A DNA stretch of 64,000 nucleotides from an uncultured bacterium. GTDB lineage: Bacteria; Planctomycetota; Phycisphaerae; Phycisphaerales; SM1A02. Numbering within the stretch: position 1 is the first letter of the stretch; every line of letters starts with the position of its first letter. Position numbers and translations under genes: made by a program. This document shows positions 1 through 64,000 of this stretch, in pieces. The stretch is taken from contig CAIXJC010000024.1 of NCBI GenBank assembly GCA_903919715.1, forward strand, positions 62,001 through 126,000, in the 5' to 3' direction. The notes beneath the pieces were generated by a model, which saw only the letters and a list, made by a program, of their open reading frames with translations, was not told the origin of the DNA and searched no databases.

Positions 1-76
1 TAGTTGCCCCTTGAATCGCAATCGTGAGGATCGATCCAGTAAGCGACGCAGTATGAATTGGCACCGGAGCTGTCAT
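1..76 (-). CDS. Possible 5' end of a gene leaving the left edge
   Basis: Reading leftwards from an ATG at 76 there is an open frame of 25 codons, beginning MTAPVPIHTASLTGS, that reaches the edge of the window without a stop. It would be transcribed divergently from parB across an AT-rich gap. No clear ribosome binding site precedes it and the fragment is too short to recognise, so it may be a chance frame. The usual neighbour of parB is parA, which is not visible here; the TAG at 1-3 could equally be the stop of a plus-strand gene. Confidence 0.25.
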   Translation of the reverse strand, partial: MTAPVPIHTASLTGSILTIAIQGAT

Positions 77-163
77 ACTTAAATCATAATATGATTTTGA
101 AGTCCTATAACCATAAATTAGGTTATCGCAAATTAAATTTGTGTTGTTATACTCACATAAATC
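77..163. promoter_or_regulatory. AT-rich region upstream of parB with two inverted repeats
   Basis: This stretch is markedly richer in A and T than its surroundings. It holds two perfect 6-bp inverted repeats: AATCAT at 82-87 with ATGATT at 91-96, and ATAACC at 107-112 with GGTTAT at 121-126. A possible -10 element TATACT lies at 148-153 but no convincing -35 box is placed before it. It is a plausible promoter or operator region for parB and perhaps for a divergent gene. Confidence 0.35.
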
Positions 164-164
164 A

Positions 165-180
165 TGTTCCACGTGGAACA
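165..180. promoter_or_regulatory. parS: parS centromere site
   Basis: TGTTCCACGTGGAACA is a perfect 16-bp palindrome of the type bound by chromosomal ParB proteins (general form TGTTNCACGTGNAACA). It lies 17 bp before the chosen parB start codon. An ATG at 164 overlaps the site, which argues that the real parB start is the later ATG at 197. Confidence 0.9.
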
Positions 181-196
181 CAACAAAAGGAAACAC

Positions 197-1330
197 ATGC
201 AAGAAAACAGCAAAGAATCAGGGCAAATTCCACAGTCAGGTGCCACATCTTCTGGGAAGACAACTCAAGCATCGAGGCTTGGTCGCGGGCTTGGTTCTCT
301 AATCCCACCTGCCCCACAGCAACCATTTCAGCCTGTTCCTAGACCGGTCGCACCTCGTGCGCCAGTACAGCAGATTCAAAGTCCGGTTGAAAGTACGGCG
401 GTGAAGGTATCAAATCCAGTTCAGGCAGTTGTTGCTAGTGTTGCTGCGCCAGAACGTTCCACGGGGAACATTCCTGAGAATGCCGCTTTGTTGGCTGGAA
501 CGGCGGTTGTTGAACTTAACATCTCTTTCATCGCGCGAAATACCAGGCAACCAAGAGAGAAATTTGATGACCGTGCAATCGAGTCGCTTGCTGATTCAAT
601 TAGGCAGCACGGATTACTTCAGCCGATTGTGGTGCGAAAACTGCATGTTCCAGTGCGCGGGAAGACTCATGAGCTCATTGCTGGCGAGAGGCGAATGCGG
701 GCCTTCGAGTCGCTTGGCAAGGTTAAGATTCCATCGATTACCCGTGATGCTGATGAGGCTCAATCAGCTGTATTTGCTTTGATCGAGAACGTTCAACGTG
801 AGGACTTGAACCCATTAGAGCGTTCAAAGGCTCTACAAAGGCTGATAACTGAGTTTTCTTGGACTCAGCAGCAGGCAGCTGAGAAGGTCGGATTAGATCG
901 TGCATCTGTAGCCAACCTTTTGCGTCTCAACGACCTCGACGCGTTTTCGGCCGGTTGTGTCCGCGAAGGCCGCCTTACACAGGGGCATGCCAAGGCACTG
1001 TTGGCGATCGACAATCTTCCAGCTCGTCGCGCAATTGCTGAAAAGGCACTTCATGATGAATGGTCCGTTCGCCAACTCGAGCGCGAGGTTCAACGTGTCA
1101 AGACGGCATCTGGTTTGACAGCGGTATCTGCTCCAGCAACCCCTCGCCGCGGCGGTGCCCAAGTTGGAGACCTAGAGCGCAGGCTTGGACTGCATCTTGG
1201 ATCTAAAGTCAGAATTAAAAAGGGGCGCAAGGCTGGGACCGGGTCGATGTCCATTGAATTCTTCACTTTAGACCAATTTGACGGCATATTGAGTAAATTT
1301 GGGTTTGATCCAAACAACTTAAACTATTAA
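197..1330 (+). CDS. parB: Chromosome-partitioning protein ParB
   Basis: ParB is a CTP-binding DNA clamp that loads at parS and works with ParA and SMC in chromosome segregation. The 377-residue protein has the conserved N-terminal ParA-contacting motif LGRGLGSLIP (28-37), then an unusually long Pro/Ala/Gln-rich linker to about residue 105, then the ParB nuclease-like core with RQPREKF (118-123), the GERRMRA box (163-169) and ENVQREDLNP (197-206), a helix-turn-helix region (about 222-245) and a C-terminal dimerisation part. The ATG at 197 follows AAAAGGA with good spacing; the earlier ATG at 164 overlaps parS and lacks such a site. A parS-like sequence falls inside the linker-coding part. No parA is seen in the 163 bases upstream. 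Confidence 0.95.
   Translation: MQENSKESGQIPQSGATSSGKTTQASRLGRGLGSLIPPAPQQPFQPVPRPVAPRAPVQQIQSPVESTAVKVSNPVQAVVASVAAPERSTGNIPENAALLAGTAVVELNISFIARNTRQPREKFDDRAIESLADSIRQHGLLQPIVVRKLHVPVRGKTHELIAGERRMRAFESLGKVKIPSITRDADEAQSAVFALIENVQREDLNPLERSKALQRLITEFSWTQQQAAEKVGLDRASVANLLRLNDLDAFSAGCVREGRLTQGHAKALLAIDNLPARRAIAEKALHDEWSVRQLEREVQRVKTASGLTAVSAPATPRRGGAQVGDLERRLGLHLGSKVRIKKGRKAGTGSMSIEFFTLDQFDGILSKFGFDPNNLNY
455..470. promoter_or_regulatory. parS-like site inside parB
   Basis: CGTTCCACGGGGAACA matches the perfect site at 165-180 in 14 of 16 positions (differences at positions 1 and 10). It lies in the codons for residues 87-92 of ParB, within the low-complexity linker. Whether ParB binds it is unknown; the central CACGTG core is broken by one base. 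Confidence 0.5.
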
Positions 1331-1431
1331 AGCGGAGTTATTGGTCAAATAGTTTCACTATACTTGTATTTGAGTTGGCTGAAGTCACCCCCAAATCGGG
1401 GCGATTGAAGGTGCGAAAGGAATCGCACTTC
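1331..1431. other. Intergenic stretch with hairpins after parB
   Basis: Downstream of parB are a CCCC/GGGG stem around 1387-1400 and a perfect 6-bp hairpin GTGCGA (1411-1416) with TCGCAC (1423-1428). Neither is followed by a run of T, so they are not convincing intrinsic terminators. AAAGGA at 1416-1421, within the second hairpin, could serve as ribosome binding site for the ATG at 1432, in which case the hairpin could hide it. Confidence 0.3.
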
Positions 1432-1713
1432 ATGAAAGCCAACCAGAACATTCGTGGTACCCGTCGGAAGCCATCATTTTCTGTCGTCATCATTAAGTTG
1501 CCTGCGGCCAAAGTTCGGGCGGACTCGAGATCTAGCGTCCCTTCGAAAGCGCAGTTGCCCCGTGACGAACCTATTTGGGAAGAAGTCCTGCGACAGGCCA
1601 GGCGGTCGATAGGGGGCTGGTCTTGCGAACTCTTTGAGCTTCGGCGCGCGAACCGTATGTGTCCGACGTGGAACACGGCGGTCTCGTCGAGCAGCATGGA
1701 CCAATTTTGTTGA
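1432..1713 (+). CDS. Small hypothetical protein, uncertain
   Basis: This 93-residue frame starts with MKANQNIRGTRRKPSF, is basic in its first half (many Arg and Lys) and ends in a Ser-rich tail with a C-terminal Cys. I do not recognise it. AAAGGA ends 10 bases before the ATG. A minus-strand frame of similar length (1338-1697) covers the same bases and looks less protein-like. A parS-like sequence lies inside the frame at 1660-1675. The stretch might instead be a non-coding spacer holding ParB sites. Confidence 0.35.
   Translation: MKANQNIRGTRRKPSFSVVIIKLPAAKVRADSRSSVPSKAQLPRDEPIWEEVLRQARRSIGGWSCELFELRRANRMCPTWNTAVSSSSMDQFC
1660..1675. promoter_or_regulatory. parS-like site downstream of parB
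   Basis: TGTCCGACGTGGAACA matches the perfect parS at 165-180 in 14 of 16 positions (differences at positions 4 and 6), with the right half intact. It is the third such sequence within 1.5 kb. Confidence 0.5.
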
Positions 1714-1749
1714 GAGTGATAGTTATCGCCACGACTGATGGGGAGGCGA

Positions 1750-1773
1750 ATGTCGATTACTCTTGATTCATGA
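1750..1773 (+). CDS. Seven-codon leader overlapping the YceI start
   Basis: A strong Shine-Dalgarno-like GGGGAGG (1740-1746) is followed after 3 bases by ATG and a 7-codon frame MSITLDS. Its TGA overlaps the ATG of the next gene as ATGA (1770-1773). The same ribosome binding site is 23 bases from the yceI-like start, too far for direct use, and an in-frame stop at 1764-1766 prevents an earlier start of that gene. Translation of the leader followed by re-initiation is the simplest reading, but it is inference. Confidence 0.4.
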   Translation: MSITLDS

Positions 1774-2459
1774 ACAAAGTCGCTTCCTCATCAAACTCTC
1801 GTCCATTTTCTTTCTTTCACGCACTTGTGGTTGCGGTTGCCGCATCGGGAATCGTTAGCTTGGGATTCTCCGCACAGCAGCCGGCGAAACCAACACAGGT
1901 CGTTCCAACCCAAGGTGCAGTCGCAGAGAAGGGCGGACCTGCAGTATTCGAAATTGACGATGTGCATTCCATGGCGCTCTTTCGAGTTCAGCATCTTGGA
2001 GCGGGGCGATTCTGGGGATTGTTCAACGATGTTGGTGGAACTGTCCAGTACACGCCCGAGAAATTCCTTTCAATGAACATAACGATTCAAACGGGGAGCG
2101 TTGAAACGCACAGTGAGCAACTCAATCGACATTTAAAAAGTCCAGACTTTTTTAACGCCGTTGAATTTCCAGCGATGACGTTCGTCAGTTCTGGCTCCAA
2201 ATTGTTAGCAAGTGGCCGCTTCGAGGTTGTCGGCGATTTAACAATTCGTGGCGTTACAAAAAAAGTCACTGTCCCAGTCGAATGTTCAGCGATATCGAAG
2301 ATGGGTGGTGCAACGCGAGCTGGATTTGAGGCGACATTCGAATTGAAGCGAAGCGACTTCGGTGTCTCGTATGGTGTCGAGAAGAAAATGATCGGCGATG
2401 AAACGCGCGTCGTTGTCTCACTCGAAGGTATTGAAGCTGGAAGTGTCGCAAAGCCCTAA
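1770..2459 (+). CDS. YceI family secreted lipid-binding-like protein
   Basis: YceI-like proteins are lipocalin-like beta-barrels of the periplasm that bind long isoprenoid-type lipids; in many bacteria their role is not settled. The 229-residue protein has an N-terminal signal segment (about 14-35, hydrophobic core HALVVAVAASGIVSLGFSA), a Pro/Gln-rich linker, and then the YceI barrel from about residue 58, with the typical VGDLTIRGVTKKVTVPVE (153-170) and FELKRSDFGVSYG segments. The length of the domain fits the family. Its start is fixed by an in-frame stop just upstream and it overlaps a short leader frame. Confidence 0.85.
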   Translation: MNKVASSSNSRPFSFFHALVVAVAASGIVSLGFSAQQPAKPTQVVPTQGAVAEKGGPAVFEIDDVHSMALFRVQHLGAGRFWGLFNDVGGTVQYTPEKFLSMNITIQTGSVETHSEQLNRHLKSPDFFNAVEFPAMTFVSSGSKLLASGRFEVVGDLTIRGVTKKVTVPVECSAISKMGGATRAGFEATFELKRSDFGVSYGVEKKMIGDETRVVVSLEGIEAGSVAKP

Positions 2460-2536
2460 TAAAGAAAATAAACAATCGAGTTGAAACATGCCACGACTTG
2501 ACGGGCTTGAGTGGTCACGTGTCATCGTTGAATCGA

Positions 2537-3868
2537 TCACATCGATCGCTGCGATAGGATAATTTCATTCAGAAGTGCTTCAAGCATTTCTTGGCGTCCT
2601 GAAGCAGGAATGGAATCGGTGAGTTGCGTCGCCATCTGAGCGCACTGCGCAAGTGTTCGTTTGCCAGATGCTATTTCGATGCCGATCGGGGTTGACCAAC
2701 TCGAGTACCGCTCTTGGATGAAGCGCGCGAATCGACCATCGCAACGAATACGCGCAGCTGCCTTTAGACCAAATGCGAAAGCATCCATCCCAGCGATATG
2801 CGCATAAAAGAGATCGATTGGTTCGCAACTCTCGCGCCGTCGCTTTGCATCAAAGTTCAATCCACCGCCACTGAATCCTCCCATACCTAACACCGCCAGC
2901 ATGATGTGAGTCGTTAAATACAAATCCGTTGGAAATCGATCAGTGTCCCATCCAAGCCCTGGTGTCCCCATGTTCGCATCGATTGATCCGAGTGATTTTG
3001 CGGCGATTGCGACAGAAAGTTCATGCTCCATCGAATGTCCGGCGAGCGTTGCATGATTGGTTTCGATGTTCAATTTGAATTTGCCAAACAAACCAAATTC
3101 ACGAAGGAAATTGAGCGTTGCTTCCGCGTCGCTGTCGTATTGATGTGTCGATGGCTCGTGAGGTTTCGGTTCGATGAGCAGGGCACCTTTGAAGCCGACC
3201 TGCTGCGCATGATCGGCAGCAAGATGGAGAAAACGCGCGAGGTGTTCGCGCTCACGAGCGAGATCGGTATTGAGTAGCGTCGTATATCCCTCTCGGCCGC
3301 CCCAAAAAACATAACTCTCACCTTTGAGTGCGAGCGTTACTTCGAGCGCTTTTCGAACTTGCGCTGCTGCAAACAGGAATGAGTTTGTTGATGGACCTGT
3401 CGCAGCGCCGTGCATATACCGCGGGTGCGAGAAGAGATTTGCGGTTCCCCATAGGAGTTTCACACCAGTTCGTTGTTGCAGAGCGGAAACATGATTGACG
3501 AGTGCGTCGAGATTCTGTTCCGATTCAGCGATGGATGCGCCTTCAGGTGCAAGGTCTCGATCATGAAAGCACCAGAAATCAATTTGGCATTTTTCTAAAA
3601 ACTCAAAGAATGCGTCAGCACGTCGTTTCGCATTGTCAATCGAATGACTCCCATCGTCCCATGGCATCTGCGCAGTCGGTGCACCGAACGGATCTGCGAG
3701 ACCATTGCGCATCGTGTGCCAATAGCACGCGGCGAAGCGAAGATGATCTCGCATGGAACGACCTTCGACGTTTTCATTTCGGTCGTATTGATGAAATGAA
3801 AGAGGGTTTGCAGATCCGTTTCCGGCAAATTGAATTTGGTGAATATCAGGGAAGTGTTGGATCGTCAT
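2537..3868 (-). CDS. xylA: Xylose isomerase
   Basis: The enzyme interconverts D-xylose and D-xylulose (and glucose and fructose) with two divalent metal ions. The 443-residue protein has the length of the longer (type II) enzymes and their N-terminal signature [14 protein letters not shown] (39-52), the catalytic FHDRD motif (His102), VFWGGREGY, and the metal-site segment [16 protein letters not shown]. No xylulokinase or xylose transporter gene is seen in the window, so its pathway partners must lie elsewhere. It is the last gene of a minus-strand run, 18 bases after the membrane-protein gene, and no Shine-Dalgarno site is evident. Confidence 0.95.
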
Positions 3869-3886
3869 CGCCCGAAGTGTACGAAA

Positions 3887-4753
3887 TCAAATTTTTTCGC
3901 TCGCATGTTCCTGTGCGGCTTGAAGTGCAATGATTGCAGTGGTGGCACACACAATCACGACGCCAAAGATTGCAATCCGAATTGAGGTGCGCGATGGCGT
4001 GCGACCAATCATGCAAAGCAGCACAGGTGCGAAAGAGACGATGCTCCAAGAAGTGATCGGCACTCCTGGGCTGTCGTGATACGAGATCCCATACAGTCCA
4101 AGTGCAATAAGGAGAGTTGTTCCCGCCATCGCATAGGGTGGTCCCCCTGAAAAGCCGCGTCCAAAGAATGCCATCGCTGCGCACGCTCCTGATGTCAAGG
4201 AGAGTGTGAATGCAACGAGCCCGACCTTCATGGATCCGCTGACGATGAGCAATATTGCAACCGCGCCGAGCGAAATGCAAAGTGCAAAAGGTGTTGCAAC
4301 GGGAGCGAATCGTGCTGGACGAATCATCAGGAGTGATGCGACTCCAGCAACCATCGCGATGGAAAGGCGAACTGGTAGACCGTCATAGTTGGGCATTTGT
4401 AAGAAGAGGATTGCAAGCGCTGCAGTGAAAAAGAGCAGCCAGAAGTGCGTTTTCTTAGACGTGTTTTCACAACTGCCATCACGACCGGATGAATTGCGGC
4501 AAGCGAGGGCTCCGCCGATCGCAACGATGAGTGCACTGACCCAGAGTGAGTACCACCTCTGCGTGAGCATCCAGATGTCCAATCCCTCAATGATGTACAG
4601 CGACAAAATTGCAGCCGCGCCAAGTGCTGGCGCTGCCGTCCACGCGGTGATTCGTCGACCGACATCCACTGACCACGGTAATCGTGGCAAGAGCAGAAGG
4701 ACGACCGCGACTGCCAGCGGTATGAAAATCGATTGAAGGATGAATTCAGTCAT
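3887..4753 (-). CDS. Polytopic membrane protein of unknown function
   Basis: The 288-residue protein has about eight hydrophobic segments separated by short loops, with one longer polar loop near residues 106-122 (SSGRDGSCENTSKK), so it is an integral inner-membrane protein. I do not recognise a family motif. It sits between an EamA-type transporter gene and xylA on the same strand with 37 and 18 base gaps, so it is probably co-transcribed with them. Confidence 0.7.
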   Translation of the reverse strand: MTEFILQSIFIPLAVAVVLLLLPRLPWSVDVGRRITAWTAAPALGAAAILSLYIIEGLDIWMLTQRWYSLWVSALIVAIGGALACRNSSGRDGSCENTSKKTHFWLLFFTAALAILFLQMPNYDGLPVRLSIAMVAGVASLLMIRPARFAPVATPFALCISLGAVAILLIVSGSMKVGLVAFTLSLTSGACAAMAFFGRGFSGGPPYAMAGTTLLIALGLYGISYHDSPGVPITSWSIVSFAPVLLCMIGRTPSRTSIRIAIFGVVIVCATTAIIALQAAQEHASEKI

Positions 4754-4790
4754 GAGTCAAATTCTCAGTCGCAGTGGCACCATTGCACCG

Positions 4791-5690
4791 TCACGAGGAA
4801 ACTGATTGCGACTGCCGCAATTTGAACTTATTGCGAATTCCAGTGACTGTTGCGATGAGAGCTCCCGCCAACATCAAGATTGCACCAATCCACTTTCTTG
4901 GGTCGAACGATTCGCGCATCCAGAGTGACCCTGAAAATTCTGCAAACACGGATTCGAGAGACAGGATGATTGCTGCATGCGATGGAGGTGCCGAAGTTTG
5001 CGCAAGAACCTGAAGCGTGAATGCAATACCAATTGAGAAGACTGCAGAAAAAGTAATTGCGCCTGATCCCATTTTCAGCAGCTCAAATGAGACAGGTTCG
5101 ACGCCGAGCGCAATGACCGCTGAAAGAGTGCCAGTCACGATGAATTGAACGAAAGCGATTCCAAGCGCATCACCACGCATGGCCGCCCATCCGATGACAT
5201 GAACGTGTGCGGCCCAGGCGATTGCGCAACCTAACAGGTAGAGATCTCCAGCAGCGAATTCTGCACCGTCGCGCATTGTGAGAAACCAGAGACCGAAGAG
5301 CGCAAGTGCCGCACCAATCCAAACACGCACGCTGACTCGTTGTCCCCACAAGAGGCCGATGAGTGGCGTCCAGATGACATAGGTTCCTGTGATGAATCCT
5401 GCAGTGCCCGCCGTGACCGTTGCCATCGCTTTTTGTTGGAGCGAACTTGCAACCAACATCACGCACGCTGCTGTCATTCCGCCAATGATCGTGACCTTCG
5501 TGCGCGCCGACGTTCGACGTACGACGAATGGGAATAAAAGCATCGCTCCAATAAGAAATCGTGCAGCGTTGAATGTGAAGGGCGTGTCGCCCATGTCTTG
5601 AGCAGCGATTCGCTGCGCAACAAATCCTGCGCCCCATAGGACTGCGCAGACGAACAGAAATCCATCGGCGACTGGGACGGAAATACGCAC
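4791..5690 (-). CDS. EamA (DMT superfamily) transporter
   Basis: The 299-residue protein has about ten membrane helices in two EamA repeats, with the typical first repeat FLFVCAVLWGAGFVAQR...ARFLIGAMLLFPF and second repeat ending in SLESVFAEFSGSLWMRE...GAILMLAGALIA. Members export or import metabolites such as amino acids or nucleotide precursors; the substrate cannot be told. I chose the GTG at 5690 because AGGA lies just upstream and it begins 14 bases after the lepB stop; a longer frame to 5795 would overlap lepB by about 90 bases. Confidence 0.85.
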   Translation of the reverse strand: MRISVPVADGFLFVCAVLWGAGFVAQRIAAQDMGDTPFTFNAARFLIGAMLLFPFVVRRTSARTKVTIIGGMTAACVMLVASSLQQKAMATVTAGTAGFITGTYVIWTPLIGLLWGQRVSVRVWIGAALALFGLWFLTMRDGAEFAAGDLYLLGCAIAWAAHVHVIGWAAMRGDALGIAFVQFIVTGTLSAVIALGVEPVSFELLKMGSGAITFSAVFSIGIAFTLQVLAQTSAPPSHAAIILSLESVFAEFSGSLWMRESFDPRKWIGAILMLAGALIATVTGIRNKFKLRQSQSVSS

Positions 5691-5704
5691 GTTGATCCTG
5701 TGCT

Positions 5705-7318
5705 TTAGCGAATGAATCGAATCCGACCAAAGTCGGGGATAAACGATCGGCCACCATGATCCATCGCAAGTGGCGATGGAAAATAGACAGACCACGCTTT
5801 GCCAATGATCATTTCGCGTGGAACGATGAAGGGGCTTTCAATCCCAAGTTCATGAACGACCAGTGGGTGCGGTCGACCCCAGAGTCTTGAATCTTTGCTT
5901 GCGCCACTGTTGTCACCGAACATGACATACTCGCCAGACTTCACTCGTGAGAGATTGACTGGATCAGTCGCAAACGCAAGTCCCGTCAATGCTGGCCCGT
6001 TGGTTGGGAATTGGTTGTTCGCGCTCAAAAAATCTGGGCGGTAGTACAAGTCACGTTTCACTTCGACACGGCGAACAGTGAATGGTGAACCTTCAAATGT
6101 CCAGTGGAGACCAGTTGGAGTTGGGCGTTGCCCCATGGGATTCGCAAGGACTTGTTCGATTGTTCGTCCAAAGTGCGAAGCAAGAAGTCTCTTGAGTGGG
6201 CCGCCGAGATCGTATTGGAGGCTTGCAATTCGTTCGCCATTGACGAACACAGTCATTTCCTGATCGACATGCCACATCTCCAACCAGAGTGGAGTATTCA
6301 CCGTCGCAATGAACGGGGCGGTGACTGTTGCGATCAGTTCATGCGACTCTGCTTGGTGCACCGAAAGTTCAACCTGCCCATTCATAAATTCAAATCGGTA
6401 CAACAACCCGCGTGCGGTCATATCGAGAGTCGTATGAAAACGCGCTGGGTCTGTGACGTCGATTGCCGCAGCGATACTGAGATCCGCAGTTGGAAAGAGT
6501 GGAATATCTCGGCGGTAAACGTTGTAAGCGTTCCAATCATCGAGTGCGAGAATGTCATTGGACCACGTCATACTCGCTGGAGAATCTTTCGCCCATGTCC
6601 ACGCACGGTCGCCGCGAAACTTCCATCCGTCCGACGGAATCCATGGTGCTCCCAACCAATGTTGCCGCATTCCAGATTCGAGACGTGCGATATCCACCGG
6701 TTGAAAGTCGCTGTCATAGACCGGCTGCCACACTGCACGTTGGATGTATTCGGGCTTACGTTCGATTCGCAAATCGTCCGCATTCGCAGTGATTGGTCCA
6801 GTAAAAACATCGCCATCAGAAACCAGAAGTGTTTCGTTGGGCATTCCAACGAGACGCTTGATGTAATACACAGCATCCCCGACTGGGTCAGTTGGATTCT
6901 TGAAGACCACGACATCCCATCGCTTTGGTGCGGTAAATGGGTAGAGATACTTCAGAACAAGAACGCGATCACCCATTCGACCCTCTGATGCAAGCTCGTC
7001 ATTGGGGATCATGAGCATTGGGTACTGTCGACTGATCATCGGGTCGAAGATCGGTCGTTCGCCTCGCATCTTGTTCATTGCGGCCATAACGACTTCGGCG
7101 TTATCCGCGGCATACTCATATCCAGTTGCTGGACTTCGCAATCGCACATGAGCACCCATGAGTGTCGGCGCCATTGAGCCTGTTGGAATCACGAATCCTT
7201 CGAGGACAAATCCGCGGAACGCCATCGCAAATACAAAGGCGACGATCAACGACTGTAATGTTTCGATGATGCCACTCGATGTCTGTGGCGCGGTTTCTTG
7301 CGCGCGAATGGTGTTCAT
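5705..7318 (-). CDS. lepB: Signal peptidase I with large lectin-like insertion
   Basis: Signal peptidase I removes signal peptides on the outer face of the cytoplasmic membrane with a Ser/Lys dyad. The 537-residue protein has one N-terminal membrane anchor (about 17-43), nucleophile Ser48 in VIPTGSM, general base Lys154 in YYIKRLVGMPNE, and the late conserved box GDNSGASKDSRLWG (468-481). Between the Lys box and the last box lie about 285 residues, far more than in ordinary LepB. Part of this (about 280-365) looks like a beta-sandwich of the LamG/concanavalin type, with WLEMWHVDQEMTVFVNG. The gene follows ricT by 12 bases and is probably in the same operon. Confidence 0.9.
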   Translation of the reverse strand: MNTIRAQETAPQTSSGIIETLQSLIVAFVFAMAFRGFVLEGFVIPTGSMAPTLMGAHVRLRSPATGYEYAADNAEVVMAAMNKMRGERPIFDPMISRQYPMLMIPNDELASEGRMGDRVLVLKYLYPFTAPKRWDVVVFKNPTDPVGDAVYYIKRLVGMPNETLLVSDGDVFTGPITANADDLRIERKPEYIQRAVWQPVYDSDFQPVDIARLESGMRQHWLGAPWIPSDGWKFRGDRAWTWAKDSPASMTWSNDILALDDWNAYNVYRRDIPLFPTADLSIAAAIDVTDPARFHTTLDMTARGLLYRFEFMNGQVELSVHQAESHELIATVTAPFIATVNTPLWLEMWHVDQEMTVFVNGERIASLQYDLGGPLKRLLASHFGRTIEQVLANPMGQRPTPTGLHWTFEGSPFTVRRVEVKRDLYYRPDFLSANNQFPTNGPALTGLAFATDPVNLSRVKSGEYVMFGDNSGASKDSRLWGRPHPLVVHELGIESPFIVPREMIIGKAWSVYFPSPLAMDHGGRSFIPDFGRIRFIR

Positions 7319-7330
7319 TGCTAGCGCATC

Positions 7331-8350
7331 CTACTGCGCAGGTTTATTCGTGGGCGGCGGTGGCTGCTTTTTGCTTGGCTCGTCAGGCCGCGCAAGGACA
7401 CGAACATCTTCGATTGGATAAGCGAACTCATGCCCATTTGATTCCAGCCTGACCAGAACCAACTGCACCAAAATTCGCGCTTCGATCACGACACCAGCAC
7501 CATCTGGAGTCTCGACGCGAGCCTTCACTTTGGGCATCCGCTTCGACAGCGTCTCGTAAGTTTCATCCTCATATCGAAGGCAGCACATCAATCGACCGCA
7601 GCGTCCACTGATTTTCATTGGATCGAGTGTCGCCTTTTGCAACTTCGCACTTTTCATCGAAATAGGCTTGAGCACTTTCAGGAAATTCTTACAGCAGCAG
7701 TGCTGTCCACACTTTTCGTAATCTGCAACCAGCCGTGCTTCATCGCGCGCGCCAACCTGCCTCAATTCAATTCGTGCCGAGAAGCGAGTGGCGAGGATCT
7801 TGAGCAGGTCTCGAAAATCGACACGTTCTTCACTCAAGTAATAAATGGTGAGCACTTCACGGCCAAAGATCGGCTCGACCGCAACGAATTTCATGGGCAG
7901 ACCGCTGTTTCGCAAGAGCTCTTTCGCCACAGGACCGAGGGCGGCAGCTTCAGACTGCGTCGCATTCCACTGGGTGATGTCATCGGTTGTGGCAACACGA
8001 AGAATTCGCCCATCCTGATGGAATGGATAATCCCGCCCGCCTGAATTTTCGATGTACTCAAGCACCTCTTGGCGCGTGACGCTTTTTGAACATCCCGAGT
8101 TTGAACAGACGGTTGTCAGCATCTCCACGAGCTCAGTACCCCGGTGAGTATGCGCGATCATTCGTGTTCCACATCCAGGCTTCGCTCCGCCTTCATATGG
8201 ATATTCAGCGATCCACTTCATTCGTCCACCTCGAACAACGATGGAGGTCGGTGGCTTCAGCTTCGCATATGCCTCAGCATCTGTTTCGAGCGTGCGAAAA
8301 CTCGGATCTGCATCTCGCTCGAAAATAGGCAAGGGCTGGATAGACATCAT
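7331..8350 (-). CDS. ricT: PSP1/RicT (YaaT) family protein
   Basis: RicT of Bacillus subtilis is part of a Fe-S containing complex that affects RNase Y-dependent mRNA processing. The 339-residue protein carries the family core: PISMKSAKLQK (229-239), then LDPMKISGRCGRLMCCLRYE (242-261), preceded by a Cys cluster CGQHCCC (214-220), the residues proposed to bind the cluster. The C-terminal tail is Pro-rich (KKQPPPPTNKP). The ATG at 8350 shares one base with the der stop (TGATG), a coupled arrangement. In other phyla RicT often sits near tmk or DNA polymerase delta-prime genes; here it is next to der. Confidence 0.85.
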   Translation of the reverse strand: MMSIQPLPIFERDADPSFRTLETDAEAYAKLKPPTSIVVRGGRMKWIAEYPYEGGAKPGCGTRMIAHTHRGTELVEMLTTVCSNSGCSKSVTRQEVLEYIENSGGRDYPFHQDGRILRVATTDDITQWNATQSEAAALGPVAKELLRNSGLPMKFVAVEPIFGREVLTIYYLSEERVDFRDLLKILATRFSARIELRQVGARDEARLVADYEKCGQHCCCKNFLKVLKPISMKSAKLQKATLDPMKISGRCGRLMCCLRYEDETYETLSKRMPKVKARVETPDGAGVVIEARILVQLVLVRLESNGHEFAYPIEDVRVLARPDEPSKKQPPPPTNKPAQ

Positions 8351-9792
8351 CAAGCCCGTCCGGCGGATCGTCGATTCTTTGCGTCGTCTGGATCTCGACG
8401 ACGTGCGCTAAAAACGAGTTTGATTGGAACTTCTGAATACGGCAATTCTTCGCGCAGTCGATTCAAGAGATAGCGTTCGTATGCGCCTTCAAAGAGCGCT
8501 GGCTTGTTGACAACCATTGCAATTGTTGGCGGGTTGGTCTCGATCTGTGAGATGTAATAAATTTTCGCGATCGTCCCCAGTTTGGAAGAAGGCCCGCGTT
8601 CCGTAAGGATTTTCTGAACGAGCGCATTCAATTTTCCAGTCGTCTCGCGGTGGCTCGCTTGGGTGTGGAGGTTGAACGCCATTGAGATTGCATCATTCGT
8701 GCCATCACCATTTTTTGCACTGATGAAGACCATCGGCGCAAAGTTCAACATTGGCAATTCCTGCGTCAAATACTCCAGGTAATCACTGGGCGTTTGCTTT
8801 TTCTCAACGAGATCCCATTTGTTGACGACGATCACGGTCGGCTTGAATGCTTCAACGAGCTCGCCGGCTAATTGCTTTTCAACCTGAGAAACGGGCTCCG
8901 TTGCATCGAGGAGCAAGAGCGCAACATCGGCTCTGCGAAGCGCCACTTCGGTTCGGTTGTGGGAATAAAACTCGACATCATCAGCCCATGACTTGCGCTT
9001 ACGAATTCCAGCGGTGTCGATGGCAATGAATGTTCGGCCGTCTAATTCGAAGCGAACATCGACCGAATCGCGGGTCGTTCCTGCGATTTCGCTGACGATG
9101 ACTCGTGGGGCACCCGCAAGCGCATTCACCAGACTGCTCTTGCCTGCATTGCGGCGTCCGACAATCGCAACTTTCATTTCGGGCGAAGTCGGTGGTTCTT
9201 CTGTTCGCACTCCAAGACGGGTCCAAAGCGCCTCCATCAAATGCCGGATTCCAGATCCAGCCTTTGTTGAAACCGCCAACGTGTCGCCGAAGCCGAGTTT
9301 CGCCGCATCAAGCGCATGAACTTCCCACGAAGGTCCATCAACTTTGTTGGCGACCTGCATCACGCGATCGGTATTTCCGGCTCGGCGCAAGAGTTGAGCG
9401 ATCCGCTCATCAAGCGCAGTGATCCCAGATTGGGCATCAATAGTGAAAAGGACAATCGTTGCACCTTCGACCGCAGCAAGAATCTGCGCTTCGATATCTG
9501 GTGCGAGCGAGGACAGATCTTCGCCAGCGTCGTCAAATCGTTTTCCCTCAGCAACGTAGATTCCAAATCCGCCGGTATCGCAGAGTTCGGCAACACGAGG
9601 CAACGTGTCTGCATCGTTTTCAATGTCGTTTGGAGGGTGAATTGTGATGATGGTCGAAATTCGATCGCGGGTCACTCCCGGTGTCGGATCGACGATAGAA
9701 ATGCGTTCGCCAGCAAGCCGATTAAACAGGCTGGATTTTCCCACATTGGGGCGACCGACGATAGCGATGACTGGCAACATGGGAGATTGCAA
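8350..9792 (-). CDS. der: Ribosome biogenesis GTPase Der (EngA)
   Basis: Der has two tandem GTPase domains and a KH-like C-terminal domain and acts in 50S subunit assembly. The 480-residue protein shows a first P-loop GRPNVGKS (13-20), a second P-loop GRRNAGKS near residue 205, DTAGIRKRKSW following the second G2 region GTTRDS, the NKWD box, and a C-terminal KH-like part ending in basic residues. Length is normal. A second ATG four codons in (MLPVIAIVG) is an alternative start. Its stop overlaps the ricT start by one base. Confidence 0.95.
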   Translation of the reverse strand: MQSPMLPVIAIVGRPNVGKSSLFNRLAGERISIVDPTPGVTRDRISTIITIHPPNDIENDADTLPRVAELCDTGGFGIYVAEGKRFDDAGEDLSSLAPDIEAQILAAVEGATIVLFTIDAQSGITALDERIAQLLRRAGNTDRVMQVANKVDGPSWEVHALDAAKLGFGDTLAVSTKAGSGIRHLMEALWTRLGVRTEEPPTSPEMKVAIVGRRNAGKSSLVNALAGAPRVIVSEIAGTTRDSVDVRFELDGRTFIAIDTAGIRKRKSWADDVEFYSHNRTEVALRRADVALLLLDATEPVSQVEKQLAGELVEAFKPTVIVVNKWDLVEKKQTPSDYLEYLTQELPMLNFAPMVFISAKNGDGTNDAISMAFNLHTQASHRETTGKLNALVQKILTERGPSSKLGTIAKIYYISQIETNPPTIAMVVNKPALFEGAYERYLLNRLREELPYSEVPIKLVFSARRRDPDDAKNRRSAGRA

Positions 9793-9833
9793 GCATAGTC
9801 GCTCGTCACGGAATCACCATCTGCAATCTCAAG

Positions 9834-10421
9834 TCACTTTTGAGTGCGCATGACGAACCCGAATTTCTTGCACAATGGTCCTTGTTCGCGGCGCATGAGC
9901 GTGATTGCTCGCTTGACACCTACGCGCGTTCGAGGTTCGTAGTGCAAGAGTGTGAGCCAGTACGTTTCAAAGATCGTTGACTCCAACCAAGGGACTTCGC
10001 GGGAAAATCCACTGATACAAAGTGCCTTTGTTCGTCTTATGAATTTCGCAAGTCTTGCTGGCGGAATTTTCATAAATCGGCATCCTGAAAAATGCAGGAT
10101 CCGACCCTTGCAGCGACCAGCAAGCATTTCCTCGAGATCATCGAGCGAGATTCGTTCGAGTGGAACGCGCATGTCGCCTGGAAGTAGTTCGCCAGGCCTG
10201 GAATGAATTGCGAACCAAAGCAGGTCAAAATTGCGATATCGCGCTTGAAATGATCGACGTAAATAAAATTCAATTTCTGCCCGAGTCACGACATCGCGAA
10301 GGACATACGGAATACGCGCATCGCTGCTCTCCATCAGGTCGAGAGCCGGACGCATCGACATGGGCCGAATAAGTCCAAACCAATCGGCCTCGAGACAGAA
10401 CACGCCATGGGTTTTCGCCAT
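9834..10421 (-). CDS. Caspase-fold-like protein of unknown function
   Basis: The 195-residue protein resembles a small family of uncharacterised bacterial proteins that begin with a GVFCLEADW-type strand (I believe catalogued as DUF6642, from memory). Read against CHAT/caspase-type peptidases it has the same order of elements: a strand ending in His (LLWFAIHS, His73), an acidic helix after it (ISLDDLEEMLAGR), a strand ending in Cys (GRILHFSGC, Cys114), and then ALCISGFSREVPW...FETYWLTLL, resembling the CHAT pattern that ends in a Trp and a helix. A His/Cys dyad peptidase or a degenerate relative is therefore possible. No signal peptide is seen. It lies between gpmI and der with gaps of 46 and 41 bases. 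Confidence 0.7.
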   Translation of the reverse strand: MAKTHGVFCLEADWFGLIRPMSMRPALDLMESSDARIPYVLRDVVTRAEIEFYLRRSFQARYRNFDLLWFAIHSRPGELLPGDMRVPLERISLDDLEEMLAGRCKGRILHFSGCRFMKIPPARLAKFIRRTKALCISGFSREVPWLESTIFETYWLTLLHYEPRTRVGVKRAITLMRREQGPLCKKFGFVMRTQK

Positions 10422-10467
10422 GCGACGAGTGTAATGAAGAACAGAGCGAGAAGCAGAGGCCTTCGAC

Positions 10468-12087
10468 TTACCGCAACAAAAGAGATCGGCCAGTCATCGC
10501 TTCGGGTGCGGGAAGACCCATCATGTCGAGCATCGTTGGTGCGATGTCGGCGAGTCGCCCGCCGGTGCGCAGCGATCGTCCGCGAAACGCATCACCGACA
10601 ACGATGAGCGGGACGTCGTAATTCGTATGTGCAGTATGTGGTGCGCCAGTGATCGGGTCTTTCATCTGCTCGACATTTCCATGATCCGCCGTGATGATCA
10701 GAGATCCGCCGCGAGCAAGTACGGCATCGACGATCTTCCCAACGCACGCATCGACAACTTCGACTGCTTGAATTGCGGCGGGCAAACTTCCCGTATGCCC
10801 GACCATGTCGCAGTTTGCGAAATTGATAATGAGTACATCTTCGCAGTCTGGCGCAGCAATTCGAGCCAAAACAGCGTCGCGCACGCCCGCAGCGCTCATT
10901 TCTGGTTTGAGGTCGTATGTCGCGACGTCGCGTGGGCTTGGAATGATGGTGCGGGACTCGCCAAGAAAAGGTTGCTCGCGGTAGTCATTAAAGAAGAATG
11001 TCACGTGCGGAAACTTTTCAGTCTCGGCGCAGCGAAATTGTCTCAGCGAGTGATCGGCAAGCCACGATCCGAGAATGTCCTTCATCGGTTCGGGTCGCTG
11101 AAAGATCACATGTACCGGCAGTCCTCGTTCGTATTCCGACATCGTGCAGAAAAACAGTTCTTGAGGAACCGTACCCCGATCAAATCCACCATTGGGCAGG
11201 TCGCGAAATGCATTCTCTGAAAACAAAAAGGCCTTGATGATTTCTCGTGGACGATCGCCTCGGAAATTAAAAAAGATCACGCCGTCGCCGTCGCGGATTG
11301 CACCATCAACCCCAGCGATGCGCGTCGGTGGAACAAATTCATCGCTCGACTGACTCGCAGATTCTGGCGCGGCATAGTGAAGTTTAATGGCGTCACGAGC
11401 ACGACCGCTTGTCCGTGTGCTTCGTCCAGTGAAACATTCCCACGCTTGTGCAACTCGATCCCAGCGATGATCTCGATCCATGGCATAAAACCGACCCATC
11501 ACAGTTGCAATTCTTCCACCATGTTCCTTGAGCGCCGCTTCGAGTGTCGCGATGTAACCCAGAGCGGACTGTGGAGGGCAGTCTCGACCATCCGTAAAAA
11601 CATCAACAAAGATGCGCTCCGCAGGGAAGTTGCATTCGCGCGCCAACTTCAGCAGCGCAATGAGATGCGCAAGATCGCTGTGGACTTGGCCGTCACTAAC
11701 TAATCCCATCAAGTGGATGTTGTGCCCGTTTTCCTTGGTGCGTCGAAATGCCTCGTGCAAGATCGGGTTTGATGCGAATCGGCCGTCGCAGATCGCGCGT
11801 GAGATCCGCATGAGCTCCTGATCGACAATTCTCCCGGCGCCAATGTTCTGGTGTCCAACCTCCGAATTTCCCATCACGGGTCCGTTGGAATCCACTGGCA
11901 ACCCGACATCTTCACCACTCGTTCGAATCAAGACGATGGGGAAGTCGCGGGTCAGTCGAGCGTCGACGGGAGTGTGCGCTAAAACCAATGCATTGAACGG
12001 GTCATGCGACGGATGAGGATTTCGACCCCAACCATCGCGGACAATGAGCACGCAGGGAGTGTTGGAAAGTTTCAGCTTCACACGCAC
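10468..12087 (-). CDS. gpmI: 2,3-bisphosphoglycerate-independent phosphoglycerate mutase
   Basis: The enzyme interconverts 3- and 2-phosphoglycerate in glycolysis using two Mn ions and a phosphoserine. The 539-residue protein has the N-terminal metal box RDGWG (17-21; Asp18 where most members have LDGWG), the nucleophile Ser75 in GNSEVGH (73-79), FTDGRDCPP, and the C-terminal metal site GGSLIITADHGN...HTAHTNYDVPLI. Length is close to the usual 510-550. It appears to start the minus-strand run that ends with xylA and is divergent from the YggS-type gene, with 45 bases between the two starts. Confidence 0.95.
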   Translation of the reverse strand: MRVKLKLSNTPCVLIVRDGWGRNPHPSHDPFNALVLAHTPVDARLTRDFPIVLIRTSGEDVGLPVDSNGPVMGNSEVGHQNIGAGRIVDQELMRISRAICDGRFASNPILHEAFRRTKENGHNIHLMGLVSDGQVHSDLAHLIALLKLARECNFPAERIFVDVFTDGRDCPPQSALGYIATLEAALKEHGGRIATVMGRFYAMDRDHRWDRVAQAWECFTGRSTRTSGRARDAIKLHYAAPESASQSSDEFVPPTRIAGVDGAIRDGDGVIFFNFRGDRPREIIKAFLFSENAFRDLPNGGFDRGTVPQELFFCTMSEYERGLPVHVIFQRPEPMKDILGSWLADHSLRQFRCAETEKFPHVTFFFNDYREQPFLGESRTIIPSPRDVATYDLKPEMSAAGVRDAVLARIAAPDCEDVLIINFANCDMVGHTGSLPAAIQAVEVVDACVGKIVDAVLARGGSLIITADHGNVEQMKDPITGAPHTAHTNYDVPLIVVGDAFRGRSLRTGGRLADIAPTMLDMMGLPAPEAMTGRSLLLR

Positions 12088-12132
12088 GAGAATAGATCAT
12101 CGGGATACCCTTGGCGCATTGGAGGTTCGGCA

Positions 12133-12924
12133 ATGCAGGACGCGATCGCCAGAGTTGTAACAATGGATGGAACCCTACAAGAGCGCTACGAAGCAGTGAA
12201 GCAGCGAATCGCTGCTGCGGCAATCCGCAGCGGGCGTAAGCCTGAGCACATCATGCTCGTCGTTGTCACGAAAGCGGCAACGATCGATCAGATTCGTGAA
12301 CTTATTGCCCTTGGACACCAAGACTTTGGAGAAGGTCGGGTTCAGCAATTGATCCAGCGCGTGGCGCAGATCGATGAGCATTTGGTGCGACTGCGCGAAT
12401 TGCGTGGAAGTACTCCAGAAGTTCGTTGGCATATGGTCGGTTCGATCCAGCGGAACAAGGTTCGCAAGACGGTCGAATTGGCGCGATTGATTCAATCGGT
12501 GGACAGCCTTCGCTTGGCCGAAGAGATTCATGTTCAGGCGGCGCGTCGTGAACAACCGATCGACATCCTCCTCGAAGTAAATGTCTCGGGCGAGATTTCC
12601 AAACATGGGATTACAGGCGCAGCAGTCCGACATGTGGTGCAACAACTTGACACGATGGTCAACATTCGCGTCCGCGGATTGATGTGTATGGCGCCACTCG
12701 TTGGTGGTGCCGTTGCAGCACGCCAGACTTTCGATCGTGGGTACGAACTCTTCACTGATGTTCGTCAAAGCGGGCAAGGTGGAAAGACTTTCGATTTGCT
12801 GTCCATGGGAATGTCTGGTGATTTCGAAGAAGCGATCGCAGCGGGAGCGAACATTGTTCGAGTTGGATCTGCGATCATTGGTCCAGGCGAACCAGAGGTT
12901 GCGGGGGAGTCGCCGACGGCATGA
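12133..12924 (+). CDS. YggS family pyridoxal phosphate homeostasis protein
   Basis: These proteins bind pyridoxal phosphate in a fold like alanine racemase and take part in vitamin B6 balance. The 263-residue protein has the PLP lysine in VVVTKAAT (Lys47), then ALGHQDFGEGRVQQ (usually FGENRVQE, so Asn is replaced by Gly), WHMVGSIQRNKVRKTV, and the C-terminal phosphate site SMGMSGDFEEAIAAGA. The ATG at 12133 follows GGAGG (12121-12125) with ideal spacing; a longer frame from 12004 overlaps gpmI and is rejected. It shares ATGA with the next gene. Confidence 0.9.
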   Translation: MQDAIARVVTMDGTLQERYEAVKQRIAAAAIRSGRKPEHIMLVVVTKAATIDQIRELIALGHQDFGEGRVQQLIQRVAQIDEHLVRLRELRGSTPEVRWHMVGSIQRNKVRKTVELARLIQSVDSLRLAEEIHVQAARREQPIDILLEVNVSGEISKHGITGAAVRHVVQQLDTMVNIRVRGLMCMAPLVGGAVAARQTFDRGYELFTDVRQSGQGGKTFDLLSMGMSGDFEEAIAAGANIVRVGSAIIGPGEPEVAGESPTA

Positions 12925-13649
12925 ATCAATCGGGAGCCACAGAGATGGTGATTGATGACCACTCTCAACGAATTCGCACAAGACTAGAATCGGTCGCTAT
13001 GCAGGACTCGGCCGTATGGACATCACTTCTTCCAGGACGATTTATCGTATTTGACGGTCCAGACGGCAGTGGAAAGAGCACTCAATTTCGCGCTGTCGCA
13101 CAAGCCGCACATGCTTCTGGCGTTGAATTGATCGAAGTGCGCGAACCAGGTGGTACTTCCATCGGTGAAAAGATTCGCGGTGTGCTTCTCGATCCAGCAA
13201 ACACCGAGATGGTCACTCGCTGTGAGATGCTTCTTTATATGGCGAGTCGCGCTCAACTCATGGAAGAGCGGATCCTTCCGGCACTTTCTCGTGGTGCCTG
13301 CGTCTTGGCCGACCGATTTATTTCGTCGACACTCGCTTATCAAGGAAGCGCTGGCGGTCTGGCGAGGCAAGACATTCTTTCTGTTGGCGATATTGCGATT
13401 GGCGGTCGCTGGCCTGATCTTGTTGTCGTCTTTGATGTTGATTGGGCGACGGCTCAGTCTCGCATGGCGCGTGCGCTTGATCGGATGGAACAGAAGGACG
13501 CGGAGTATCACCGACGGGTTCGCGAGGGATACCTTGAACAGGCGAGATCGCAACCCGATAAATATCTTGTGGTCGATTCAACGGCTCATCCAGAAGCAGT
13601 GTTCGCCGCGTTGACTCTTGGAATGAGTGACCGATTACGTCGCCGTTGA
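12921..13649 (+). CDS. tmk: Thymidylate kinase
   Basis: Tmk phosphorylates dTMP to dTDP. The protein has the P-loop GPDGSGKST (46-54), the dTMP-binding VREPGGTSIGEKIR, the LADRFISSTLAYQG segment with the DR(F/Y) motif, and the lid region ALDRMEQKDAEYHRRVREGY. From 12921 it is 242 residues with about 26 more at the N-terminus than most members; this start overlaps the upstream stop as ATGA. An ATG at 12999 would give a 216-residue protein of the usual length, so the true start is open. Confidence 0.93.
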   Translation: MNQSGATEMVIDDHSQRIRTRLESVAMQDSAVWTSLLPGRFIVFDGPDGSGKSTQFRAVAQAAHASGVELIEVREPGGTSIGEKIRGVLLDPANTEMVTRCEMLLYMASRAQLMEERILPALSRGACVLADRFISSTLAYQGSAGGLARQDILSVGDIAIGGRWPDLVVVFDVDWATAQSRMARALDRMEQKDAEYHRRVREGYLEQARSQPDKYLVVDSTAHPEAVFAALTLGMSDRLRRR

Positions 13650-13702
13650 TCGATGGTGCGCGTCTCGTCTGTTCACAATAGTGACCACATTTCAGGTGCG
13701 CA

Positions 13703-14305
13703 TTAAATTGAATGCGGGACAGCGATGCCCATGCGTTTCGCAACGAGCGTGCAGATTGTGTCGATGGCATGCGAAAGATCGTCGTTGACAACGAAGTCGT
13801 CATAAGTTTGCCCTTCACGAGCTCGCGCAATTTCTCGAGTACTCGCTGCAAATCGTCGCTGGATCGCAGTTTCATCTTCGCGACCGCGCTGTCGTAATCG
13901 ATGCAGGAGTTCTGCTTCAGACGGAGCAAGAACAAATATCCCATACATCTGCGGACATTTTCTGCGCACAATTTCTGCACCTTGCACATCAATATCGAGC
14001 ACGGCAAGTCGGCCCATCTTGAGCGCAGACTCAATCGCTTGACGCGGGGATCCATACCACGAGCGACCGAAGACTTGTGCGTATTCAAGAAAGCAATCAT
14101 CATCAATCAATTTTTGAAAATCCGATTCGCTGATGAAGTCGTAATCACGTCCATTCACTTCGCCTGGTCCAGGCTGGCGTGTTGTTGCTGAGACGCTAAA
14201 GACTCCGTCGAATCGGCGGATGAGTTCGTGAACGATCGATGTTTTGCCAACACCAGACGGTCCGCTGAGCACAAGGAGTAATCCATCGGTGGATTCATTC
14301 GACAT
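13703..14305 (-). CDS. gmk: Guanylate kinase
   Basis: Gmk converts GMP to GDP. The 200-residue protein has the P-loop SGPSGVGKTS (12-21), VSATTRQPGPGEVNGRDYDF, EYAQVFGRSWYGS, and LDIDVQGAEIVRR. I chose ATG 14305, which gives the standard length; the frame is open further upstream to 14548 but that extension lacks family similarity and overlaps the divergent gene. The gene converges on tmk with 53 bases between the two stops. No bacterial omega subunit gene (rpoZ), a common neighbour, follows it here. Confidence 0.95.
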   Translation of the reverse strand: MSNESTDGLLLVLSGPSGVGKTSIVHELIRRFDGVFSVSATTRQPGPGEVNGRDYDFISESDFQKLIDDDCFLEYAQVFGRSWYGSPRQAIESALKMGRLAVLDIDVQGAEIVRRKCPQMYGIFVLAPSEAELLHRLRQRGREDETAIQRRFAASTREIARAREGQTYDDFVVNDDLSHAIDTICTLVAKRMGIAVPHSI

Positions 14306-14455
14306 GTTTGAAGTGTAAAGAGTTCGACGCATGCAATTGCGATAGACACCGAAGAAAAATCTGGCGATCGCCGTAAGAAATACGGCCACTCGATCCTTCT
14401 GTGCATGCATAGGCGGCGGTTTCGGACCCGAAGTCCGCGAGAAAGTGGGGTATCC

Positions 14456-15709
14456 ATGTCTCGAGATGAAGTTCGGCGTGATCGGCTCAGTCAATTTGTC
14501 GACCTCGCACGGATCTATCGCAGATGGACGAAAGTCCAAACCGCGCAAGCGCTTGGTCGTGAACCTTCCAAAGTCGTTCCGGAAAGTGGGAATCCAAAAC
14601 TCGATCTTGTGGTTGGACTTGCTGAGGCGCTCGATTGGGATGTTGGAGATGTTGCCGATGGCATTTGGCGCGACGAAGCCGAGTCATACGCAGAAGTCGA
14701 AAAGATGGCCGAGCGAGGTTTCGCGATACTGGATCGTGAAGCGATCGAAGCGCATCGTGCTGGTGAATATCGCCGGATGACGGAGTTGTCGCGCGCATTA
14801 TTTCTTGCGGCGCATACTGGAAGTGAGCGGGCGACAGCGGCAAATCGTCTTGCGGGTGCGGCGGATGGACTCGGACGATATACAAAGGCGCTTGCCGCAC
14901 TTCAGCGTGGGCTTGCAGAGCCTGGAGTTCCTTCGCACGTTCGCATGATGCTGGAAGTGAATCTTGCGAATGCGCATTATGCACTCTGGCATCTCGTTGA
15001 AGCATGCGCAGTTGCGAATTCGCTTGTGGAGCGATTTCAATCGCGCCCAGCGGAGACGCGTACGGAACGGGTCGTTGAAGCATTTGGGCACTATGTGCGT
15101 GGGCAATCACAACGGCGATTGATCGAGACCGATCCACTCAGTGGCAATGTTCATGCGGAGCGCGCTCGAGCTGATTTACAGATTGCATTGGTCTCGTATG
15201 GAGCGCTCGCCCAGGAATTTGATGATGCGTCGTATTCGGGCATTGCGAACACGTGCACTGGAGCGCTTCTTGAGTGCGATGCAGCTCTTGGGTTGATCGA
15301 CCCGCTGCATGCAGCTGATGCGCTTTCCGCAGGATTGGATCAGGTCGTTGACGTGTCGAATTATCCACCTGGAGATTGGCTGGAGAGTTATGGTTGGTGG
15401 GCGATCTTCGGATGCAATGTTGTGTTGCGTGGATTAAGCGGGCCGGAACTTCATCGGCATATGGCCGTGTTCTCGAACAAGACCGCAGAGATCGCCGAGC
15501 GTATGGAAAATTGGTCAATGCGCGAACGGGCGTTCACATTCGAGCACTTACGTCGACAGAGGATGAATGAATCGCTTGGCTATGCAACCGAATGGTTGTT
15601 AGACGACGACGACATCCGAACCGTGACTGGCACGATGGGTCGATTCCCATCATTTCGCGAAACAGGCTGGCGGATCTTGGAGAGTGCTCGGTCTCTCCAC
15701 ACGGCCTAA
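14456..15709 (+). CDS. HTH-like N-terminus plus TPR-type helical repeats, putative regulator
   Basis: The 417-residue protein starts MSRDEVRRDRLSQFVDLA, followed by a segment resembling an XRE-type helix-turn-helix: WTKVQTAQALGREPSKVVPESGNPKLDLVVGLAEAL (about 23-60, quoted in part: KVQTAQALGREPSKV). The rest is alpha-helical and Ala/Leu-rich with TPR-like periodicity (for example EYRRMTELSRALFLAAH and GRYTKALAALQRGLAEPG). There is no signal peptide. Proteins of this type seem frequent in Phycisphaerae, but I know of no assigned function. It is followed 19 bases later by a small secreted-protein gene, suggesting co-transcription. Confidence 0.65.
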   Translation: MSRDEVRRDRLSQFVDLARIYRRWTKVQTAQALGREPSKVVPESGNPKLDLVVGLAEALDWDVGDVADGIWRDEAESYAEVEKMAERGFAILDREAIEAHRAGEYRRMTELSRALFLAAHTGSERATAANRLAGAADGLGRYTKALAALQRGLAEPGVPSHVRMMLEVNLANAHYALWHLVEACAVANSLVERFQSRPAETRTERVVEAFGHYVRGQSQRRLIETDPLSGNVHAERARADLQIALVSYGALAQEFDDASYSGIANTCTGALLECDAALGLIDPLHAADALSAGLDQVVDVSNYPPGDWLESYGWWAIFGCNVVLRGLSGPELHRHMAVFSNKTAEIAERMENWSMRERAFTFEHLRRQRMNESLGYATEWLLDDDDIRTVTGTMGRFPSFRETGWRILESARSLHTA

Positions 15710-15728
15710 ATGGCAGAAGGAGAATCCC

Positions 15729-16031
15729 ATGAAATTTCCCCACAAAAACATATGTTCTTTCGTTCGTGAGGCGGCGATGCGAATCGCACTTTCATTCTTG
15801 ACGATTTCGTTGGTGGTTGGCGCAACACTCAGTTGGAGTGCGCCAAGCGCGATGGGCATACCGCCGACACGTTCAGTTTTACCCCATGCATTCCCGCCGG
15901 CATTTGTCGCCATGATGGAGATCCAATTCGGTCATGCATGGATGCACACAGTGCAGGAGCGCGTCATCTTGCGTATGTATGCCACTTGGCTCGAAAAGGA
16001 AGCCAGCGCGAAGAAGAAGAAGAAGGGATGA
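15729..16031 (+). CDS. Small secreted hypothetical protein with lysine-rich tail
   Basis: The 100-residue protein has an N-terminal signal-like segment (MRIALSFLTISLVVGATLSW, residues 17-36) preceded by a basic stretch, a short middle part and a C-terminus of six lysines in SAKKKKKG. The ATG at 15729 follows AAGGAG at good spacing. I do not recognise a family. It follows the HTH-like/TPR gene by 19 bases and is followed by a strong hairpin. Confidence 0.6.
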   Translation: MKFPHKNICSFVREAAMRIALSFLTISLVVGATLSWSAPSAMGIPPTRSVLPHAFPPAFVAMMEIQFGHAWMHTVQERVILRMYATWLEKEASAKKKKKG

Positions 16032-16077
16032 CGGAGTAGAGAGCGAAGTGGACGCGCCCCTTCGCATTGAACCATCG

Positions 16078-16108
16078 CCGTGACGTGTCACTGCCTATGC
16101 CGTCACGG
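16078..16108. other. Inverted repeat with 8-bp arms
   Basis: CCGTGACG (16078-16085) and CGTCACGG (16101-16108) form a perfect 8-bp stem with a 15-base loop, directly before the stronger terminator hairpin. It may add to termination or be an operator; nothing else in the sequence decides this. Confidence 0.35.
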
Positions 16109-16117
16109 TTTCAGGCT

Positions 16118-16150
16118 CTCCCCGCATGAATGTTTCATGCGGGGAGTTTG
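16118..16150 (+). terminator. Strong intrinsic terminator-like hairpin
   Basis: CTCCCCGCATGAA (16118-16130) pairs perfectly with TTCATGCGGGGAG (16134-16146) around the 3-base loop TGT, and TTTG follows. The 13-bp GC-rich stem is the most stable simple hairpin I noticed. It ends the plus-strand unit after the small secreted protein and separates it from the convergent lpd gene. Confidence 0.75.
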
Positions 16151-16210
16151 CTGTTGTATGAGTGATCAGACTGTGCAGAGTCTTTGAGAATCTGATGGCG
16201 TGAGATCAGA

Positions 16211-17707
16211 TCAACCGTGAATGACGCGACCTTCTGCCGCAAGTGCCGCTTCATGAATCGCTTCATGCATCGTTGGATGCGCGTGCACCGTCGAGATAAT
16301 GTCTTCTGTGGTCGCCTCGAGACGCTTCGCTAATCCAAGTTCACCGATCAATTCGCTCGCATCCTCGCCAAAGATGTGTGCACCGAGGATTTCGCCATAG
16401 GGCTCGCTTGTGATGATTTTCACGAGACCATCGGTGGCGCCAACGGCAATCGCTTTGCCGTGGTTTTTCAGTGGATACTTGCCCACCTTATATTTCAACC
16501 CCTTCGCCTTTGCTTCGCGCTCGGTCATGCCGATCGATGCAACTTGTGGGTTGCAATAGGTGCATCCTGGAATCGACGCATAGTCGACACCGAGTGTGTG
16601 ATGTCCCTTCATGCGTTCGACGCATGCAACTGCTTCTTCGCTTGCAACATGCGCCAACCATGGCGGTCCAATGACATCACCGATCGCATAGACGCCAGCA
16701 ATACTGGTTTGGTATGTCGGATCTGATTTGTCTTGATAGTCAGTCCAAATATGACCCTTTGCTGGACCAGAATCGCAGATGCGAATTCCAAGCGAAGGAT
16801 CGAATAAGCCGTCATAGCGCGCGCCAACACCAACGGCGACCAAGACCACATCGACTTCGGCAATGTCAGTTTTCTTTTCGTCTTTGACATCGTAGAGGGT
16901 CACTTTCGCGCCCTTTGCATTTTTGTCAATCGCCTTCACGCTCGTACCGACACGGAACGTGATTCCTTGTGCGGCGAAGGTTTTCATCGCAGCTGCCGAG
17001 ATGTCATCGTCCTCGATAGGAAGAATTCGATCCTGCATTTCCACGACGGTTACCTTGGTTCCAAACGCGTTATAGAAGTATGCGAACTCCATGCCAATCG
17101 CGCCAGATCCGATGATCAACATCGACGCTGGTCGCGTTGCAAGGTTCATCGCTTCATAACTTGAAATGATTGTCTTGCCGTCGCATGGTGCGAATGGAAG
17201 CTGCTTCGGCGCAGCGCCAGTGGCGAGCAACACTCGGTCGGCAGTCAGGATCTGCGCCGTTCCTTCGCCGAGGCCTTTGTAATACGTTCCAGTTGTCGGG
17301 CGCACTTCCACTTTGCATGGACCAGCAGCCGACTTTCCAGATGTGATTTTTGCATGTCCGACGACATGATCAATCTTGTTTTTCTTAAAGAGGAATGCAA
17401 TTCCCGAATTCAACTGAGTCGTGACCCCGCGGCTTCGACCAATGACTTTTTCCCAGTTCACTTTCACATGTTCTGGCTTAATTTCGAGTCCCCATGTTTC
17501 GCCATGTCGGATCGCTTCCATATAAAGCTCTGCATTGTGCAGAAGTGCTTTGGTTGGAATGCATCCCCAGTTCAAACAGACGCCTCCGAGTTTGTCGCGT
17601 TCAATACAACACACTTTCATTCCCATTTGAGCGGCGCGAATCGCTCCCACATAACCGCCTGGTCCGCTCCCGATCACAATGAGGTCGTAGTGTTTAATGT
17701 CTGCCAT
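16211..17707 (-). CDS. lpd: Dihydrolipoyl dehydrogenase
   Basis: The E3 flavoprotein reoxidises dihydrolipoamide in pyruvate and 2-oxoglutarate dehydrogenase complexes or glycine cleavage. The 498-residue protein has the FAD-binding GSGPGGYVGAIRAAQ (13-27), the redox-active disulphide GGVCLNWGCIPTK (Cys44 and Cys49), the NAD-binding IGSGAIGMEFA, and the C-terminal HAHPTMHEA with the active-site His. ATG 17707 gives the normal start MADIKHYDLIVIG; the frame continues upstream but without family similarity. No E1 or E2 genes are adjacent. Confidence 0.95.
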   Translation of the reverse strand: MADIKHYDLIVIGSGPGGYVGAIRAAQMGMKVCCIERDKLGGVCLNWGCIPTKALLHNAELYMEAIRHGETWGLEIKPEHVKVNWEKVIGRSRGVTTQLNSGIAFLFKKNKIDHVVGHAKITSGKSAAGPCKVEVRPTTGTYYKGLGEGTAQILTADRVLLATGAAPKQLPFAPCDGKTIISSYEAMNLATRPASMLIIGSGAIGMEFAYFYNAFGTKVTVVEMQDRILPIEDDDISAAAMKTFAAQGITFRVGTSVKAIDKNAKGAKVTLYDVKDEKKTDIAEVDVVLVAVGVGARYDGLFDPSLGIRICDSGPAKGHIWTDYQDKSDPTYQTSIAGVYAIGDVIGPPWLAHVASEEAVACVERMKGHHTLGVDYASIPGCTYCNPQVASIGMTEREAKAKGLKYKVGKYPLKNHGKAIAVGATDGLVKIITSEPYGEILGAHIFGEDASELIGELGLAKRLEATTEDIISTVHAHPTMHEAIHEAALAAEGRVIHG

Positions 17708-17784
17708 AGGGGGGGTGATTCTAGCGATCTCTTGAAGGAGGTTTGCTAGTATCCCTTCCCCACAAAGAATTCGTGGGAAAACCA

Positions 17785-18597
17785 ATGCGTACGGCACTCA
17801 TTAGCGACATCCACTCGAACTTGTCAGCACTTGAAACAGTGTTGGCGGATATCGATCAACGAGGCGTTGACCGCATCCTTTCTCTGGGGGACATCGTGGG
17901 ATATGGACCAGATCCCAAGGAGTGTGTCGATTTGGTTGCGAAGCGGTGCGAGTGGAGTTTGATGGGCAACCATGACTTTGGCGTGCTGTACGAGCCTACG
18001 AATTTCAATGCTTCAGCCGAGGCGGCCGCATATTGGACGCGTCGACAGTTGGAACCGCCGAAGGCAGAAGATGGCGAGGCAGATGCAAAGTATGACGTTG
18101 CCGAGGCCGTTCGCAGGTGGGATTTTCTAGGACAGCTTCGCGTTCGTGTCGTCTTCGGACCATTCCTCTGTGTTCATGGATCGCCGCGTCGACCCATCAA
18201 CGAATACATTTTTCCCGAAGATCCATTAAATAGCAGTAAGAAAATCAAAGACATTTTTGCCCGCATCAAGCCATCGCGCGTCTGTCTCGTTGGTCATACG
18301 CATGTCCCCGGAGTCTTTACTGACGATCCAGATTTTCTCCCTGCATCTGAGATGACAGCCGGCATGTACAAATTTGCAGCGCAGGATTCTGTGATTGTGA
18401 ATCCCGGCTCGGTCGGTCAGCCTCGCGACCTCGATCCGCGTGCTTCATACGCAATCTTGGAAACTGGTGAAAACTTTGAACCGCAATCTGTGCAGTTCAT
18501 TCGATTGGAATACGACATTGAACGCACCGTCGAAAAGATCAAGGCAATCGATGATCTCAACGACTGGCTCGGCGAACGCCTTCTTCAAGGGCGCTGA
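17785..18597 (+). CDS. Metallophosphoesterase (calcineurin-like, YfcE/MJ0936 type)
   Basis: The 270-residue protein shows the metal motifs of the calcineurin-like family in order: ALISDIHSN (Asp8, His10), SLGDIVGYGP, MGNHDFG, VHGSPR and VGHTHVPG. It would hydrolyse a phosphodiester or phosphomonoester in the cytoplasm; the substrate is unknown. ATG 17785 places DIH at the usual distance from the N-terminus. A striking GAAGGAGG at 17734-17741 lies too far upstream and has no suitable start codon behind it. It precedes yidC by 26 bases. Confidence 0.88.
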   Translation: MRTALISDIHSNLSALETVLADIDQRGVDRILSLGDIVGYGPDPKECVDLVAKRCEWSLMGNHDFGVLYEPTNFNASAEAAAYWTRRQLEPPKAEDGEADAKYDVAEAVRRWDFLGQLRVRVVFGPFLCVHGSPRRPINEYIFPEDPLNSSKKIKDIFARIKPSRVCLVGHTHVPGVFTDDPDFLPASEMTAGMYKFAAQDSVIVNPGSVGQPRDLDPRASYAILETGENFEPQSVQFIRLEYDIERTVEKIKAIDDLNDWLGERLLQGR

Positions 18598-18623
18598 GCC
18601 CCAAGAAAGAGAAACGAATAAAA

Positions 18624-20813
18624 ATGAATAAGGGAACTCGAAAAATACTTCTGACGCTGTTGGTTATTTCATTCGCCGTCAGCATTGTGACGATCGTGAT
18701 CAGTGGCAAAGGCCCTGCGAAAGCGAAGCCAACGGTTGACTCAACTGCGACGGATTCTGCCGCAGCACAGTCAACCCCCGCAACTCCCGCAACCGCTGCG
18801 ACACAGACTGCGCCGATCGCACCTCTCCCAACCGCAGCGGCGCCGACTCTTTCGGCAACGAAACTGACAGCACGACCTTCTGGCGCTGCAAGTGCGAGTG
18901 CGATGGCTTTGGGTTCGCTCGACCCAGCGAAGGATCGATTTACAATTGACTTTTCGCCAGCGGGTGCGGGCATAAGTCGAATCGTCTTCAGTGAATTTTG
19001 GATGAGCGCAGCGGATCGGACTGCCGCAATTCGCCATGCTTCCGCGGTCGCCTCTGGTGCTGACACGGTTCCGCCATTACCTGATTCAAGTAGTCGATAC
19101 TTTCTTGCTCCAGTTGGCACCCTCGCAAATTTCACAGTGCCTATGTTGGGTGCGCATTCGATTCAAGTCGACGGTCAGTCAGCATCGCTCTTTGGTGCGG
19201 TGTGGTCTCAACAATCTGCGGGAACGTTTGAAACACTGCTTGTAGATGATGCCGGGAATCCCGTACTGAAAGTTCGACGCGTGTTTGCAATGCAAGCAAA
19301 GCAGGGAGCTGGATATGACATCACGCTTTCTCAAACCGTAGAGAACATGTCGAGCGCGCCGCACACAATCAGCATTGTCCAGTACGGTCCTGGAGATCTC
19401 ACACGCGTTGCGAATGAGATGATGGATATTCGACGGCTGCAATTTGGATATTTGATGAGCGAGCGACGCGATCCAGCGCAGACGTCAGTGATTACGCACG
19501 ATGCAATGCTCGAGCGTGCAGCTGTCGTTAAAAATGTTACTGCTGCAAAGTTCCTTGTGTGGCCGAGTCCAGAACAGAAGGAACAAGATCAACATCTCAG
19601 TTGGTTCGGAACAACGAATCGATATTTTTCGCTTGCAGTTCATGCGCCGATGCTGACCAATGGGACAGCAACGCCGAGCAAATCACTCTCGAGTTCGATC
19701 GAGTCCATCCGTGCATCGCTCGGAGATCCGAGTCCGACGGATCCAACAGGCGCACCAACACTCTTTATTGAGTTGCATTCGCCATCACGCGTTGTCGCTG
19801 CGGGTCAGACGGCAGATTTTTCAATGGGTGTGTTCGCGGGGCCTCTTGATCGGTCAATCCTCTCGAACGATCCTCCGTATAGCGCGCTCGAGATGTCTGG
19901 ACTCATCGTCTATTCGATGGGTGGATGTTGTTCGTGGTGCACCTTTGCGTGGCTCGCAAATCTGATGGTGATCTTCCTTGATTTCCTGCATGATTATGTC
20001 GTGTTTGATTGGGCGCTCGCGATCATCGCTCTCGTGCTCGTCGTTCGATTGATCCTGCATCCAATCAGCAAGAAGTCGCAAGTCCAGATGCAGCGTTTGA
20101 CAAGAGGCATGGCCGAGATGAAGCCAGAACTTGATGCGCTCAAGGCAAGGTATGGCGACGATCCCAAGCGAATGCAGCAAGAGCAGATGCGGCTCTATAA
20201 AGAGAAGGGCGTGAATCCCGTTGGATGTCTTGGCGGATTCCTTCCAACTTTTTTACAGATGCCAATCTGGATGGCGCTGTATGCGGTTCTGTATTTGGCA
20301 TTTGAACTTCGGCAACAGCCAGCATTTTTCGGTGTGTTTCAACTCTTTGGCGGATGGAGTTTTCTGGGTGATCTCAGTGCCCAAGATCGATTTATCCCAC
20401 TCTCGACCCCAATCGACTTGTACTTTTTTACGCTGCGGAGCATCAATCTTATTCCGCTGCTGATGGGCGCTGTCTTCTATATCCAGCAGAAATACATGGC
20501 ACCGCCGCCATCGACTCAACAGACTCCTGAACAGGAACAACAACAGAAGATGATGCGCCTCATGACCGTCGTCATGTTCCCCGTCATGCTGTATGCGGCT
20601 CCGTCAGGATTGACGCTGTACATCATGACGTCAACACTCGTCGGAATTTGGGAGAGCAAACGAGTGCGTCGATACATTGAGCTGACAGCGAACCAACCCG
20701 TGGTGCAGAAAAAGTCCAAGACACGCGATGCAATTGGACGGCTGTACGAAAAGGCGTTGGAGCGTGCACAATCGAAGCGGCAGACCAACAAGAAATTCAA
20801 AGACCGGGGCTGA
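18624..20813 (+). CDS. yidC: Membrane protein insertase YidC
   Basis: YidC inserts and folds inner-membrane proteins, alone or with SecYEG. The 729-residue protein has an N-terminal membrane anchor (8-28), a low-complexity Ala/Thr/Pro linker, a large periplasmic P1 beta domain to about residue 410, and the conserved C-terminal core with ALVLVVRLILHPISKKSQ, the cytoplasmic coiled hairpin PELDALKARYGDDPKRMQQE, and NPVGCLGGFLPTFLQMPIW. The tail is basic (KRQTNKKFKDRG). It is longer than the Escherichia coli protein (548) mainly by its linker and P1 domain. mnmE follows immediately. Confidence 0.95.
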   Translation: MNKGTRKILLTLLVISFAVSIVTIVISGKGPAKAKPTVDSTATDSAAAQSTPATPATAATQTAPIAPLPTAAAPTLSATKLTARPSGAASASAMALGSLDPAKDRFTIDFSPAGAGISRIVFSEFWMSAADRTAAIRHASAVASGADTVPPLPDSSSRYFLAPVGTLANFTVPMLGAHSIQVDGQSASLFGAVWSQQSAGTFETLLVDDAGNPVLKVRRVFAMQAKQGAGYDITLSQTVENMSSAPHTISIVQYGPGDLTRVANEMMDIRRLQFGYLMSERRDPAQTSVITHDAMLERAAVVKNVTAAKFLVWPSPEQKEQDQHLSWFGTTNRYFSLAVHAPMLTNGTATPSKSLSSSIESIRASLGDPSPTDPTGAPTLFIELHSPSRVVAAGQTADFSMGVFAGPLDRSILSNDPPYSALEMSGLIVYSMGGCCSWCTFAWLANLMVIFLDFLHDYVVFDWALAIIALVLVVRLILHPISKKSQVQMQRLTRGMAEMKPELDALKARYGDDPKRMQQEQMRLYKEKGVNPVGCLGGFLPTFLQMPIWMALYAVLYLAFELRQQPAFFGVFQLFGGWSFLGDLSAQDRFIPLSTPIDLYFFTLRSINLIPLLMGAVFYIQQKYMAPPPSTQQTPEQEQQQKMMRLMTVVMFPVMLYAAPSGLTLYIMTSTLVGIWESKRVRRYIELTANQPVVQKKSKTRDAIGRLYEKALERAQSKRQTNKKFKDRG

Positions 20814-20814
20814 T

Positions 20815-22230
20815 ATGCCTGACCCCGCGAACTGGGTCGAGACTGCGTCAGCGTCGGATGCAATCGCTGCGATTTCATCGCCGCCTGGATCTGCCGCACG
20901 CGGAATGGTTCGCATCACTGGCGATGATGCGTTCGCGATTGTGAACGATCGGCTTGCGGAAGGGGTAATCGTCGCGCGTCGCGGGGTGCAATCAGTTCGC
21001 ATCGCCGTTTCAATAGCTGGCGAAAGAATCGAAGTTCCAGCATTGGCACTTGTGTTGGTCGCATCACAAAGTTTCACTGGGCAAGACACCGTCGAATTCC
21101 TGCTAGCTGGCAACACTACGCTGTTGTCGGCAGTAGTGAATTGCTTGTGCGATGCTTCGATCGGTATCAAGCACGCGCGCCGAGCGACGGCAGGTGAATT
21201 TAGCGCACGCGCATTTCTTGGTGGCACGCTTGCCATGAACGAGGCGGAGTCGATCGCACTTTCGATCTCAGCAGAATCAGATGCACAGTTGGATGCTGCA
21301 AGGCAACTCCGCACGGGGCACATCGCACAGGTTGCATTGAAAGCCGCGGAGGAAATCACAGGGTTGCTTGCACTCGTAGAGGCGGGCATTGATTTCAGTG
21401 ACCAAGAAGATGTTGTTGCAATTACGGCGATTGATCTCGCAAATGGAATCGCTGCGGTTCAAACTGATCTTGCTGCTGCGGTCGAACAGACGACGCCCGA
21501 AGAATCACTGCGATCGCTTCCAGTGATTGCGCTGCGTGGCGCAACAAACGCTGGGAAATCCAGTCTGTTTAATGCTCTCTTGGGGCACGAGCGCAGCGTC
21601 GCATCGCCTCATGCTGGTTCAACGCGAGATGCGATTGCCGAGACGTTGAAGTTGAACCGAGGCCGGGAGGCGTTGCTTGTTGACCTGCCAGGAATTGAAG
21701 ATCCACAACACGCACTTGGACAGCAGATGCAAGAACTCGCGCAGCACGCGTTTGATGCCGCAACACTCCAGCTGCACTGCGTCGCAGTGACGCCAGACGC
21801 GACAATTATTCACGCTCCGCGGATGATTACGGTTTGGACGAAGTCGGACTGCGCGAATGATCGAGGTCGTCAGCACGCACAGGAGCATGGCGGTTGGCTG
21901 ACGAGCGCATTGACTGGCGAAGGCATCGAGGCTCTTCGTGAGGCACTCACAGTGGCGATCGACGATGGTGGATGGGTTGGTGGCGCACGGCACGCGCCCG
22001 TGCTCCTTGCACGACATCGGGCGGCGCTTGCCGATGCGCAGAATTTGATGGGGCAGGCGCGTGATGCAGCAGTGGCGTGCGTCGATGCGGGGCGACGTGC
22101 GGCGGAGCCAGCGGAAATCATCGCGATGCAATTGCGCGATTCGCTTGATGCGCTTGGAATCGTTGCGGGGCACCGCACGCCAGATGATGTGCTTGGAGCG
22201 CTCTTCGCAAGATTCTGCATTGGGAAGTGA
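20815..22230 (+). CDS. mnmE: tRNA modification GTPase MnmE
   Basis: MnmE works with MnmG to modify wobble uridines. The 471-residue protein ends in the invariant CIGK (468-471) with the modifying Cys, and has the P-loop GATNAGKSS (242-250), the G2 box STRDA and DLPGIED. It is somewhat divergent: the usual T-G-E-D-V-V-E...H-G-G segment of the N-terminal domain reads TGQDTVEFLLAGN (88-100), and the G4 NKxD reads TKSD. ATG 20815 begins one base after the yidC stop; a longer upstream frame inside yidC is rejected. The yidC-mnmE order is widely conserved. Confidence 0.92.
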   Translation: MPDPANWVETASASDAIAAISSPPGSAARGMVRITGDDAFAIVNDRLAEGVIVARRGVQSVRIAVSIAGERIEVPALALVLVASQSFTGQDTVEFLLAGNTTLLSAVVNCLCDASIGIKHARRATAGEFSARAFLGGTLAMNEAESIALSISAESDAQLDAARQLRTGHIAQVALKAAEEITGLLALVEAGIDFSDQEDVVAITAIDLANGIAAVQTDLAAAVEQTTPEESLRSLPVIALRGATNAGKSSLFNALLGHERSVASPHAGSTRDAIAETLKLNRGREALLVDLPGIEDPQHALGQQMQELAQHAFDAATLQLHCVAVTPDATIIHAPRMITVWTKSDCANDRGRQHAQEHGGWLTSALTGEGIEALREALTVAIDDGGWVGGARHAPVLLARHRAALADAQNLMGQARDAAVACVDAGRRAAEPAEIIAMQLRDSLDALGIVAGHRTPDDVLGALFARFCIGK

Positions 22231-22249
22231 TCTGCGATATAAAAGCGGC

Positions 22250-22651
22250 ATGCCGCAAATTCATCGACTTGAAATTCGTGCTCGTTACTGCGAGTGTGAT
22301 CCGATGGGAGTCGTCCATCACACGGTCTATCCAGTTTGGTTTGAGATGGGCAGGACAGAGTTGTTGCGCGCAAGCGGTTCGACGTATGCCGATTTGGAAT
22401 CGCGTGGAATATTGTTAGCGGTGACTCGGCTCGATGTGCGATATCGCAAGCCAGCAAAGTACGACGAACTACTGACGCTTGAAACGACGCTTCGGGACGT
22501 GGGTCATGTCAAGATCGAACACTCGTATCGACTCTCTCGAGGGGGCGAGGAACTCGTCCTTGGCGAAACGACACTTGCATGTATTGATCGTGACGGTCGC
22601 GTTCAAGCTTTGCCAGACAATTGGAGCGGCGCTCCTACTGTGGCGGATTGA
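22250..22651 (+). CDS. Hot-dog fold acyl-CoA thioesterase (YbgC/4HBT family)
   Basis: The 133-residue protein has the 4HBT pattern RARYCECDPMGVVHHTVYPVWFE (start at residue 9, catalytic Asp17 in CDPMG), a length normal for YbgC-like thioesterases that cleave acyl-CoA thioesters in the cytoplasm. It starts at ATG 22250, 19 bases after mnmE, and its 3' end overlaps the convergent dciA gene by 17 bases. Confidence 0.88.
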   Translation: MPQIHRLEIRARYCECDPMGVVHHTVYPVWFEMGRTELLRASGSTYADLESRGILLAVTRLDVRYRKPAKYDELLTLETTLRDVGHVKIEHSYRLSRGGEELVLGETTLACIDRDGRVQALPDNWSGAPTVAD

Positions 22652-23003
22652 CTTGCCCGACTCGCATTCGCACGCGAGTGATCTTGCCTGCGCTGGCAGT
22701 TCGAATTTCAGCGTCGACCCCACCGCGCAGAATGCGATCGAGGGCATAACTCGTCGCAGCCGATCCAGTGACGATGGTCAGAATGCCACCAGCGATTCCA
22801 GAGAGGCGAGTGTCCTGACGAATGTTCGCTGGAATGAAACGCTCCCATAATTCCCCGGCATTACCAAATCGTTCCGCGTTACGTTCGACACTCGTTCGTA
22901 GTCGGGTGACCTCGGCTCGTATTGATTCGGTTGGAATGGCGTTTGCACCTCTTGCGCCACGTCGCTTCTGCAAATCACGAAGATGTTCCAAAGGATTTGC
23001 CAT
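22635..23003 (-). CDS. dciA: DUF721/DciA family protein, probable helicase loader
   Basis: DciA helps load the replicative helicase DnaB in most bacteria that lack DnaC or DnaI. The 122-residue protein has an N-terminal basic helix (MANPLEHLRDLQKRRG), and the domain hallmarks ELWERFIPANIRQDTRLSG, GILTIVTGSAATSYALD, and ITRVRMRVG at the end. Length fits the short DciA forms. It is divergent from the ABC ATPase gene (61 bases between starts) and overlaps the thioesterase gene tail to tail. Confidence 0.8.
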   Translation of the reverse strand: MANPLEHLRDLQKRRGARGANAIPTESIRAEVTRLRTSVERNAERFGNAGELWERFIPANIRQDTRLSGIAGGILTIVTGSAATSYALDRILRGGVDAEIRTASAGKITRVRMRVGQVNPPQ

Positions 23004-23064
23004 TGCTCGCAGCGATTGTACGGAGCAGACACGCCGATTCCACCTCTTCACTATCCTTCCATTC

Positions 23065-24147
23065 GTGACAAGCCTGCGCCTGACCAATATCCGCAAGACC
23101 TTCGACCAAGCAGTGGCGGTCGACGATGTCAGCATTGAGGTTCCGTCGGGGTCACTCTTCTTCTTGCTTGGATCTTCGGGATGCGGGAAAACCACAATCT
23201 TGCGCATGATCGCTGGGTTCGTTCAACCGACTGCAGGAAAAATTTTCTTTGGCGACCGTGATGTGACAGCGCTGTCGGCTGAAAAACGAAATGCAGGAAT
23301 GGTCTTTCAGAATTACGCACTCTGGCCACACATGACCGTTTCGCAGAATGTGGGCTTTGGTTTGGATATTCGCCGTATGCCATCAGCCGAGAAGAAGAAG
23401 CGCATTGGAGAGTCACTCGAATTGGTCCGCATGAGCCAGTATGCCGATCGACTTCCAAATCAACTTTCGGGCGGTCAACAGCAACGCGTTGCATTGGCGC
23501 GCGCCATTGCATTTCGCCCCGATCTCCTGTTGCTCGATGAGCCACTTTCGAATCTCGACGCGAAGTTGCGATTGGAGATGCGGTCGGAGATTCGGCGGAT
23601 TTCAAACGAACTACGGATCACGATGATCTACGTGACGCACGATCAATATGAGGCGTTGTCACTCGCGGATCAAATCGCAGTGATGTCGGCTGGCAAGATC
23701 GAACAGCTCGGAGCGCCACGAGATATTTACCAGCGCCCTCGCACTCGATTTGTCGCGGAGTTCATAGGCGAGACGAACTTTCTCACTGGAAATATTCAGG
23801 GCGCACGAGATGCGCAAGGATTCGCCGAGGTCGTGACGCCGATTGCAACAATGCGTGCGATCGTTGCTGCTTCGAAGAAGGCTGGCGATCGAATCACGCT
23901 TTCAATTCGTCCGGAGGCGATCACCGTGCAAGAAGTGGAGTCGACTACGAATTCCGTCGCGGGCTCGACAGTCGTTCTTGGAAAGTGTGTGGAGTCGACC
24001 TATCTCGGTGCGTATGCCCAGCACACAGTTGAGGTGAATGGCCACCGAATAAAAGTATTCGAAGTCAATCCACATTCATCATCATTTGAAGGAAAACAAG
24101 TGCGGCTGAGCATCGTTGCGAATCAAGTTGTCGGCGTTGAGGAGTGA
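23065..24147 (+). CDS. ABC transporter ATP-binding protein (MalK/FbpC/PotA type)
   Basis: The 360-residue cytoplasmic ATPase has Walker A GSSGCGKTT (36-44), the signature LSGGQQQR, Walker B LLLLDEPLSNLD, the switch His in YVTHDQ, and a C-terminal TOBE-type regulatory region of about 120 residues. This form usually powers uptake of sugars, polyamines or ferric iron, but no permease or binding-protein gene is adjacent, so the partner is unknown. GTG at 23065 gives the standard N-terminus VTSLRLTNIRKTF; an upstream extension to 22822 overlaps dciA and is rejected. Its 3' end overlaps the convergent MFS gene by 25 bases. Confidence 0.9.
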   Translation: MTSLRLTNIRKTFDQAVAVDDVSIEVPSGSLFFLLGSSGCGKTTILRMIAGFVQPTAGKIFFGDRDVTALSAEKRNAGMVFQNYALWPHMTVSQNVGFGLDIRRMPSAEKKKRIGESLELVRMSQYADRLPNQLSGGQQQRVALARAIAFRPDLLLLDEPLSNLDAKLRLEMRSEIRRISNELRITMIYVTHDQYEALSLADQIAVMSAGKIEQLGAPRDIYQRPRTRFVAEFIGETNFLTGNIQGARDAQGFAEVVTPIATMRAIVAASKKAGDRITLSIRPEAITVQEVESTTNSVAGSTVVLGKCVESTYLGAYAQHTVEVNGHRIKVFEVNPHSSSFEGKQVRLSIVANQVVGVEE

Positions 24148-25574
24148 GCGACTTGATTCAGTCCGTGGTCGGCCAAATGATGATCCGTCATTTGACGAAC
24201 GAAAAAATATCCCACGACGAGCGCGGCAAGTGCGATGATCACATGAAGTGCGAATCCCAGCCCAATGTCGTGTGCTGTCAATGAAGGAGTTGCGGTGCTT
24301 TCAGTGGTCGGTGGAGGGGCACCGTGCATCACAAGCACCATCATCGCAATGCCGATCGTTGATCCGAATTGCCGCATCATCTGCACAAGTCCGCTCGCCT
24401 CGCCGCGCTGCGTGACTGGCACTCGAGAAAGCGAATCAGCATTTGCTGGACTCATCGCAAATCCACATCCAAGTCCAAGCACCGCCATACCGGTTGCAAG
24501 GATCGGATAACTCAACGCAAAGACGCCGATGGTTTCAATCACCGTACCGATCGCCACAAAGCAAAGTCCAAGCATGATTGGTCGCCGCGGACCATGGTGG
24601 TCGTACATCCGCCCTGCGAAATGGATGATGATGAGAACGGGGATCAGAAGTGGCAGCGTGCCGAAGCCAGCTTGCATCGGCGTGAATCCGAGGAAGCTTT
24701 GCATATAGAGAGAGCCATAAATTCCTTGCCCCACATTGATGAATTGCACACAGAACAAGAGAAATGCGTTTCCAAAGAGCCCGCGATCTCGAAAGAGTCG
24801 AAGATCAATCGTTGGGTGGGTGAGGCGCAATTGACGATGGATAAAAAGAAGCAGCAATGGACCGCCGATTCCGATTGAAATCCAGGCGGGTCTGTTCATG
24901 AGTCCGTGAAGGCCAAGCCCTTGCAAGCCGATGACGAGGAGTGGTGTTGCAATCAAGAGCAATGCGATCGATGGCCAGTCAGTTGTTCGTGCGGCCGCAC
25001 GAACAGACTTCATGCGAAGCTTGAGAGTTAGACCGAGGGAGAGAAGTGCGATTGGAATGTTCAGCCAGAAACACCAATGCCATGATGCGAATTGCACCAA
25101 CGCTCCGCCGATGAGCGGGCCGCCCGCCATAAACAAGAGCGAAATTCCAGCGTAGGTCGCCATCGCGCGTCCGCGCTGTTTCGCTGGGTAGATGTCGATC
25201 ACAATGGCCGAACTTGCGGGTTGCATCGTTCCCGCACAGATTCCCTGAATGATTCGTGCAACGACAAAAATCCATGCAGTTGGTGCAAGTGCACATCCGA
25301 TCGATGCGAGCATGAAGCCGACCATTCCCAGACGAAATGCAGTGATTCGACCAATCAAATCGCCGAGTCGTCCGCCGAGCGCGACCCACGACGCCATCGC
25401 AAGGAGATAACCGTTGACGGCCCATGTCAGCGTCACGTCGTCGAATTTCAAATCCCGCTGGATGCTTGGAAGTGCGACGCCAAGCACGGTCGAGTCGAGC
25501 ATGATCATCGAAAGCGATCCCGTCATCGCTAAAAGAGTCAGCCACCGTCGGTCAGGCGCAATCGCTTCGCTCAT
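24123..25574 (-). CDS. MFS drug exporter of the DHA2 (EmrB/QacA) family
   Basis: The 483-residue protein has about 14 membrane helices and the family motifs MIMLDSTVLGVALPSIQRDL (19-38), WAVNGYLLAMASWVALGGRLGD and RIIQGICAGTMQPAS. Such proton antiporters export drugs, dyes or metabolites. No regulator gene of the TetR or MarR type is next to it. It is divergent from the TlpA-like gene with 44 bases between the likely starts. Confidence 0.9.
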   Translation of the reverse strand: MSEAIAPDRRWLTLLAMTGSLSMIMLDSTVLGVALPSIQRDLKFDDVTLTWAVNGYLLAMASWVALGGRLGDLIGRITAFRLGMVGFMLASIGCALAPTAWIFVVARIIQGICAGTMQPASSAIVIDIYPAKQRGRAMATYAGISLLFMAGGPLIGGALVQFASWHWCFWLNIPIALLSLGLTLKLRMKSVRAAARTTDWPSIALLLIATPLLVIGLQGLGLHGLMNRPAWISIGIGGPLLLLFIHRQLRLTHPTIDLRLFRDRGLFGNAFLLFCVQFINVGQGIYGSLYMQSFLGFTPMQAGFGTLPLLIPVLIIIHFAGRMYDHHGPRRPIMLGLCFVAIGTVIETIGVFALSYPILATGMAVLGLGCGFAMSPANADSLSRVPVTQRGEASGLVQMMRQFGSTIGIAMMVLVMHGAPPPTTESTATPSLTAHDIGLGFALHVIIALAALVVGYFFVRQMTDHHLADHGLNQVAHSSTPTT

Positions 25575-25618
25575 AGTGCGAGTATAAGACGCATATGCGA
25601 GACACTGGCTGGAACTCT

Positions 25619-26149
25619 ATGAAGATCGCAGTATCGTTGATCGCAGCGGTCTCGATCACCGCCGTTGGAATTCTTGCGGTCTTTTATGCTTCCAATCCCA
25701 TCGATCCGCTCGCACCGACTGCGCCAGACTCACTAAACAATTCGCCCGAATATTCCTTCACGTCGCTCGATGGACGTGTTTGGAACCCTGCGACGGTGAA
25801 GGGAAAGATTGTATTTATCGATTTCTGGGCGACCTGGTGCGGTCCATGCCGCGCGACTCTTCCAGCTTTGGAGCAACTCTCCCGCGCATTTCCAAAAGAT
25901 CTTGTCGTCCTCGGCGTTTCGAACGAATCGAAAGCGACTGTCACCAAGTTTCTCAGCGGGCAAGCGATTACATATCCGATGGTTGCGCCTGCGCCGCCAG
26001 TCGGGAAGCCGTTTTCTATGGTGCGTGCGATTCCGACGATCTTCATCATTCGCCGCGATGGTTCGCTGATGCGGATGATGGTTGGTTCACACGACTACGA
26101 ACAGTTGCTGGAAGCGTTTCACATGGCGGACAGCGTGGAAGTACGCTGA
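25619..26149 (+). CDS. TlpA-like membrane-anchored thioredoxin
   Basis: The 176-residue protein has an uncleaved or cleaved N-terminal hydrophobic segment (MKIAVSLIAAVSITAVGILA, 1-20) and a TlpA/ResA-type domain with VFIDFWATWCGPCRATLPALE, active site WCGPC at 73-77, and the cis-Pro segment AIPTIFII. It should act as a thiol-disulphide reductase outside the cytoplasm, for example in cytochrome c maturation. An ATG at 25595 in the same frame is an alternative start adding eight residues. The next gene starts 4 bases after its stop. Confidence 0.9.
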   Translation: MKIAVSLIAAVSITAVGILAVFYASNPIDPLAPTAPDSLNNSPEYSFTSLDGRVWNPATVKGKIVFIDFWATWCGPCRATLPALEQLSRAFPKDLVVLGVSNESKATVTKFLSGQAITYPMVAPAPPVGKPFSMVRAIPTIFIIRRDGSLMRMMVGSHDYEQLLEAFHMADSVEVR

Positions 26150-26153
26150 AACA

Positions 26154-27968
26154 ATGAGAACGACGATCCTCTATTGCGTCTTGTTTCTGTCATTGATTGT
26201 TTCGGGACGAGTGCACGCTCAGTCTCCCGCGCCCACCGCTGCGCAAGCCGACCACGACCGTCGCATGGGGTGGTTTCGCGAAGCGCGCTTCGGCATGTTT
26301 ATTCACTGGGGCCTGTACGCGATTCCTGCTGGTCAGTGGGAGGGGAAAGCAGTTCCAAGTGCGGGCGAATGGATTCTTAACTCCGGGAAAATTCAGCCAG
26401 CGCAGTACATGAAGTTGCAGTCGCAGTTCAATCCAATCGACTTCAATGCAGATGAGTGGGTTCGTATCGCAAAGCTTGCCGGTCAGAAGTACATCGTGAT
26501 CACCAGCAAGCATCACGATGGATTCGCACTTTGGGATTCGAAGAAGTCATCGTTCGATGTGATGGGAACGCCATTCAAGCGTGATGTATTGCTCGAACTC
26601 GCACGTGCCTGCGAACGAGGCGGCATTCAACTGTGCTTCTATCACTCGATCATGGATTGGACGCACGACGATTATGTGCCGCACCGAGCATGGGATCCTC
26701 GCAAGAACGAGGATGCGGACTTCGATCGATACGTCGGGTACATGAAGGATCAACTGAGGGAACTGATCTCTGGCAAATACGGGAAGATTGGAATTCTGTG
26801 GTTTGACGGAGAATGGGAAGAATCGTGGACGCATGAGCGTGGAGTTGATTTGGCACAATTTGTTCACTCGATCGATCCAGACATCATCATGAACAATCGC
26901 GTTGATAAGGGGCGATCTGGAATGGCGGGAATGAATGGCGAAGGCAATTGGGCCGGCGATTACGGCACGCCCGAACAAGAAGTCCCAGCGACTGGTGTTC
27001 CTGGAACAGACTGGGAAACATGCATGACGATGAACGACACGTGGGGATTCAAGAGTGATGATCAGAATTGGAAAAGCGCCGAACAGATGATTCGCATGCT
27101 GTGCGATATTGCCAGCAAGGGCGGCAACCTGCTTCTCAATGTTGGACCTCAAGCGAATGGTCAGATTCCGCAAGAGTCAATCGATCGACTGATGCGAATC
27201 GGTCGCTGGATGGAGACGAATGGTGATGCAATTTATGGAACACACGCGAGTCCGTTCGTGCGGCTTCCGTGGGGACGTTGCACGCAGAAGTCGCTACCGA
27301 ACGGACAAACACGACTTTATTTTCACGTCTTTGATTGGCCAAAGTCTGTTGATGGCAACACGAATGCATTGATCATTCCAGGATTGAGCAGTGAAATCCT
27401 CTCCGCGCGCTTGTTGGGCGCAACGGGATTTGCGGCGAAGGCATCACGCGAAGGCGATGGTTGGTCGATCACTATTCCAGTGACTGCACCAGATGATGTG
27501 AGCAGTGTGATCGCAGTCGATATCGCAGGCGTACCAGTTGTGACGGCGTCGGCGGTGCGTGCGGATGGAAGCGGTGTATTCCATCTCTCTGCAAAGGATG
27601 CCGAGTTGCGTGGTCACTTGTTGTACGAGCCCAAGTGCGACAATCTTGGGTCGTGGACTGATATCGACGGCACGGCGCGTTGGCTCGTGCGATTGTCGGC
27701 AGCAGGTCAGTATCGAGTGATCGCCGATATCGCCGCTGATCCAAAGGAAGGTGGCGGGCGCTTTCGCGTTTCGGTTGGAGATGCGGGAGTTGCCGCAGTC
27801 GAATCAACTGTTGCGGTTGGTGCCAATTGGTGCGACTTCAAAGCGGTTGACATGGGGATCATTGAGTGCGGAATGGGCGATGTAGAAATTGTGGTTAAGC
27901 CATTGGCATTTACAGGAATCGCAGCGATGAACTTGCGTTCAATCACCCTTCAGCCGATTGCGAAGTAG
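26154..27968 (+). CDS. Secreted alpha-L-fucosidase (GH29)
   Basis: GH29 enzymes release alpha-linked L-fucose by a retaining mechanism. The 604-residue protein has a signal peptide (1-22, ending RVHA), the family start REARFGMFIHWGLYAIP (42-58), ITSKHHDGFALWDS (116-129), the nucleophile Asp218 in ILWFDGEW, and KGGNLLLNVGPQANG. After about residue 400 follows a beta-rich C-terminal region with no motif I can name. ATG 26154 lies 4 bases after the thioredoxin gene. It converges with a second GH29 gene, only 9 bases between stops. Confidence 0.93.
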   Translation: MRTTILYCVLFLSLIVSGRVHAQSPAPTAAQADHDRRMGWFREARFGMFIHWGLYAIPAGQWEGKAVPSAGEWILNSGKIQPAQYMKLQSQFNPIDFNADEWVRIAKLAGQKYIVITSKHHDGFALWDSKKSSFDVMGTPFKRDVLLELARACERGGIQLCFYHSIMDWTHDDYVPHRAWDPRKNEDADFDRYVGYMKDQLRELISGKYGKIGILWFDGEWEESWTHERGVDLAQFVHSIDPDIIMNNRVDKGRSGMAGMNGEGNWAGDYGTPEQEVPATGVPGTDWETCMTMNDTWGFKSDDQNWKSAEQMIRMLCDIASKGGNLLLNVGPQANGQIPQESIDRLMRIGRWMETNGDAIYGTHASPFVRLPWGRCTQKSLPNGQTRLYFHVFDWPKSVDGNTNALIIPGLSSEILSARLLGATGFAAKASREGDGWSITIPVTAPDDVSSVIAVDIAGVPVVTASAVRADGSGVFHLSAKDAELRGHLLYEPKCDNLGSWTDIDGTARWLVRLSAAGQYRVIADIAADPKEGGGRFRVSVGDAGVAAVESTVAVGANWCDFKAVDMGIIECGMGDVEIVVKPLAFTGIAAMNLRSITLQPIAK

Positions 27969-27977
27969 TCCACGAAC

Positions 27978-30077
27978 TTACTCTGACTTGAGATTCAAAC
28001 GGCGATGAAGTGATTGCTCTGGAATCTGCGCAAATTTCGTTATTGATGGGGGCCGCCAACGAAGCGTAAGAGATTCGCTCCCGACCGATTCAAACATACG
28101 AACATCAATCTCATGGCAACCGGCGGCAAGTGCGACATCACCGATCTTTGGTGTTGCGCCATGCAGTCCACCATGATCGATTACTCGTATTCCGTCGATC
28201 CATAATTCACTTCCATCGTCGCTCGCGATTTCAAATCGGTACACGCCGCTCGATGGCGCATCGATCATTCCGCGAAGTTGCACAGCAAATCGGTCGGCGG
28301 GTACTCCCCTTGGAATCGTGACACTCTCGACTGTGTTTGATTGTTTTGAGGAATCAAATGTAGTGCTTGCTGGAACGGTTTCAAACTCACCCACGATTAC
28401 CCGCGCATCAAGCCCCACACGGTCGCCGCATGTTTGCGCTGGCGATAATTCGCTTCGTGAAAAGTTGATGGTCGTCTCGCCGTTGCTCATGTTGTTCTGC
28501 CAACTCGTTCGTGCGCGCACAGTCGCAGTGTGGTCAATCGCGATGGCATATTCACCTTGAGCATTTGGGGTTATTGCAGGCGTGTGAGCGGTAGGTTGCG
28601 AACCGTCCGTCGTGACATGAATCGTTGCTCCGAGTGGTGGCGGAAAGAAACGCACGATCATCGACCCGACGAAGAGGCGTTCATCGCCCACGATCGTTGG
28701 CGCGGCCAGGATCTTTGGCTGCGACGCGAAATCAAATGCGATGACTGGATGCGGCGAACTCTTCGCGATCATCTCGATCGCAGCTGGCGAAAGATCAACG
28801 ATCAAGTCAGGTCCCTTGCGGCGGAAGGTTGGTGATTCGAACTCACCACCAAGCACGCGCACGCGTGTCGGATCATCGATGACGCCATCGAGGCGAAGAA
28901 CTCCAGACTTCGGCGCAGAAAAAAGATGCGCATTGATCGCCGCACTTCCATCTGACGTGAGAGCCAACGTCCACCGTCCCCATTCTGGGACAGAAAGGAG
29001 CGCACGTCCATTTCCATAGATTGCGCTTGAATGCGTGTGCATCCACTGGCCGATTGATGCGAGTACCGCGAGGGATTCGGGATCGATACGCCCGCGTCCG
29101 TCTGGTCCGATGTTCAGAAGATAATTACCACCTTTAGAAACAATGTCGGCAAGATTTTGTAAGACGACTGCGGCAGATTTGAAGTCGTGATCATCACGCG
29201 CATATCCCCACGATCCATTGAGAGTCATGCATGTCTCCCAAGGTCGATCAAGGCCAGCGTCTGGAATCTTGTTTTCAGGGGTGGCATAATCACCAGATTG
29301 CGCCCATCGATCGTTGACCAAAATTCCTGGTTGCAATGCACGCGCCATCGCCACAATCTCGTCACTCGTATGTTCACGAGCCCCGTGTTCCCAATCGCCA
29401 TCGCCCCAGAGCACGGCAATTTTTCCATACCGTCCATCAAGGAGTTCTTTCACTTGTGCACGCATGAATTGCGCATATCGAGCATAATCCGCACCAGCTG
29501 TTGGCCGTGTATCCCACTCGCGGCGCGGAAGATAATCAGGATTTGACCAATCCAAGAGTGAATAATAAAAGCCGAGTTTCAATCCATGGCGTTGGCATGC
29601 ATCGGCGAGTTCGCGTATGGGATCACGTCCACGCCCTCCATCTGTTTTTGGTTTACCAAATTTCGTCGCTGCGATGTCTTGATCGGTGACCGCACTTGGC
29701 CAAAGCGAAAATCCTTCGTGGTGCTTTGTTGTGATCACGATGTATTTCATTCCCGCATCCTTTGCGGTACGAACCCATACATCAGCATCAAAGTCAACCG
29801 GGTCGAATCGAGGAGTCAGTTCTGCGTGATATTCAGCAGGCGGAATCTTCTTTCGGTTGAGCATCCACTCGCTCCAGCCTGGAAGAAAGTGACCATTCCA
29901 GACACTTCCTGCCTCGCTATAGAGACCCCAGTGCACGAACATTCCAAATCGTGCCTCACGCCACCACGCGAAATCCGGAGGTGCAATTTCATCACTCGCA
30001 CCTCGCACGATTGATCCGCCGAAACAAAGTGTCAGAGCAATCGCGAGGAGACGGGCAGGCTTTTTTCCAATCAGCAT
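27978..30077 (-). CDS. Secreted alpha-L-fucosidase (GH29) with C-terminal PA14 domain
   Basis: The 699-residue protein has a signal peptide (1-26), GH29 motifs REARFGMFVHWGLYSE (40-55), ITTKHHEGFSLWPS (116-129), nucleophile Asp226 in VLWGDGDW, and KGGNYLLNIGPDGRG. C-terminal to the catalytic part are a chitobiase-C-like Ig-type segment (IHVTTDGSQPTAHTPA) and a PA14 domain (GVYRFEIASDDGSELWIDG), both common carbohydrate-interaction modules. The start at ATG 30077 gives a clean signal peptide; the frame continues upstream without similarity. It differs from the neighbouring fucosidase too much for a recent tandem copy. Confidence 0.93.
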   Translation of the reverse strand: MLIGKKPARLLAIALTLCFGGSIVRGASDEIAPPDFAWWREARFGMFVHWGLYSEAGSVWNGHFLPGWSEWMLNRKKIPPAEYHAELTPRFDPVDFDADVWVRTAKDAGMKYIVITTKHHEGFSLWPSAVTDQDIAATKFGKPKTDGGRGRDPIRELADACQRHGLKLGFYYSLLDWSNPDYLPRREWDTRPTAGADYARYAQFMRAQVKELLDGRYGKIAVLWGDGDWEHGAREHTSDEIVAMARALQPGILVNDRWAQSGDYATPENKIPDAGLDRPWETCMTLNGSWGYARDDHDFKSAAVVLQNLADIVSKGGNYLLNIGPDGRGRIDPESLAVLASIGQWMHTHSSAIYGNGRALLSVPEWGRWTLALTSDGSAAINAHLFSAPKSGVLRLDGVIDDPTRVRVLGGEFESPTFRRKGPDLIVDLSPAAIEMIAKSSPHPVIAFDFASQPKILAAPTIVGDERLFVGSMIVRFFPPPLGATIHVTTDGSQPTAHTPAITPNAQGEYAIAIDHTATVRARTSWQNNMSNGETTINFSRSELSPAQTCGDRVGLDARVIVGEFETVPASTTFDSSKQSNTVESVTIPRGVPADRFAVQLRGMIDAPSSGVYRFEIASDDGSELWIDGIRVIDHGGLHGATPKIGDVALAAGCHEIDVRMFESVGSESLTLRWRPPSITKFAQIPEQSLHRRLNLKSE

Positions 30078-30110
30078 GCGAACACGGTACGAAACCGCTA
30101 GGCTTCTTGC

Positions 30111-30983
30111 ATGCCATCGATGATTCTTAACGGTCAACAAATTGAATTGACGATTCAAACGCAAGAAACTCTTGGAAATGTGGCACAGATGCTCTTGCCG
30201 CTGATCGCCACACGAGAACCGCTCGCGCCATCTCTAGGGGGGATCATCGGGCAAGGGCTCACGACGGGTCTTGCTCCCACCGATTCGCCCATTCAAGGTT
30301 GCCTCTGGCTGTTACATGAGATGGGGGTGCGAGCATTGACGATCCCTGCCGGCGGAACTGGCGGCTCAATCGATAAAGTCATTACTGATGACGAACGGGC
30401 GCGTGATATTTCCGATCCATACTCGCCCGGGAACATGGCGACCGGTCGTGCATTAGCGATGGCGCTTGCGAATGTTGCCAGCCGTGTCTTCGTGCTCAAT
30501 GGCGAACGACGTGATGTCAAACTGCTCACGAAAGAAAAGATGACGCCAGCGATTCAGGCGGTCGTGGACATGCGGCGCTTGAATGAACCAATTCACATCA
30601 CGACGACACGCGCACTCGCATCGCTCGTTATGAGTGGCGTGGCAAAGGATGATGAGCGAATGGACGCCATCATTTCGCTCAATTCAGACCTTGGCATTAC
30701 TGGAATCAGCGTCGATCTTGCAACCACCACGATTACATTCGACGGTTTCTTTTCCGAAGCGAATGCGGCGGCTTCGGCATATCTCCAAGGTGGTGGGGCG
30801 AATGGAGTTGTCGCAACGCGTCAACGCATTCGAAAACTCAATGCGCAAATGCAAGGTGCGGCAGGTAATTCAGCGGGTCAAGAACGCACGGCTGGGCGCC
30901 GAGATGGATCGCCAATCTCGAAAGTCGGCGATGGTCTGCGTCCAACTATCAAGAACCTCGTGAAGCCTCGTCGTCGACGATAA
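30111..30983 (+). CDS. Hypothetical protein with basic C-terminal tail
   Basis: I do not recognise this 290-residue protein. It has no signal peptide or membrane segment. The N-terminal two thirds look globular and rich in Ala, Leu, Thr and Gly, with GGIIGQGLTTGLAPTDSP (43-60) and IPAGGTGGSIDKVITDDERA as notable glycine-rich stretches. The last 40 residues are basic and low in complexity, ending KNLVKPRRRR, which suggests nucleic-acid or membrane-surface contact. It begins 33 bases from the divergent fucosidase start and codon use matches its neighbours. Confidence 0.6.
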   Translation: MPSMILNGQQIELTIQTQETLGNVAQMLLPLIATREPLAPSLGGIIGQGLTTGLAPTDSPIQGCLWLLHEMGVRALTIPAGGTGGSIDKVITDDERARDISDPYSPGNMATGRALAMALANVASRVFVLNGERRDVKLLTKEKMTPAIQAVVDMRRLNEPIHITTTRALASLVMSGVAKDDERMDAIISLNSDLGITGISVDLATTTITFDGFFSEANAAASAYLQGGGANGVVATRQRIRKLNAQMQGAAGNSAGQERTAGRRDGSPISKVGDGLRPTIKNLVKPRRRR

Positions 30984-31086
30984 AGAACGCTGGAGATGCA
31001 AAGAGTGCGTCTCAAACGGCCCATTTTCCTAAATTCACAGAACCAAGTTCGATTTTGTCAGTTTCGGTGATAAGTTGCAGTGAACG
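30984..31086. other. Short intergenic region before the FG-GAP gene
   Basis: I see no gene and no clear hairpin here. TTGTCA near 31056 resembles a -35 box but no matching -10 element at the right distance is convincing. Confidence 0.3.
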
Positions 31087-32784
31087 ATGACCCCTCGGAC
31101 CCATGCATTGATATTTTCACTGCCGCTTGGAATCGCTCTTGCTGCGCAAGGACAGATTCAGTTTGTCGATCAAACAGCGACGCGTTTTCCAGTTCAAGCG
31201 GAGTACACCAACCAGATCGCGGTCGCTGACATCGATGGCGATGGCGATCTTGATATCTGCTTTGCCAATGGGCAGGGGTACAGCTCGCTGGGAACTCTCT
31301 TGAAGCCGCGCATCTATATCAATGATGGCACCGGTATTTTTAGCGATCAAACAGATGTGCGAGTCGCGGGCATCACTGGATGTTTTCGAAGCGCCGAATT
31401 CGGCGACATTGATGGTGATGGCGATGTCGATCTCCTGCTTGGTCAGGATTACAGCCGTCAGATCCTCTTGTTAAGCAACAACGGGGCTGGTGTCTTTACA
31501 AACGAATCTGCGGGTCGAATTCCAACGCTTAATACATCGACATCGCGTGCGACATTTGGAGACATCGATGGCGACGGCGATCTTGATATTGCGCTTTGCA
31601 ATTCAGGAACATCGCGCTTCGGAACGACGGGCCAGCCTCGGCTCTATCTCAATGACGGAACAGGGCGATTCGCCGATGTGACCGCAGCGCGGCTTCCAAC
31701 TGGAAACATTTCAGAACAATTGGACGTTCTCTTTTTCGATGCTGACGGAGACTTCGACCTTGATCTCTTTGTTGGAACGCGCGCATCGGCTCCAAGTCAA
31801 AGTCGACTTTGGCTGAATAATGGCGCAGGGGTTTTCACAAACACAGGGAACTTTCTCAGTGACGCAACGGCGTATGCCTACGACGCGGGTGATATCGATG
31901 GTGACGGCGACCTTGACTTGATTGGAACGAACGCTGGACCATCGAGCCAGGAACTTCTCGCACGCAATGCGAATGGACTCGGAACATCGTGGACGAATGT
32001 TTCTTCGTCGATTTCCCCTAATCCATCATCCGATGACAATGACACAAAGTTCTTCGACATGGATAACGACGGCGATCTTGATCTGGTCGTTGCAACGCTC
32101 GGCGCAACGAAGCGCATTTATCGCAACAATGGAACTGGATCATTCACGCAAGCAACCAACATCATCACCGCATCGACCGACGCATCGCTTGATGTGAAGG
32201 TTGCCGACTTTGATGGCGATGGTCGTTATGACATCGTGACGGGTCAGGGCGAAAGTGGCGCCTTCCAGAATCGCATCTATATGAACAACGGTCCCGTCGA
32301 TACGTTGCCGCCGGTCACGGTCCGTACGGAGCAAGTGATCGCAGGAACAGTTGCAGGCGCGGCGCATCCTGTGCGCGTCGAGCTCCGCGATGCATACACG
32401 AGCCATATGGGCTTTCATGCTCGAAGTGTGACACTTCGATTTGGAGTCGGCGGTGTTCTTTCGCAGTCGACCGCGATGAAGCTGACGGGCAATTGTCTCT
32501 GGCGTGGTGTCATGCCAGCTCAAACGGCTGGTGCTCTTGTGAGCTATTCAGTGAGGTCAGTTGATGCCTTTGGAAATTCGGGAGATGGTCCAGTTCTGAC
32601 ATTTACCGAATTTGGAACGCCGCCGATTCCGGCAGATCTCAATGGCGACGGGCATGTTGATGGCGTTGATCTTTCCATAGTCTTGGCGGCATTTGGCTCC
32701 TCGACCTCGGGCGGCGACACAAATGGTGACGGTTTCGTGGATGGCCTCGATCTCGCCACCGTGCTCGCAGCGTTTGGACTGTAA
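31087..32784 (+). CDS. Secreted FG-GAP/VCBS repeat protein with dockerin-like C-terminus
   Basis: The 565-residue protein has a signal peptide (about 1-22) and then at least six FG-GAP/VCBS repeats marked by calcium-binding D-I-D-G-D-G-D-L-D motifs (first at about 49-57), which fold as a beta-propeller like integrin alpha N-domains. The C-terminus carries two dockerin-like calcium loops, DLNGDGHVDGVDLSIVLAAFG and DTNGDGFVDGLDLATVLAAF. Such C-termini are common in Phycisphaerae secreted proteins and probably act as a sorting or anchoring tag rather than in a cellulosome. The next gene starts 10 bases later. Confidence 0.88.
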   Translation: MTPRTHALIFSLPLGIALAAQGQIQFVDQTATRFPVQAEYTNQIAVADIDGDGDLDICFANGQGYSSLGTLLKPRIYINDGTGIFSDQTDVRVAGITGCFRSAEFGDIDGDGDVDLLLGQDYSRQILLLSNNGAGVFTNESAGRIPTLNTSTSRATFGDIDGDGDLDIALCNSGTSRFGTTGQPRLYLNDGTGRFADVTAARLPTGNISEQLDVLFFDADGDFDLDLFVGTRASAPSQSRLWLNNGAGVFTNTGNFLSDATAYAYDAGDIDGDGDLDLIGTNAGPSSQELLARNANGLGTSWTNVSSSISPNPSSDDNDTKFFDMDNDGDLDLVVATLGATKRIYRNNGTGSFTQATNIITASTDASLDVKVADFDGDGRYDIVTGQGESGAFQNRIYMNNGPVDTLPPVTVRTEQVIAGTVAGAAHPVRVELRDAYTSHMGFHARSVTLRFGVGGVLSQSTAMKLTGNCLWRGVMPAQTAGALVSYSVRSVDAFGNSGDGPVLTFTEFGTPPIPADLNGDGHVDGVDLSIVLAAFGSSTSGGDTNGDGFVDGLDLATVLAAFGL

Positions 32785-32794
32785 GTTACGGGGC

Positions 32795-33646
32795 ATGTCA
32801 ATCCATTTCATTTCAGGCGTCTCCACCTTGGTCGCAGTTTTGACTTTGGGAGCGTGCAACTCTCCTCCCACTCAACCAGGTCCCGTTGCTGGGCAAAGTG
32901 TTTCCACGATCGGCCGTTGGTCTGGCAGTTACACCGCGCAAGATCAAACGAGTGGCGGACAGGCACGACTCTCCATTGGGGCGACTGGCAGCGTTGATGG
33001 ATCAGTCGTCGATTCTGTTTGGCAGCGTGCACATGGAGTTGGTCGTACTGGAATCATTTCTGGTTCTGTCACGGCGGGCGTGGCGCAAGTCACTATCGCG
33101 TGGAGCACAGGTCAGTCAGAAAAATTTGAAGGGATGGCAAGTGCGCCGTCGTTTGGATCGATGGGAATTGATCTTCGTCAATATGGTCCCGATGGAAATT
33201 TTGCGAAGGGTGGAAATCTCGCATTCGCACTCCATGAGCAAGGAGTTGCAGCGGGCCCACCATACGGCAAGCCGAAAACGACTCAGCCGAATTTCATGAC
33301 CCAATTCGTTGGTCGTTGGACTGTAAATTTTTATACCGCTGACGGAAACGCTGGAACGGGAACGGCGACAATTGCGGCAAATGGCGATCTCACTGGCGTG
33401 CTGGTTGACGACGCATGGGCAGATAGTGCGGCGGGACAGAATGCGCGTCATGGTTCTCTCGTCGGGAAAATCGACGACTCTGGGAAGTTAGTTCTCGCAC
33501 TTTCATGGAATGGATCGACCGCACAAAACGTGCAGGGCGTCGGCTATTTCGAAGAGCCTGAAACGCTTGTATTCCAAATGGGTAAGGACATCGATGCGGT
33601 TACGCAGAACGGTCCAGCGATCACAATGACGATGGGTCGCGATTGA
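32795..33646 (+). CDS. Lipoprotein with two copies of a beta-rich domain
   Basis: The 283-residue protein has a lipoprotein signal peptide with lipobox LGAC (Cys21). The mature part contains two related domains: GRWSGSYTAQDQTSGG... (40-145) and GRWTVNFYTADGNAGTG... (173-280). Aligned features include GRW, alternating hydrophobic strands, and the pair GSVDGSVVDSVW / GDLTGVLVDDAW. I do not know the family; an outer-membrane or periplasmic lipocalin-like beta-barrel is only a guess. It follows the FG-GAP gene by 10 bases and probably shares its transcript. Confidence 0.7.
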   Translation: MSIHFISGVSTLVAVLTLGACNSPPTQPGPVAGQSVSTIGRWSGSYTAQDQTSGGQARLSIGATGSVDGSVVDSVWQRAHGVGRTGIISGSVTAGVAQVTIAWSTGQSEKFEGMASAPSFGSMGIDLRQYGPDGNFAKGGNLAFALHEQGVAAGPPYGKPKTTQPNFMTQFVGRWTVNFYTADGNAGTGTATIAANGDLTGVLVDDAWADSAAGQNARHGSLVGKIDDSGKLVLALSWNGSTAQNVQGVGYFEEPETLVFQMGKDIDAVTQNGPAITMTMGRD

Positions 33647-33656
33647 TGCGTTTGTA

Positions 33657-34958
33657 ATGTGGTTTCATTCAGAGCATAATTTTCACACACGCACGGCGCG
33701 CGATTACAGCATATTCGTGACAGTGGCCGCATTTATTGGGTACGCATTCACGCTCGCAATGAATGCCGTGGCTGCACACATATTGCCACAGGTCGAATTT
33801 GGAGAGTTCAGTTCTGCTGTTGCGATGGTCGGAATCATTTGCACGTGCGCAACGCTTGGTTTGGAAAAATATGCGCTACGACTTCTGCCCCAATACATCG
33901 TTGCGGCTGATTTGCGTGGGGTGAAGGGTTACATCTGTTTCGGAGTCGCAATATGCATACTTGTGGGAGTGGCAATCAGCATTGGTGCGTTCTCGCTCTA
34001 CACGCTCTTCAAGATCGAAACCCAAAATCTGAATGTTCTTGCGCAGATTCTTTGGTTTGTTCCAGTGATCGCAATTTTTCTCTTTGCCCTCGAGATCGCG
34101 ACGACATTCGGGGCGATCATCTGGTCGACGGCGATTTACCGCATCATTTTTCCGTTCATCACGCTTGTTGGAATGGCCGCACTTTCATGGAGAGCGGCGA
34201 CCCCATCCGTTGGCGAAGCAGTCAACGTGTACGGATTTTCATGGGTTTTCGCACTTGTATTGATGTTATGGGTGATGCATCAATCGGCGCCGAAAGGGTT
34301 GTACCTCAGTCCGTTTTCGTTTGCGATAAAAAAATGGTTGATCGAGGGCGTCGAATATCTCGGCTTCAGCCTGCTGATGACAGTTTTTTCTCAGGCCGCA
34401 ATCTTGACGATCGAGGTTGTTCGCGGCGATCGAATCAGCGTTGGACTCATTGCGGCTGCTATGCAAATCTCGACACTGGTCATTATTGTGCAGACCGCGA
34501 CCATGCGCGTATTCGGTCCGAGGCTTGCGATATTGATCGCTGCCAAGGATGCGATCGGCCAGCGACAGCTCATGCGTCGCCGTGCGTGGTTCATGTTTCT
34601 GTTTGGGATCGCTTTTTTCGCGGCGGTCGTGATGTTCGGCCGTGAGATGCTCGATTTATTTGGAGCCGAATACAAAGTCGCATATCAAGCACTCGTGGTT
34701 CTGACGATTGGTAATGTCGTCAACACCATTCTTGGATTTGCCCCTACATATCTTCAGTTTCACGAGGCGCATCGGATCACGCTCAAGATTGCCGCGCTCG
34801 GAACGATCGTGGGAATTCTAGTGATGGGTATCACGGCTGCGTACGGAACCTATCTCGATGTCGCATATGCGTATTCATTTTCCGTCATTGCGATGTATGG
34901 AGCGTTCCAAATCGCCGCAATGGTTGTGTCGAAAAGAGTTATTTCGGCGCAGTCTTGA
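33657..34958 (+). CDS. Polysaccharide flippase-like membrane protein (MOP superfamily)
   Basis: The 433-residue protein has about 12 membrane helices in the pattern of Wzx/PST-type flippases, with the typical first helices SIFVTVAAFIGYAFTLAMN and AHILPQVEFGEFSSAVAMVG and the late segment MLDLFGAEYKVAYQALVVL. It would move lipid-linked glycans across the inner membrane. It lies about 7 kb from the exopolysaccharide locus, which has its own flippase at 46.7-48.2 kb. It starts 10 bases after the lipoprotein gene and its end overlaps the convergent dehydrogenase-like gene by 20 bases. Confidence 0.85.
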   Translation: MWFHSEHNFHTRTARDYSIFVTVAAFIGYAFTLAMNAVAAHILPQVEFGEFSSAVAMVGIICTCATLGLEKYALRLLPQYIVAADLRGVKGYICFGVAICILVGVAISIGAFSLYTLFKIETQNLNVLAQILWFVPVIAIFLFALEIATTFGAIIWSTAIYRIIFPFITLVGMAALSWRAATPSVGEAVNVYGFSWVFALVLMLWVMHQSAPKGLYLSPFSFAIKKWLIEGVEYLGFSLLMTVFSQAAILTIEVVRGDRISVGLIAAAMQISTLVIIVQTATMRVFGPRLAILIAAKDAIGQRQLMRRRAWFMFLFGIAFFAAVVMFGREMLDLFGAEYKVAYQALVVLTIGNVVNTILGFAPTYLQFHEAHRITLKIAALGTIVGILVMGITAAYGTYLDVAYAYSFSVIAMYGAFQIAAMVVSKRVISAQS

Positions 34959-37900
34959 GCGAATCGAGATATGACACGAGGTCACGAATTTCACGTGGGC
35001 TGAGCAGCGGCGCCATTGGTGGCATCGCTGAGACCGTTCCATATCCCGTCGCAATAACTGCTTGCGGCTCGAGCAATGATTGGAGAATCGCATGTCGGTC
35101 AAGTCGAGATCCAACACCGTCGAGTGCCGGTCCAGCGTGTCCACCGACACCCGCAACAGCGTGACATCGCAGGCACGCCGCCGACGATTGATACATCAAC
35201 ACATCGCGTCCGCGTGACACATCGCCGCCAACGAGCACGTTTGGAGCGAGTGAATCCGTCAGACTCGTTCCAGCCTTCGGCGCAAGAAGCGAAGCAACCT
35301 TTGCGGAATTCGCATCGCCCGTTGCGACTGCGGCATCAATCAAGTCCAGCCGCAGAATTGACGAGACTAAATCCTTATTTAATTGATCGAGCATGACATT
35401 GAGTTGCTGATCAGCACTTTGGCGTGTGGTGGAATCGGATGTTCGCGTTAATTGGCCGAGCAATCGAACGCCAGCCTGCTTCTCCGAATCCGTTCCAGCG
35501 GTGAGCGCCTGATTTGTTTCTTTGAGCGCACGCGCTGGATCAAGCGCCGCCATGTATTGACGCGCAGAAATTCGCAGGTCTGGATCGGACGATACAAGTG
35601 ACGCGTCGAGCGCCTGTCCGAGTGCCTCGTGATTCGCAGCCGCTAATTGCCCAAGGCACGCAACCCTTTCAGCGCTTGGCCTCTTTGAATCAAGCACCGC
35701 GTCAAGATTCGCACGTTGATCAAGTGCGACACCAGATTTCGTCGCTAATTTCATCGAGCCAGCACGAACTTCGCCATCGGAATCTTTCGCCAGACCTGGA
35801 AGATTCATTGTGAGCGCATTGCGAAATGCAACATCATCCCGCGGTGCTGCCGCCAACATGTCCACACGCCCATGTACACGGTCGCGTCGGCCTGGTGTTT
35901 GATATTCGCCAAGCGCCGCGAGCGCTTCCATTCTGATGGCTTTGGGCATTTGGGAATTAGCGGCAATTGATGCGATCGCCGCTGCGCCTTCGCTTCGAGA
36001 TCCATCCGATCCAAGAGTTCCAAGGGCGAGATTTGCAGCGATGGCTCTTCGAGCGAACGCAGAAATATTCGGATCCACTTCGATGTGCCCGATTGGTCGC
36101 TCGAACGATCCGCTTGGCAACTTCCAACCGATCGCCACATGGTTTCCGCCGCCACCTTGCGCATGACGCGCTTCAAGCAAATACTTCGCACCAGCACGCA
36201 GTTGAATCGGCGCGGAAATCTGCGAAGGATCACCCTCCCATCCAGTGGGATCGGAATATCCATCGACTCGGCCGATCACTTGTTTCGATTTCGGCGCACC
36301 ATCTTCTTGAATCGTCAGCACGGAGTGATCGTCGCTTGTCAGAAAGAATTGATACTCACCGTCTGCGGGTGCAATCACGGCTCCGCTCAACCTTTGCAGG
36401 TAGTTGTTTCCATGATCTGAAAATCCAACCGCTTCATTCGCTTCGCCTGTTTCATCTGGGGCGCGATCGAACGCCTTTGCACTCTCGAGCGCTTTCGATG
36501 ACGCTACGGTTTCGTTCTTCCACACTTCTCGCTTGAATGAGATTGGTGTCGCCTTCGCAGGCGACTGAGCATCACTCGAAATTTTGGCGAGTCGCCCACT
36601 CGATGCGGCAAGAGCAGCGAAGCCGCCTGGAATTGGAACATCCCAAATCGCACGCGCTGCCTCAGTCGCGATACGGAAATCTGGATCGAATAAAAATCGC
36701 TGAATCGCAGGATCCTTCTGCCGTCGCATTGCGAGCAGAACTCCAAGACGAACACTCGCAAACTGATCGGCCGAAAGCTCTTGCAGTTTTGCCGAGTCTG
36801 CACATTCAGCAAGTCCGATCACGAGCGCATGACGCAGAAACGCATCCTTCGTGTCGTTCTCAAACAGCGCAGCTGTGAGCGCCGGAATCGCTTCGGTCGT
36901 CACCGATTTGGATTTCAAACCCAGTTGGCCGCACGCAAGGGCACACGCAGCGCGGACTCGGGGACTTTCGTCGGTGATATGTTCGATCAGTTTCGAAGCA
37001 GCAGATATGTATCCGGCGTCGCCAAGCACACGCGCAGTTTGGGTACGCACTTCGGCATCGTCATCGTCGAGCAAGGAAATGATTGGTGCCAGTGGATCTG
37101 GCTGGGTGAGGGCGGTGCAGCGAATGCCGTTCGCCTGCATTCCAAGCGCCCAAATCGCATGAATCTGTGCGAGTTGGCGAAGGCGGTCATTCGTGGGATC
37201 GGCGTCATTGTTTCCATCTGCTTCACCAGCTTGCGCAAGAGCGAGTAGTTGCATTGTGGAGAGTGATCCCATCGATGCAAGCGCAAATTGCGCTCCGCGG
37301 CGCACGCGTAAATCAGGATGCTGCATCAGTGCAATCAACTCGCTGATCGGTCGTACAGAAAATCCAGCCGCCAAAATCGATCGCGTCTGGATCGACGCTG
37401 CACCGTCGCGCATGAGTGGATCCCAGATGGCGTGAATCGCACCTTGTTGTGTTGAGTACCAACCGCCGCCCCAGGCACTGACAAACATTCGCCCATCAGG
37501 ACCGAATGTGATATCAGTCGCAAGCACATTCGTGACGAACGGTTTCGCGCTTGTGACTTTGTATCCCGCGCCATCCATTTCGACTTGAACTGCAATCACG
37601 CTGCTCTGCGTTTCGCTTCCTAGAAAATCGCATAGATAGAAGCGGCGATCCCACTCCTTTGGCATTCCCGTCCCCGGTGTATACGCAAGCCCAGAAGGAC
37701 CACTGCCGATGTGCGCCAAAGGTGGAAGTGTCCATGCTGGATATTGCTGATCGGGACCTGTGCGCAAATGCCAGATCCCTTCTTGATTCCACGGGCCGCG
37801 CTGATTCGCTCCTTCGAGCGTTTGATAATTCATATCCCATCCCGTTTCGCCCTGAGGCATTACGTAGACGAAACGCGCCTTGTCGCCAGCATCCGAATTG

Positions 37901-38736
37901 TTATCGCCAGTGAAGAGATCGCCATATTCGTTGAATGCAAGTTCTTGTGGGTTTCGCAAGCCCGTTGCGAATACTTCCAATTGCGTTCCATCTGGACGAC
38001 ATCGAAAAACTGCGCCAGACTTTGGATCGGCAAGCAGAGTGCCTTCGCGGGTCGTGATTTGATATCCGCGGTCGCCGATCGACCAATAGATTCGACCATC
38101 CATCCCGATCGTCAATCCATGCATGTCATGGCCGCGGAGTGCGGTCCGTACACCGAAGCCGCGAAACATGGATTCAGTTGTGTCAGCTTTCCCATCCGCA
38201 TTCGCATCGCGCAATCGCCAGAGATTTGGAATGCACGTATAAAAAAGATCATTGCCATCGACCAAAATTCCGGCGCCCGTTCCATCAAGTGGATCATGAA
38301 AGTCGCGGGAAAAATTTGTGACTCGATCACCGACGCCGTCGCCGTTGGAATCTTCGACCATTCGGATTCGGTCAGCGAAGGCTGTGTAATAATCCATTCC
38401 ACCCTTGCGCTTGTCTTTCCATTTTTCGTAATAGTGCAATCGGTCGTCAACGGTCTGCGCCGTGAGGTCATCCATCAGCCAGAATGGACTCGAGCGATTG
38501 TCCTCGATACCACGCTCTTGTCGTTCGCTCTCTGCAACAAAGACTCGGCCGTGCGAATCGATGTCAAAAGACACAGGATCCGCCACGAGTGGTTCCTTCG
38601 CGAAGAGTTGGATCTTGAATCCTGCTGGGACAGTCACAGGAGTCGCCTCTTGTTTCTGAACAGTTGGAGTCGCGGGCGTTGCGGCAACCGGCGGCGGCAC
38701 GAACATTATCAGTAGAGACGCGAGGTGTGTCAGCAT
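34939..38736 (-). CDS. Large beta-propeller/HEAT/PA14/cytochrome c protein (PVC membrane-bound dehydrogenase type)
   Basis: The 1265-residue secreted protein has a signal peptide (1-19), an N-terminal propeller of the glucose/sorbosone dehydrogenase-like type (about 35-445; GFKIQLFAKEPLVADPVSFD, ATGLRNPQELAFNEYG), two stretches of HEAT-like helical repeats around 455-730 and 900-1170, a PA14-like domain between them (about 775-890; YQFFLTSDDHSVLTIQEDG), and a C-terminal cytochrome c domain with AACLRCHA (Cys1188, Cys1191, His1192) and possible axial Met1238 or Met1241. This architecture is abundant in Planctomycetota; a role in periplasmic oxidation of sugars is inferred, not shown. Confidence 0.9.
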   Translation of the reverse strand: MLTHLASLLIMFVPPPVAATPATPTVQKQEATPVTVPAGFKIQLFAKEPLVADPVSFDIDSHGRVFVAESERQERGIEDNRSSPFWLMDDLTAQTVDDRLHYYEKWKDKRKGGMDYYTAFADRIRMVEDSNGDGVGDRVTNFSRDFHDPLDGTGAGILVDGNDLFYTCIPNLWRLRDANADGKADTTESMFRGFGVRTALRGHDMHGLTIGMDGRIYWSIGDRGYQITTREGTLLADPKSGAVFRCRPDGTQLEVFATGLRNPQELAFNEYGDLFTGDNNSDAGDKARFVYVMPQGETGWDMNYQTLEGANQRGPWNQEGIWHLRTGPDQQYPAWTLPPLAHIGSGPSGLAYTPGTGMPKEWDRRFYLCDFLGSETQSSVIAVQVEMDGAGYKVTSAKPFVTNVLATDITFGPDGRMFVSAWGGGWYSTQQGAIHAIWDPLMRDGAASIQTRSILAAGFSVRPISELIALMQHPDLRVRRGAQFALASMGSLSTMQLLALAQAGEADGNNDADPTNDRLRQLAQIHAIWALGMQANGIRCTALTQPDPLAPIISLLDDDDAEVRTQTARVLGDAGYISAASKLIEHITDESPRVRAACALACGQLGLKSKSVTTEAIPALTAALFENDTKDAFLRHALVIGLAECADSAKLQELSADQFASVRLGVLLAMRRQKDPAIQRFLFDPDFRIATEAARAIWDVPIPGGFAALAASSGRLAKISSDAQSPAKATPISFKREVWKNETVASSKALESAKAFDRAPDETGEANEAVGFSDHGNNYLQRLSGAVIAPADGEYQFFLTSDDHSVLTIQEDGAPKSKQVIGRVDGYSDPTGWEGDPSQISAPIQLRAGAKYLLEARHAQGGGGNHVAIGWKLPSGSFERPIGHIEVDPNISAFARRAIAANLALGTLGSDGSRSEGAAAIASIAANSQMPKAIRMEALAALGEYQTPGRRDRVHGRVDMLAAAPRDDVAFRNALTMNLPGLAKDSDGEVRAGSMKLATKSGVALDQRANLDAVLDSKRPSAERVACLGQLAAANHEALGQALDASLVSSDPDLRISARQYMAALDPARALKETNQALTAGTDSEKQAGVRLLGQLTRTSDSTTRQSADQQLNVMLDQLNKDLVSSILRLDLIDAAVATGDANSAKVASLLAPKAGTSLTDSLAPNVLVGGDVSRGRDVLMYQSSAACLRCHAVAGVGGHAGPALDGVGSRLDRHAILQSLLEPQAVIATGYGTVSAMPPMAPLLSPREIRDLVSYLDSLKTAPK

Positions 38737-38759
38737 GGAAGAGAGAGTAATTTGAATGC

Positions 38760-39059
38760 GTGAACTCGGAGCAACTCAAAGTGATTCGCGGTCAAGTCGC
38801 GCAAATCGGCGCACGCATTCAGCCGCAACTTCAGCCGCATGAATCGCTTGCACACCGCAATGCATTTGCACATATTTGGCTCGGGGTTAAAACGGTCTTT
38901 GGCGAGCATTGGCGGGAGTCGGGGGTCCCGCAAGAAGTCGGCGCTTTCGTTGCGTGGATTGGGGAAAACCCGAACTCGGATTACGAATCTTTCCCAGGTC
39001 CGGTCACCCCATGCTCGCCACCCCCCGCGAAGCCAGTGGAAAAGGGCTTGTTTGACTAG
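38760..39059 (+). CDS. Small hypothetical protein
   Basis: This 99-residue frame starts with GTG and reads VNSEQLKVIRGQVAQIGARI, continuing with HESLAHRNAFAHIWLGVKTVFG and a C-terminal Pro-rich part. It looks like a soluble helical protein; GAGAGAG lies upstream, about a dozen bases before the GTG. I cannot assign a family. It is divergent from the 1265-residue gene, 23 bases between starts. A minus-strand frame (38730-39215) covers the same bases and is less protein-like. Confidence 0.55.
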   Translation: MNSEQLKVIRGQVAQIGARIQPQLQPHESLAHRNAFAHIWLGVKTVFGEHWRESGVPQEVGAFVAWIGENPNSDYESFPGPVTPCSPPPAKPVEKGLFD

Positions 39060-39138
39060 TCGAGGGTTTGGATTGGCCTTGAATGCCAACAGCTTGTTTT
39101 GCCATTCGCGCAATCTGTGCCATACTTCAAGCGTGAAA

Positions 39139-40686
39139 ATGAAGATCGCTATCGTTGCATGCTCGGTCGTTGTTGTCGCCGCTGCTTGTTTGGCTTGGTC
39201 ACCAACATCCGCCACAATTCTTGGTGGAGGATTGAACGATCAAGTTCAGCCGAAAATGAGCGGGACTACGGACGGCGGTTTCTGCATGTCGTGGTTCGAT
39301 AACGCGACGGGTGGATATGACGTTCGTGCGAATCGATTCAGTGCATCGGGAGCGCCGATGTGGGGTGCAAACGGCGTGCTTGTTGCTGATCGCAGTTTTT
39401 CCTCGACAGTGGATTACAGTTCGTGGGTTGTCGCAGGAAATAAATTTGCAGTGACATATAACGACGATCGCCTTGGTGGCGACCGTATCAGCTGTTCGCT
39501 CTTGTCCGCAACGGGAGAGATTGAGTGGACAGTCACAATGCCAAACCCAACTGCCGCATTCGTTGCCAATCCAAAAGTTTGCCAAGATTCATTCGACAAT
39601 GCGATCTATCTCGCTTGGTATGAGGGCACGGCAGCCAAAGTGCAAAAACTCGATCCGACAACTGGCGCATCGCAGTGGGCTACTGCCGTTGCAATTGCCG
39701 ATGGAACCGCGCAAACAACACCGGCAGATCTCTGGCCCGCTGCAGATGCAACTGGTGGCGTGATGCTTTCGTGCGTGCGCCAAGTTGGATTTTCTGGTGC
39801 AAAAACTATTAAGGCGTGGAGGATTTCTCCTACAGGCGTCGTCGGATGGACTGCGGGAAGCACGGCGCCTTCTGTCGTGTTTTCATCCAGCTCATTGCAG
39901 TTTGGAAATTATCCCAATTGCCAATCGATTTATGGAATTGGATATGTTTTCTGCTGGTACACATCGGGTCCGCTGCAGTCATATGTTCAGTTCATGAACA
40001 TGAATGGTGTTGCGCAATTTGGCGCGAATGGTGCGGCAGTGACATCGACAACCACACTCAATCGGGTCAGCCCGACATTCGCAGCCGATGGTGCAGGGGA
40101 TCGCCTCTATGTCGTCTGGCCAGAGCAAGTTCCAAATACTTCTACATATAGCGTCGCAGCGCAGTCATTCGCTCTTCACGGAACTGGCGTGCGATTGTGG
40201 GGAGAATCTGGCGCAAATCTCTTGCCGCCAACGACTCTCTATTCCGCTGACTTCACCGCAGTCCGCGGCGGAGGAGGCGCAACATTCGCATGGCAGTCAT
40301 CAACGGCATATGGACAAACATCGCTTTACGCCCGCCGATTGAACGATGACGGTACTGACGCGTGGCAGAGCGGCACCGTGCTTGTCGATGGCGTGAGCAG
40401 CAAAAGTAAAATGGTTTCATATCGTCAATCAGCCGCAACGGTCGTGGTGTGGAGCGATGGGGCCACTGGAGTTGCTGACATCAAGGGACAGCGCATCGGT
40501 AACAATGGTGTGATTGGAGCGAATCCGATTTCGCCAGGCGATCTGAATCAGGACGGCATCGTCAATGGAATGGATCTCGCACTTGTGCTTGCAGGCTGGG
40601 GAACCAACAATGCACAAGCGGATTACAACCACGACGGCCTCGTCGATGGATCTGATCTGGCAGGAGTGCTCGCAGACTGGAGTTGA
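39139..40686 (+). CDS. Secreted protein with dockerin-like C-terminus
   Basis: The 515-residue protein has a signal peptide (MKIAIVACSVVVVAAACLAW, 1-20) followed by a repetitive beta-rich body in which W and G recur with runs such as YDVRANRFSASGAPMWGANG and ADRLYVVWPEQ-like segments, probably a propeller. The C-terminus has two dockerin-like loops, DLNQDGIVNGMDLALVLAGWG and DYNHDGLVDGSDLAGVLADW. The function is unknown. GTG at 39133 is an alternative start two codons earlier. The gene converges with fcl, 22 bases between stops. Confidence 0.8.
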   Translation: MKIAIVACSVVVVAAACLAWSPTSATILGGGLNDQVQPKMSGTTDGGFCMSWFDNATGGYDVRANRFSASGAPMWGANGVLVADRSFSSTVDYSSWVVAGNKFAVTYNDDRLGGDRISCSLLSATGEIEWTVTMPNPTAAFVANPKVCQDSFDNAIYLAWYEGTAAKVQKLDPTTGASQWATAVAIADGTAQTTPADLWPAADATGGVMLSCVRQVGFSGAKTIKAWRISPTGVVGWTAGSTAPSVVFSSSSLQFGNYPNCQSIYGIGYVFCWYTSGPLQSYVQFMNMNGVAQFGANGAAVTSTTTLNRVSPTFAADGAGDRLYVVWPEQVPNTSTYSVAAQSFALHGTGVRLWGESGANLLPPTTLYSADFTAVRGGGGATFAWQSSTAYGQTSLYARRLNDDGTDAWQSGTVLVDGVSSKSKMVSYRQSAATVVVWSDGATGVADIKGQRIGNNGVIGANPISPGDLNQDGIVNGMDLALVLAGWGTNNAQADYNHDGLVDGSDLAGVLADWS

Positions 40687-40708
40687 TTTTCACGATGGCG
40701 TGATTGGT

Positions 40709-41668
40709 TCAACGCCTTTGATTGGTGCGATACCAATCAATAGTCGTCGCAATGCCTGTTTCGAATTCGATCTTCGAGCTCCATCCCAAAATTGACGCAG
40801 CGCGTGAGACGTCCAGGCATCGGCGGGGTTGTCCATCAGGTTTGGAAGCATCCCAGCGAATTTCGCCTTTGAAACCAGACAGCTTTGCGATCAGCGCAAC
40901 AAGGTCGCGTATCAAGATTTCGCGTCCGCTTCCAAGATTGATCGGCTCGGGAGTGTCGAGAACTTCTGCTGCGCGAATGACTCCTTCGGCGGCGTCGTCA
41001 ACATAGAGGAACTCTCGACTCGCAGAACCAGTGCCCCAGCAATCGATATGACCAGCGGACGCATCAGCCGCTTCGACGCATTTCTTGATGAGCGCTGGAA
41101 TGACATGCGAGGTGTTCGCATTGAAGTTGTCGCCAGGGCCATACAAATTGACGGGCAACACATACGTTGACTTCAATCCGTATTGACGGTTGTACCCATC
41201 GAGCATGACCATCGCTGCTTTTTTCGCAATGCCGTATGGCGCATTCGTCTCTTCTGGATAGCCGTTCCATAAATCACTCTCGTGGAATGGAACAGGCGTC
41301 ATTTTTGGATATGCGCAGATGGTCCCGATTTGCACAAATTTTCCAAGGCCTTTCTGCCTCGCATGTTCGATCAGATGAAGTGCCATCGCCATGTTGGCGA
41401 AGAAGTACCGTCCAGGGTTGCGCATGTTGGCACCGATGCCGCCCACTTCTGCAGCAAGATGGAATACAACGTCTGGGCGCATTTCGGCATACATGCGTGC
41501 GACATCGCTTTCGTGGGTCAAGTCAAACTGCTCACGTCGCGGGACGAGAATCTCGTCCGCCCCACGTTGACGCAACTTCTCTACGACGATGCTCCCGAGA
41601 AAACCAGCACCTCCAGTGACGACGATGCGCGCGCCAGAAAATGGACTTGAAATGGAGGAGATCGTCAT
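40709..41668 (-). CDS. fcl: GDP-L-fucose synthase
   Basis: The enzyme (WcaG) epimerises and reduces GDP-4-keto-6-deoxy-mannose to GDP-L-fucose with NADPH. The 319-residue extended SDR protein has the cofactor loop GGAGFLG (19-25), [12 protein letters not shown] (71-82), the catalytic Tyr145/Lys149 in PYGIAKKA, and [13 protein letters not shown]. Ser of the catalytic triad lies in a GTICAYP segment where GSSCIYP is usual, so the usual Ser is Thr. ATG 41668 gives the standard N-terminus. It is divergent from gmd, which supplies its substrate. Confidence 0.93.
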
Positions 41669-41763
41669 GACAGATGAAAAGGTATCGACTTTCGAACTCT
41701 CCGCCGATAGACCAACGAAAGTCTCGCAGATTCGTCTATCCTCCGATTCGTGAGGAGCGCACA
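41669..41763. promoter_or_regulatory. Divergent fcl-gmd promoter region with paired inverted repeats
   Basis: Two perfect inverted repeats interleave here: GACTTTCG (41687-41694) with CGAAAGTC (41716-41723), and GATAGAC (41706-41712) with GTCTATC (41734-41740). Both have a 21-base spacer. GAGGAG at 41752-41757 serves as gmd ribosome binding site. The repeats may be operators for both genes; no regulator is known. Confidence 0.45.
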
Positions 41764-42813
41764 ATGAAGAAGGCAATCATCACTGGAATCACAGGACAAG
41801 ACGGCAGTTATCTTGCCGAACTTCTGCTTGCGAAGGGCTATGAAGTTCATGGAATCATTCGCCGCAGTTCCAGTTTCAACACGGAGCGTCTCGATCACAT
41901 CTATCAAGACCCGCACGAACACGGCGCACGCCTGAAATTGCATTATGGCGATTTGACCGACGGAATTGGTTTGACCGAAGTCATTCGCAAAGCGAATCCA
42001 GATGAGGTGTACAACCTCGGCGCACAGAGTCATGTGCGAGTCAGTTTCGATCAGCCGGTTTATACCGTTGACACGGTCGCGACTGGCACGATGCGACTCT
42101 TGGAAGCGATTCGATCATTCCAAGAGCAGTCTGGAAAGCAAGTTCGTTTCTATCAAGCAAGTTCCAGCGAAATGTTTGGTCAAGTTGCGGAGATTCCTCA
42201 GAAAGAATCGACGCCGTTTCATCCACGGTCGCCCTATGGATGCGCAAAGGCTTTTTCACATTGGATCACCGTGAATTACCGCGAGAGTTATGGAATCCAC
42301 GCGAGTTGTGGAATCCTGTTCAATCACGAAAGCCCAAGACGTGGCGAGACATTTGTGACACGCAAGATCACCAGAGCGGCTGGGCGAATCAAGTTGGGAA
42401 TGCAGAAGAAGCTTTATCTTGGAAACCTCGACGCAATGCGCGACTGGGGATTTGCTGGTGAATATGTTGATGCGATGTGGCGAATGTTGCAGCAACCCAA
42501 GCCTGGCGATTTCGTGATTGCGACAGGAAAAATGATTTCAGTCCGAACATTCTGCGATCTCGCATTCGCTCGCCTTGGGCTGGATGCGAAAGATTTCGTT
42601 GAGATTGATCCGCGCTATTTCCGCCCTGCGGAAGTCGAACAATTGCTTGGAGATGCGTCGAAGGCGCAGCGAGAATTGAAATGGCAAGCAAAGTGCACCG
42701 TCGAAGAACTGGCGGCAATGATGGTCGATACAGATTTAGAACTCGCACGGCGCGAGAAGACGCTTCGCGATGCGGGCCACGAAATGCCTGCGGGCGTTAG
42801 CCACGACCAATGA
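41764..42813 (+). CDS. gmd: GDP-mannose 4,6-dehydratase
   Basis: Gmd converts GDP-D-mannose to GDP-4-keto-6-deoxy-D-mannose, the precursor of GDP-L-fucose and GDP-rhamnose. The 349-residue protein has [15 protein letters not shown] (8-22), [35 protein letters not shown], the catalytic YGCAKAF, and [16 protein letters not shown], all diagnostic. The start at 41764 follows GAGGAG with good spacing. It stands head to head with fcl and converges on a methyltransferase gene only 3 bases away. Confidence 0.96.
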
Positions 42814-42816
42814 GAA

Positions 42817-43566
42817 TCAGCGCGGTCGCGCGGGGGATCGTCGCGCAAAGATTAAAAGGCTCGAACGAAACGGTGGCGGAACGAGCGGGTGAAGCCAAGC
42901 CATAACTCGAAACAATTGATGTGAAAATTGAAAATAGCTCGGTTCGCCCTGAATGCCATAAATACAGCAATCAAATCCGCGGTTTCGCAGCGCGTTTCGA
43001 AGGCTGGTTCGTGTGTTCATTCGATAGACCGTTGGAAAGACATCTTCTGCCTTGCGCTCGCTTTGGACGTACCCAACAACTTTGGCGTGAGCCTTATTTG
43101 GAACGAGTCGAGCAGCGAGAGCGGGATAGCCCCATTTGTTTGGTGTCCGTGCCGCAAAGACTCCCGTGGGAGAGAGCACGCGGTCAAGTTCTGCAACGAA
43201 AGCTTCAGGATTCGAGACGTGCTCTAGCACGTGATCTGCAAATACAAGGTCGGCGAGACCAGATTCGATAGGCCAAACAAAGTCTGGCCCGATCTGGCGA
43301 TATTCATTTAGAAATGGATTTCCATGTGCTGCGCTATCAACATCGATTCCGATGACACGACGCCCCGCGCCACGCAGATCTGCGAGCGATTTTCGATATT
43401 GCGAAGGATCTTCGAGATGCCTGCCGCGGCCACATCCAACATCGACGATGACGCGACTCTCTTTTGCAAGTGCTTGAAGGCGGGAAAAAAATTCAATCGT
43501 CCCATCAACACGGGAAAATCCACCGTAGGCGTTTTCGGGATAGACGTCATTGAATCGAGCGGACAT
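42817..43566 (-). CDS. Class I SAM-dependent methyltransferase
   Basis: The 249-residue protein has SAM motif I VDVGCGRGRH (41-50), the acidic end of strand 2 VIGIDVD, and the motif LADLVFADHVLEHVSNPEAF (Methyltransf_11 type), then the post-motif RVLSPTGVFAARTPN. In this setting it may methylate a sugar or polysaccharide precursor, but the substrate is not shown. Its tail is basic (FARRSPARPR). Confidence 0.85.
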   Translation of the reverse strand: MSARFNDVYPENAYGGFSRVDGTIEFFSRLQALAKESRVIVDVGCGRGRHLEDPSQYRKSLADLRGAGRRVIGIDVDSAAHGNPFLNEYRQIGPDFVWPIESGLADLVFADHVLEHVSNPEAFVAELDRVLSPTGVFAARTPNKWGYPALAARLVPNKAHAKVVGYVQSERKAEDVFPTVYRMNTRTSLRNALRNRGFDCCIYGIQGEPSYFQFSHQLFRVMAWLHPLVPPPFRSSLLIFARRSPARPR

Positions 43567-43646
43567 AGGGTGAAAGAGTAACTGGATCTCAATTCCTGCG
43601 TGACGCGCCCATTCGAATCAGTCGTGGCAGCTCACAGGTCATTCAA

Positions 43647-45164
43647 TTATGGTGTGGTATGCGTATCAAATTCAGGCACTGCAGCAGTTGTCGAGGAATA
43701 CCAGACACCGACAACATCTGATGGAATGATTATTTCAGTCGTTGTTCCACGAAGTGTCACAGATCGAATTCCTGGGGCAACCGAGAGCCGCCACCAATAT
43801 TTTCCGTCGAGTCCCTGAGCGCCACTCACAATTACATTTCCATCGAATCGAATGCGAGAAATTGAAAGCGGTGTAGAGATAAAGCCCCCGAACTTCGAAT
43901 TCATTTCGATCAGAATCGTGTCCAATTCTTGCGCATGGGCAATTCTCTGGGTATCACTCTTTGACGGCGGATTCCACACCAACAAGATCTTTGAGCCGGT
44001 CAAAACAAGCTGCCGAATCATCTCGTCGTAATAACGTTTGTCTTCTGGATATCCGCAGAGTGGAGAACTTAATTGATCATTTGGCTCGCCGCCGACATAC
44101 GCGGGGGTTGAGATCCAAGGAAACAGATCCGAAGTGCTCGAGCGACGGACCGATCGAATCATTTGTACGTCCATGACGAGGCTGCTCCACGGCCCTCGCT
44201 TTAACTTGTTTGATCCACCAAGTACAAGTCGAGTTGGATCGTTTGGACTGATGCCCCATGCAGTTGCAGATTGGCCAAGAACCCCATAGCAAACTGGGCT
44301 ATTCCCATTTCCAAATATATTGTCGTGTGGTTGGGAATGTCCATACCAATCCGGGGAGGCATCTTCAAGATTCATTTGGAAGCCTTCGTAATTACTCGCC
44401 TTCAAGTTTGGGTAAGCAGATTTGGCGGGAATCCAGAGCGCCTCATTCATCGCCGCTGTAGTCAATTTTCCAAGTGCGTAGTTCCAGAGAAGATAGTCAG
44501 TGCTCTGCTGCGGCCCTTGAAGTCGATTGAGCGCAACAGTTTGCACAAGTTCTTTCAGTGGCGGAATTCCAAACAGTCGTTGACTTGCCCGAGGATCTTC
44601 TGTGAGTGAAGTAAAAATTTTCCCAGAGGGATCCTTTTGTAAGAGATTGAAGTTGTTAAAAATTCCAGCCTGCTCGTTATCCAAGACGAGCAAGTCAAGC
44701 TTGACGTGATCATTCCGCAGGGCGTTGATAAACGTCGACCATTCGCCGGTTGCGCCTGCAACTGCCGCGGAACACCACGGGCTTGGCTGATCAAGCCTGT
44801 CGCCATTGGGCAATTGAATGCTGTCAAATGGCAGACCAAAGATGCCCTTTCCAAAGTGCCATGCAAATAAGGCACGACGTCCTTCTGGAATTCGCAGCAG
44901 TGCATCTCGAATGAATGCCTCCTGCGGAATAGGGGTGCCTGGGAAAAATCCTTGATAACTATCGAAGGGCGCATCAATAGGCCAACGCAGCCAAACCATA
45001 GGAAAAACGAACCGGAGGCTGACCTTTGGATCATCCCATACAGCAGCCCAAACTGCACGTTGGCTCGCATCATCACTTTGTTTGGCAGTTGGCGCGGATG
45101 CGAAGAGCTGCAGGGTTGACGCAGCGATAGAAATTACAAGCGCGGTGATTGGGAAAGATTTCAT
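43647..45164 (-). CDS. Secreted protein of unknown function in the polysaccharide locus
   Basis: The 505-residue protein begins with a signal peptide (MKSFPITALVISIAASTLQLFA, cleavage near 23-28). The remainder has no motif I recognise; segments such as LDLLVLDNEQAGIF and GSKILLVWNPPSK followed by a beta-rich C-terminal part suggest a barrel-type glycan-active enzyme or binding protein, which is inference. ATG 45164 has AAGG at good spacing. It lies 41 bases after the polymerase gene, so it is likely co-transcribed and may process the exported polymer. Confidence 0.65.
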   Translation of the reverse strand: MKSFPITALVISIAASTLQLFASAPTAKQSDDASQRAVWAAVWDDPKVSLRFVFPMVWLRWPIDAPFDSYQGFFPGTPIPQEAFIRDALLRIPEGRRALFAWHFGKGIFGLPFDSIQLPNGDRLDQPSPWCSAAVAGATGEWSTFINALRNDHVKLDLLVLDNEQAGIFNNFNLLQKDPSGKIFTSLTEDPRASQRLFGIPPLKELVQTVALNRLQGPQQSTDYLLWNYALGKLTTAAMNEALWIPAKSAYPNLKASNYEGFQMNLEDASPDWYGHSQPHDNIFGNGNSPVCYGVLGQSATAWGISPNDPTRLVLGGSNKLKRGPWSSLVMDVQMIRSVRRSSTSDLFPWISTPAYVGGEPNDQLSSPLCGYPEDKRYYDEMIRQLVLTGSKILLVWNPPSKSDTQRIAHAQELDTILIEMNSKFGGFISTPLSISRIRFDGNVIVSGAQGLDGKYWWRLSVAPGIRSVTLRGTTTEIIIPSDVVGVWYSSTTAAVPEFDTHTTP

Positions 45165-45205
45165 AGAGAGCCTTCGCTTGGCATTTACGTCACAAGAAAG
45201 TTCCG

Positions 45206-46603
45206 TCATTGAACCGAAGCCTCAATCGTCCCAACAGCTTCATCCTCAAGATCGGAGGGTTCAGCTTCATCTTCTGGTTGAGAAGCGGCATCAAGCAAAT
45301 AGGCCGCAATTGCTAAAAGGAGATAGAGAAACACGACAGCCATGGAGAGAATTCCGAGGAAAAATCCCTCGAAAATACTTGCGAAAAGAATCATTGCGAT
45401 TCCGGCGACAACAATGTCCGCCGACTCGGTCGAAAAATTTGCGCATCGGCGATGAAGCCAACATTTGATCGCGGAAGTCACCATTGAAAAAACCGTGAGC
45501 GCCAGCAGGAGTAGTCCAGTAATTCCCATGAGTGCAGCGGTTGACAGGTAACTCGATTCGCTCGCATTGACTTCTTGATCATTTTGGGCGCCGATTGTTC
45601 CGAAGAGTGGGTTTGATTTAAAGTCATCGATTCGAGCAGCCCACACAGCAGAACGTGTATCGACTCCGCTTGTGAATCTGTCGATCTTTGCAAGGCTGTC
45701 GGGAAACAAAGCAAGGGCGATGAAGAAGACAACTCCGCTCGCAATTCCAAAGACGAGGATTTTCCCGATTCGCAGGCGGTAAAAGAACATCAACCCAACT
45801 GCAGCGCTGAGCGCGGACATTCTCGACGCTGACCAGACGATGAGCATCAGTAAAAGTCCGATCTGAATTGCGTGGTAGTAACTCATCCAACTCTTAAAAG
45901 AACTTCTCGAATAGGAGTAGCAATTTACGAGGACGAAAACGGCACTCACAAAGCCAGCAAGTTGCGGGTTCCCAGAAACTCCCATGAATCTTCCTTGCCC
46001 GACTGCTTGGCCATAACCAAATCCCAGCTGAATAATGTTGCACGCAAGGAAGAGAGCTGAAGCGATCGAGAGCGCACGAAGGATCGAATCCACATCGAGT
46101 TGGCTCTGGATACGTCTTCCCAATCCGTAGACGATCCCGACGAATAAGAGGCCATCCGTCATGATCCCAAGAATTGATCGGGCGCTTTCTCCCGCGAGTA
46201 GCAAGCGCAAGAGGTACATGCTTTGAAATGCGTAGAACGCCAATGTTGCAAATAAAACGAACGACGTACGCCAGCCTCGGTCGGTTCGAGGTGCCGAGAG
46301 GCAGAGGCTGAAAAGGAAAATGACGGTGAGAGGTCGACTGCTGTCACGGAGTGCTTGCAAAGGTCCGACGAGCGTGTTGTCGAAGAAGCTCGAATCGAGA
46401 TAGCCGAAACAGAGCGTGAAAAAAACAATCGAAACCGCGAGTAACGGGCCGCGCTTGGATCCGATCGTATAAAAAAACGTGATGAGAACCGCGATAAACG
46501 GCAGAAAGCCACTCGGCCGAGATAAGTTGGTGAATAAAATCTGAATCAGATTGACAACCGTCGAGCCGTCCGCCTGACCGAGAAAAAACAGTGATCCGCT
46601 CAT
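45206..46603 (-). CDS. O-antigen ligase/polymerase-like membrane protein (Wzy/WaaL type)
   Basis: The 465-residue protein has about 12 membrane helices and the large extracytoplasmic loop region typical of Wzy and WaaL, with GVSGNPQLAGFVSAVFVLVN and a later FGTIGAQNDQEVNASESSYL segment (the family's conserved loop before the last helices). It should polymerise repeat units at the outer face of the cytoplasmic membrane. A polar acidic C-terminal tail (QPEDEAEPSDLEDEA) is cytoplasmic or periplasmic. The flippase gene lies 98 bases upstream on the same strand. Confidence 0.85.
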   Translation of the reverse strand: MSGSLFFLGQADGSTVVNLIQILFTNLSRPSGFLPFIAVLITFFYTIGSKRGPLLAVSIVFFTLCFGYLDSSFFDNTLVGPLQALRDSSRPLTVIFLFSLCLSAPRTDRGWRTSFVLFATLAFYAFQSMYLLRLLLAGESARSILGIMTDGLLFVGIVYGLGRRIQSQLDVDSILRALSIASALFLACNIIQLGFGYGQAVGQGRFMGVSGNPQLAGFVSAVFVLVNCYSYSRSSFKSWMSYYHAIQIGLLLMLIVWSASRMSALSAAVGLMFFYRLRIGKILVFGIASGVVFFIALALFPDSLAKIDRFTSGVDTRSAVWAARIDDFKSNPLFGTIGAQNDQEVNASESSYLSTAALMGITGLLLLALTVFSMVTSAIKCWLHRRCANFSTESADIVVAGIAMILFASIFEGFFLGILSMAVVFLYLLLAIAAYLLDAASQPEDEAEPSDLEDEAVGTIEASVQ

Positions 46604-46701
46604 TTGATTGTTTCGAGGTCAGAAGTATAGCCAAGTCGAATTCGATTCAGTTCTTGTTCGTGGTGGCTTCTGCAATCCGAAGCCGCAACAGGCAATCAGA
46701 A

Positions 46702-48165
46702 TCACTGGCGGCGAAACCGATTGGCTAGCGTTCGCTCGATCGCGCCGACAATCGTTGGATAGATGATGCGGATGAGCGCAAAGTATGCCGCGGCTCCGAT
46801 GATGGTGAACGCAGCACCGCCCAGTAACGCAGTCGATCCTTCGCGCATCCAGCAAACCCATGCGGCTGGCGCAAAGCATGCGATCGCAGCGACCACGGGT
46901 TTGATTGGCCAAATTCGAAGCCGCGTGATCCAAGTCGGATCAGTCGCGCACAGGACGATGTGGACGATTCCAGATATGACCGAGGTCACAAATATGGCTG
47001 CTGCAACGGCGTTGATGCCCATCGACCAAGCACCAAGAAATGCCAACAGGGCAAGCAGAGCCGTATGAAAAAGTTGCGCATGAAAGAGCGTTGAGAAACG
47101 CCCGTTGGCTCGGAGGTAGCCGCTGCAGATCCCAATTGGATTCGCAAAGATCATGGCGATCGCAAGGATTGCAAGTGGACCTTCAACACCGGCCATTCGA
47201 TCTGGAAGTACGGTTCGAACGAGAACGGGCGCGATCGCGGCGAGGCAAGCACCGGCTGGCGCTGCACCAATCATGGCTTGAATTTGTATGTGTTTATGAG
47301 AGTGAGCTTGCGCTTGTGTATCTCCACGGAGTGCCGTGAATGTTGATTGCGCAACACGTCCGATGGTCATCGAGAAAAAACCGTACGCCATCGTGGCTAT
47401 CTGGAATCCAATTGTGTAGATGCCTAACGAAATCGTTGTGCAGAAGATAGAAATTGCAAGATAGTCAACGACCTGTGCGAGGCCAGCCATCGAGTGCTGC
47501 AGTCCGCCCCAGGCAAACCCTGGAAGCATCGTGCGCATTGCGATTTTGACACCACCATTGGCAGGCAAGAGTGGCGCACAGCGAATGAAATACCAGCTAC
47601 GGACAATATGTCCAATCAAGATTGGGGTAATCATGGCCCACACACCCGCTCCGGATAAGGCAAGGATCACCGTGAAGGTGAGAGTGACTGCGGCGAACAC
47701 AACATCCGCCATCGCAATTTCTCGAAATCGAAGCGCCAAACGCAACTGTGCGCTGGATGCCGAAGCAGTCATTTCGACAAAGATGCGCACGGCAACGACA
47801 ACGAGGAGCGGCCAGAGTGCTGGAGATCCCCACCAATTTGCTGCGAAACTTCCAAAGAGTGCAGTCACCAGAATGAGCCAGGTCGAACTGATCATTGCAA
47901 GCAAGTTGGCTGCTCGAGCTGCCGCACTGCTTGGGCGGACAAGTTCCATGAGCGAGTCAACCGCCGCACCTGGATAGATGAAAGTTGCGGCGGCAACGAG
48001 TGTGATACTCAACGTTCCAAGTCCGATCTCGCTTGGGGTCAAGAGCCATGCCAAGACGAGATACGTCAAGACGCCAGCCAATTTTTGCGCTGCGATTTGC
48101 ACGAATCCCCAGATTGCTCCGTGGGCCATGCCGCTCGTCTCTTTCGGATTCGCCACGCCACTCAT
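46702..48165 (-). CDS. Polysaccharide flippase (Wzx/WzxC type)
   Basis: The protein (487 residues from this start) has about 12-14 membrane helices and the WzxC-like start AIWGFVQIAAQKLAGVLTYL, then ...AWLLTPSEIGLGTLSI. It would flip lipid-linked repeat units for the Wzy-like polymerase encoded next to it. The frame is open to a GTG at 48255; ATG codons at 48192, 48165 and 48129 are all possible and none has a clear ribosome binding site, so the start is uncertain. The divergent glycosyltransferase starts at 48269. Confidence 0.88.
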   Translation of the reverse strand: MSGVANPKETSGMAHGAIWGFVQIAAQKLAGVLTYLVLAWLLTPSEIGLGTLSITLVAAATFIYPGAAVDSLMELVRPSSAAARAANLLAMISSTWLILVTALFGSFAANWWGSPALWPLLVVVAVRIFVEMTASASSAQLRLALRFREIAMADVVFAAVTLTFTVILALSGAGVWAMITPILIGHIVRSWYFIRCAPLLPANGGVKIAMRTMLPGFAWGGLQHSMAGLAQVVDYLAISIFCTTISLGIYTIGFQIATMAYGFFSMTIGRVAQSTFTALRGDTQAQAHSHKHIQIQAMIGAAPAGACLAAIAPVLVRTVLPDRMAGVEGPLAILAIAMIFANPIGICSGYLRANGRFSTLFHAQLFHTALLALLAFLGAWSMGINAVAAAIFVTSVISGIVHIVLCATDPTWITRLRIWPIKPVVAAIACFAPAAWVCWMREGSTALLGGAAFTIIGAAAYFALIRIIYPTIVGAIERTLANRFRRQ

Positions 48166-48268
48166 GAATGCCGAGGCTATGCGAACAGGCATCTCGTATC
48201 GAGTCGATGAGTCACGAGTGTCTTGGACACCAAGTTCTTGTGTGCGTTCCAACACTACACTTGGGAGA

Positions 48269-49453
48269 ATGCGAATCGTTCAGGCTCTCCACGCGATCGA
48301 TCTTCGTGCAGGAGGTCCAGCCCGCGTTGTCGTTGATCTTTCTGCGGTCTTGGCTTCTCGCGGACATGAGATTGTCATCGCCACAGAGAATCCACGAGAT
48401 GTTCCGCCAGCCTGGATGACTTCACCAACACAAGGGTTGCCAACATGCGTCACGCTGCCTTCTTTGGGTTGGCAGATTTGGAATGCAAACTTTCGTCGGG
48501 CGGTTGAGAATGTTCTTGCCAACGCCGACCTCGTTCATCTTCATGGGCTTTGGGAGCCATTTAATCTGCGAGTCGCATCGATCGCTCGGCGCATGGGAAT
48601 TCCATACATCGTGACGCTCCATGGGATGTTGGATGATTGGTGTATGGCGCAGGGTGCTTCGAAGAAACGGCTTTATCTCGCAGTCGCTGGCAGAAAGATG
48701 CTCGAGAATGCTGCGGCAGTTCATTGCACTGCTGCGGCGGAACTTGCGCAAAGTCAAAAATGGTTTTCAAAGTTGCAAGGGACGGTCATTCCCAATTTGG
48801 TTGATCTCTCTGCATACGAAAACTTGCTTGGTGCAGATGAAGCTCGAGCGCGATTTACATTTCTGTCGACACCGAATCCAAAGTTGATTTTCCTCAGTCG
48901 CATTTCTCCTAAGAAAGGCTGCGAGCATTTGATCGAGTGCGCCGAGATTCTTCGTCGGCGTGGCATCTTGGCGGAGGTGGTGATCGCTGGGACTGGGCCA
49001 GCCGAGTATGTCGAAACCCTGAAGGCGTTGGCGGATCAGCCCGGCATCGCTGACGCCATTCACTTTGTTGGACACATCGATGGCTCGCTCAAAATCTCTT
49101 TGCTTCAAGCAGGGGATCTTTTGGTGATTCCAACGAGTCAAGAAAACTTCGGCCTCGTCTTTTTCGAAGCACTCGCCGCGGGCTTGCCAGTCGTCACAAC
49201 GAATCTCGTCGATACGAAAGACGAACTCGCCCAAAGTGGAGCAGGCTGGATTGTGCCACAGAACGCAACCGCATTTGCGGACGCGATCGAGATGATCATG
49301 AAGAATCCGTCGGATGTCGCAGCGCGAAAGCAGCGCGGGCGGCGCTGGATTTTCGACAATCTCGCCACTTCGGCGATCGCTTGCCAAATCGAGTCGATGT
49401 ATGAATTCGCAAAGCGATCAAAGTGTTCGCTTGCGCAGATCGCGCCCAAGTGA
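48269..49453 (+). CDS. Family 4 glycosyltransferase
   Basis: The 394-residue GT-B protein begins MRIVQALHAIDLRAGGPARV (1-20), has VHLHGLWEPFN, and in the C-terminal nucleotide-sugar domain LIFLSRISPKKGCEHLIE and the E-x7-E motif ENFGLVFFEALAAGLPVV, diagnostic of GT4. Donor and acceptor are unknown. ATG 48269 follows TTGGGAGA. It heads a plus-strand run of polysaccharide genes extending to 59.1 kb. Confidence 0.9.
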   Translation: MRIVQALHAIDLRAGGPARVVVDLSAVLASRGHEIVIATENPRDVPPAWMTSPTQGLPTCVTLPSLGWQIWNANFRRAVENVLANADLVHLHGLWEPFNLRVASIARRMGIPYIVTLHGMLDDWCMAQGASKKRLYLAVAGRKMLENAAAVHCTAAAELAQSQKWFSKLQGTVIPNLVDLSAYENLLGADEARARFTFLSTPNPKLIFLSRISPKKGCEHLIECAEILRRRGILAEVVIAGTGPAEYVETLKALADQPGIADAIHFVGHIDGSLKISLLQAGDLLVIPTSQENFGLVFFEALAAGLPVVTTNLVDTKDELAQSGAGWIVPQNATAFADAIEMIMKNPSDVAARKQRGRRWIFDNLATSAIACQIESMYEFAKRSKCSLAQIAPK

Positions 49454-49529
49454 CGGGAAGTTTTTCGCGGCACCAACTCGATTGACATTGCGCTATAACC
49501 TTCAATAGCAACAGAGGACCACCAACGAA

Positions 49530-50543
49530 ATGCTTTTAATTGACGCAGGCAATATCAATGAAGGTGGTGGATTCGTGCTTCTTGACTATCTCGTCGAAAA
49601 GCTCAACGAGCGAAATGTCGACTATGTGCTTCTCAAGCGTTCCTACTGTCCACTGAAATCAAACTCGGCCAAGATCATTAACAACGACGGCAATTTTCTG
49701 GTCCGGCAGTTGAAAATCCGAGGATGGATTCGAAAGTGCAAGCCGAAGACGTTGCTCTGCTTTGGGAATTTCCCAGTGCTCTTTCCAACGAATAAGACGG
49801 ATGTGTTGTGTTACATCCACAATCAACATCTCTTCGAGGACACAAACGATTGGCATTTTTGGCGCCGCCGCATGATGATGAAATTGCTCGTCAGGAACGC
49901 GCATGGCTTTATCTTTCAAACGAATCTCAATAAAGACAAGTTTCACGCGTATTACCCCAACTGCGTGAAGAGGAGTTTTGTCTTGCCTTTCTTTGATCTC
50001 TCAAATCTGGAAGCGAAGCGGGCGAAGTTTGAAGGGTCGCACGCTGAGAAAAAACGTCAGTTTTCATACATCAGCCTGCCGATTGTCCACAAGCAACACC
50101 CGGTGCTTCTCGACGCCTGGGAGGCTTTGTTTGCCAAGGGGATTTCAATTCCGCTTGAAGTCACAATTCCAGAGAATTATCCCGCATTACTCGATCGGGT
50201 CGCCAAGATGCAAGCCAAAGGCATTCCGATCGTCAACTTGGGTAAGGTCAATTTCGAAACGGCGATCGCAAAGACATTCGAAAGTAAGTATTGCATCTTC
50301 CCTTCAACGATGGAGACGCTAGGTCTCGGATTGCTCGAGGCGTCGCTACTCGGGTGTCTATTGCTTACGTCCGATCTTCCGTTCGTTACCGAGGTTGTCA
50401 AGCCTTCATTAACATTCAAGCCCCAAAACGCCGAAGCAATCGTTGAGGCTGTCGAATTCGCACTTGCCAACGACTTAACGAAACCATTAATGGTGATCAC
50501 CAATAAGATCGACGAGTTAATTGAAACACTGGTAAAAAAATAA
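49530..50543 (+). CDS. Glycosyltransferase-like protein (GT-B, GT4-related)
   Basis: The 337-residue protein has the N-terminal LLIDAGNINEGGGFVLLDYL (2-21) and a C-terminal half with SYISLPIVHKQHPVLLDAWE and PSTMETLGLGLLEASLLGC, where the E-x7-E motif of GT4 enzymes is preserved (ETLGLGLLEA). It is Lys- and Asn-rich and its codons look more AT-rich than the flanks, as often seen in polysaccharide loci. AGAGGA lies upstream of the start. Its TAA shares one base with the next ATG (TAATG). Confidence 0.8.
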   Translation: MLLIDAGNINEGGGFVLLDYLVEKLNERNVDYVLLKRSYCPLKSNSAKIINNDGNFLVRQLKIRGWIRKCKPKTLLCFGNFPVLFPTNKTDVLCYIHNQHLFEDTNDWHFWRRRMMMKLLVRNAHGFIFQTNLNKDKFHAYYPNCVKRSFVLPFFDLSNLEAKRAKFEGSHAEKKRQFSYISLPIVHKQHPVLLDAWEALFAKGISIPLEVTIPENYPALLDRVAKMQAKGIPIVNLGKVNFETAIAKTFESKYCIFPSTMETLGLGLLEASLLGCLLLTSDLPFVTEVVKPSLTFKPQNAEAIVEAVEFALANDLTKPLMVITNKIDELIETLVKK

Positions 50544-51682
50544 TGAACGCAAAGATCACACGATTGAAGAGGTACATCCTCATCTATGGAATTTCAAGAG
50601 CAATCTGCAAAGCACTTGGGAGGATGAAGTTGCCTTATGTTCGGTCATTGAAGATTCGCCGAGGCCGAAGCGTCGGACTCATCGGATGCGGAAACTTTGC
50701 CTTCAGCACAATCTCATTCTTTGTCAGCAAGAATCAAGGCAAAGTGTTCGGCAGTTGCTTCGATATCAATTCTGAAAACGCAAGCTTCTTTGCACGATTT
50801 TATGGCTACAAGCAAGCCGCTTCCCTCGACGAACTGTTGAAGGATGATCTGACGAAAATTGTGTACATCGCCTCGAATCATGCGACCCATGCGGAGTATG
50901 CGATGCGGGTGATGGAGAATAAGAAGAGCGCATATATCGAAAAGCCGATCACGGTCACGTATGACGAATTGGTTCAGTTGACGAAGGCCAAGAGCAAGTA
51001 CAGCGGGACGTTGTATGCCGGGTACAACCGCCCATTTTCCAGAGCGCTCCAGATCATTAAATCTCGTCTTGATACAACGGCGATTCACCCCTTCACAGTC
51101 AATTTCACGGTCTGTGGTCACAAGATCGAAGAGGGACACTGGTATCGCGATGCGAAGGAGGGTTCGCGGATTCTCGCGAATCTTGCGCACTGGATCGATT
51201 TGAGCGTGCATCTGTTTCAACAACGTTCAAAGATGCCATCTGTGATCCATATTGCAATTGCTTATTCGAATCCCAACACTCCAAGCGACAATATCTCATT
51301 TGTTTTCACAACGGATCTCCACGATTTAATCGTTTTCACATTCACCTCGCGCTCGGAACCACTCGAAGGAGTGAATGAAACGATCTTGCTGCAAAGCGGC
51401 GATATCACGGCCAAGATCGATGACTTTCGTGAGCTGCAGTTGTGGGATTTGAATACGTACAAGAAGTATAAATTTCGTCCAAAGGACGCAGGCCACGAGT
51501 CTGCGGTCTTGCAACCGTTCAGGACCACGCCATCAAGGAATTGGAAAGAAGTCGAACTTTCGGCATTGCTGATTCTTTTCATCGAGAAAATGGTCAGCAA
51601 CAAATCATCCAATGCTTCCTTTGATATTCGCCAAGAGGTCGAGACTTTCGAAAACGCGACCAAGGCCGAGCGGTCGCAGTAA
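50543..51682 (+). CDS. Gfo/Idh/MocA family oxidoreductase
   Basis: The 379-residue protein has an NAD(P)-binding domain with VGLIGCGNFAFSTISFF, YIASNHATHAEYAMRVME, the conserved EKPIT (Lys is catalytic in the family) and AGYNRPFSRA. Members oxidise, reduce or epimerise sugars and sugar nucleotides. It is related to the second half of the two-domain enzyme encoded next. The first 30 residues before the Rossmann start are basic. Start overlaps the upstream stop by one base. Confidence 0.88.
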   Translation: MNAKITRLKRYILIYGISRAICKALGRMKLPYVRSLKIRRGRSVGLIGCGNFAFSTISFFVSKNQGKVFGSCFDINSENASFFARFYGYKQAASLDELLKDDLTKIVYIASNHATHAEYAMRVMENKKSAYIEKPITVTYDELVQLTKAKSKYSGTLYAGYNRPFSRALQIIKSRLDTTAIHPFTVNFTVCGHKIEEGHWYRDAKEGSRILANLAHWIDLSVHLFQQRSKMPSVIHIAIAYSNPNTPSDNISFVFTTDLHDLIVFTFTSRSEPLEGVNETILLQSGDITAKIDDFRELQLWDLNTYKKYKFRPKDAGHESAVLQPFRTTPSRNWKEVELSALLILFIEKMVSNKSSNASFDIRQEVETFENATKAERSQ

Positions 51683-51752
51683 GGGCGATTCGTTGGTCAG
51701 TATGATCGGCGCGTGTTGCGACGGAAGTAATAAGGAACTTTAGAAACCAACC

Positions 51753-53879
51753 ATGAAACAGATCCTGCAATCTCTCAAGACTGGAGCAACAGAAGTTGCG
51801 GATGTGCCTTGCCCTGCCACGAAACGTGGGCACTTGCTGATCCAAACTTCCCGAACACTCGTCTCGGTTGGGACAGAACGAATGATGGTGGATTTTGGAA
51901 AGGCTGGCTGGATCGAGAAGGCTCGTCAGCAACCCGACAAGGTCCGCATGGTGCTTGACAAGATGAAGACCGACGGGATTATGCCTACGATTGAGGCCGT
52001 TTTTAATAAATTAGATCAGCCGCTCCCGCTTGGTTATTGCAATATCGGAACCGTCGTCGCAGTCGGTGCTGGTGTTGTTGGATTTGAAATCGGCGACCGA
52101 GTTGCTTCGAATGGCAAGCATGCTGAAATGGTTTGCGTTCCAGTCAACCTTTGTGCGAAAGTGCCGACGCAAGTTTCCGATGAGGAAGCAGCCTTCACGG
52201 TCCTTGGAGCGATCGCACTTCAAGGGATTCGCCTCGTGCAGCCGACTCTGGGCGAAGCGGTGGTGGTGACTGGCATGGGACTGATCGGCATCGTGACAAC
52301 TCAGCTGTTGCGCGCGCACGGCTGTCGCGTTCTTGGAATTGACTTTGATCCGAAGAAGCTCGAAATTGCGCGCAGATTTGGCGCCGAAACCGTGGATCTA
52401 TCCGCAGGTCAAGATCCCGTGGCAGCAGCGGAGCAATTTTCTCGCGGTCGTGGCGTCGATGCAGTCATCGTGACCGCGGCAACGAAGAGCAACGAGCCGA
52501 TGCATCAGGCAGCATTGATGTGCCGCAAGCGTGGGCGCATCGTTCTCGTCGGCGTAACTGGGCTGGAACTGTCGCGTGACGATTTCTTCAAGAAAGAAAT
52601 CACGTTTCAGGTTTCGTGTTCATATGGCCCAGGTCGATACGACCCAAACTATGAAGAAAAAGGCCAGGACTATCCAGTCGGATATGTTCGCTGGACCGAG
52701 CAGCGCAATCTCGAAGCGGTTCTTGACATGATGTCAGATGGTCGACTTGAAGTGAAGTCACTCGTCACGCACCGATTCGAAATTCATAATGCCGAGCAAG
52801 CGTATGAGGTGGTGGGCGGTTCCGAGCCTTCGCTTGGAATTGTGCTGGAGTACCCCAATCCAACATCAAGTGGTCGTGATCCAACTAAACAGACGGTGCA
52901 GTTTCCAAAGGCAACGAATGACATTGTGCGTGCGAATGGCGGTGCGTCGATCAGTTTCATAGGCGCAGGCAACTATGCCACGGCTGTATTGATCAAGGCA
53001 TTTAAGGAGTCGGGCGCGCGTTTGCGGAGCATCGCATCAAGCGCAGGCGTGAGCGGAGTGCATGCTGGTCGCAAGTTTGGTTTTGAAGAGACGACGACAG
53101 ATACAGAGAGCCTTTTCGCAGACTCGCAGTCAAACTCAGTAGTCATTACGACTCGACATGACAGTCACGCGGGATTTGTGCTCAAAGCGATGACATGCGG
53201 CAAACATATTTTTGTTGAGAAGCCGCTGTGTCTGACATTGAGCGAGTTGACCTCAATCGAAACCGCGGGAAGTTCGCCAACGAATAGGTCGGTCTTGATG
53301 GTCGGATTCAATCGGCGGTTCGCGCCTCAAGTGCAGCGGGTCAAAGAACTCCTCAGGGCTGTGAGTGGACCGAAAGCATTTGTCATGACCGTGAACGCTG
53401 GGGCCATTCCTGCGGACCACTGGACTCAGGACGGCGAGCAGGGTGGAGGTCGCATTATCGGTGAAGGATGCCACTTCATCGACCTCATTCGATTTCTTGC
53501 TGGTTCTCCGATCGAGTCGCACGCATCCGCTTCGATGAAGTCGGCGACGGGCGATACCGTCACAATCAACCTCAAATTTATTGATGGCTCTCTTGGAACG
53601 ATTCATTACTTTGCCAACGGCAGCAAAGCGTTTCCCAAAGAGCGTCTGGAAGTTTTCGCTGGCGGCGCTGTCTTGCAACTCGATAATTTTCGAAAGCTGC
53701 AAGGATTTGGTTGGAAGGGATTCAGCAAGATGAATCTATGGAAACAAGACAAAGGCCAGCGTGCGTGCGCTGCCGCGTTTGTTCGTGCTGTCAACGATGG
53801 CGGAGCGCCGCCGATCCCATGGAATGAAATTATTGAAGTTGCTCGAGTGAGCATCGAAATAGCGGAGTCGAATAAATGA
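51753..53879 (+). CDS. Two-domain oxidoreductase: alcohol dehydrogenase-like plus Gfo/Idh/MocA
   Basis: The 708-residue protein joins an MDR/alcohol dehydrogenase-like domain (about 1-370; VVVTGMGLIGIVTTQLLRAHG, cofactor site) to a Gfo/Idh/MocA domain (about 395-708; ISFIGAGNYATAVLIKAF, KHIFVEKPLCL, MVGFNRRFAPQV). This architecture recurs in bacterial polysaccharide loci next to heparinase II/III-like and GT4 genes, as here. It probably modifies a sugar or sugar nucleotide, but the reaction is not established to my knowledge. It overlaps wecB by ATGA. Confidence 0.9.
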   Translation: MKQILQSLKTGATEVADVPCPATKRGHLLIQTSRTLVSVGTERMMVDFGKAGWIEKARQQPDKVRMVLDKMKTDGIMPTIEAVFNKLDQPLPLGYCNIGTVVAVGAGVVGFEIGDRVASNGKHAEMVCVPVNLCAKVPTQVSDEEAAFTVLGAIALQGIRLVQPTLGEAVVVTGMGLIGIVTTQLLRAHGCRVLGIDFDPKKLEIARRFGAETVDLSAGQDPVAAAEQFSRGRGVDAVIVTAATKSNEPMHQAALMCRKRGRIVLVGVTGLELSRDDFFKKEITFQVSCSYGPGRYDPNYEEKGQDYPVGYVRWTEQRNLEAVLDMMSDGRLEVKSLVTHRFEIHNAEQAYEVVGGSEPSLGIVLEYPNPTSSGRDPTKQTVQFPKATNDIVRANGGASISFIGAGNYATAVLIKAFKESGARLRSIASSAGVSGVHAGRKFGFEETTTDTESLFADSQSNSVVITTRHDSHAGFVLKAMTCGKHIFVEKPLCLTLSELTSIETAGSSPTNRSVLMVGFNRRFAPQVQRVKELLRAVSGPKAFVMTVNAGAIPADHWTQDGEQGGGRIIGEGCHFIDLIRFLAGSPIESHASASMKSATGDTVTINLKFIDGSLGTIHYFANGSKAFPKERLEVFAGGAVLQLDNFRKLQGFGWKGFSKMNLWKQDKGQRACAAAFVRAVNDGGAPPIPWNEIIEVARVSIEIAESNK

Positions 53880-54988
53880 GCGAAGTCACAAAGCCAACCG
53901 TCGACATCATTGCGGGCGCCCGCCCAAATTTCATGAAGATTGCGCCGATTATTCGTGCGATCGAAGCGAGCCAGGCAAAGGGCGGTCGTCTGAGTTACAG
54001 ACTGATCCATACAGGGCAACACTACGACGCAAAGATGTCGGGTGATTTCTTTACACAGCTCGGTATCCCAGCGCCGCATTTCAATCTCGAAGTGGGTTCT
54101 GGAACGCAGGCGGAGCAGACGGCAACCATCATGACTCGTTACGAGAAGTTGCTGTTGGAAAAACGAAGCGAACTCTGCCTCGTGGTGGGAGATGTCACCT
54201 CGACGATGGCGTGCGCAATCGCAGCGCAGAAACTCTGCGTGCCTGTGGCGCATGTCGAAGGGGGCATTCGTTCGGGTGATTGGACGATGCCAGAAGAGAT
54301 CAATCGAATGGTGACGGATTCGATCACGAATTACTTTTTCACGACAAGTGAAGTCGCCAATGCGAACTTGCGCCGATCTGGAGTTGCCGACGACCGAATC
54401 TTCTTCGTCGGCAACACGATGATTGACACATTGCTTGCCAATATGTCTCGCCTGCAACCGCCAGCCTTCTGGAACGAACTTGGTCTTGTCGAGAAGAAGT
54501 ACATCGTGCTCACGTTGCATCGACCGAACAATGTCGACGGTGAAAACACACTTGCTGCAATGCTGAAAGCTGTTGGTGTTGGCGCACGAGGGTTGCCTGT
54601 GATCTTCCCTGTCCATCCGCGAACTGCGAAGACCCTGAAATCAATCGAAGGACTCTCAAACAATTTCCACTTCGTAGATCCCCAGCCGTATTTGGAGTTC
54701 AACTATCTCGTTAAGAATGCGATGGCTGTGATTACCGATTCGGGCGGAATCACTGAAGAAACCACGGTGATGGGAGTGCCGTGTATGACGCTTCGGGATT
54801 CGACTGAGCGACCTGAAACCGTGACGATGGGAACGAATGCGTTGCTGGGAACCAATCCAGCCGCGCTTGCGCCTGCGATGGATGAACTCTTCGCAGGAAA
54901 ATGGAAGCGTGGAACGATTCCACCACTTTGGGATGGCAAGACTGGCGAGCGAATCGTTGCAATCTTGGACAAGATGCTCACTCGCTAA
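53876..54988 (+). CDS. wecB: UDP-N-acetylglucosamine 2-epimerase, non-hydrolysing
   Basis: The enzyme interconverts UDP-GlcNAc and UDP-ManNAc. The 370-residue protein has GARPNFMKIAPI (13-24), LIHTGQHYDAKMSGDFF, HVEGGIRSGDWTMPEEINR, TLHRPNNVD and the C-terminal TDSGGITEETTVMGVPC, all family hallmarks. No wecC (UDP-ManNAc dehydrogenase) gene is seen in the window. It starts in an ATGA overlap with the two-domain oxidoreductase and precedes the heparinase-like gene by 7 bases. Confidence 0.95.
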   Translation: MSEVTKPTVDIIAGARPNFMKIAPIIRAIEASQAKGGRLSYRLIHTGQHYDAKMSGDFFTQLGIPAPHFNLEVGSGTQAEQTATIMTRYEKLLLEKRSELCLVVGDVTSTMACAIAAQKLCVPVAHVEGGIRSGDWTMPEEINRMVTDSITNYFFTTSEVANANLRRSGVADDRIFFVGNTMIDTLLANMSRLQPPAFWNELGLVEKKYIVLTLHRPNNVDGENTLAAMLKAVGVGARGLPVIFPVHPRTAKTLKSIEGLSNNFHFVDPQPYLEFNYLVKNAMAVITDSGGITEETTVMGVPCMTLRDSTERPETVTMGTNALLGTNPAALAPAMDELFAGKWKRGTIPPLWDGKTGERIVAILDKMLTR

Positions 54989-54995
54989 ATTCACA

Positions 54996-56654
54996 GTGCA
55001 CCCTACTCTTTCACGAGTGGCATCATTTACACAATATTGGCACACGCTTCGGTACCTGCGACCGATCCAGTTGTATGGCCGAGCGTGGTTTCGTCTGGCG
55101 CGACCCAAGGTTGACCAGCGTCCCGCACCGGCGGTGCGTCGATCCACTGGGCAGTGGGTGAAACCAATCGCAAATCCTCAGAGCGTCTTTGGCACAGAGG
55201 GTGGAAATGAACTCAGCGCGACATTCATTGGGAAAACATATGACATCTCTCGCGCAGAGTGTTGGAATAATCCTGCATATGAAAAGCTTTGGCTTTACAA
55301 CTTGCACTTCTTCGACGATCTGTGCTGTGATGCAAGTGGCGAACACCACTCGCTGCAGGAACGACACATGCTTCGTTGGGTCGCCGAAAATCCACCAACT
55401 GGCGGAAACGGATGGGAGCCATATCCCACATCACTGCGCATTGTGAATTGGATCAAGTGGGCGCAGGCAGGCAACACGCTTCCGCAAAGCGCTCGGCAAA
55501 GTCTGGCTGTCCAAGTTCGTTGGCTCACGAAACGAGTTGAGCATCATTTGTTGGCAAATCATTTGCTCGTCAATGGGAAGGCACTTATGTATGCCGGGTT
55601 GTTTTTTGATGGGCCCGAAGCGGACCGTTGGGTCGATCAAGGGTTGCGCATCTTGTCGCGCGAAATTCCAGAGCAGATTCTTACTGATGGTGGCAACTTC
55701 GAACGCAGTCCGATGTATCACGCGATCATTTTGGAAGACGTTCTTGATCTGATAAATGCAAACGATGCGTGGCTGGGTCGTCTCACGCCCGCAGTGGTTC
55801 AGCAGTGGCGCACAACCGCCAGTGGAATGCTTGAGTGGCTTGCTGGGCTCGTTCATCCTGATGGCGATGTTTCATTCTTTAATGATTCCGCCTTCGCAAT
55901 CGCCCCGACCATTTCAGAAATTCGTGCGTATGCGAATCGATTGCAGATCCGATACGGCGCTGAGGACAATGAGAGGCTTCGTTGGTTTCAAGAGTCAGGG
56001 TACGTTCGCGCCGAATGTGGCCCCGCCGTGTTGATCGCTGACATCGCGCCTGTTGGTCCCGATTACCAACCAGGTCATGCACATGCTGACACGCTTTCTT
56101 TCGAACTCTCGTTGCATGGCCAGAGAACGATCGTCAATTCTGGCACATCGACATATCTCGCAGGACCGCAGCGCACTCGCGAGCGCTCGACAGCCGCGCA
56201 CAACACTGTCGAGATCGACGGATGCGATTCGAGCGAGGTTTGGGGCGGCTTTCGAGTTGCTCGCCGCGCTCGCATTATTGAAAGCGCATGCGAGATGATC
56301 GGGGAAAACATCACAATCGCTGCCGCACATGACGGATATTGCCGACTCTCGGGTCGGCCGATCCATCACCGAAAGTGGCAACTGTCGTCAGATCGTCTTG
56401 TTATTACCGACACGATTCGTGGCGGATTCAGATCCGCGGTCGCCCGTCTCTATCTCCACCCGACCATCGAAAAAATTGCCCCTGATGTGGTGCGACTGCC
56501 CGGCGGTCGGCAGTTATCCTTCGCCGTTCATGGAGGGCGTCTACAAATCAATTCATCGAAGTGGTATCCCGAGTTCGGTGTTGAGCGGGAAAACTTGTGC
56601 GTGGAATTGACAATGACCGATCCGAAGATGACATTGGAATTGCTCTGGACTTGA
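54996..56654 (+). CDS. Heparinase II/III-like alginate lyase family protein
   Basis: The 552-residue protein has the N-terminal helical toroid region typical of this family (YWHTLRYLRPIQLYGRAWFR, then WNNPAYEKLWLYNLHFFDDL, GWEPYPTSLRIVNWIKW, NHLLVNGKALMYAG) and the C-terminal beta domain with GHAHADTLSFELSLHGQ and TSTYLAGPQRTRERSTAAHNT. No signal peptide is evident, so it may act in the cytoplasm or be exported otherwise. The start is a GTG at 54996 (alternative GTG 55017), since no ATG lies at the right place outside wecB. It may cleave or trim the polysaccharide made here. Confidence 0.88.
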   Translation: MHPTLSRVASFTQYWHTLRYLRPIQLYGRAWFRLARPKVDQRPAPAVRRSTGQWVKPIANPQSVFGTEGGNELSATFIGKTYDISRAECWNNPAYEKLWLYNLHFFDDLCCDASGEHHSLQERHMLRWVAENPPTGGNGWEPYPTSLRIVNWIKWAQAGNTLPQSARQSLAVQVRWLTKRVEHHLLANHLLVNGKALMYAGLFFDGPEADRWVDQGLRILSREIPEQILTDGGNFERSPMYHAIILEDVLDLINANDAWLGRLTPAVVQQWRTTASGMLEWLAGLVHPDGDVSFFNDSAFAIAPTISEIRAYANRLQIRYGAEDNERLRWFQESGYVRAECGPAVLIADIAPVGPDYQPGHAHADTLSFELSLHGQRTIVNSGTSTYLAGPQRTRERSTAAHNTVEIDGCDSSEVWGGFRVARRARIIESACEMIGENITIAAAHDGYCRLSGRPIHHRKWQLSSDRLVITDTIRGGFRSAVARLYLHPTIEKIAPDVVRLPGGRQLSFAVHGGRLQINSSKWYPEFGVERENLCVELTMTDPKMTLELLWT

Positions 56655-56655
56655 A

Positions 56656-59088
56656 ATGCACATTCTTTTTCTGACAGACAACTTTCCTCCTGAGGTCAAT
56701 GCGCCTGCTTCGCGAACCTTTGAACATTGCCGTGAATGGGTCAAGCACGGTCAACGCGTGACTGTGATCACGGGCGCTCCTAATTTTCCTAAAGGAAAAG
56801 TTTTCGAGGGCTATAAGAACAAACTTTGGCAGACCGAAGAGATGGATGGCATTCGCGTCATTCGAGTGTGGACATACATCACAGCGAATGAGGGATTCCA
56901 GCGCCGCGTGTTGGATTACATCAGTTACATGGTGAGCGCAGTCATCGCGGCCTTCTTCGTCAGCAAGGTTGACATTGTCATTGGAACATCGCCTCAGTTT
57001 TTCACGGCGGTTGCCGCATGGATTGTCAGCGTGTACAAGCGCCGTCCATTCATCTTTGAATTGCGCGATCTCTGGCCAGAATCGATTCGTGTTGTCGGCG
57101 CAATGAAAGATTCATGGGCGCTACGAATGCTCGAGCGACTCGAGTTGTTTTTGTATCGTCGTGCTTTCCGCATCATCTCGGTAACGCACGCGTTTAAGAA
57201 AAATCTCATCTCGCGCGGAATCAAAGCGAACAAGATTCATGTCGTCACAAACGGTGTCGATATCTCTCGATTTATTCCCCAAGCGCGCGACGCTGCGCTC
57301 GTGAAGGAAATGGGATTCGAGGGGCGGTTTATCGCTGGCTACATCGGAACGCACGGACTCGCTCATGCGCTTGAAACCTTGCTCGAGGCGGCACACGCAG
57401 CACAAACTCAAGGTGATGAATCAATCGGATTCGTATTTCTTGGGGATGGAGCGCGCAAGGCCGAACTGAAGGCGAAAGCGCAAGAGCTTGGTCTTCGAAA
57501 TGTGCGTTTTGTAGATTCAGTCGCGAAGGATGAAGTGCCTCGCTACTGGGCACTTCTCGATGTTGCGATCATTCATCTCCGCCGGACGCCTCTCTTCGAA
57601 ACTGTCATTCCATCAAAGCTTTTTGAATGTATGGGTATGGGAATTCCCGTATTGCATGGCGTTGCTGGCGAATCCGCCGAGATCGTCTTGAGTGATCAAG
57701 TTGGGATTCCATTTGTTCCTGAAGATGCAGGCGAATTGCTCGCCTCGCTCCGTCGATTACAGAGCGACAAGGATCTCTATTCAAGGCTGCGCGAAAATTG
57801 CTTGCAGGCCGCGAAGAAATATGACCGAACAACACTTGCGCTGAAGATGCTCGAGGCACTTCGTGGAATCAAGATATTGCTTCTCAATCAAGCGTTCTGG
57901 CCCGACGTTGCGGCGACGGCGCAGCATGCGGACGATCTCGCGCGTTATCTCACTGAGCATGGCGACGACGTTTCAGTGGTTGCAAGTCGTTCAATTTATG
58001 GCGAGCGAGGTTCGTCGCTTCCCAAGCGCGATAATCGCGAGGGAATCGAAATCTATCGCGTAGGGTTGCAGTTGTTTGGAAAACGTGGAATCACTCCGCG
58101 CATCTTCGACTTCACATTGTTCTATCTCGCTGCTGCGTGGCGTTGCGTCATTCTGCCGCGGCACGATGTGGTGATTTGTTTCACGACGCCACCGTTTATC
58201 GCATTAGTCGGCGTGTTATTGAAGTGGATCAAGGGAACGCGCTTGGTCTACTGGACGATGGATCTCTATCCAGAAGTTGCGGGTGCGGCGGGCGTGATGA
58301 AGCGCGGCAGTTTCCTTTGGAGCGTCCTGAGTTGGATCGATCGTTTGTGCCTGCGCAATAGTGACCGGGTCGTCGCTCTGGGGCATTGCATGGAAGAAAA
58401 AGTCATCGCAAAGGGCGCATTGCCCGAGACCATCCGAACGATTTGCGTTTGGAGTGGCGCCGAAAATTTTCCTGTTCGAGCGCGAATGGATAATCCGCTT
58501 CGCAAGGAGTGGAATATCGGCGAACGCTTCACCATTCTGTATGTGGGAAATTTCGGACTCGGTCACGACATGGAAGCCATCGCAGGCGCGGTCGAGCAGT
58601 TGAAGAATGAGGACGACATTCGGTGGCTCTTCATTGGTGAAGGAAAGACGAAGCCCATTCTTGAAGAGCGGGTTCGTGCATGCGGCGCAAAGAATGTCAC
58701 GATCAGCGGATATCAGACGCGAGATCAATTGCCCGACGTGCTTGATGTCGGCGATGCACATCTCGTCACGCTCTTGCCAGGATGGGAAGGATTGATTCTT
58801 CCGAGCAAATTCTTCAGCATTCTCGCGGCTGGAAAGCCTGTGCTTTGGGTCGGTCCGCGCGAGAGTGAGTGCGGAACCATCTTGCGCGAAACCCAGTGTG
58901 GCTTCGAAATGGCATCGGGTGATTCAAATTCGCTCACTGAAAAAATTCGATTTTTAATGACCCATCGAACTGAGGCGGGCGAGATGGGGCAGCGCGGACG
59001 TGCGGCATATGAAGCGAAATATTCCTCGCAGCGTGCGTGCGAAAAGTGGCGCGAGGTCTTGATTGATGTCACTCGGTTGAGAAGATAA
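56656..59088 (+). CDS. Fused pair of family 4 glycosyltransferases
   Basis: The 810-residue protein contains two complete GT-B enzymes. The first (1 to about 403) begins MHILFLTDNFPPEVNAPASR and carries FELRDLWPESI, HVVTNGVDISRF and IPSKLFECMGMGIPVL (WbuB type). The second (from about 404) restarts with GIKILLLNQAFWPDVAATAQ and has MDLYPEVAGAAGV, LYVGNFGLGHDM and LPSKFFSILAAGKPVLW. The joint is seamless, with no stop or frameshift. It starts one base after the heparinase-like gene. Two consecutive transfer steps by one polypeptide are likely but inferred. Confidence 0.9.
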   Translation: MHILFLTDNFPPEVNAPASRTFEHCREWVKHGQRVTVITGAPNFPKGKVFEGYKNKLWQTEEMDGIRVIRVWTYITANEGFQRRVLDYISYMVSAVIAAFFVSKVDIVIGTSPQFFTAVAAWIVSVYKRRPFIFELRDLWPESIRVVGAMKDSWALRMLERLELFLYRRAFRIISVTHAFKKNLISRGIKANKIHVVTNGVDISRFIPQARDAALVKEMGFEGRFIAGYIGTHGLAHALETLLEAAHAAQTQGDESIGFVFLGDGARKAELKAKAQELGLRNVRFVDSVAKDEVPRYWALLDVAIIHLRRTPLFETVIPSKLFECMGMGIPVLHGVAGESAEIVLSDQVGIPFVPEDAGELLASLRRLQSDKDLYSRLRENCLQAAKKYDRTTLALKMLEALRGIKILLLNQAFWPDVAATAQHADDLARYLTEHGDDVSVVASRSIYGERGSSLPKRDNREGIEIYRVGLQLFGKRGITPRIFDFTLFYLAAAWRCVILPRHDVVICFTTPPFIALVGVLLKWIKGTRLVYWTMDLYPEVAGAAGVMKRGSFLWSVLSWIDRLCLRNSDRVVALGHCMEEKVIAKGALPETIRTICVWSGAENFPVRARMDNPLRKEWNIGERFTILYVGNFGLGHDMEAIAGAVEQLKNEDDIRWLFIGEGKTKPILEERVRACGAKNVTISGYQTRDQLPDVLDVGDAHLVTLLPGWEGLILPSKFFSILAAGKPVLWVGPRESECGTILRETQCGFEMASGDSNSLTEKIRFLMTHRTEAGEMGQRGRAAYEAKYSSQRACEKWREVLIDVTRLRR

Positions 59089-59131
59089 AACAAACGCCCC
59101 ATCGCATCACAGTGCGAAGCCTGGATGATCC

Positions 59132-59698
59132 TCAAGCAGTCGGCCGAGGTCGTTCGCGGATAACGACTGCCGGATTTCCCGCAACGATCATCGTTTGTGG
59201 AACATCGTGAGTCACAACGGCGCAGGCGCCGACGATCGCATTGTCGCCAATCGTCACTCCAGGACCCACGAACGCATCTGCGCAAACCCAGACCCCAGAT
59301 CCGATGCAGATTGTGGATCGAATGAGCTGAAGATCACGCCGTCGAATGTCATGGGTTCCCCCACAAAGGTGGGCATTTTGACTGATCGTCGTATGTTTTC
59401 CGATCGTCAGCGGGCCCAAGTTGTAAATCTCGACGCGGTCACCAATCGTTACATGTTCCGCAAATTCGAGGAGCCACGGATGGCGAATGCGGGCGCTTCG
59501 CCGAATCTGCGATCCATGCCCAATCTTCGCACCGCAACATGTCAGCAACCATCGGCGCCACTTGAATGCGCGGATGGGACTGATGCGAAAGCATGTCAGG
59601 TAGACGAAAGCCCAGACGGCTCGTCGTAAATACTCAGAGCGCGAATAAGGCGAGGGGGCAACCAGGTCGAGGCGCTGATAGAGCGCATCCTTATCCAT
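59132..59698 (-). CDS. WcaF-like acetyltransferase (left-handed beta-helix)
   Basis: The 188-residue protein has hexapeptide repeats of the LbH acyltransferase fold (VTIGDRVEIYNLGPLTIGKHTTIS, quoted in part: LTIGKHTTISQNAHL) and the WcaF pattern CGGTHD followed by ICIGSGVWVCADAFVGPGVT and GNPAVVI. It should O-acetylate a sugar of the exopolysaccharide or a precursor. It is the only gene on the minus strand between 48.2 kb and the right edge, convergent with the fused glycosyltransferase and divergent from the GT2 gene. Confidence 0.9.
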   Translation of the reverse strand: MDKDALYQRLDLVAPSPYSRSEYLRRAVWAFVYLTCFRISPIRAFKWRRWLLTCCGAKIGHGSQIRRSARIRHPWLLEFAEHVTIGDRVEIYNLGPLTIGKHTTISQNAHLCGGTHDIRRRDLQLIRSTICIGSGVWVCADAFVGPGVTIGDNAIVGACAVVTHDVPQTMIVAGNPAVVIRERPRPTA

Positions 59699-59725
59699 AT
59701 TTCCAAAGCGTACACTTCTTCTCTC

Positions 59726-60577
59726 ATGTCGGAAGCGGTCCGTCTGCCAGTTTCAGTCGTCATTCTCACCCTGAACGAAGAGTGCAATATCCGTGATTGC
59801 CTCGCATCCGTCTGGGCGAGTGACGATGTCCATGTGCTCGATTCAGATTCGGCTGATCGCACCGTCGAGATTGCGCGCGAGTGCGGAGCGAAAGTCTGGT
59901 CGAACTCGTTCACATCATTTGGATCCCAGCGCAACTGGGCGATCGACAATATTCCGACGCGTTATGAGTGGCAATTACAACTTGATGCCGATGAGCGATT
60001 GACCGCGCCTCTTATCGCCGAGATCGTTTCAGTTCTGGCAACGAATCCTTCCGAAGCGGGTTTTTATCTTGCAAATCGCATGATTCTCAATGGAACGTGG
60101 CTTCGGCGCTCGAGCGGATATCCCGTCTATCAAATGCGACTCTTTCATAAGGGGCGAATGCGATTTCAGGATCACGGGCACGGGCAGCGCGAGGTGGCGA
60201 GTGGACCCATTGGAACCTTGCGCGAACCATATGACCATTTCAATTTCAGCCATGGGATCGACGAATGGTTCGCACGCCATGATCGTTACAGCACAAGTGA
60301 AGCACAATCGGCCGTTGCAGAACTCTCGCAAACAGCCGATTGGATGGGGCTCATCAGTTTCGATTCCATCAGGCGGCGCCGAGCACAAAAAGCATGCGCA
60401 TGGCGTTTGCCTTGTCGGCCTTTGATACGAACGGTCGAAATGCTCTTTCTCCGTGGAGGATTCCTCGACGGGCGCGCTGGGTGGAAATACGCATCAATGG
60501 TCGGAGCCTATGAGCGAATGACCGACCAGAAGATTGCCGCACTTCGCTCGAAGCGATTACCCTGCGACCGTGCATGA
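59726..60577 (+). CDS. Family 2 glycosyltransferase (WaaE/KdtX type)
   Basis: The 283-residue GT-A protein has VSVVILTLNEECNIRDCLAS (9-28), the metal-binding LQLDADERL, and the C-terminal RRSSGYPVYQMRLFHKG and HGIDEWFARHDRYST segments seen in lipopolysaccharide-core beta-glucosyltransferases of the WaaE type. A hydrophobic stretch near the C-terminus may attach it to the membrane. Its last codons overlap the likely cysS start. Confidence 0.88.
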   Translation: MSEAVRLPVSVVILTLNEECNIRDCLASVWASDDVHVLDSDSADRTVEIARECGAKVWSNSFTSFGSQRNWAIDNIPTRYEWQLQLDADERLTAPLIAEIVSVLATNPSEAGFYLANRMILNGTWLRRSSGYPVYQMRLFHKGRMRFQDHGHGQREVASGPIGTLREPYDHFNFSHGIDEWFARHDRYSTSEAQSAVAELSQTADWMGLISFDSIRRRRAQKACAWRLPCRPLIRTVEMLFLRGGFLDGRAGWKYASMVGAYERMTDQKIAALRSKRLPCDRA

Positions 60578-62129
60578 CCTTCGACTCCACAACACGCTGA
60601 CTCGCCAGACAGAAACTTTCGTTCCTCTTGATGCCGCAGGTCGTACGGTGACCTTTTATTCCTGCGGCCCAACGGTCTATGACGATGCGCACGTCGGCAA
60701 CTTCCGCTCGTTTCTCAATGCTGATGTTTTACGCAGGACGTTAGAACTCATCGGTTATTCCGTTCGTCACGTGATGAACATCACCGATGTTGGTCACATG
60801 ACCGACGATACGGATGCGGATGGCGGCGGCGAAGACAAGATGGCGGTTGCTGGTCGGCGCATCGCGGAGGCGAAGAAGTCGGGCAAGCTTCCGCCAGGTG
60901 CGGACATCGACCCGCGGGATCCGCTGGCAATTGCTGATTTCTATGCAAGCAGATTCTTAGAAGATGCTCGAACACTTGGAGTGAAGGTCGCTGAGGAATC
61001 CAGCAAGGATCCAACGCTCATGCCTCGCCCAACGCAGTGCATCCCGCAGATGATCGCACTTGTTGAAAAACTGATTGCACGCAACCACGCATATGTCGCA
61101 GGCGACGGCGTGGTGTATTTCGACATCCGATCCTTTCCTGCTTATGGCAAACTTTCTGGCAACACACTTGACGCACTCCGCGAAGGTGCGGGGGAACGAA
61201 TTTCCGCTGACAATCAATCCTTCAAGCGTCATCCTGCGGATTTCATGTTGTGGAAGCCTGATGCAGCGCATGTGATGAAATGGGATTCTCCTTGGGGCGC
61301 GGGATATCCAGGATGGCATCTTGAATGCAGTGCGATGGCGGCCGCATTTCTTGGCGAGGAAATCGATTTGCACTCCGGCGGCGAGGACAATATTTTTCCT
61401 CATCATGAGTGCGAAATTGCGCAGAGTTGTTGTGGATACGGCCACTCATCCTTCTCGCGCGTCTGGTTTCACACGCGTCATCTTGTTGTGGAAGGCGAAA
61501 AAATGTCCAAGTCCAAGGGCAATTTTTTCACAGTGCGTGATGTTCTCGCTCGAGGGATTACGCCCGCGGCTTTACGCCTCGAATTGATTCGTACTCATTA
61601 CCGAACCAATGCGAACTTCACATGGCAGGGGCTGAAGGATTGCCAGCGTCAAATCGATCGTTGGTCGCGTGCGCACGCAGAACTCGTTCGCCAAGCCGCG
61701 AATACTCCCGCAAAGTTTGGGGCGGACAACATCAATCACGGACCATTCGCACGCATTCTCGAACAGTTCACCGTCGCGATGTGCGACGATTTGAATGTCG
61801 CTCGTGCACTTGCAGCAATCAATACCGCCGTGGGCGAATCGTCGGAAGTTGTCCCAGCAGATGTTTGCGCGCATGCCGAACTCGCGGCGCTTGAGCGGAT
61901 GAACGGAGTGCTTGCAGTTCTGCAACGTAATGTTTCTCCCAGCGCAGATTTGCACGGTGATTCTGAAGTGGTTGAGTTCAAGGCAAAAGTGGAATCACTC
62001 ATCGCCGCGCGCGCCGCTGCGCGTACCGCAAAGGATTGGGCCGCAAGCGATCGTGTTCGCGACGAACTCGCAGCGATTGGCGTGCAGATTAAAGATTCAG
62101 CACAAGGGACGACGTGGACGCGAATGTGA
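60570..62129 (+). CDS. cysS: Cysteinyl-tRNA synthetase
   Basis: CysS charges tRNA-Cys. The 519-residue protein has the zinc/cysteine-binding FYSCGPTVYDDAHVGNFRS (HIGH-type HVGN), WHLECSAM, SGGEDNIFPHHECEIAQS and EKMSKSKGN. It is longer than the Escherichia coli enzyme (461) partly through an insertion after HMTDDTDADGGGEDKM (near 70-105). GTG at 60570 gives the normal N-terminus and overlaps the upstream stop by 8 bases; an in-frame ATG at 60534 is an alternative. It overlaps coaE by 16 bases. Confidence 0.94.
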   Translation: MHDLRLHNTLTRQTETFVPLDAAGRTVTFYSCGPTVYDDAHVGNFRSFLNADVLRRTLELIGYSVRHVMNITDVGHMTDDTDADGGGEDKMAVAGRRIAEAKKSGKLPPGADIDPRDPLAIADFYASRFLEDARTLGVKVAEESSKDPTLMPRPTQCIPQMIALVEKLIARNHAYVAGDGVVYFDIRSFPAYGKLSGNTLDALREGAGERISADNQSFKRHPADFMLWKPDAAHVMKWDSPWGAGYPGWHLECSAMAAAFLGEEIDLHSGGEDNIFPHHECEIAQSCCGYGHSSFSRVWFHTRHLVVEGEKMSKSKGNFFTVRDVLARGITPAALRLELIRTHYRTNANFTWQGLKDCQRQIDRWSRAHAELVRQAANTPAKFGADNINHGPFARILEQFTVAMCDDLNVARALAAINTAVGESSEVVPADVCAHAELAALERMNGVLAVLQRNVSPSADLHGDSEVVEFKAKVESLIAARAAARTAKDWAASDRVRDELAAIGVQIKDSAQGTTWTRM

Positions 62130-62791
62130 CGAATTCTGTTCGCGCAAATTCCATTCCAGTGATCGGATTGACCGGATCGATCGGTGGGGGAAAGTCGACT
62201 GTTGCGAAGATGCTCGCCGAAGCAGGATGTGTCGTTTCGGATTCGGATGCGCTCGCACGCGACGCCTTTCAAGATCCCGTCATCCGAACCGAAATGATCG
62301 GTTGGTGGGGCCCATCCATTCTCGACTCGCACGGACAAATTGATCGCAGTCGGATTGCGGCAATTGTTTTCCCTTCTGCAAACGCTCCCGCTGCAGAGCG
62401 GGTTATCGCAGATCGTGGGCGTCAGCGGCTTGAAGCACTTATTCATCCCTGGATTCATGCTTGTCGTCGCGCCACTTTCGCACAGGCTCCCAGTACAGCA
62501 ACAGCGCTCGTTATTGATGCGCCGCTCTTGCTCGAATCCAACATGCAAGGCGATTGCGACACAATTTTAATGATTGATGCCCCATTTGAAATCCGTCTGG
62601 AGCGGGCGAAAACCAGCCGCGGTTGGTCGGCGGACGAACTTCTTCGGCGAGAAAATTCACAAATGCCACTTGACCAGAAGCGAAAACTTGCCCATCATGT
62701 ACTCATCAACGATGGAAGTGTCGAGTCGTTGCGGGCGCAAGTCGCTCAGATTCTCAGCCTTATTCTTGCCGATCATTCTTGCCGAAAGTGA
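62114..62791 (+). CDS. coaE: Dephospho-CoA kinase
   Basis: CoaE performs the last step of coenzyme A synthesis. The 225-residue protein has the P-loop GLTGSIGGGKSTV (18-30), SDSDALARDAF with the catalytic Asp, VIDAPLLLES and RENSQMPLDQKRKLAHHVLIN. The start is a GTG at 62114 within the end of cysS; GTG 62126 is possible. It is followed by a terminator hairpin and then rho, a neighbour pair that fits the order seen in other planctomycetes as far as I recall. Confidence 0.92.
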   Translation: MDANVTNSVRANSIPVIGLTGSIGGGKSTVAKMLAEAGCVVSDSDALARDAFQDPVIRTEMIGWWGPSILDSHGQIDRSRIAAIVFPSANAPAAERVIADRGRQRLEALIHPWIHACRRATFAQAPSTATALVIDAPLLLESNMQGDCDTILMIDAPFEIRLERAKTSRGWSADELLRRENSQMPLDQKRKLAHHVLINDGSVESLRAQVAQILSLILADHSCRK

Positions 62792-62849
62792 ATGCAAGCA
62801 GTTGGCGTGATTTCGAATCACAGGCTGAGATAATTCCACTCTCGAACAA

Positions 62850-62881
62850 AGAGAACACAGAGAAGGTTCTCTCCGTTTTTT
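62850..62881 (+). terminator. Intrinsic terminator or attenuator before rho
   Basis: AGAGAAC (62850-62856) pairs with GTTCTCT (62866-62872) around a 9-base loop, followed by CCG and six T (62876-62881). This is a standard Rho-independent terminator. Lying between coaE and rho, it ends the cysS-coaE transcript or attenuates rho. Confidence 0.7.
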
Positions 62882-62930
62882 AGATTCAACTCGCTTCAAC
62901 ATTTCAGTCGGATTTCCTGGAAACATCAAT

Positions 62931-64000
62931 ATGAACGAAACGCAGTCATCGTCGCAAGGCAGTTTTCACCAGAATAAGGATCACTATCAGCAAAAAGGCC
63001 GTCGTCGTCGACGACGCGGCGGCGGTGGTGGCGGCGGTGGTGGCGGCGGAGGAGGCGGCGGAGGAGGCGGAGGTTTCAACGGGCACCAATCGATGAGTTC
63101 ATTCCCTGCGGGAGCGATTCCAAGCGATGAGCAGCTTGAAGCCGAATTGGCCGCACTTGAATTGGAAATCAAGGAGCGCAAGAAGCCAGCCAAGAAGGGC
63201 GATAAGGGAGACAAGGGAGACAAGGGAGAAGTTGATTTCGCAGGTCTTCAGAAAATGACCACTGAAGAGCTCTTGAAAGAAGCGAAAAAGCTTGGCCTCG
63301 AGGATAAATCAGGTCTGCCGAATCATCGCTTGGTCTTTGAGATTCTCAAGGCTCGCGCTTTGGCAGAGGGTTTGATGATCGCCGAGGGTTCGTTGGACAT
63401 CATGCCAGAAGGATTTGGTTTTCTACGCAGCGCCGAATACTCCTATTTAGCCTGCGAAGACGATGTCTATATCAGTGCAAGTCACATTCGAAAGCTTGGA
63501 TTACGCCGCGGCCAAACCGTTCGCGGACTCATTCGCGCCCCGAAGGAGCAAGAATTGTTCTTCGTTCTCCTTCGTGTTGATGCGGTCAATGGACGTGATC
63601 CGGCGACCGTTCATTCGCTTCCTATCTTTGAGAATCTGACGCCGCTCCATCCAAATGCCCGCATCCACTTGGAGATGTTGAGTCAACCAACACGCATCGA
63701 GCCGCGAGTCATCGATATGGTCACGCCATTTGGATTCGGGCAACGCGGTTTGATTGTTGCTCCGCCGCGCACTGGAAAGACCGTGATTCTTCAACAAATC
63801 GCCAATGCGATTGCGACAAATCACCCCGACGTTCACACGATTGTTCTATTGATCGATGAACGGCCTGAAGAAGTCACCGATTTCAAACGCAACACGCCAA
63901 CGCGAGTCGAAGTTGTCGCAAGCACGTTTGATGAAGAAGCGTCTCGTCATATTCAAGTTGCCGAAATGGTGATTGAAAAAGCGCGACGCATGGTTGAGTG
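62931..64000 (+). CDS. rho: Transcription termination factor Rho, 5' part
   Basis: Rho is a hexameric RNA helicase that ends transcription. The visible 356 codons run off the right edge. After a short polar start there is an Arg6 run and a run of 19 glycines (about 30-48), then KKGDKGDKGDKGE, the Rho N-terminal helical domain (LQKMTTEELLKEAKKLGL), the RNA-binding cold-shock-like domain (GSLDIMPEGFGFLRSAEYSY), and the start of the ATPase with P-loop APPRTGKT and LLIDERPEEVTDF. The ATG at 62931 has only a weak upstream TGGA. The Gly run is encoded by mixed GGC/GGT/GGA codons. Confidence 0.95.
   Translation, partial: MNETQSSSQGSFHQNKDHYQQKGRRRRRRGGGGGGGGGGGGGGGGGGGFNGHQSMSSFPAGAIPSDEQLEAELAALELEIKERKKPAKKGDKGDKGDKGEVDFAGLQKMTTEELLKEAKKLGLEDKSGLPNHRLVFEILKARALAEGLMIAEGSLDIMPEGFGFLRSAEYSYLACEDDVYISASHIRKLGLRRGQTVRGLIRAPKEQELFFVLLRVDAVNGRDPATVHSLPIFENLTPLHPNARIHLEMLSQPTRIEPRVIDMVTPFGFGQRGLIVAPPRTGKTVILQQIANAIATNHPDVHTIVLLIDERPEEVTDFKRNTPTRVEVVASTFDEEASRHIQVAEMVIEKARRMVE

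Follow-up and report, generated by a model that had tools for sequence, protein, structure and literature searches.

A predicted minimal caspase-fold peptidase of the DUF6642 family, lacking the HG glycine, in a conserved planctomycete gene run

The window (the whole stretch of DNA analysed, 64,000 nucleotides from an uncultured planctomycete) carries on its minus strand, at positions 9834–10421, a coding sequence for a protein of 195 amino acids, with its ATG at 10421 and its stop codon at 9834–9836. A Pfam match and an AlphaFold2 model assign it to DUF6642 (PF20347) with a predicted caspase/CHAT-like fold. The flanking genes on the same strand, both named by sequence, are gpmI upstream (10468–12087) and der, encoding the EngA GTPase, downstream (8350–9792; relatives begin at an internal ATG near 9783). 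The gaps to these neighbours, 46 bp on the gpmI side and about 50 bp on the der side, suggest that the gene is co-transcribed with them. A scan for sigma-70 promoters and terminators near the gene returned nothing above chance.

In the window's genus, a group of lake planctomycetes, the gene was found in 19 of 19 genomes searched, as one copy in each. The order tmk-yggS-gpmI-X-der, where X is the DUF6642 gene, was kept in all 14 genus loci read, with ricT and lepB next after der where the contig reaches that far. Median dN to the window was 0.129 for the DUF6642 gene, compared with 0.095 for der, 0.106 for ricT, 0.158 for gpmI and 0.169 for lepB, and dN/dS was 0.03–0.08 where dS was estimable. 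The gene is as constrained as its neighbours and is under purifying selection. A preliminary description of this DNA had found the 195-residue reading frame at this position, between gpmI and der and in a housekeeping run rather than a defence island; frame and flanking genes were confirmed, and a defence-island setting was rejected on the fixed synteny and the constraint. Elsewhere in the window (5705–7318, minus strand) lies a signal peptidase I homologue of 537 amino acids, well above the usual length, in which a large insert separates the catalytic parts; this homologue is kept across the genus loci.

The window protein scored above the curated cut-off of the DUF6642 profile (E-value 5.2e-10; 39.7 bits, cut-off 27), and the profile was matched by 57 of the 57 members of our alignment. 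Searches of NCBIfam, PHROGs, PADLOC and, by direct sequence comparison, the PDB gave no usable match to the window protein. A literature search found no paper on DUF6642, which Pfam lists with its function unassigned. Homologues were gathered from related genomes, from a scan of about 85,000 species genomes and from a scan of viral contigs. Members occur mostly in Planctomycetota, and also in Verrucomicrobiota, Acidobacteriota, Myxococcota, Gemmatimonadota, Bacteroidota, one actinomycete and two viral contigs, with identities to the window protein down to 26% in an alignment of 83 rows. Beyond the window's genus the distribution is patchy: members were found in 13 of 45 genera of the same family and in 6 of the 210 genera sampled across the phylum. 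In other clades the gene lies beside an ABC-2 permease and accA, beside a histidine phosphatase and a DEAD-box helicase, or beside a ThuA protein. When the neighbourhoods of DUF6642 loci were compared, no partner gene was common between clades, and the neighbourhood points to no substrate, activator or inhibitor. These statements on neighbours rest on tblastn and Pfam, as the composition-based gene caller misses genes.

Several homologues differ in form or context. Two planctomycete genomes encode distant relatives (L026:646–1929, plus strand; L081:4470–5966, minus strand) with a canonical SHG...SxC in the DUF6642-like region; because that region comes after a hydrophobic N-terminus and a 'GTWQTTFGPM..EGDRV.G.Y' repeat present once or twice, they are probably exported fusions. 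A 218-amino-acid relative from a genome of the same family (L038:4616–5269, plus strand) falls under the Pfam cut-off but keeps SHG...AC and the EVPW motif, and might connect DUF6642 with other families of caspase-like proteins. The viral homologues lie on a 212 kb contig (L162:4974–5540) and a 27.8 kb contig (L163:4992–5585), the latter adjoining a DUF6712 protein and a tape-measure-like reading frame. Contigs labelled Chitinophaga, Bacteroidia and Limnohabitans (L110, L118 and L140) hold genes nearly identical to those of planctomycetes, probably because the bins bear a wrong label or are contaminated.

The AlphaFold2 model of the window protein, built with 57 sequences, had a mean pLDDT of 94.6 and a pTM of 0.91. 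Its elements run β1-α1-β2-α2-β3-(His73)-hairpin-α3-β4-(Cys114)-α4-β5-α5-α6-β6, the complete caspase order, with strands at residues 7–11, 39–43, 67–71, 108–111, 135–139 and 189–193, and helices at 24–32, 47–57, 93–100, 121–131, 145–160 and 166–187. The clan CD fold is a six-stranded sheet, five strands parallel and one antiparallel, with five conserved helices in caspase order; the predicted model shows this fold, its strand directions resting on whole-length matches to caspases. What the preliminary description had read from the letters reappears in the model: a His-ended strand (67–71, then His73), an acidic helix (93–100), a Cys-ended strand 41 residues on (108–111, then Cys114) and a Gly-Phe...Trp...helix element (Gly138-Phe139, with Trp145 opening helix 145–160), in the order of CHAT and caspase-type peptidases.

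A Foldseek search of the PDB with this model, in which the caspase sheet order is present, placed SAVED-CHAT (8tl0) at the top (E-value 1.2e-5), caspases next, and TPR-CHAT and others behind. VIA-align gave a Z-score of 14.0 for SAVED-CHAT (3.8 Å over 176 residues) and about 11 for caspases and for TPR-CHAT/Csx29 of Craspase (7y85, 8eex). A second model, of a distant Verrucomicrobia member and built from HG-type rows only with the window's clade left out, had a pLDDT of 92.4 and ranked its matches as the window protein did (SAVED-CHAT Z 14.4). A caspase/CHAT-like fold is therefore strongly supported by structure prediction. In the viral structure library (BFVD) no informative family was found among the matches; the one clear match was a 320-amino-acid phage protein, A0A8S5MXG5 of Myoviridae sp. 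ctWaE18 (E-value 1.7e-7, TM 0.68), likely a phage caspase-fold protein.

In the model, His73 (codon at 10203–10205, minus strand) directly follows strand 3 and Cys114 (10080–10082, minus strand) directly follows strand 4, as do the dyad residues of the six-stranded caspases (C14A). The spacing of 41 residues compares with 42 in TPR-CHAT (H585/C627; PMC9729208) and in caspase-7 (His144/Cys186). Both residues were invariant in 61 aligned homologues and in 83 of 83 rows of the larger alignment, so the pattern is not due to chance. The preliminary description had offered three possible roles, a minimal protease, a switch protein or a fold relative that lost activity; this invariance favours an active protease with His73 and Cys114 as its catalytic dyad. 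Phe8, Cys9, Glu11, Trp14, Leu27, Phe127 and Gly138 were also unvaried in the 83 rows, while position 145 was Trp in 81 and Phe in 2.

A link to CHAT was also sought by sequence comparison. The window protein did not reach the cut-off of Pfam CHAT (PF12770), and 4 of 57 DUF6642 members reached CHAT, with a best E-value of 4.6e-4. When DUF6642 was aligned by hhalign with 18 CHAT sequences from planctomycete genomes, His73 fell opposite the CHAT His and Cys114 opposite the CHAT Cys, at an E-value of 6e-4 and a probability of only 29%; HG-type rows alone gave the identical pairing. The score was 32.1; none of 40 column shuffles went beyond 20.7, and the reversed alignment gave 13.6. The profile alignment supports kinship of DUF6642 with CHAT, which the 29% probability does not settle. 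Peptidase_C14 (PF00656) had no match in the window protein or its genome, and that genome had no CHAT match either.

Our preferred reading, to which we give a probability of roughly two in three, is that the window protein is a minimal cysteine peptidase made of one domain with the caspase/haemoglobinase fold of clan CD; bacterial CHAT proteases are its closest structural counterparts, and it is presumed catalytic from its dyad. It would probably cut proteins on its own, apart from the known systems of defence and cell death.

One feature that sits uneasily with this proposal is the residue beside the His. A review describes the glycine next to the catalytic His as a conserved structural feature of every clan CD family (PMC4357240), and the window protein has Ser74 at this site (codon at 10200–10202, minus strand), whereas the wider family has the glycine: of the 83 rows, 43 have Gly after the His, 26 have Ser and 14 have Thr. 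HSRPG instead of HG, noted early as a caution, was thus correctly read for the window protein, yet is limited to one clade. In a tree built without column 74, a single branch parted Gly from Ser/Thr rows (SH-aLRT 99), the whole pattern amounting to three changes, and the 40 Ser/Thr rows formed one planctomycete clade that includes the window protein. As judged from this tree, the glycine was lost secondarily in one clade, and its absence is not the sign of a misread. Residues fixed in the 40 rows cluster near the dyad (Trp69, Arg75, Leu80-Pro81, Gly113, Phe139 and Glu142), and residue 115, directly after Cys, is mostly Arg. Residue 113, directly before Cys, is Gly in this clade compared with Ser, Cys or Ala in 42 of the 43 Gly rows. 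The same branch therefore lost a glycine beside His and gained one beside Cys; coupling of the two changes can be no more than suggested, because they represent one evolutionary event.

Loss of the glycine in 40 of 83 rows is also what might be seen if the caspase fold had been kept as a protein-binding scaffold or switch without catalysis, at least in the Ser/Thr clade, and this is the main rival reading. Inactive bacterial caspase homologues are common; pseudo-orthocaspases make up 8.6% (PMC6426788), and planctomycete metacaspases keep the dyad in only 64% (PMC3501461). Known bacterial pseudo-variants, however, alter the dyad itself (PMC6426788), whereas His and Cys were unvaried throughout DUF6642, all 40 Ser/Thr rows included, in contrast to the planctomycete metacaspases that often lose them. 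Simple decay of the Ser/Thr clade is argued against because both dyad residues stay invariant there, and we consider a non-catalytic scaffold unlikely. A bolder version of the peptidase reading is that DUF6642 is a previously unrecognised stand-alone clan CD peptidase family with a conserved planctomycete housekeeping role, in one clade of which the predicted active site was rebuilt by shifting the glycine from behind the His to in front of the Cys, from H-G...S/C/A-C to H-S/T...G-C, as a still working caspase-type centre that lacks the otherwise conserved HG. We advance this tentatively, as a proposal somewhat short of an even chance.

If the window protein is a peptidase, His73 would activate Cys114, which would attack the peptide bond, with the oxyanion hole provided by backbone NH groups beside the dyad. 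Since backbone groups would form the hole, Ser or Thr in place of Gly74 need not abolish it. Specificity in clan CD is set by loop 1/helix 1, loop 4 and loop 5, the last carrying a conserved aromatic residue (PMC4357240). By analogy, candidates for the S1 pocket are Glu11, an unvaried loop 1 residue with which strand 1 ends (codon at 10389–10391, minus strand; a possible pocket wall), and Trp145 after strand 5 (9987–9989, minus strand; the candidate loop 5 aromatic). Their fit to these loops suggests cleavage after a basic P1 residue. Bacterial orthocaspases and metacaspases, also of clan CD, typically cut after basic residues (PMC6426788). The loop 1 residue is basic in caspases and acidic in DUF6642, so a preference for Asp at P1 would not be expected; caspases share about 10% identity with the window protein. 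Because no sensor or regulatory domain (TPR or SAVED) is attached and no partner gene is conserved, control would have to come from elsewhere: from expression, from dimerisation through strand 6, or from an unlinked partner. Within the window's genus, the protein would probably be expressed together with gpmI, der, ricT and lepB as the product of a resident housekeeping gene.

The structural matches raise a further alternative, an effector of defence or cell death that infection would switch on, in the manner of TPR-CHAT or SAVED-CHAT. CRISPR-linked CHAT proteases are the top matches, occurrence outside the window's genus is scattered, and two homologues lie on viral contigs. SAVED-CHAT, however, shares 14% identity with the window protein, and its SAVED sensor domain and type III CRISPR role are both absent here; TPR-CHAT/Csx29 has a large TPR domain and RNA-guided control, whereas the window locus shows no visible Cas7-11 neighbour. 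There is no conserved adjacent effector and no clear PADLOC family match, other clades have ordinary neighbours that differ from one to the next, and a gene present once in every genus genome searched, at a constant place in a housekeeping run and under strong constraint, is hardly what this alternative predicts; we judge it improbable. Less probable still is a clan CD-fold enzyme using its His-Cys pair for other chemistry, such as peptide ligation or another acyl transfer: legumain-type clan CD enzymes are reported to be able to ligate peptides (PMC5834244), and the clade-specific remodelling near the dyad could reflect changed chemistry, but the nearest structural matches are proteases and nothing specific here points to another substrate.

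With a stand-alone peptidase as the preferred reading, DUF6642 is best handled as a CHAT-like family of clan CD, and the window protein as a variant of it without the HG glycine. A family so far listed under unknown function thereby acquires a predicted fold, a candidate pair of catalytic residues and a mechanism open to testing. In the Ser/Thr clade, nature has in effect run the experiment of whether clan CD peptidases need the HG glycine that is described as conserved among them. Defence and cell death are the usual context in which caspase-like proteins of bacteria are discussed; a member with one domain, held in a genus-wide housekeeping run, would offer a chance to ask what role this fold may have outside defence.
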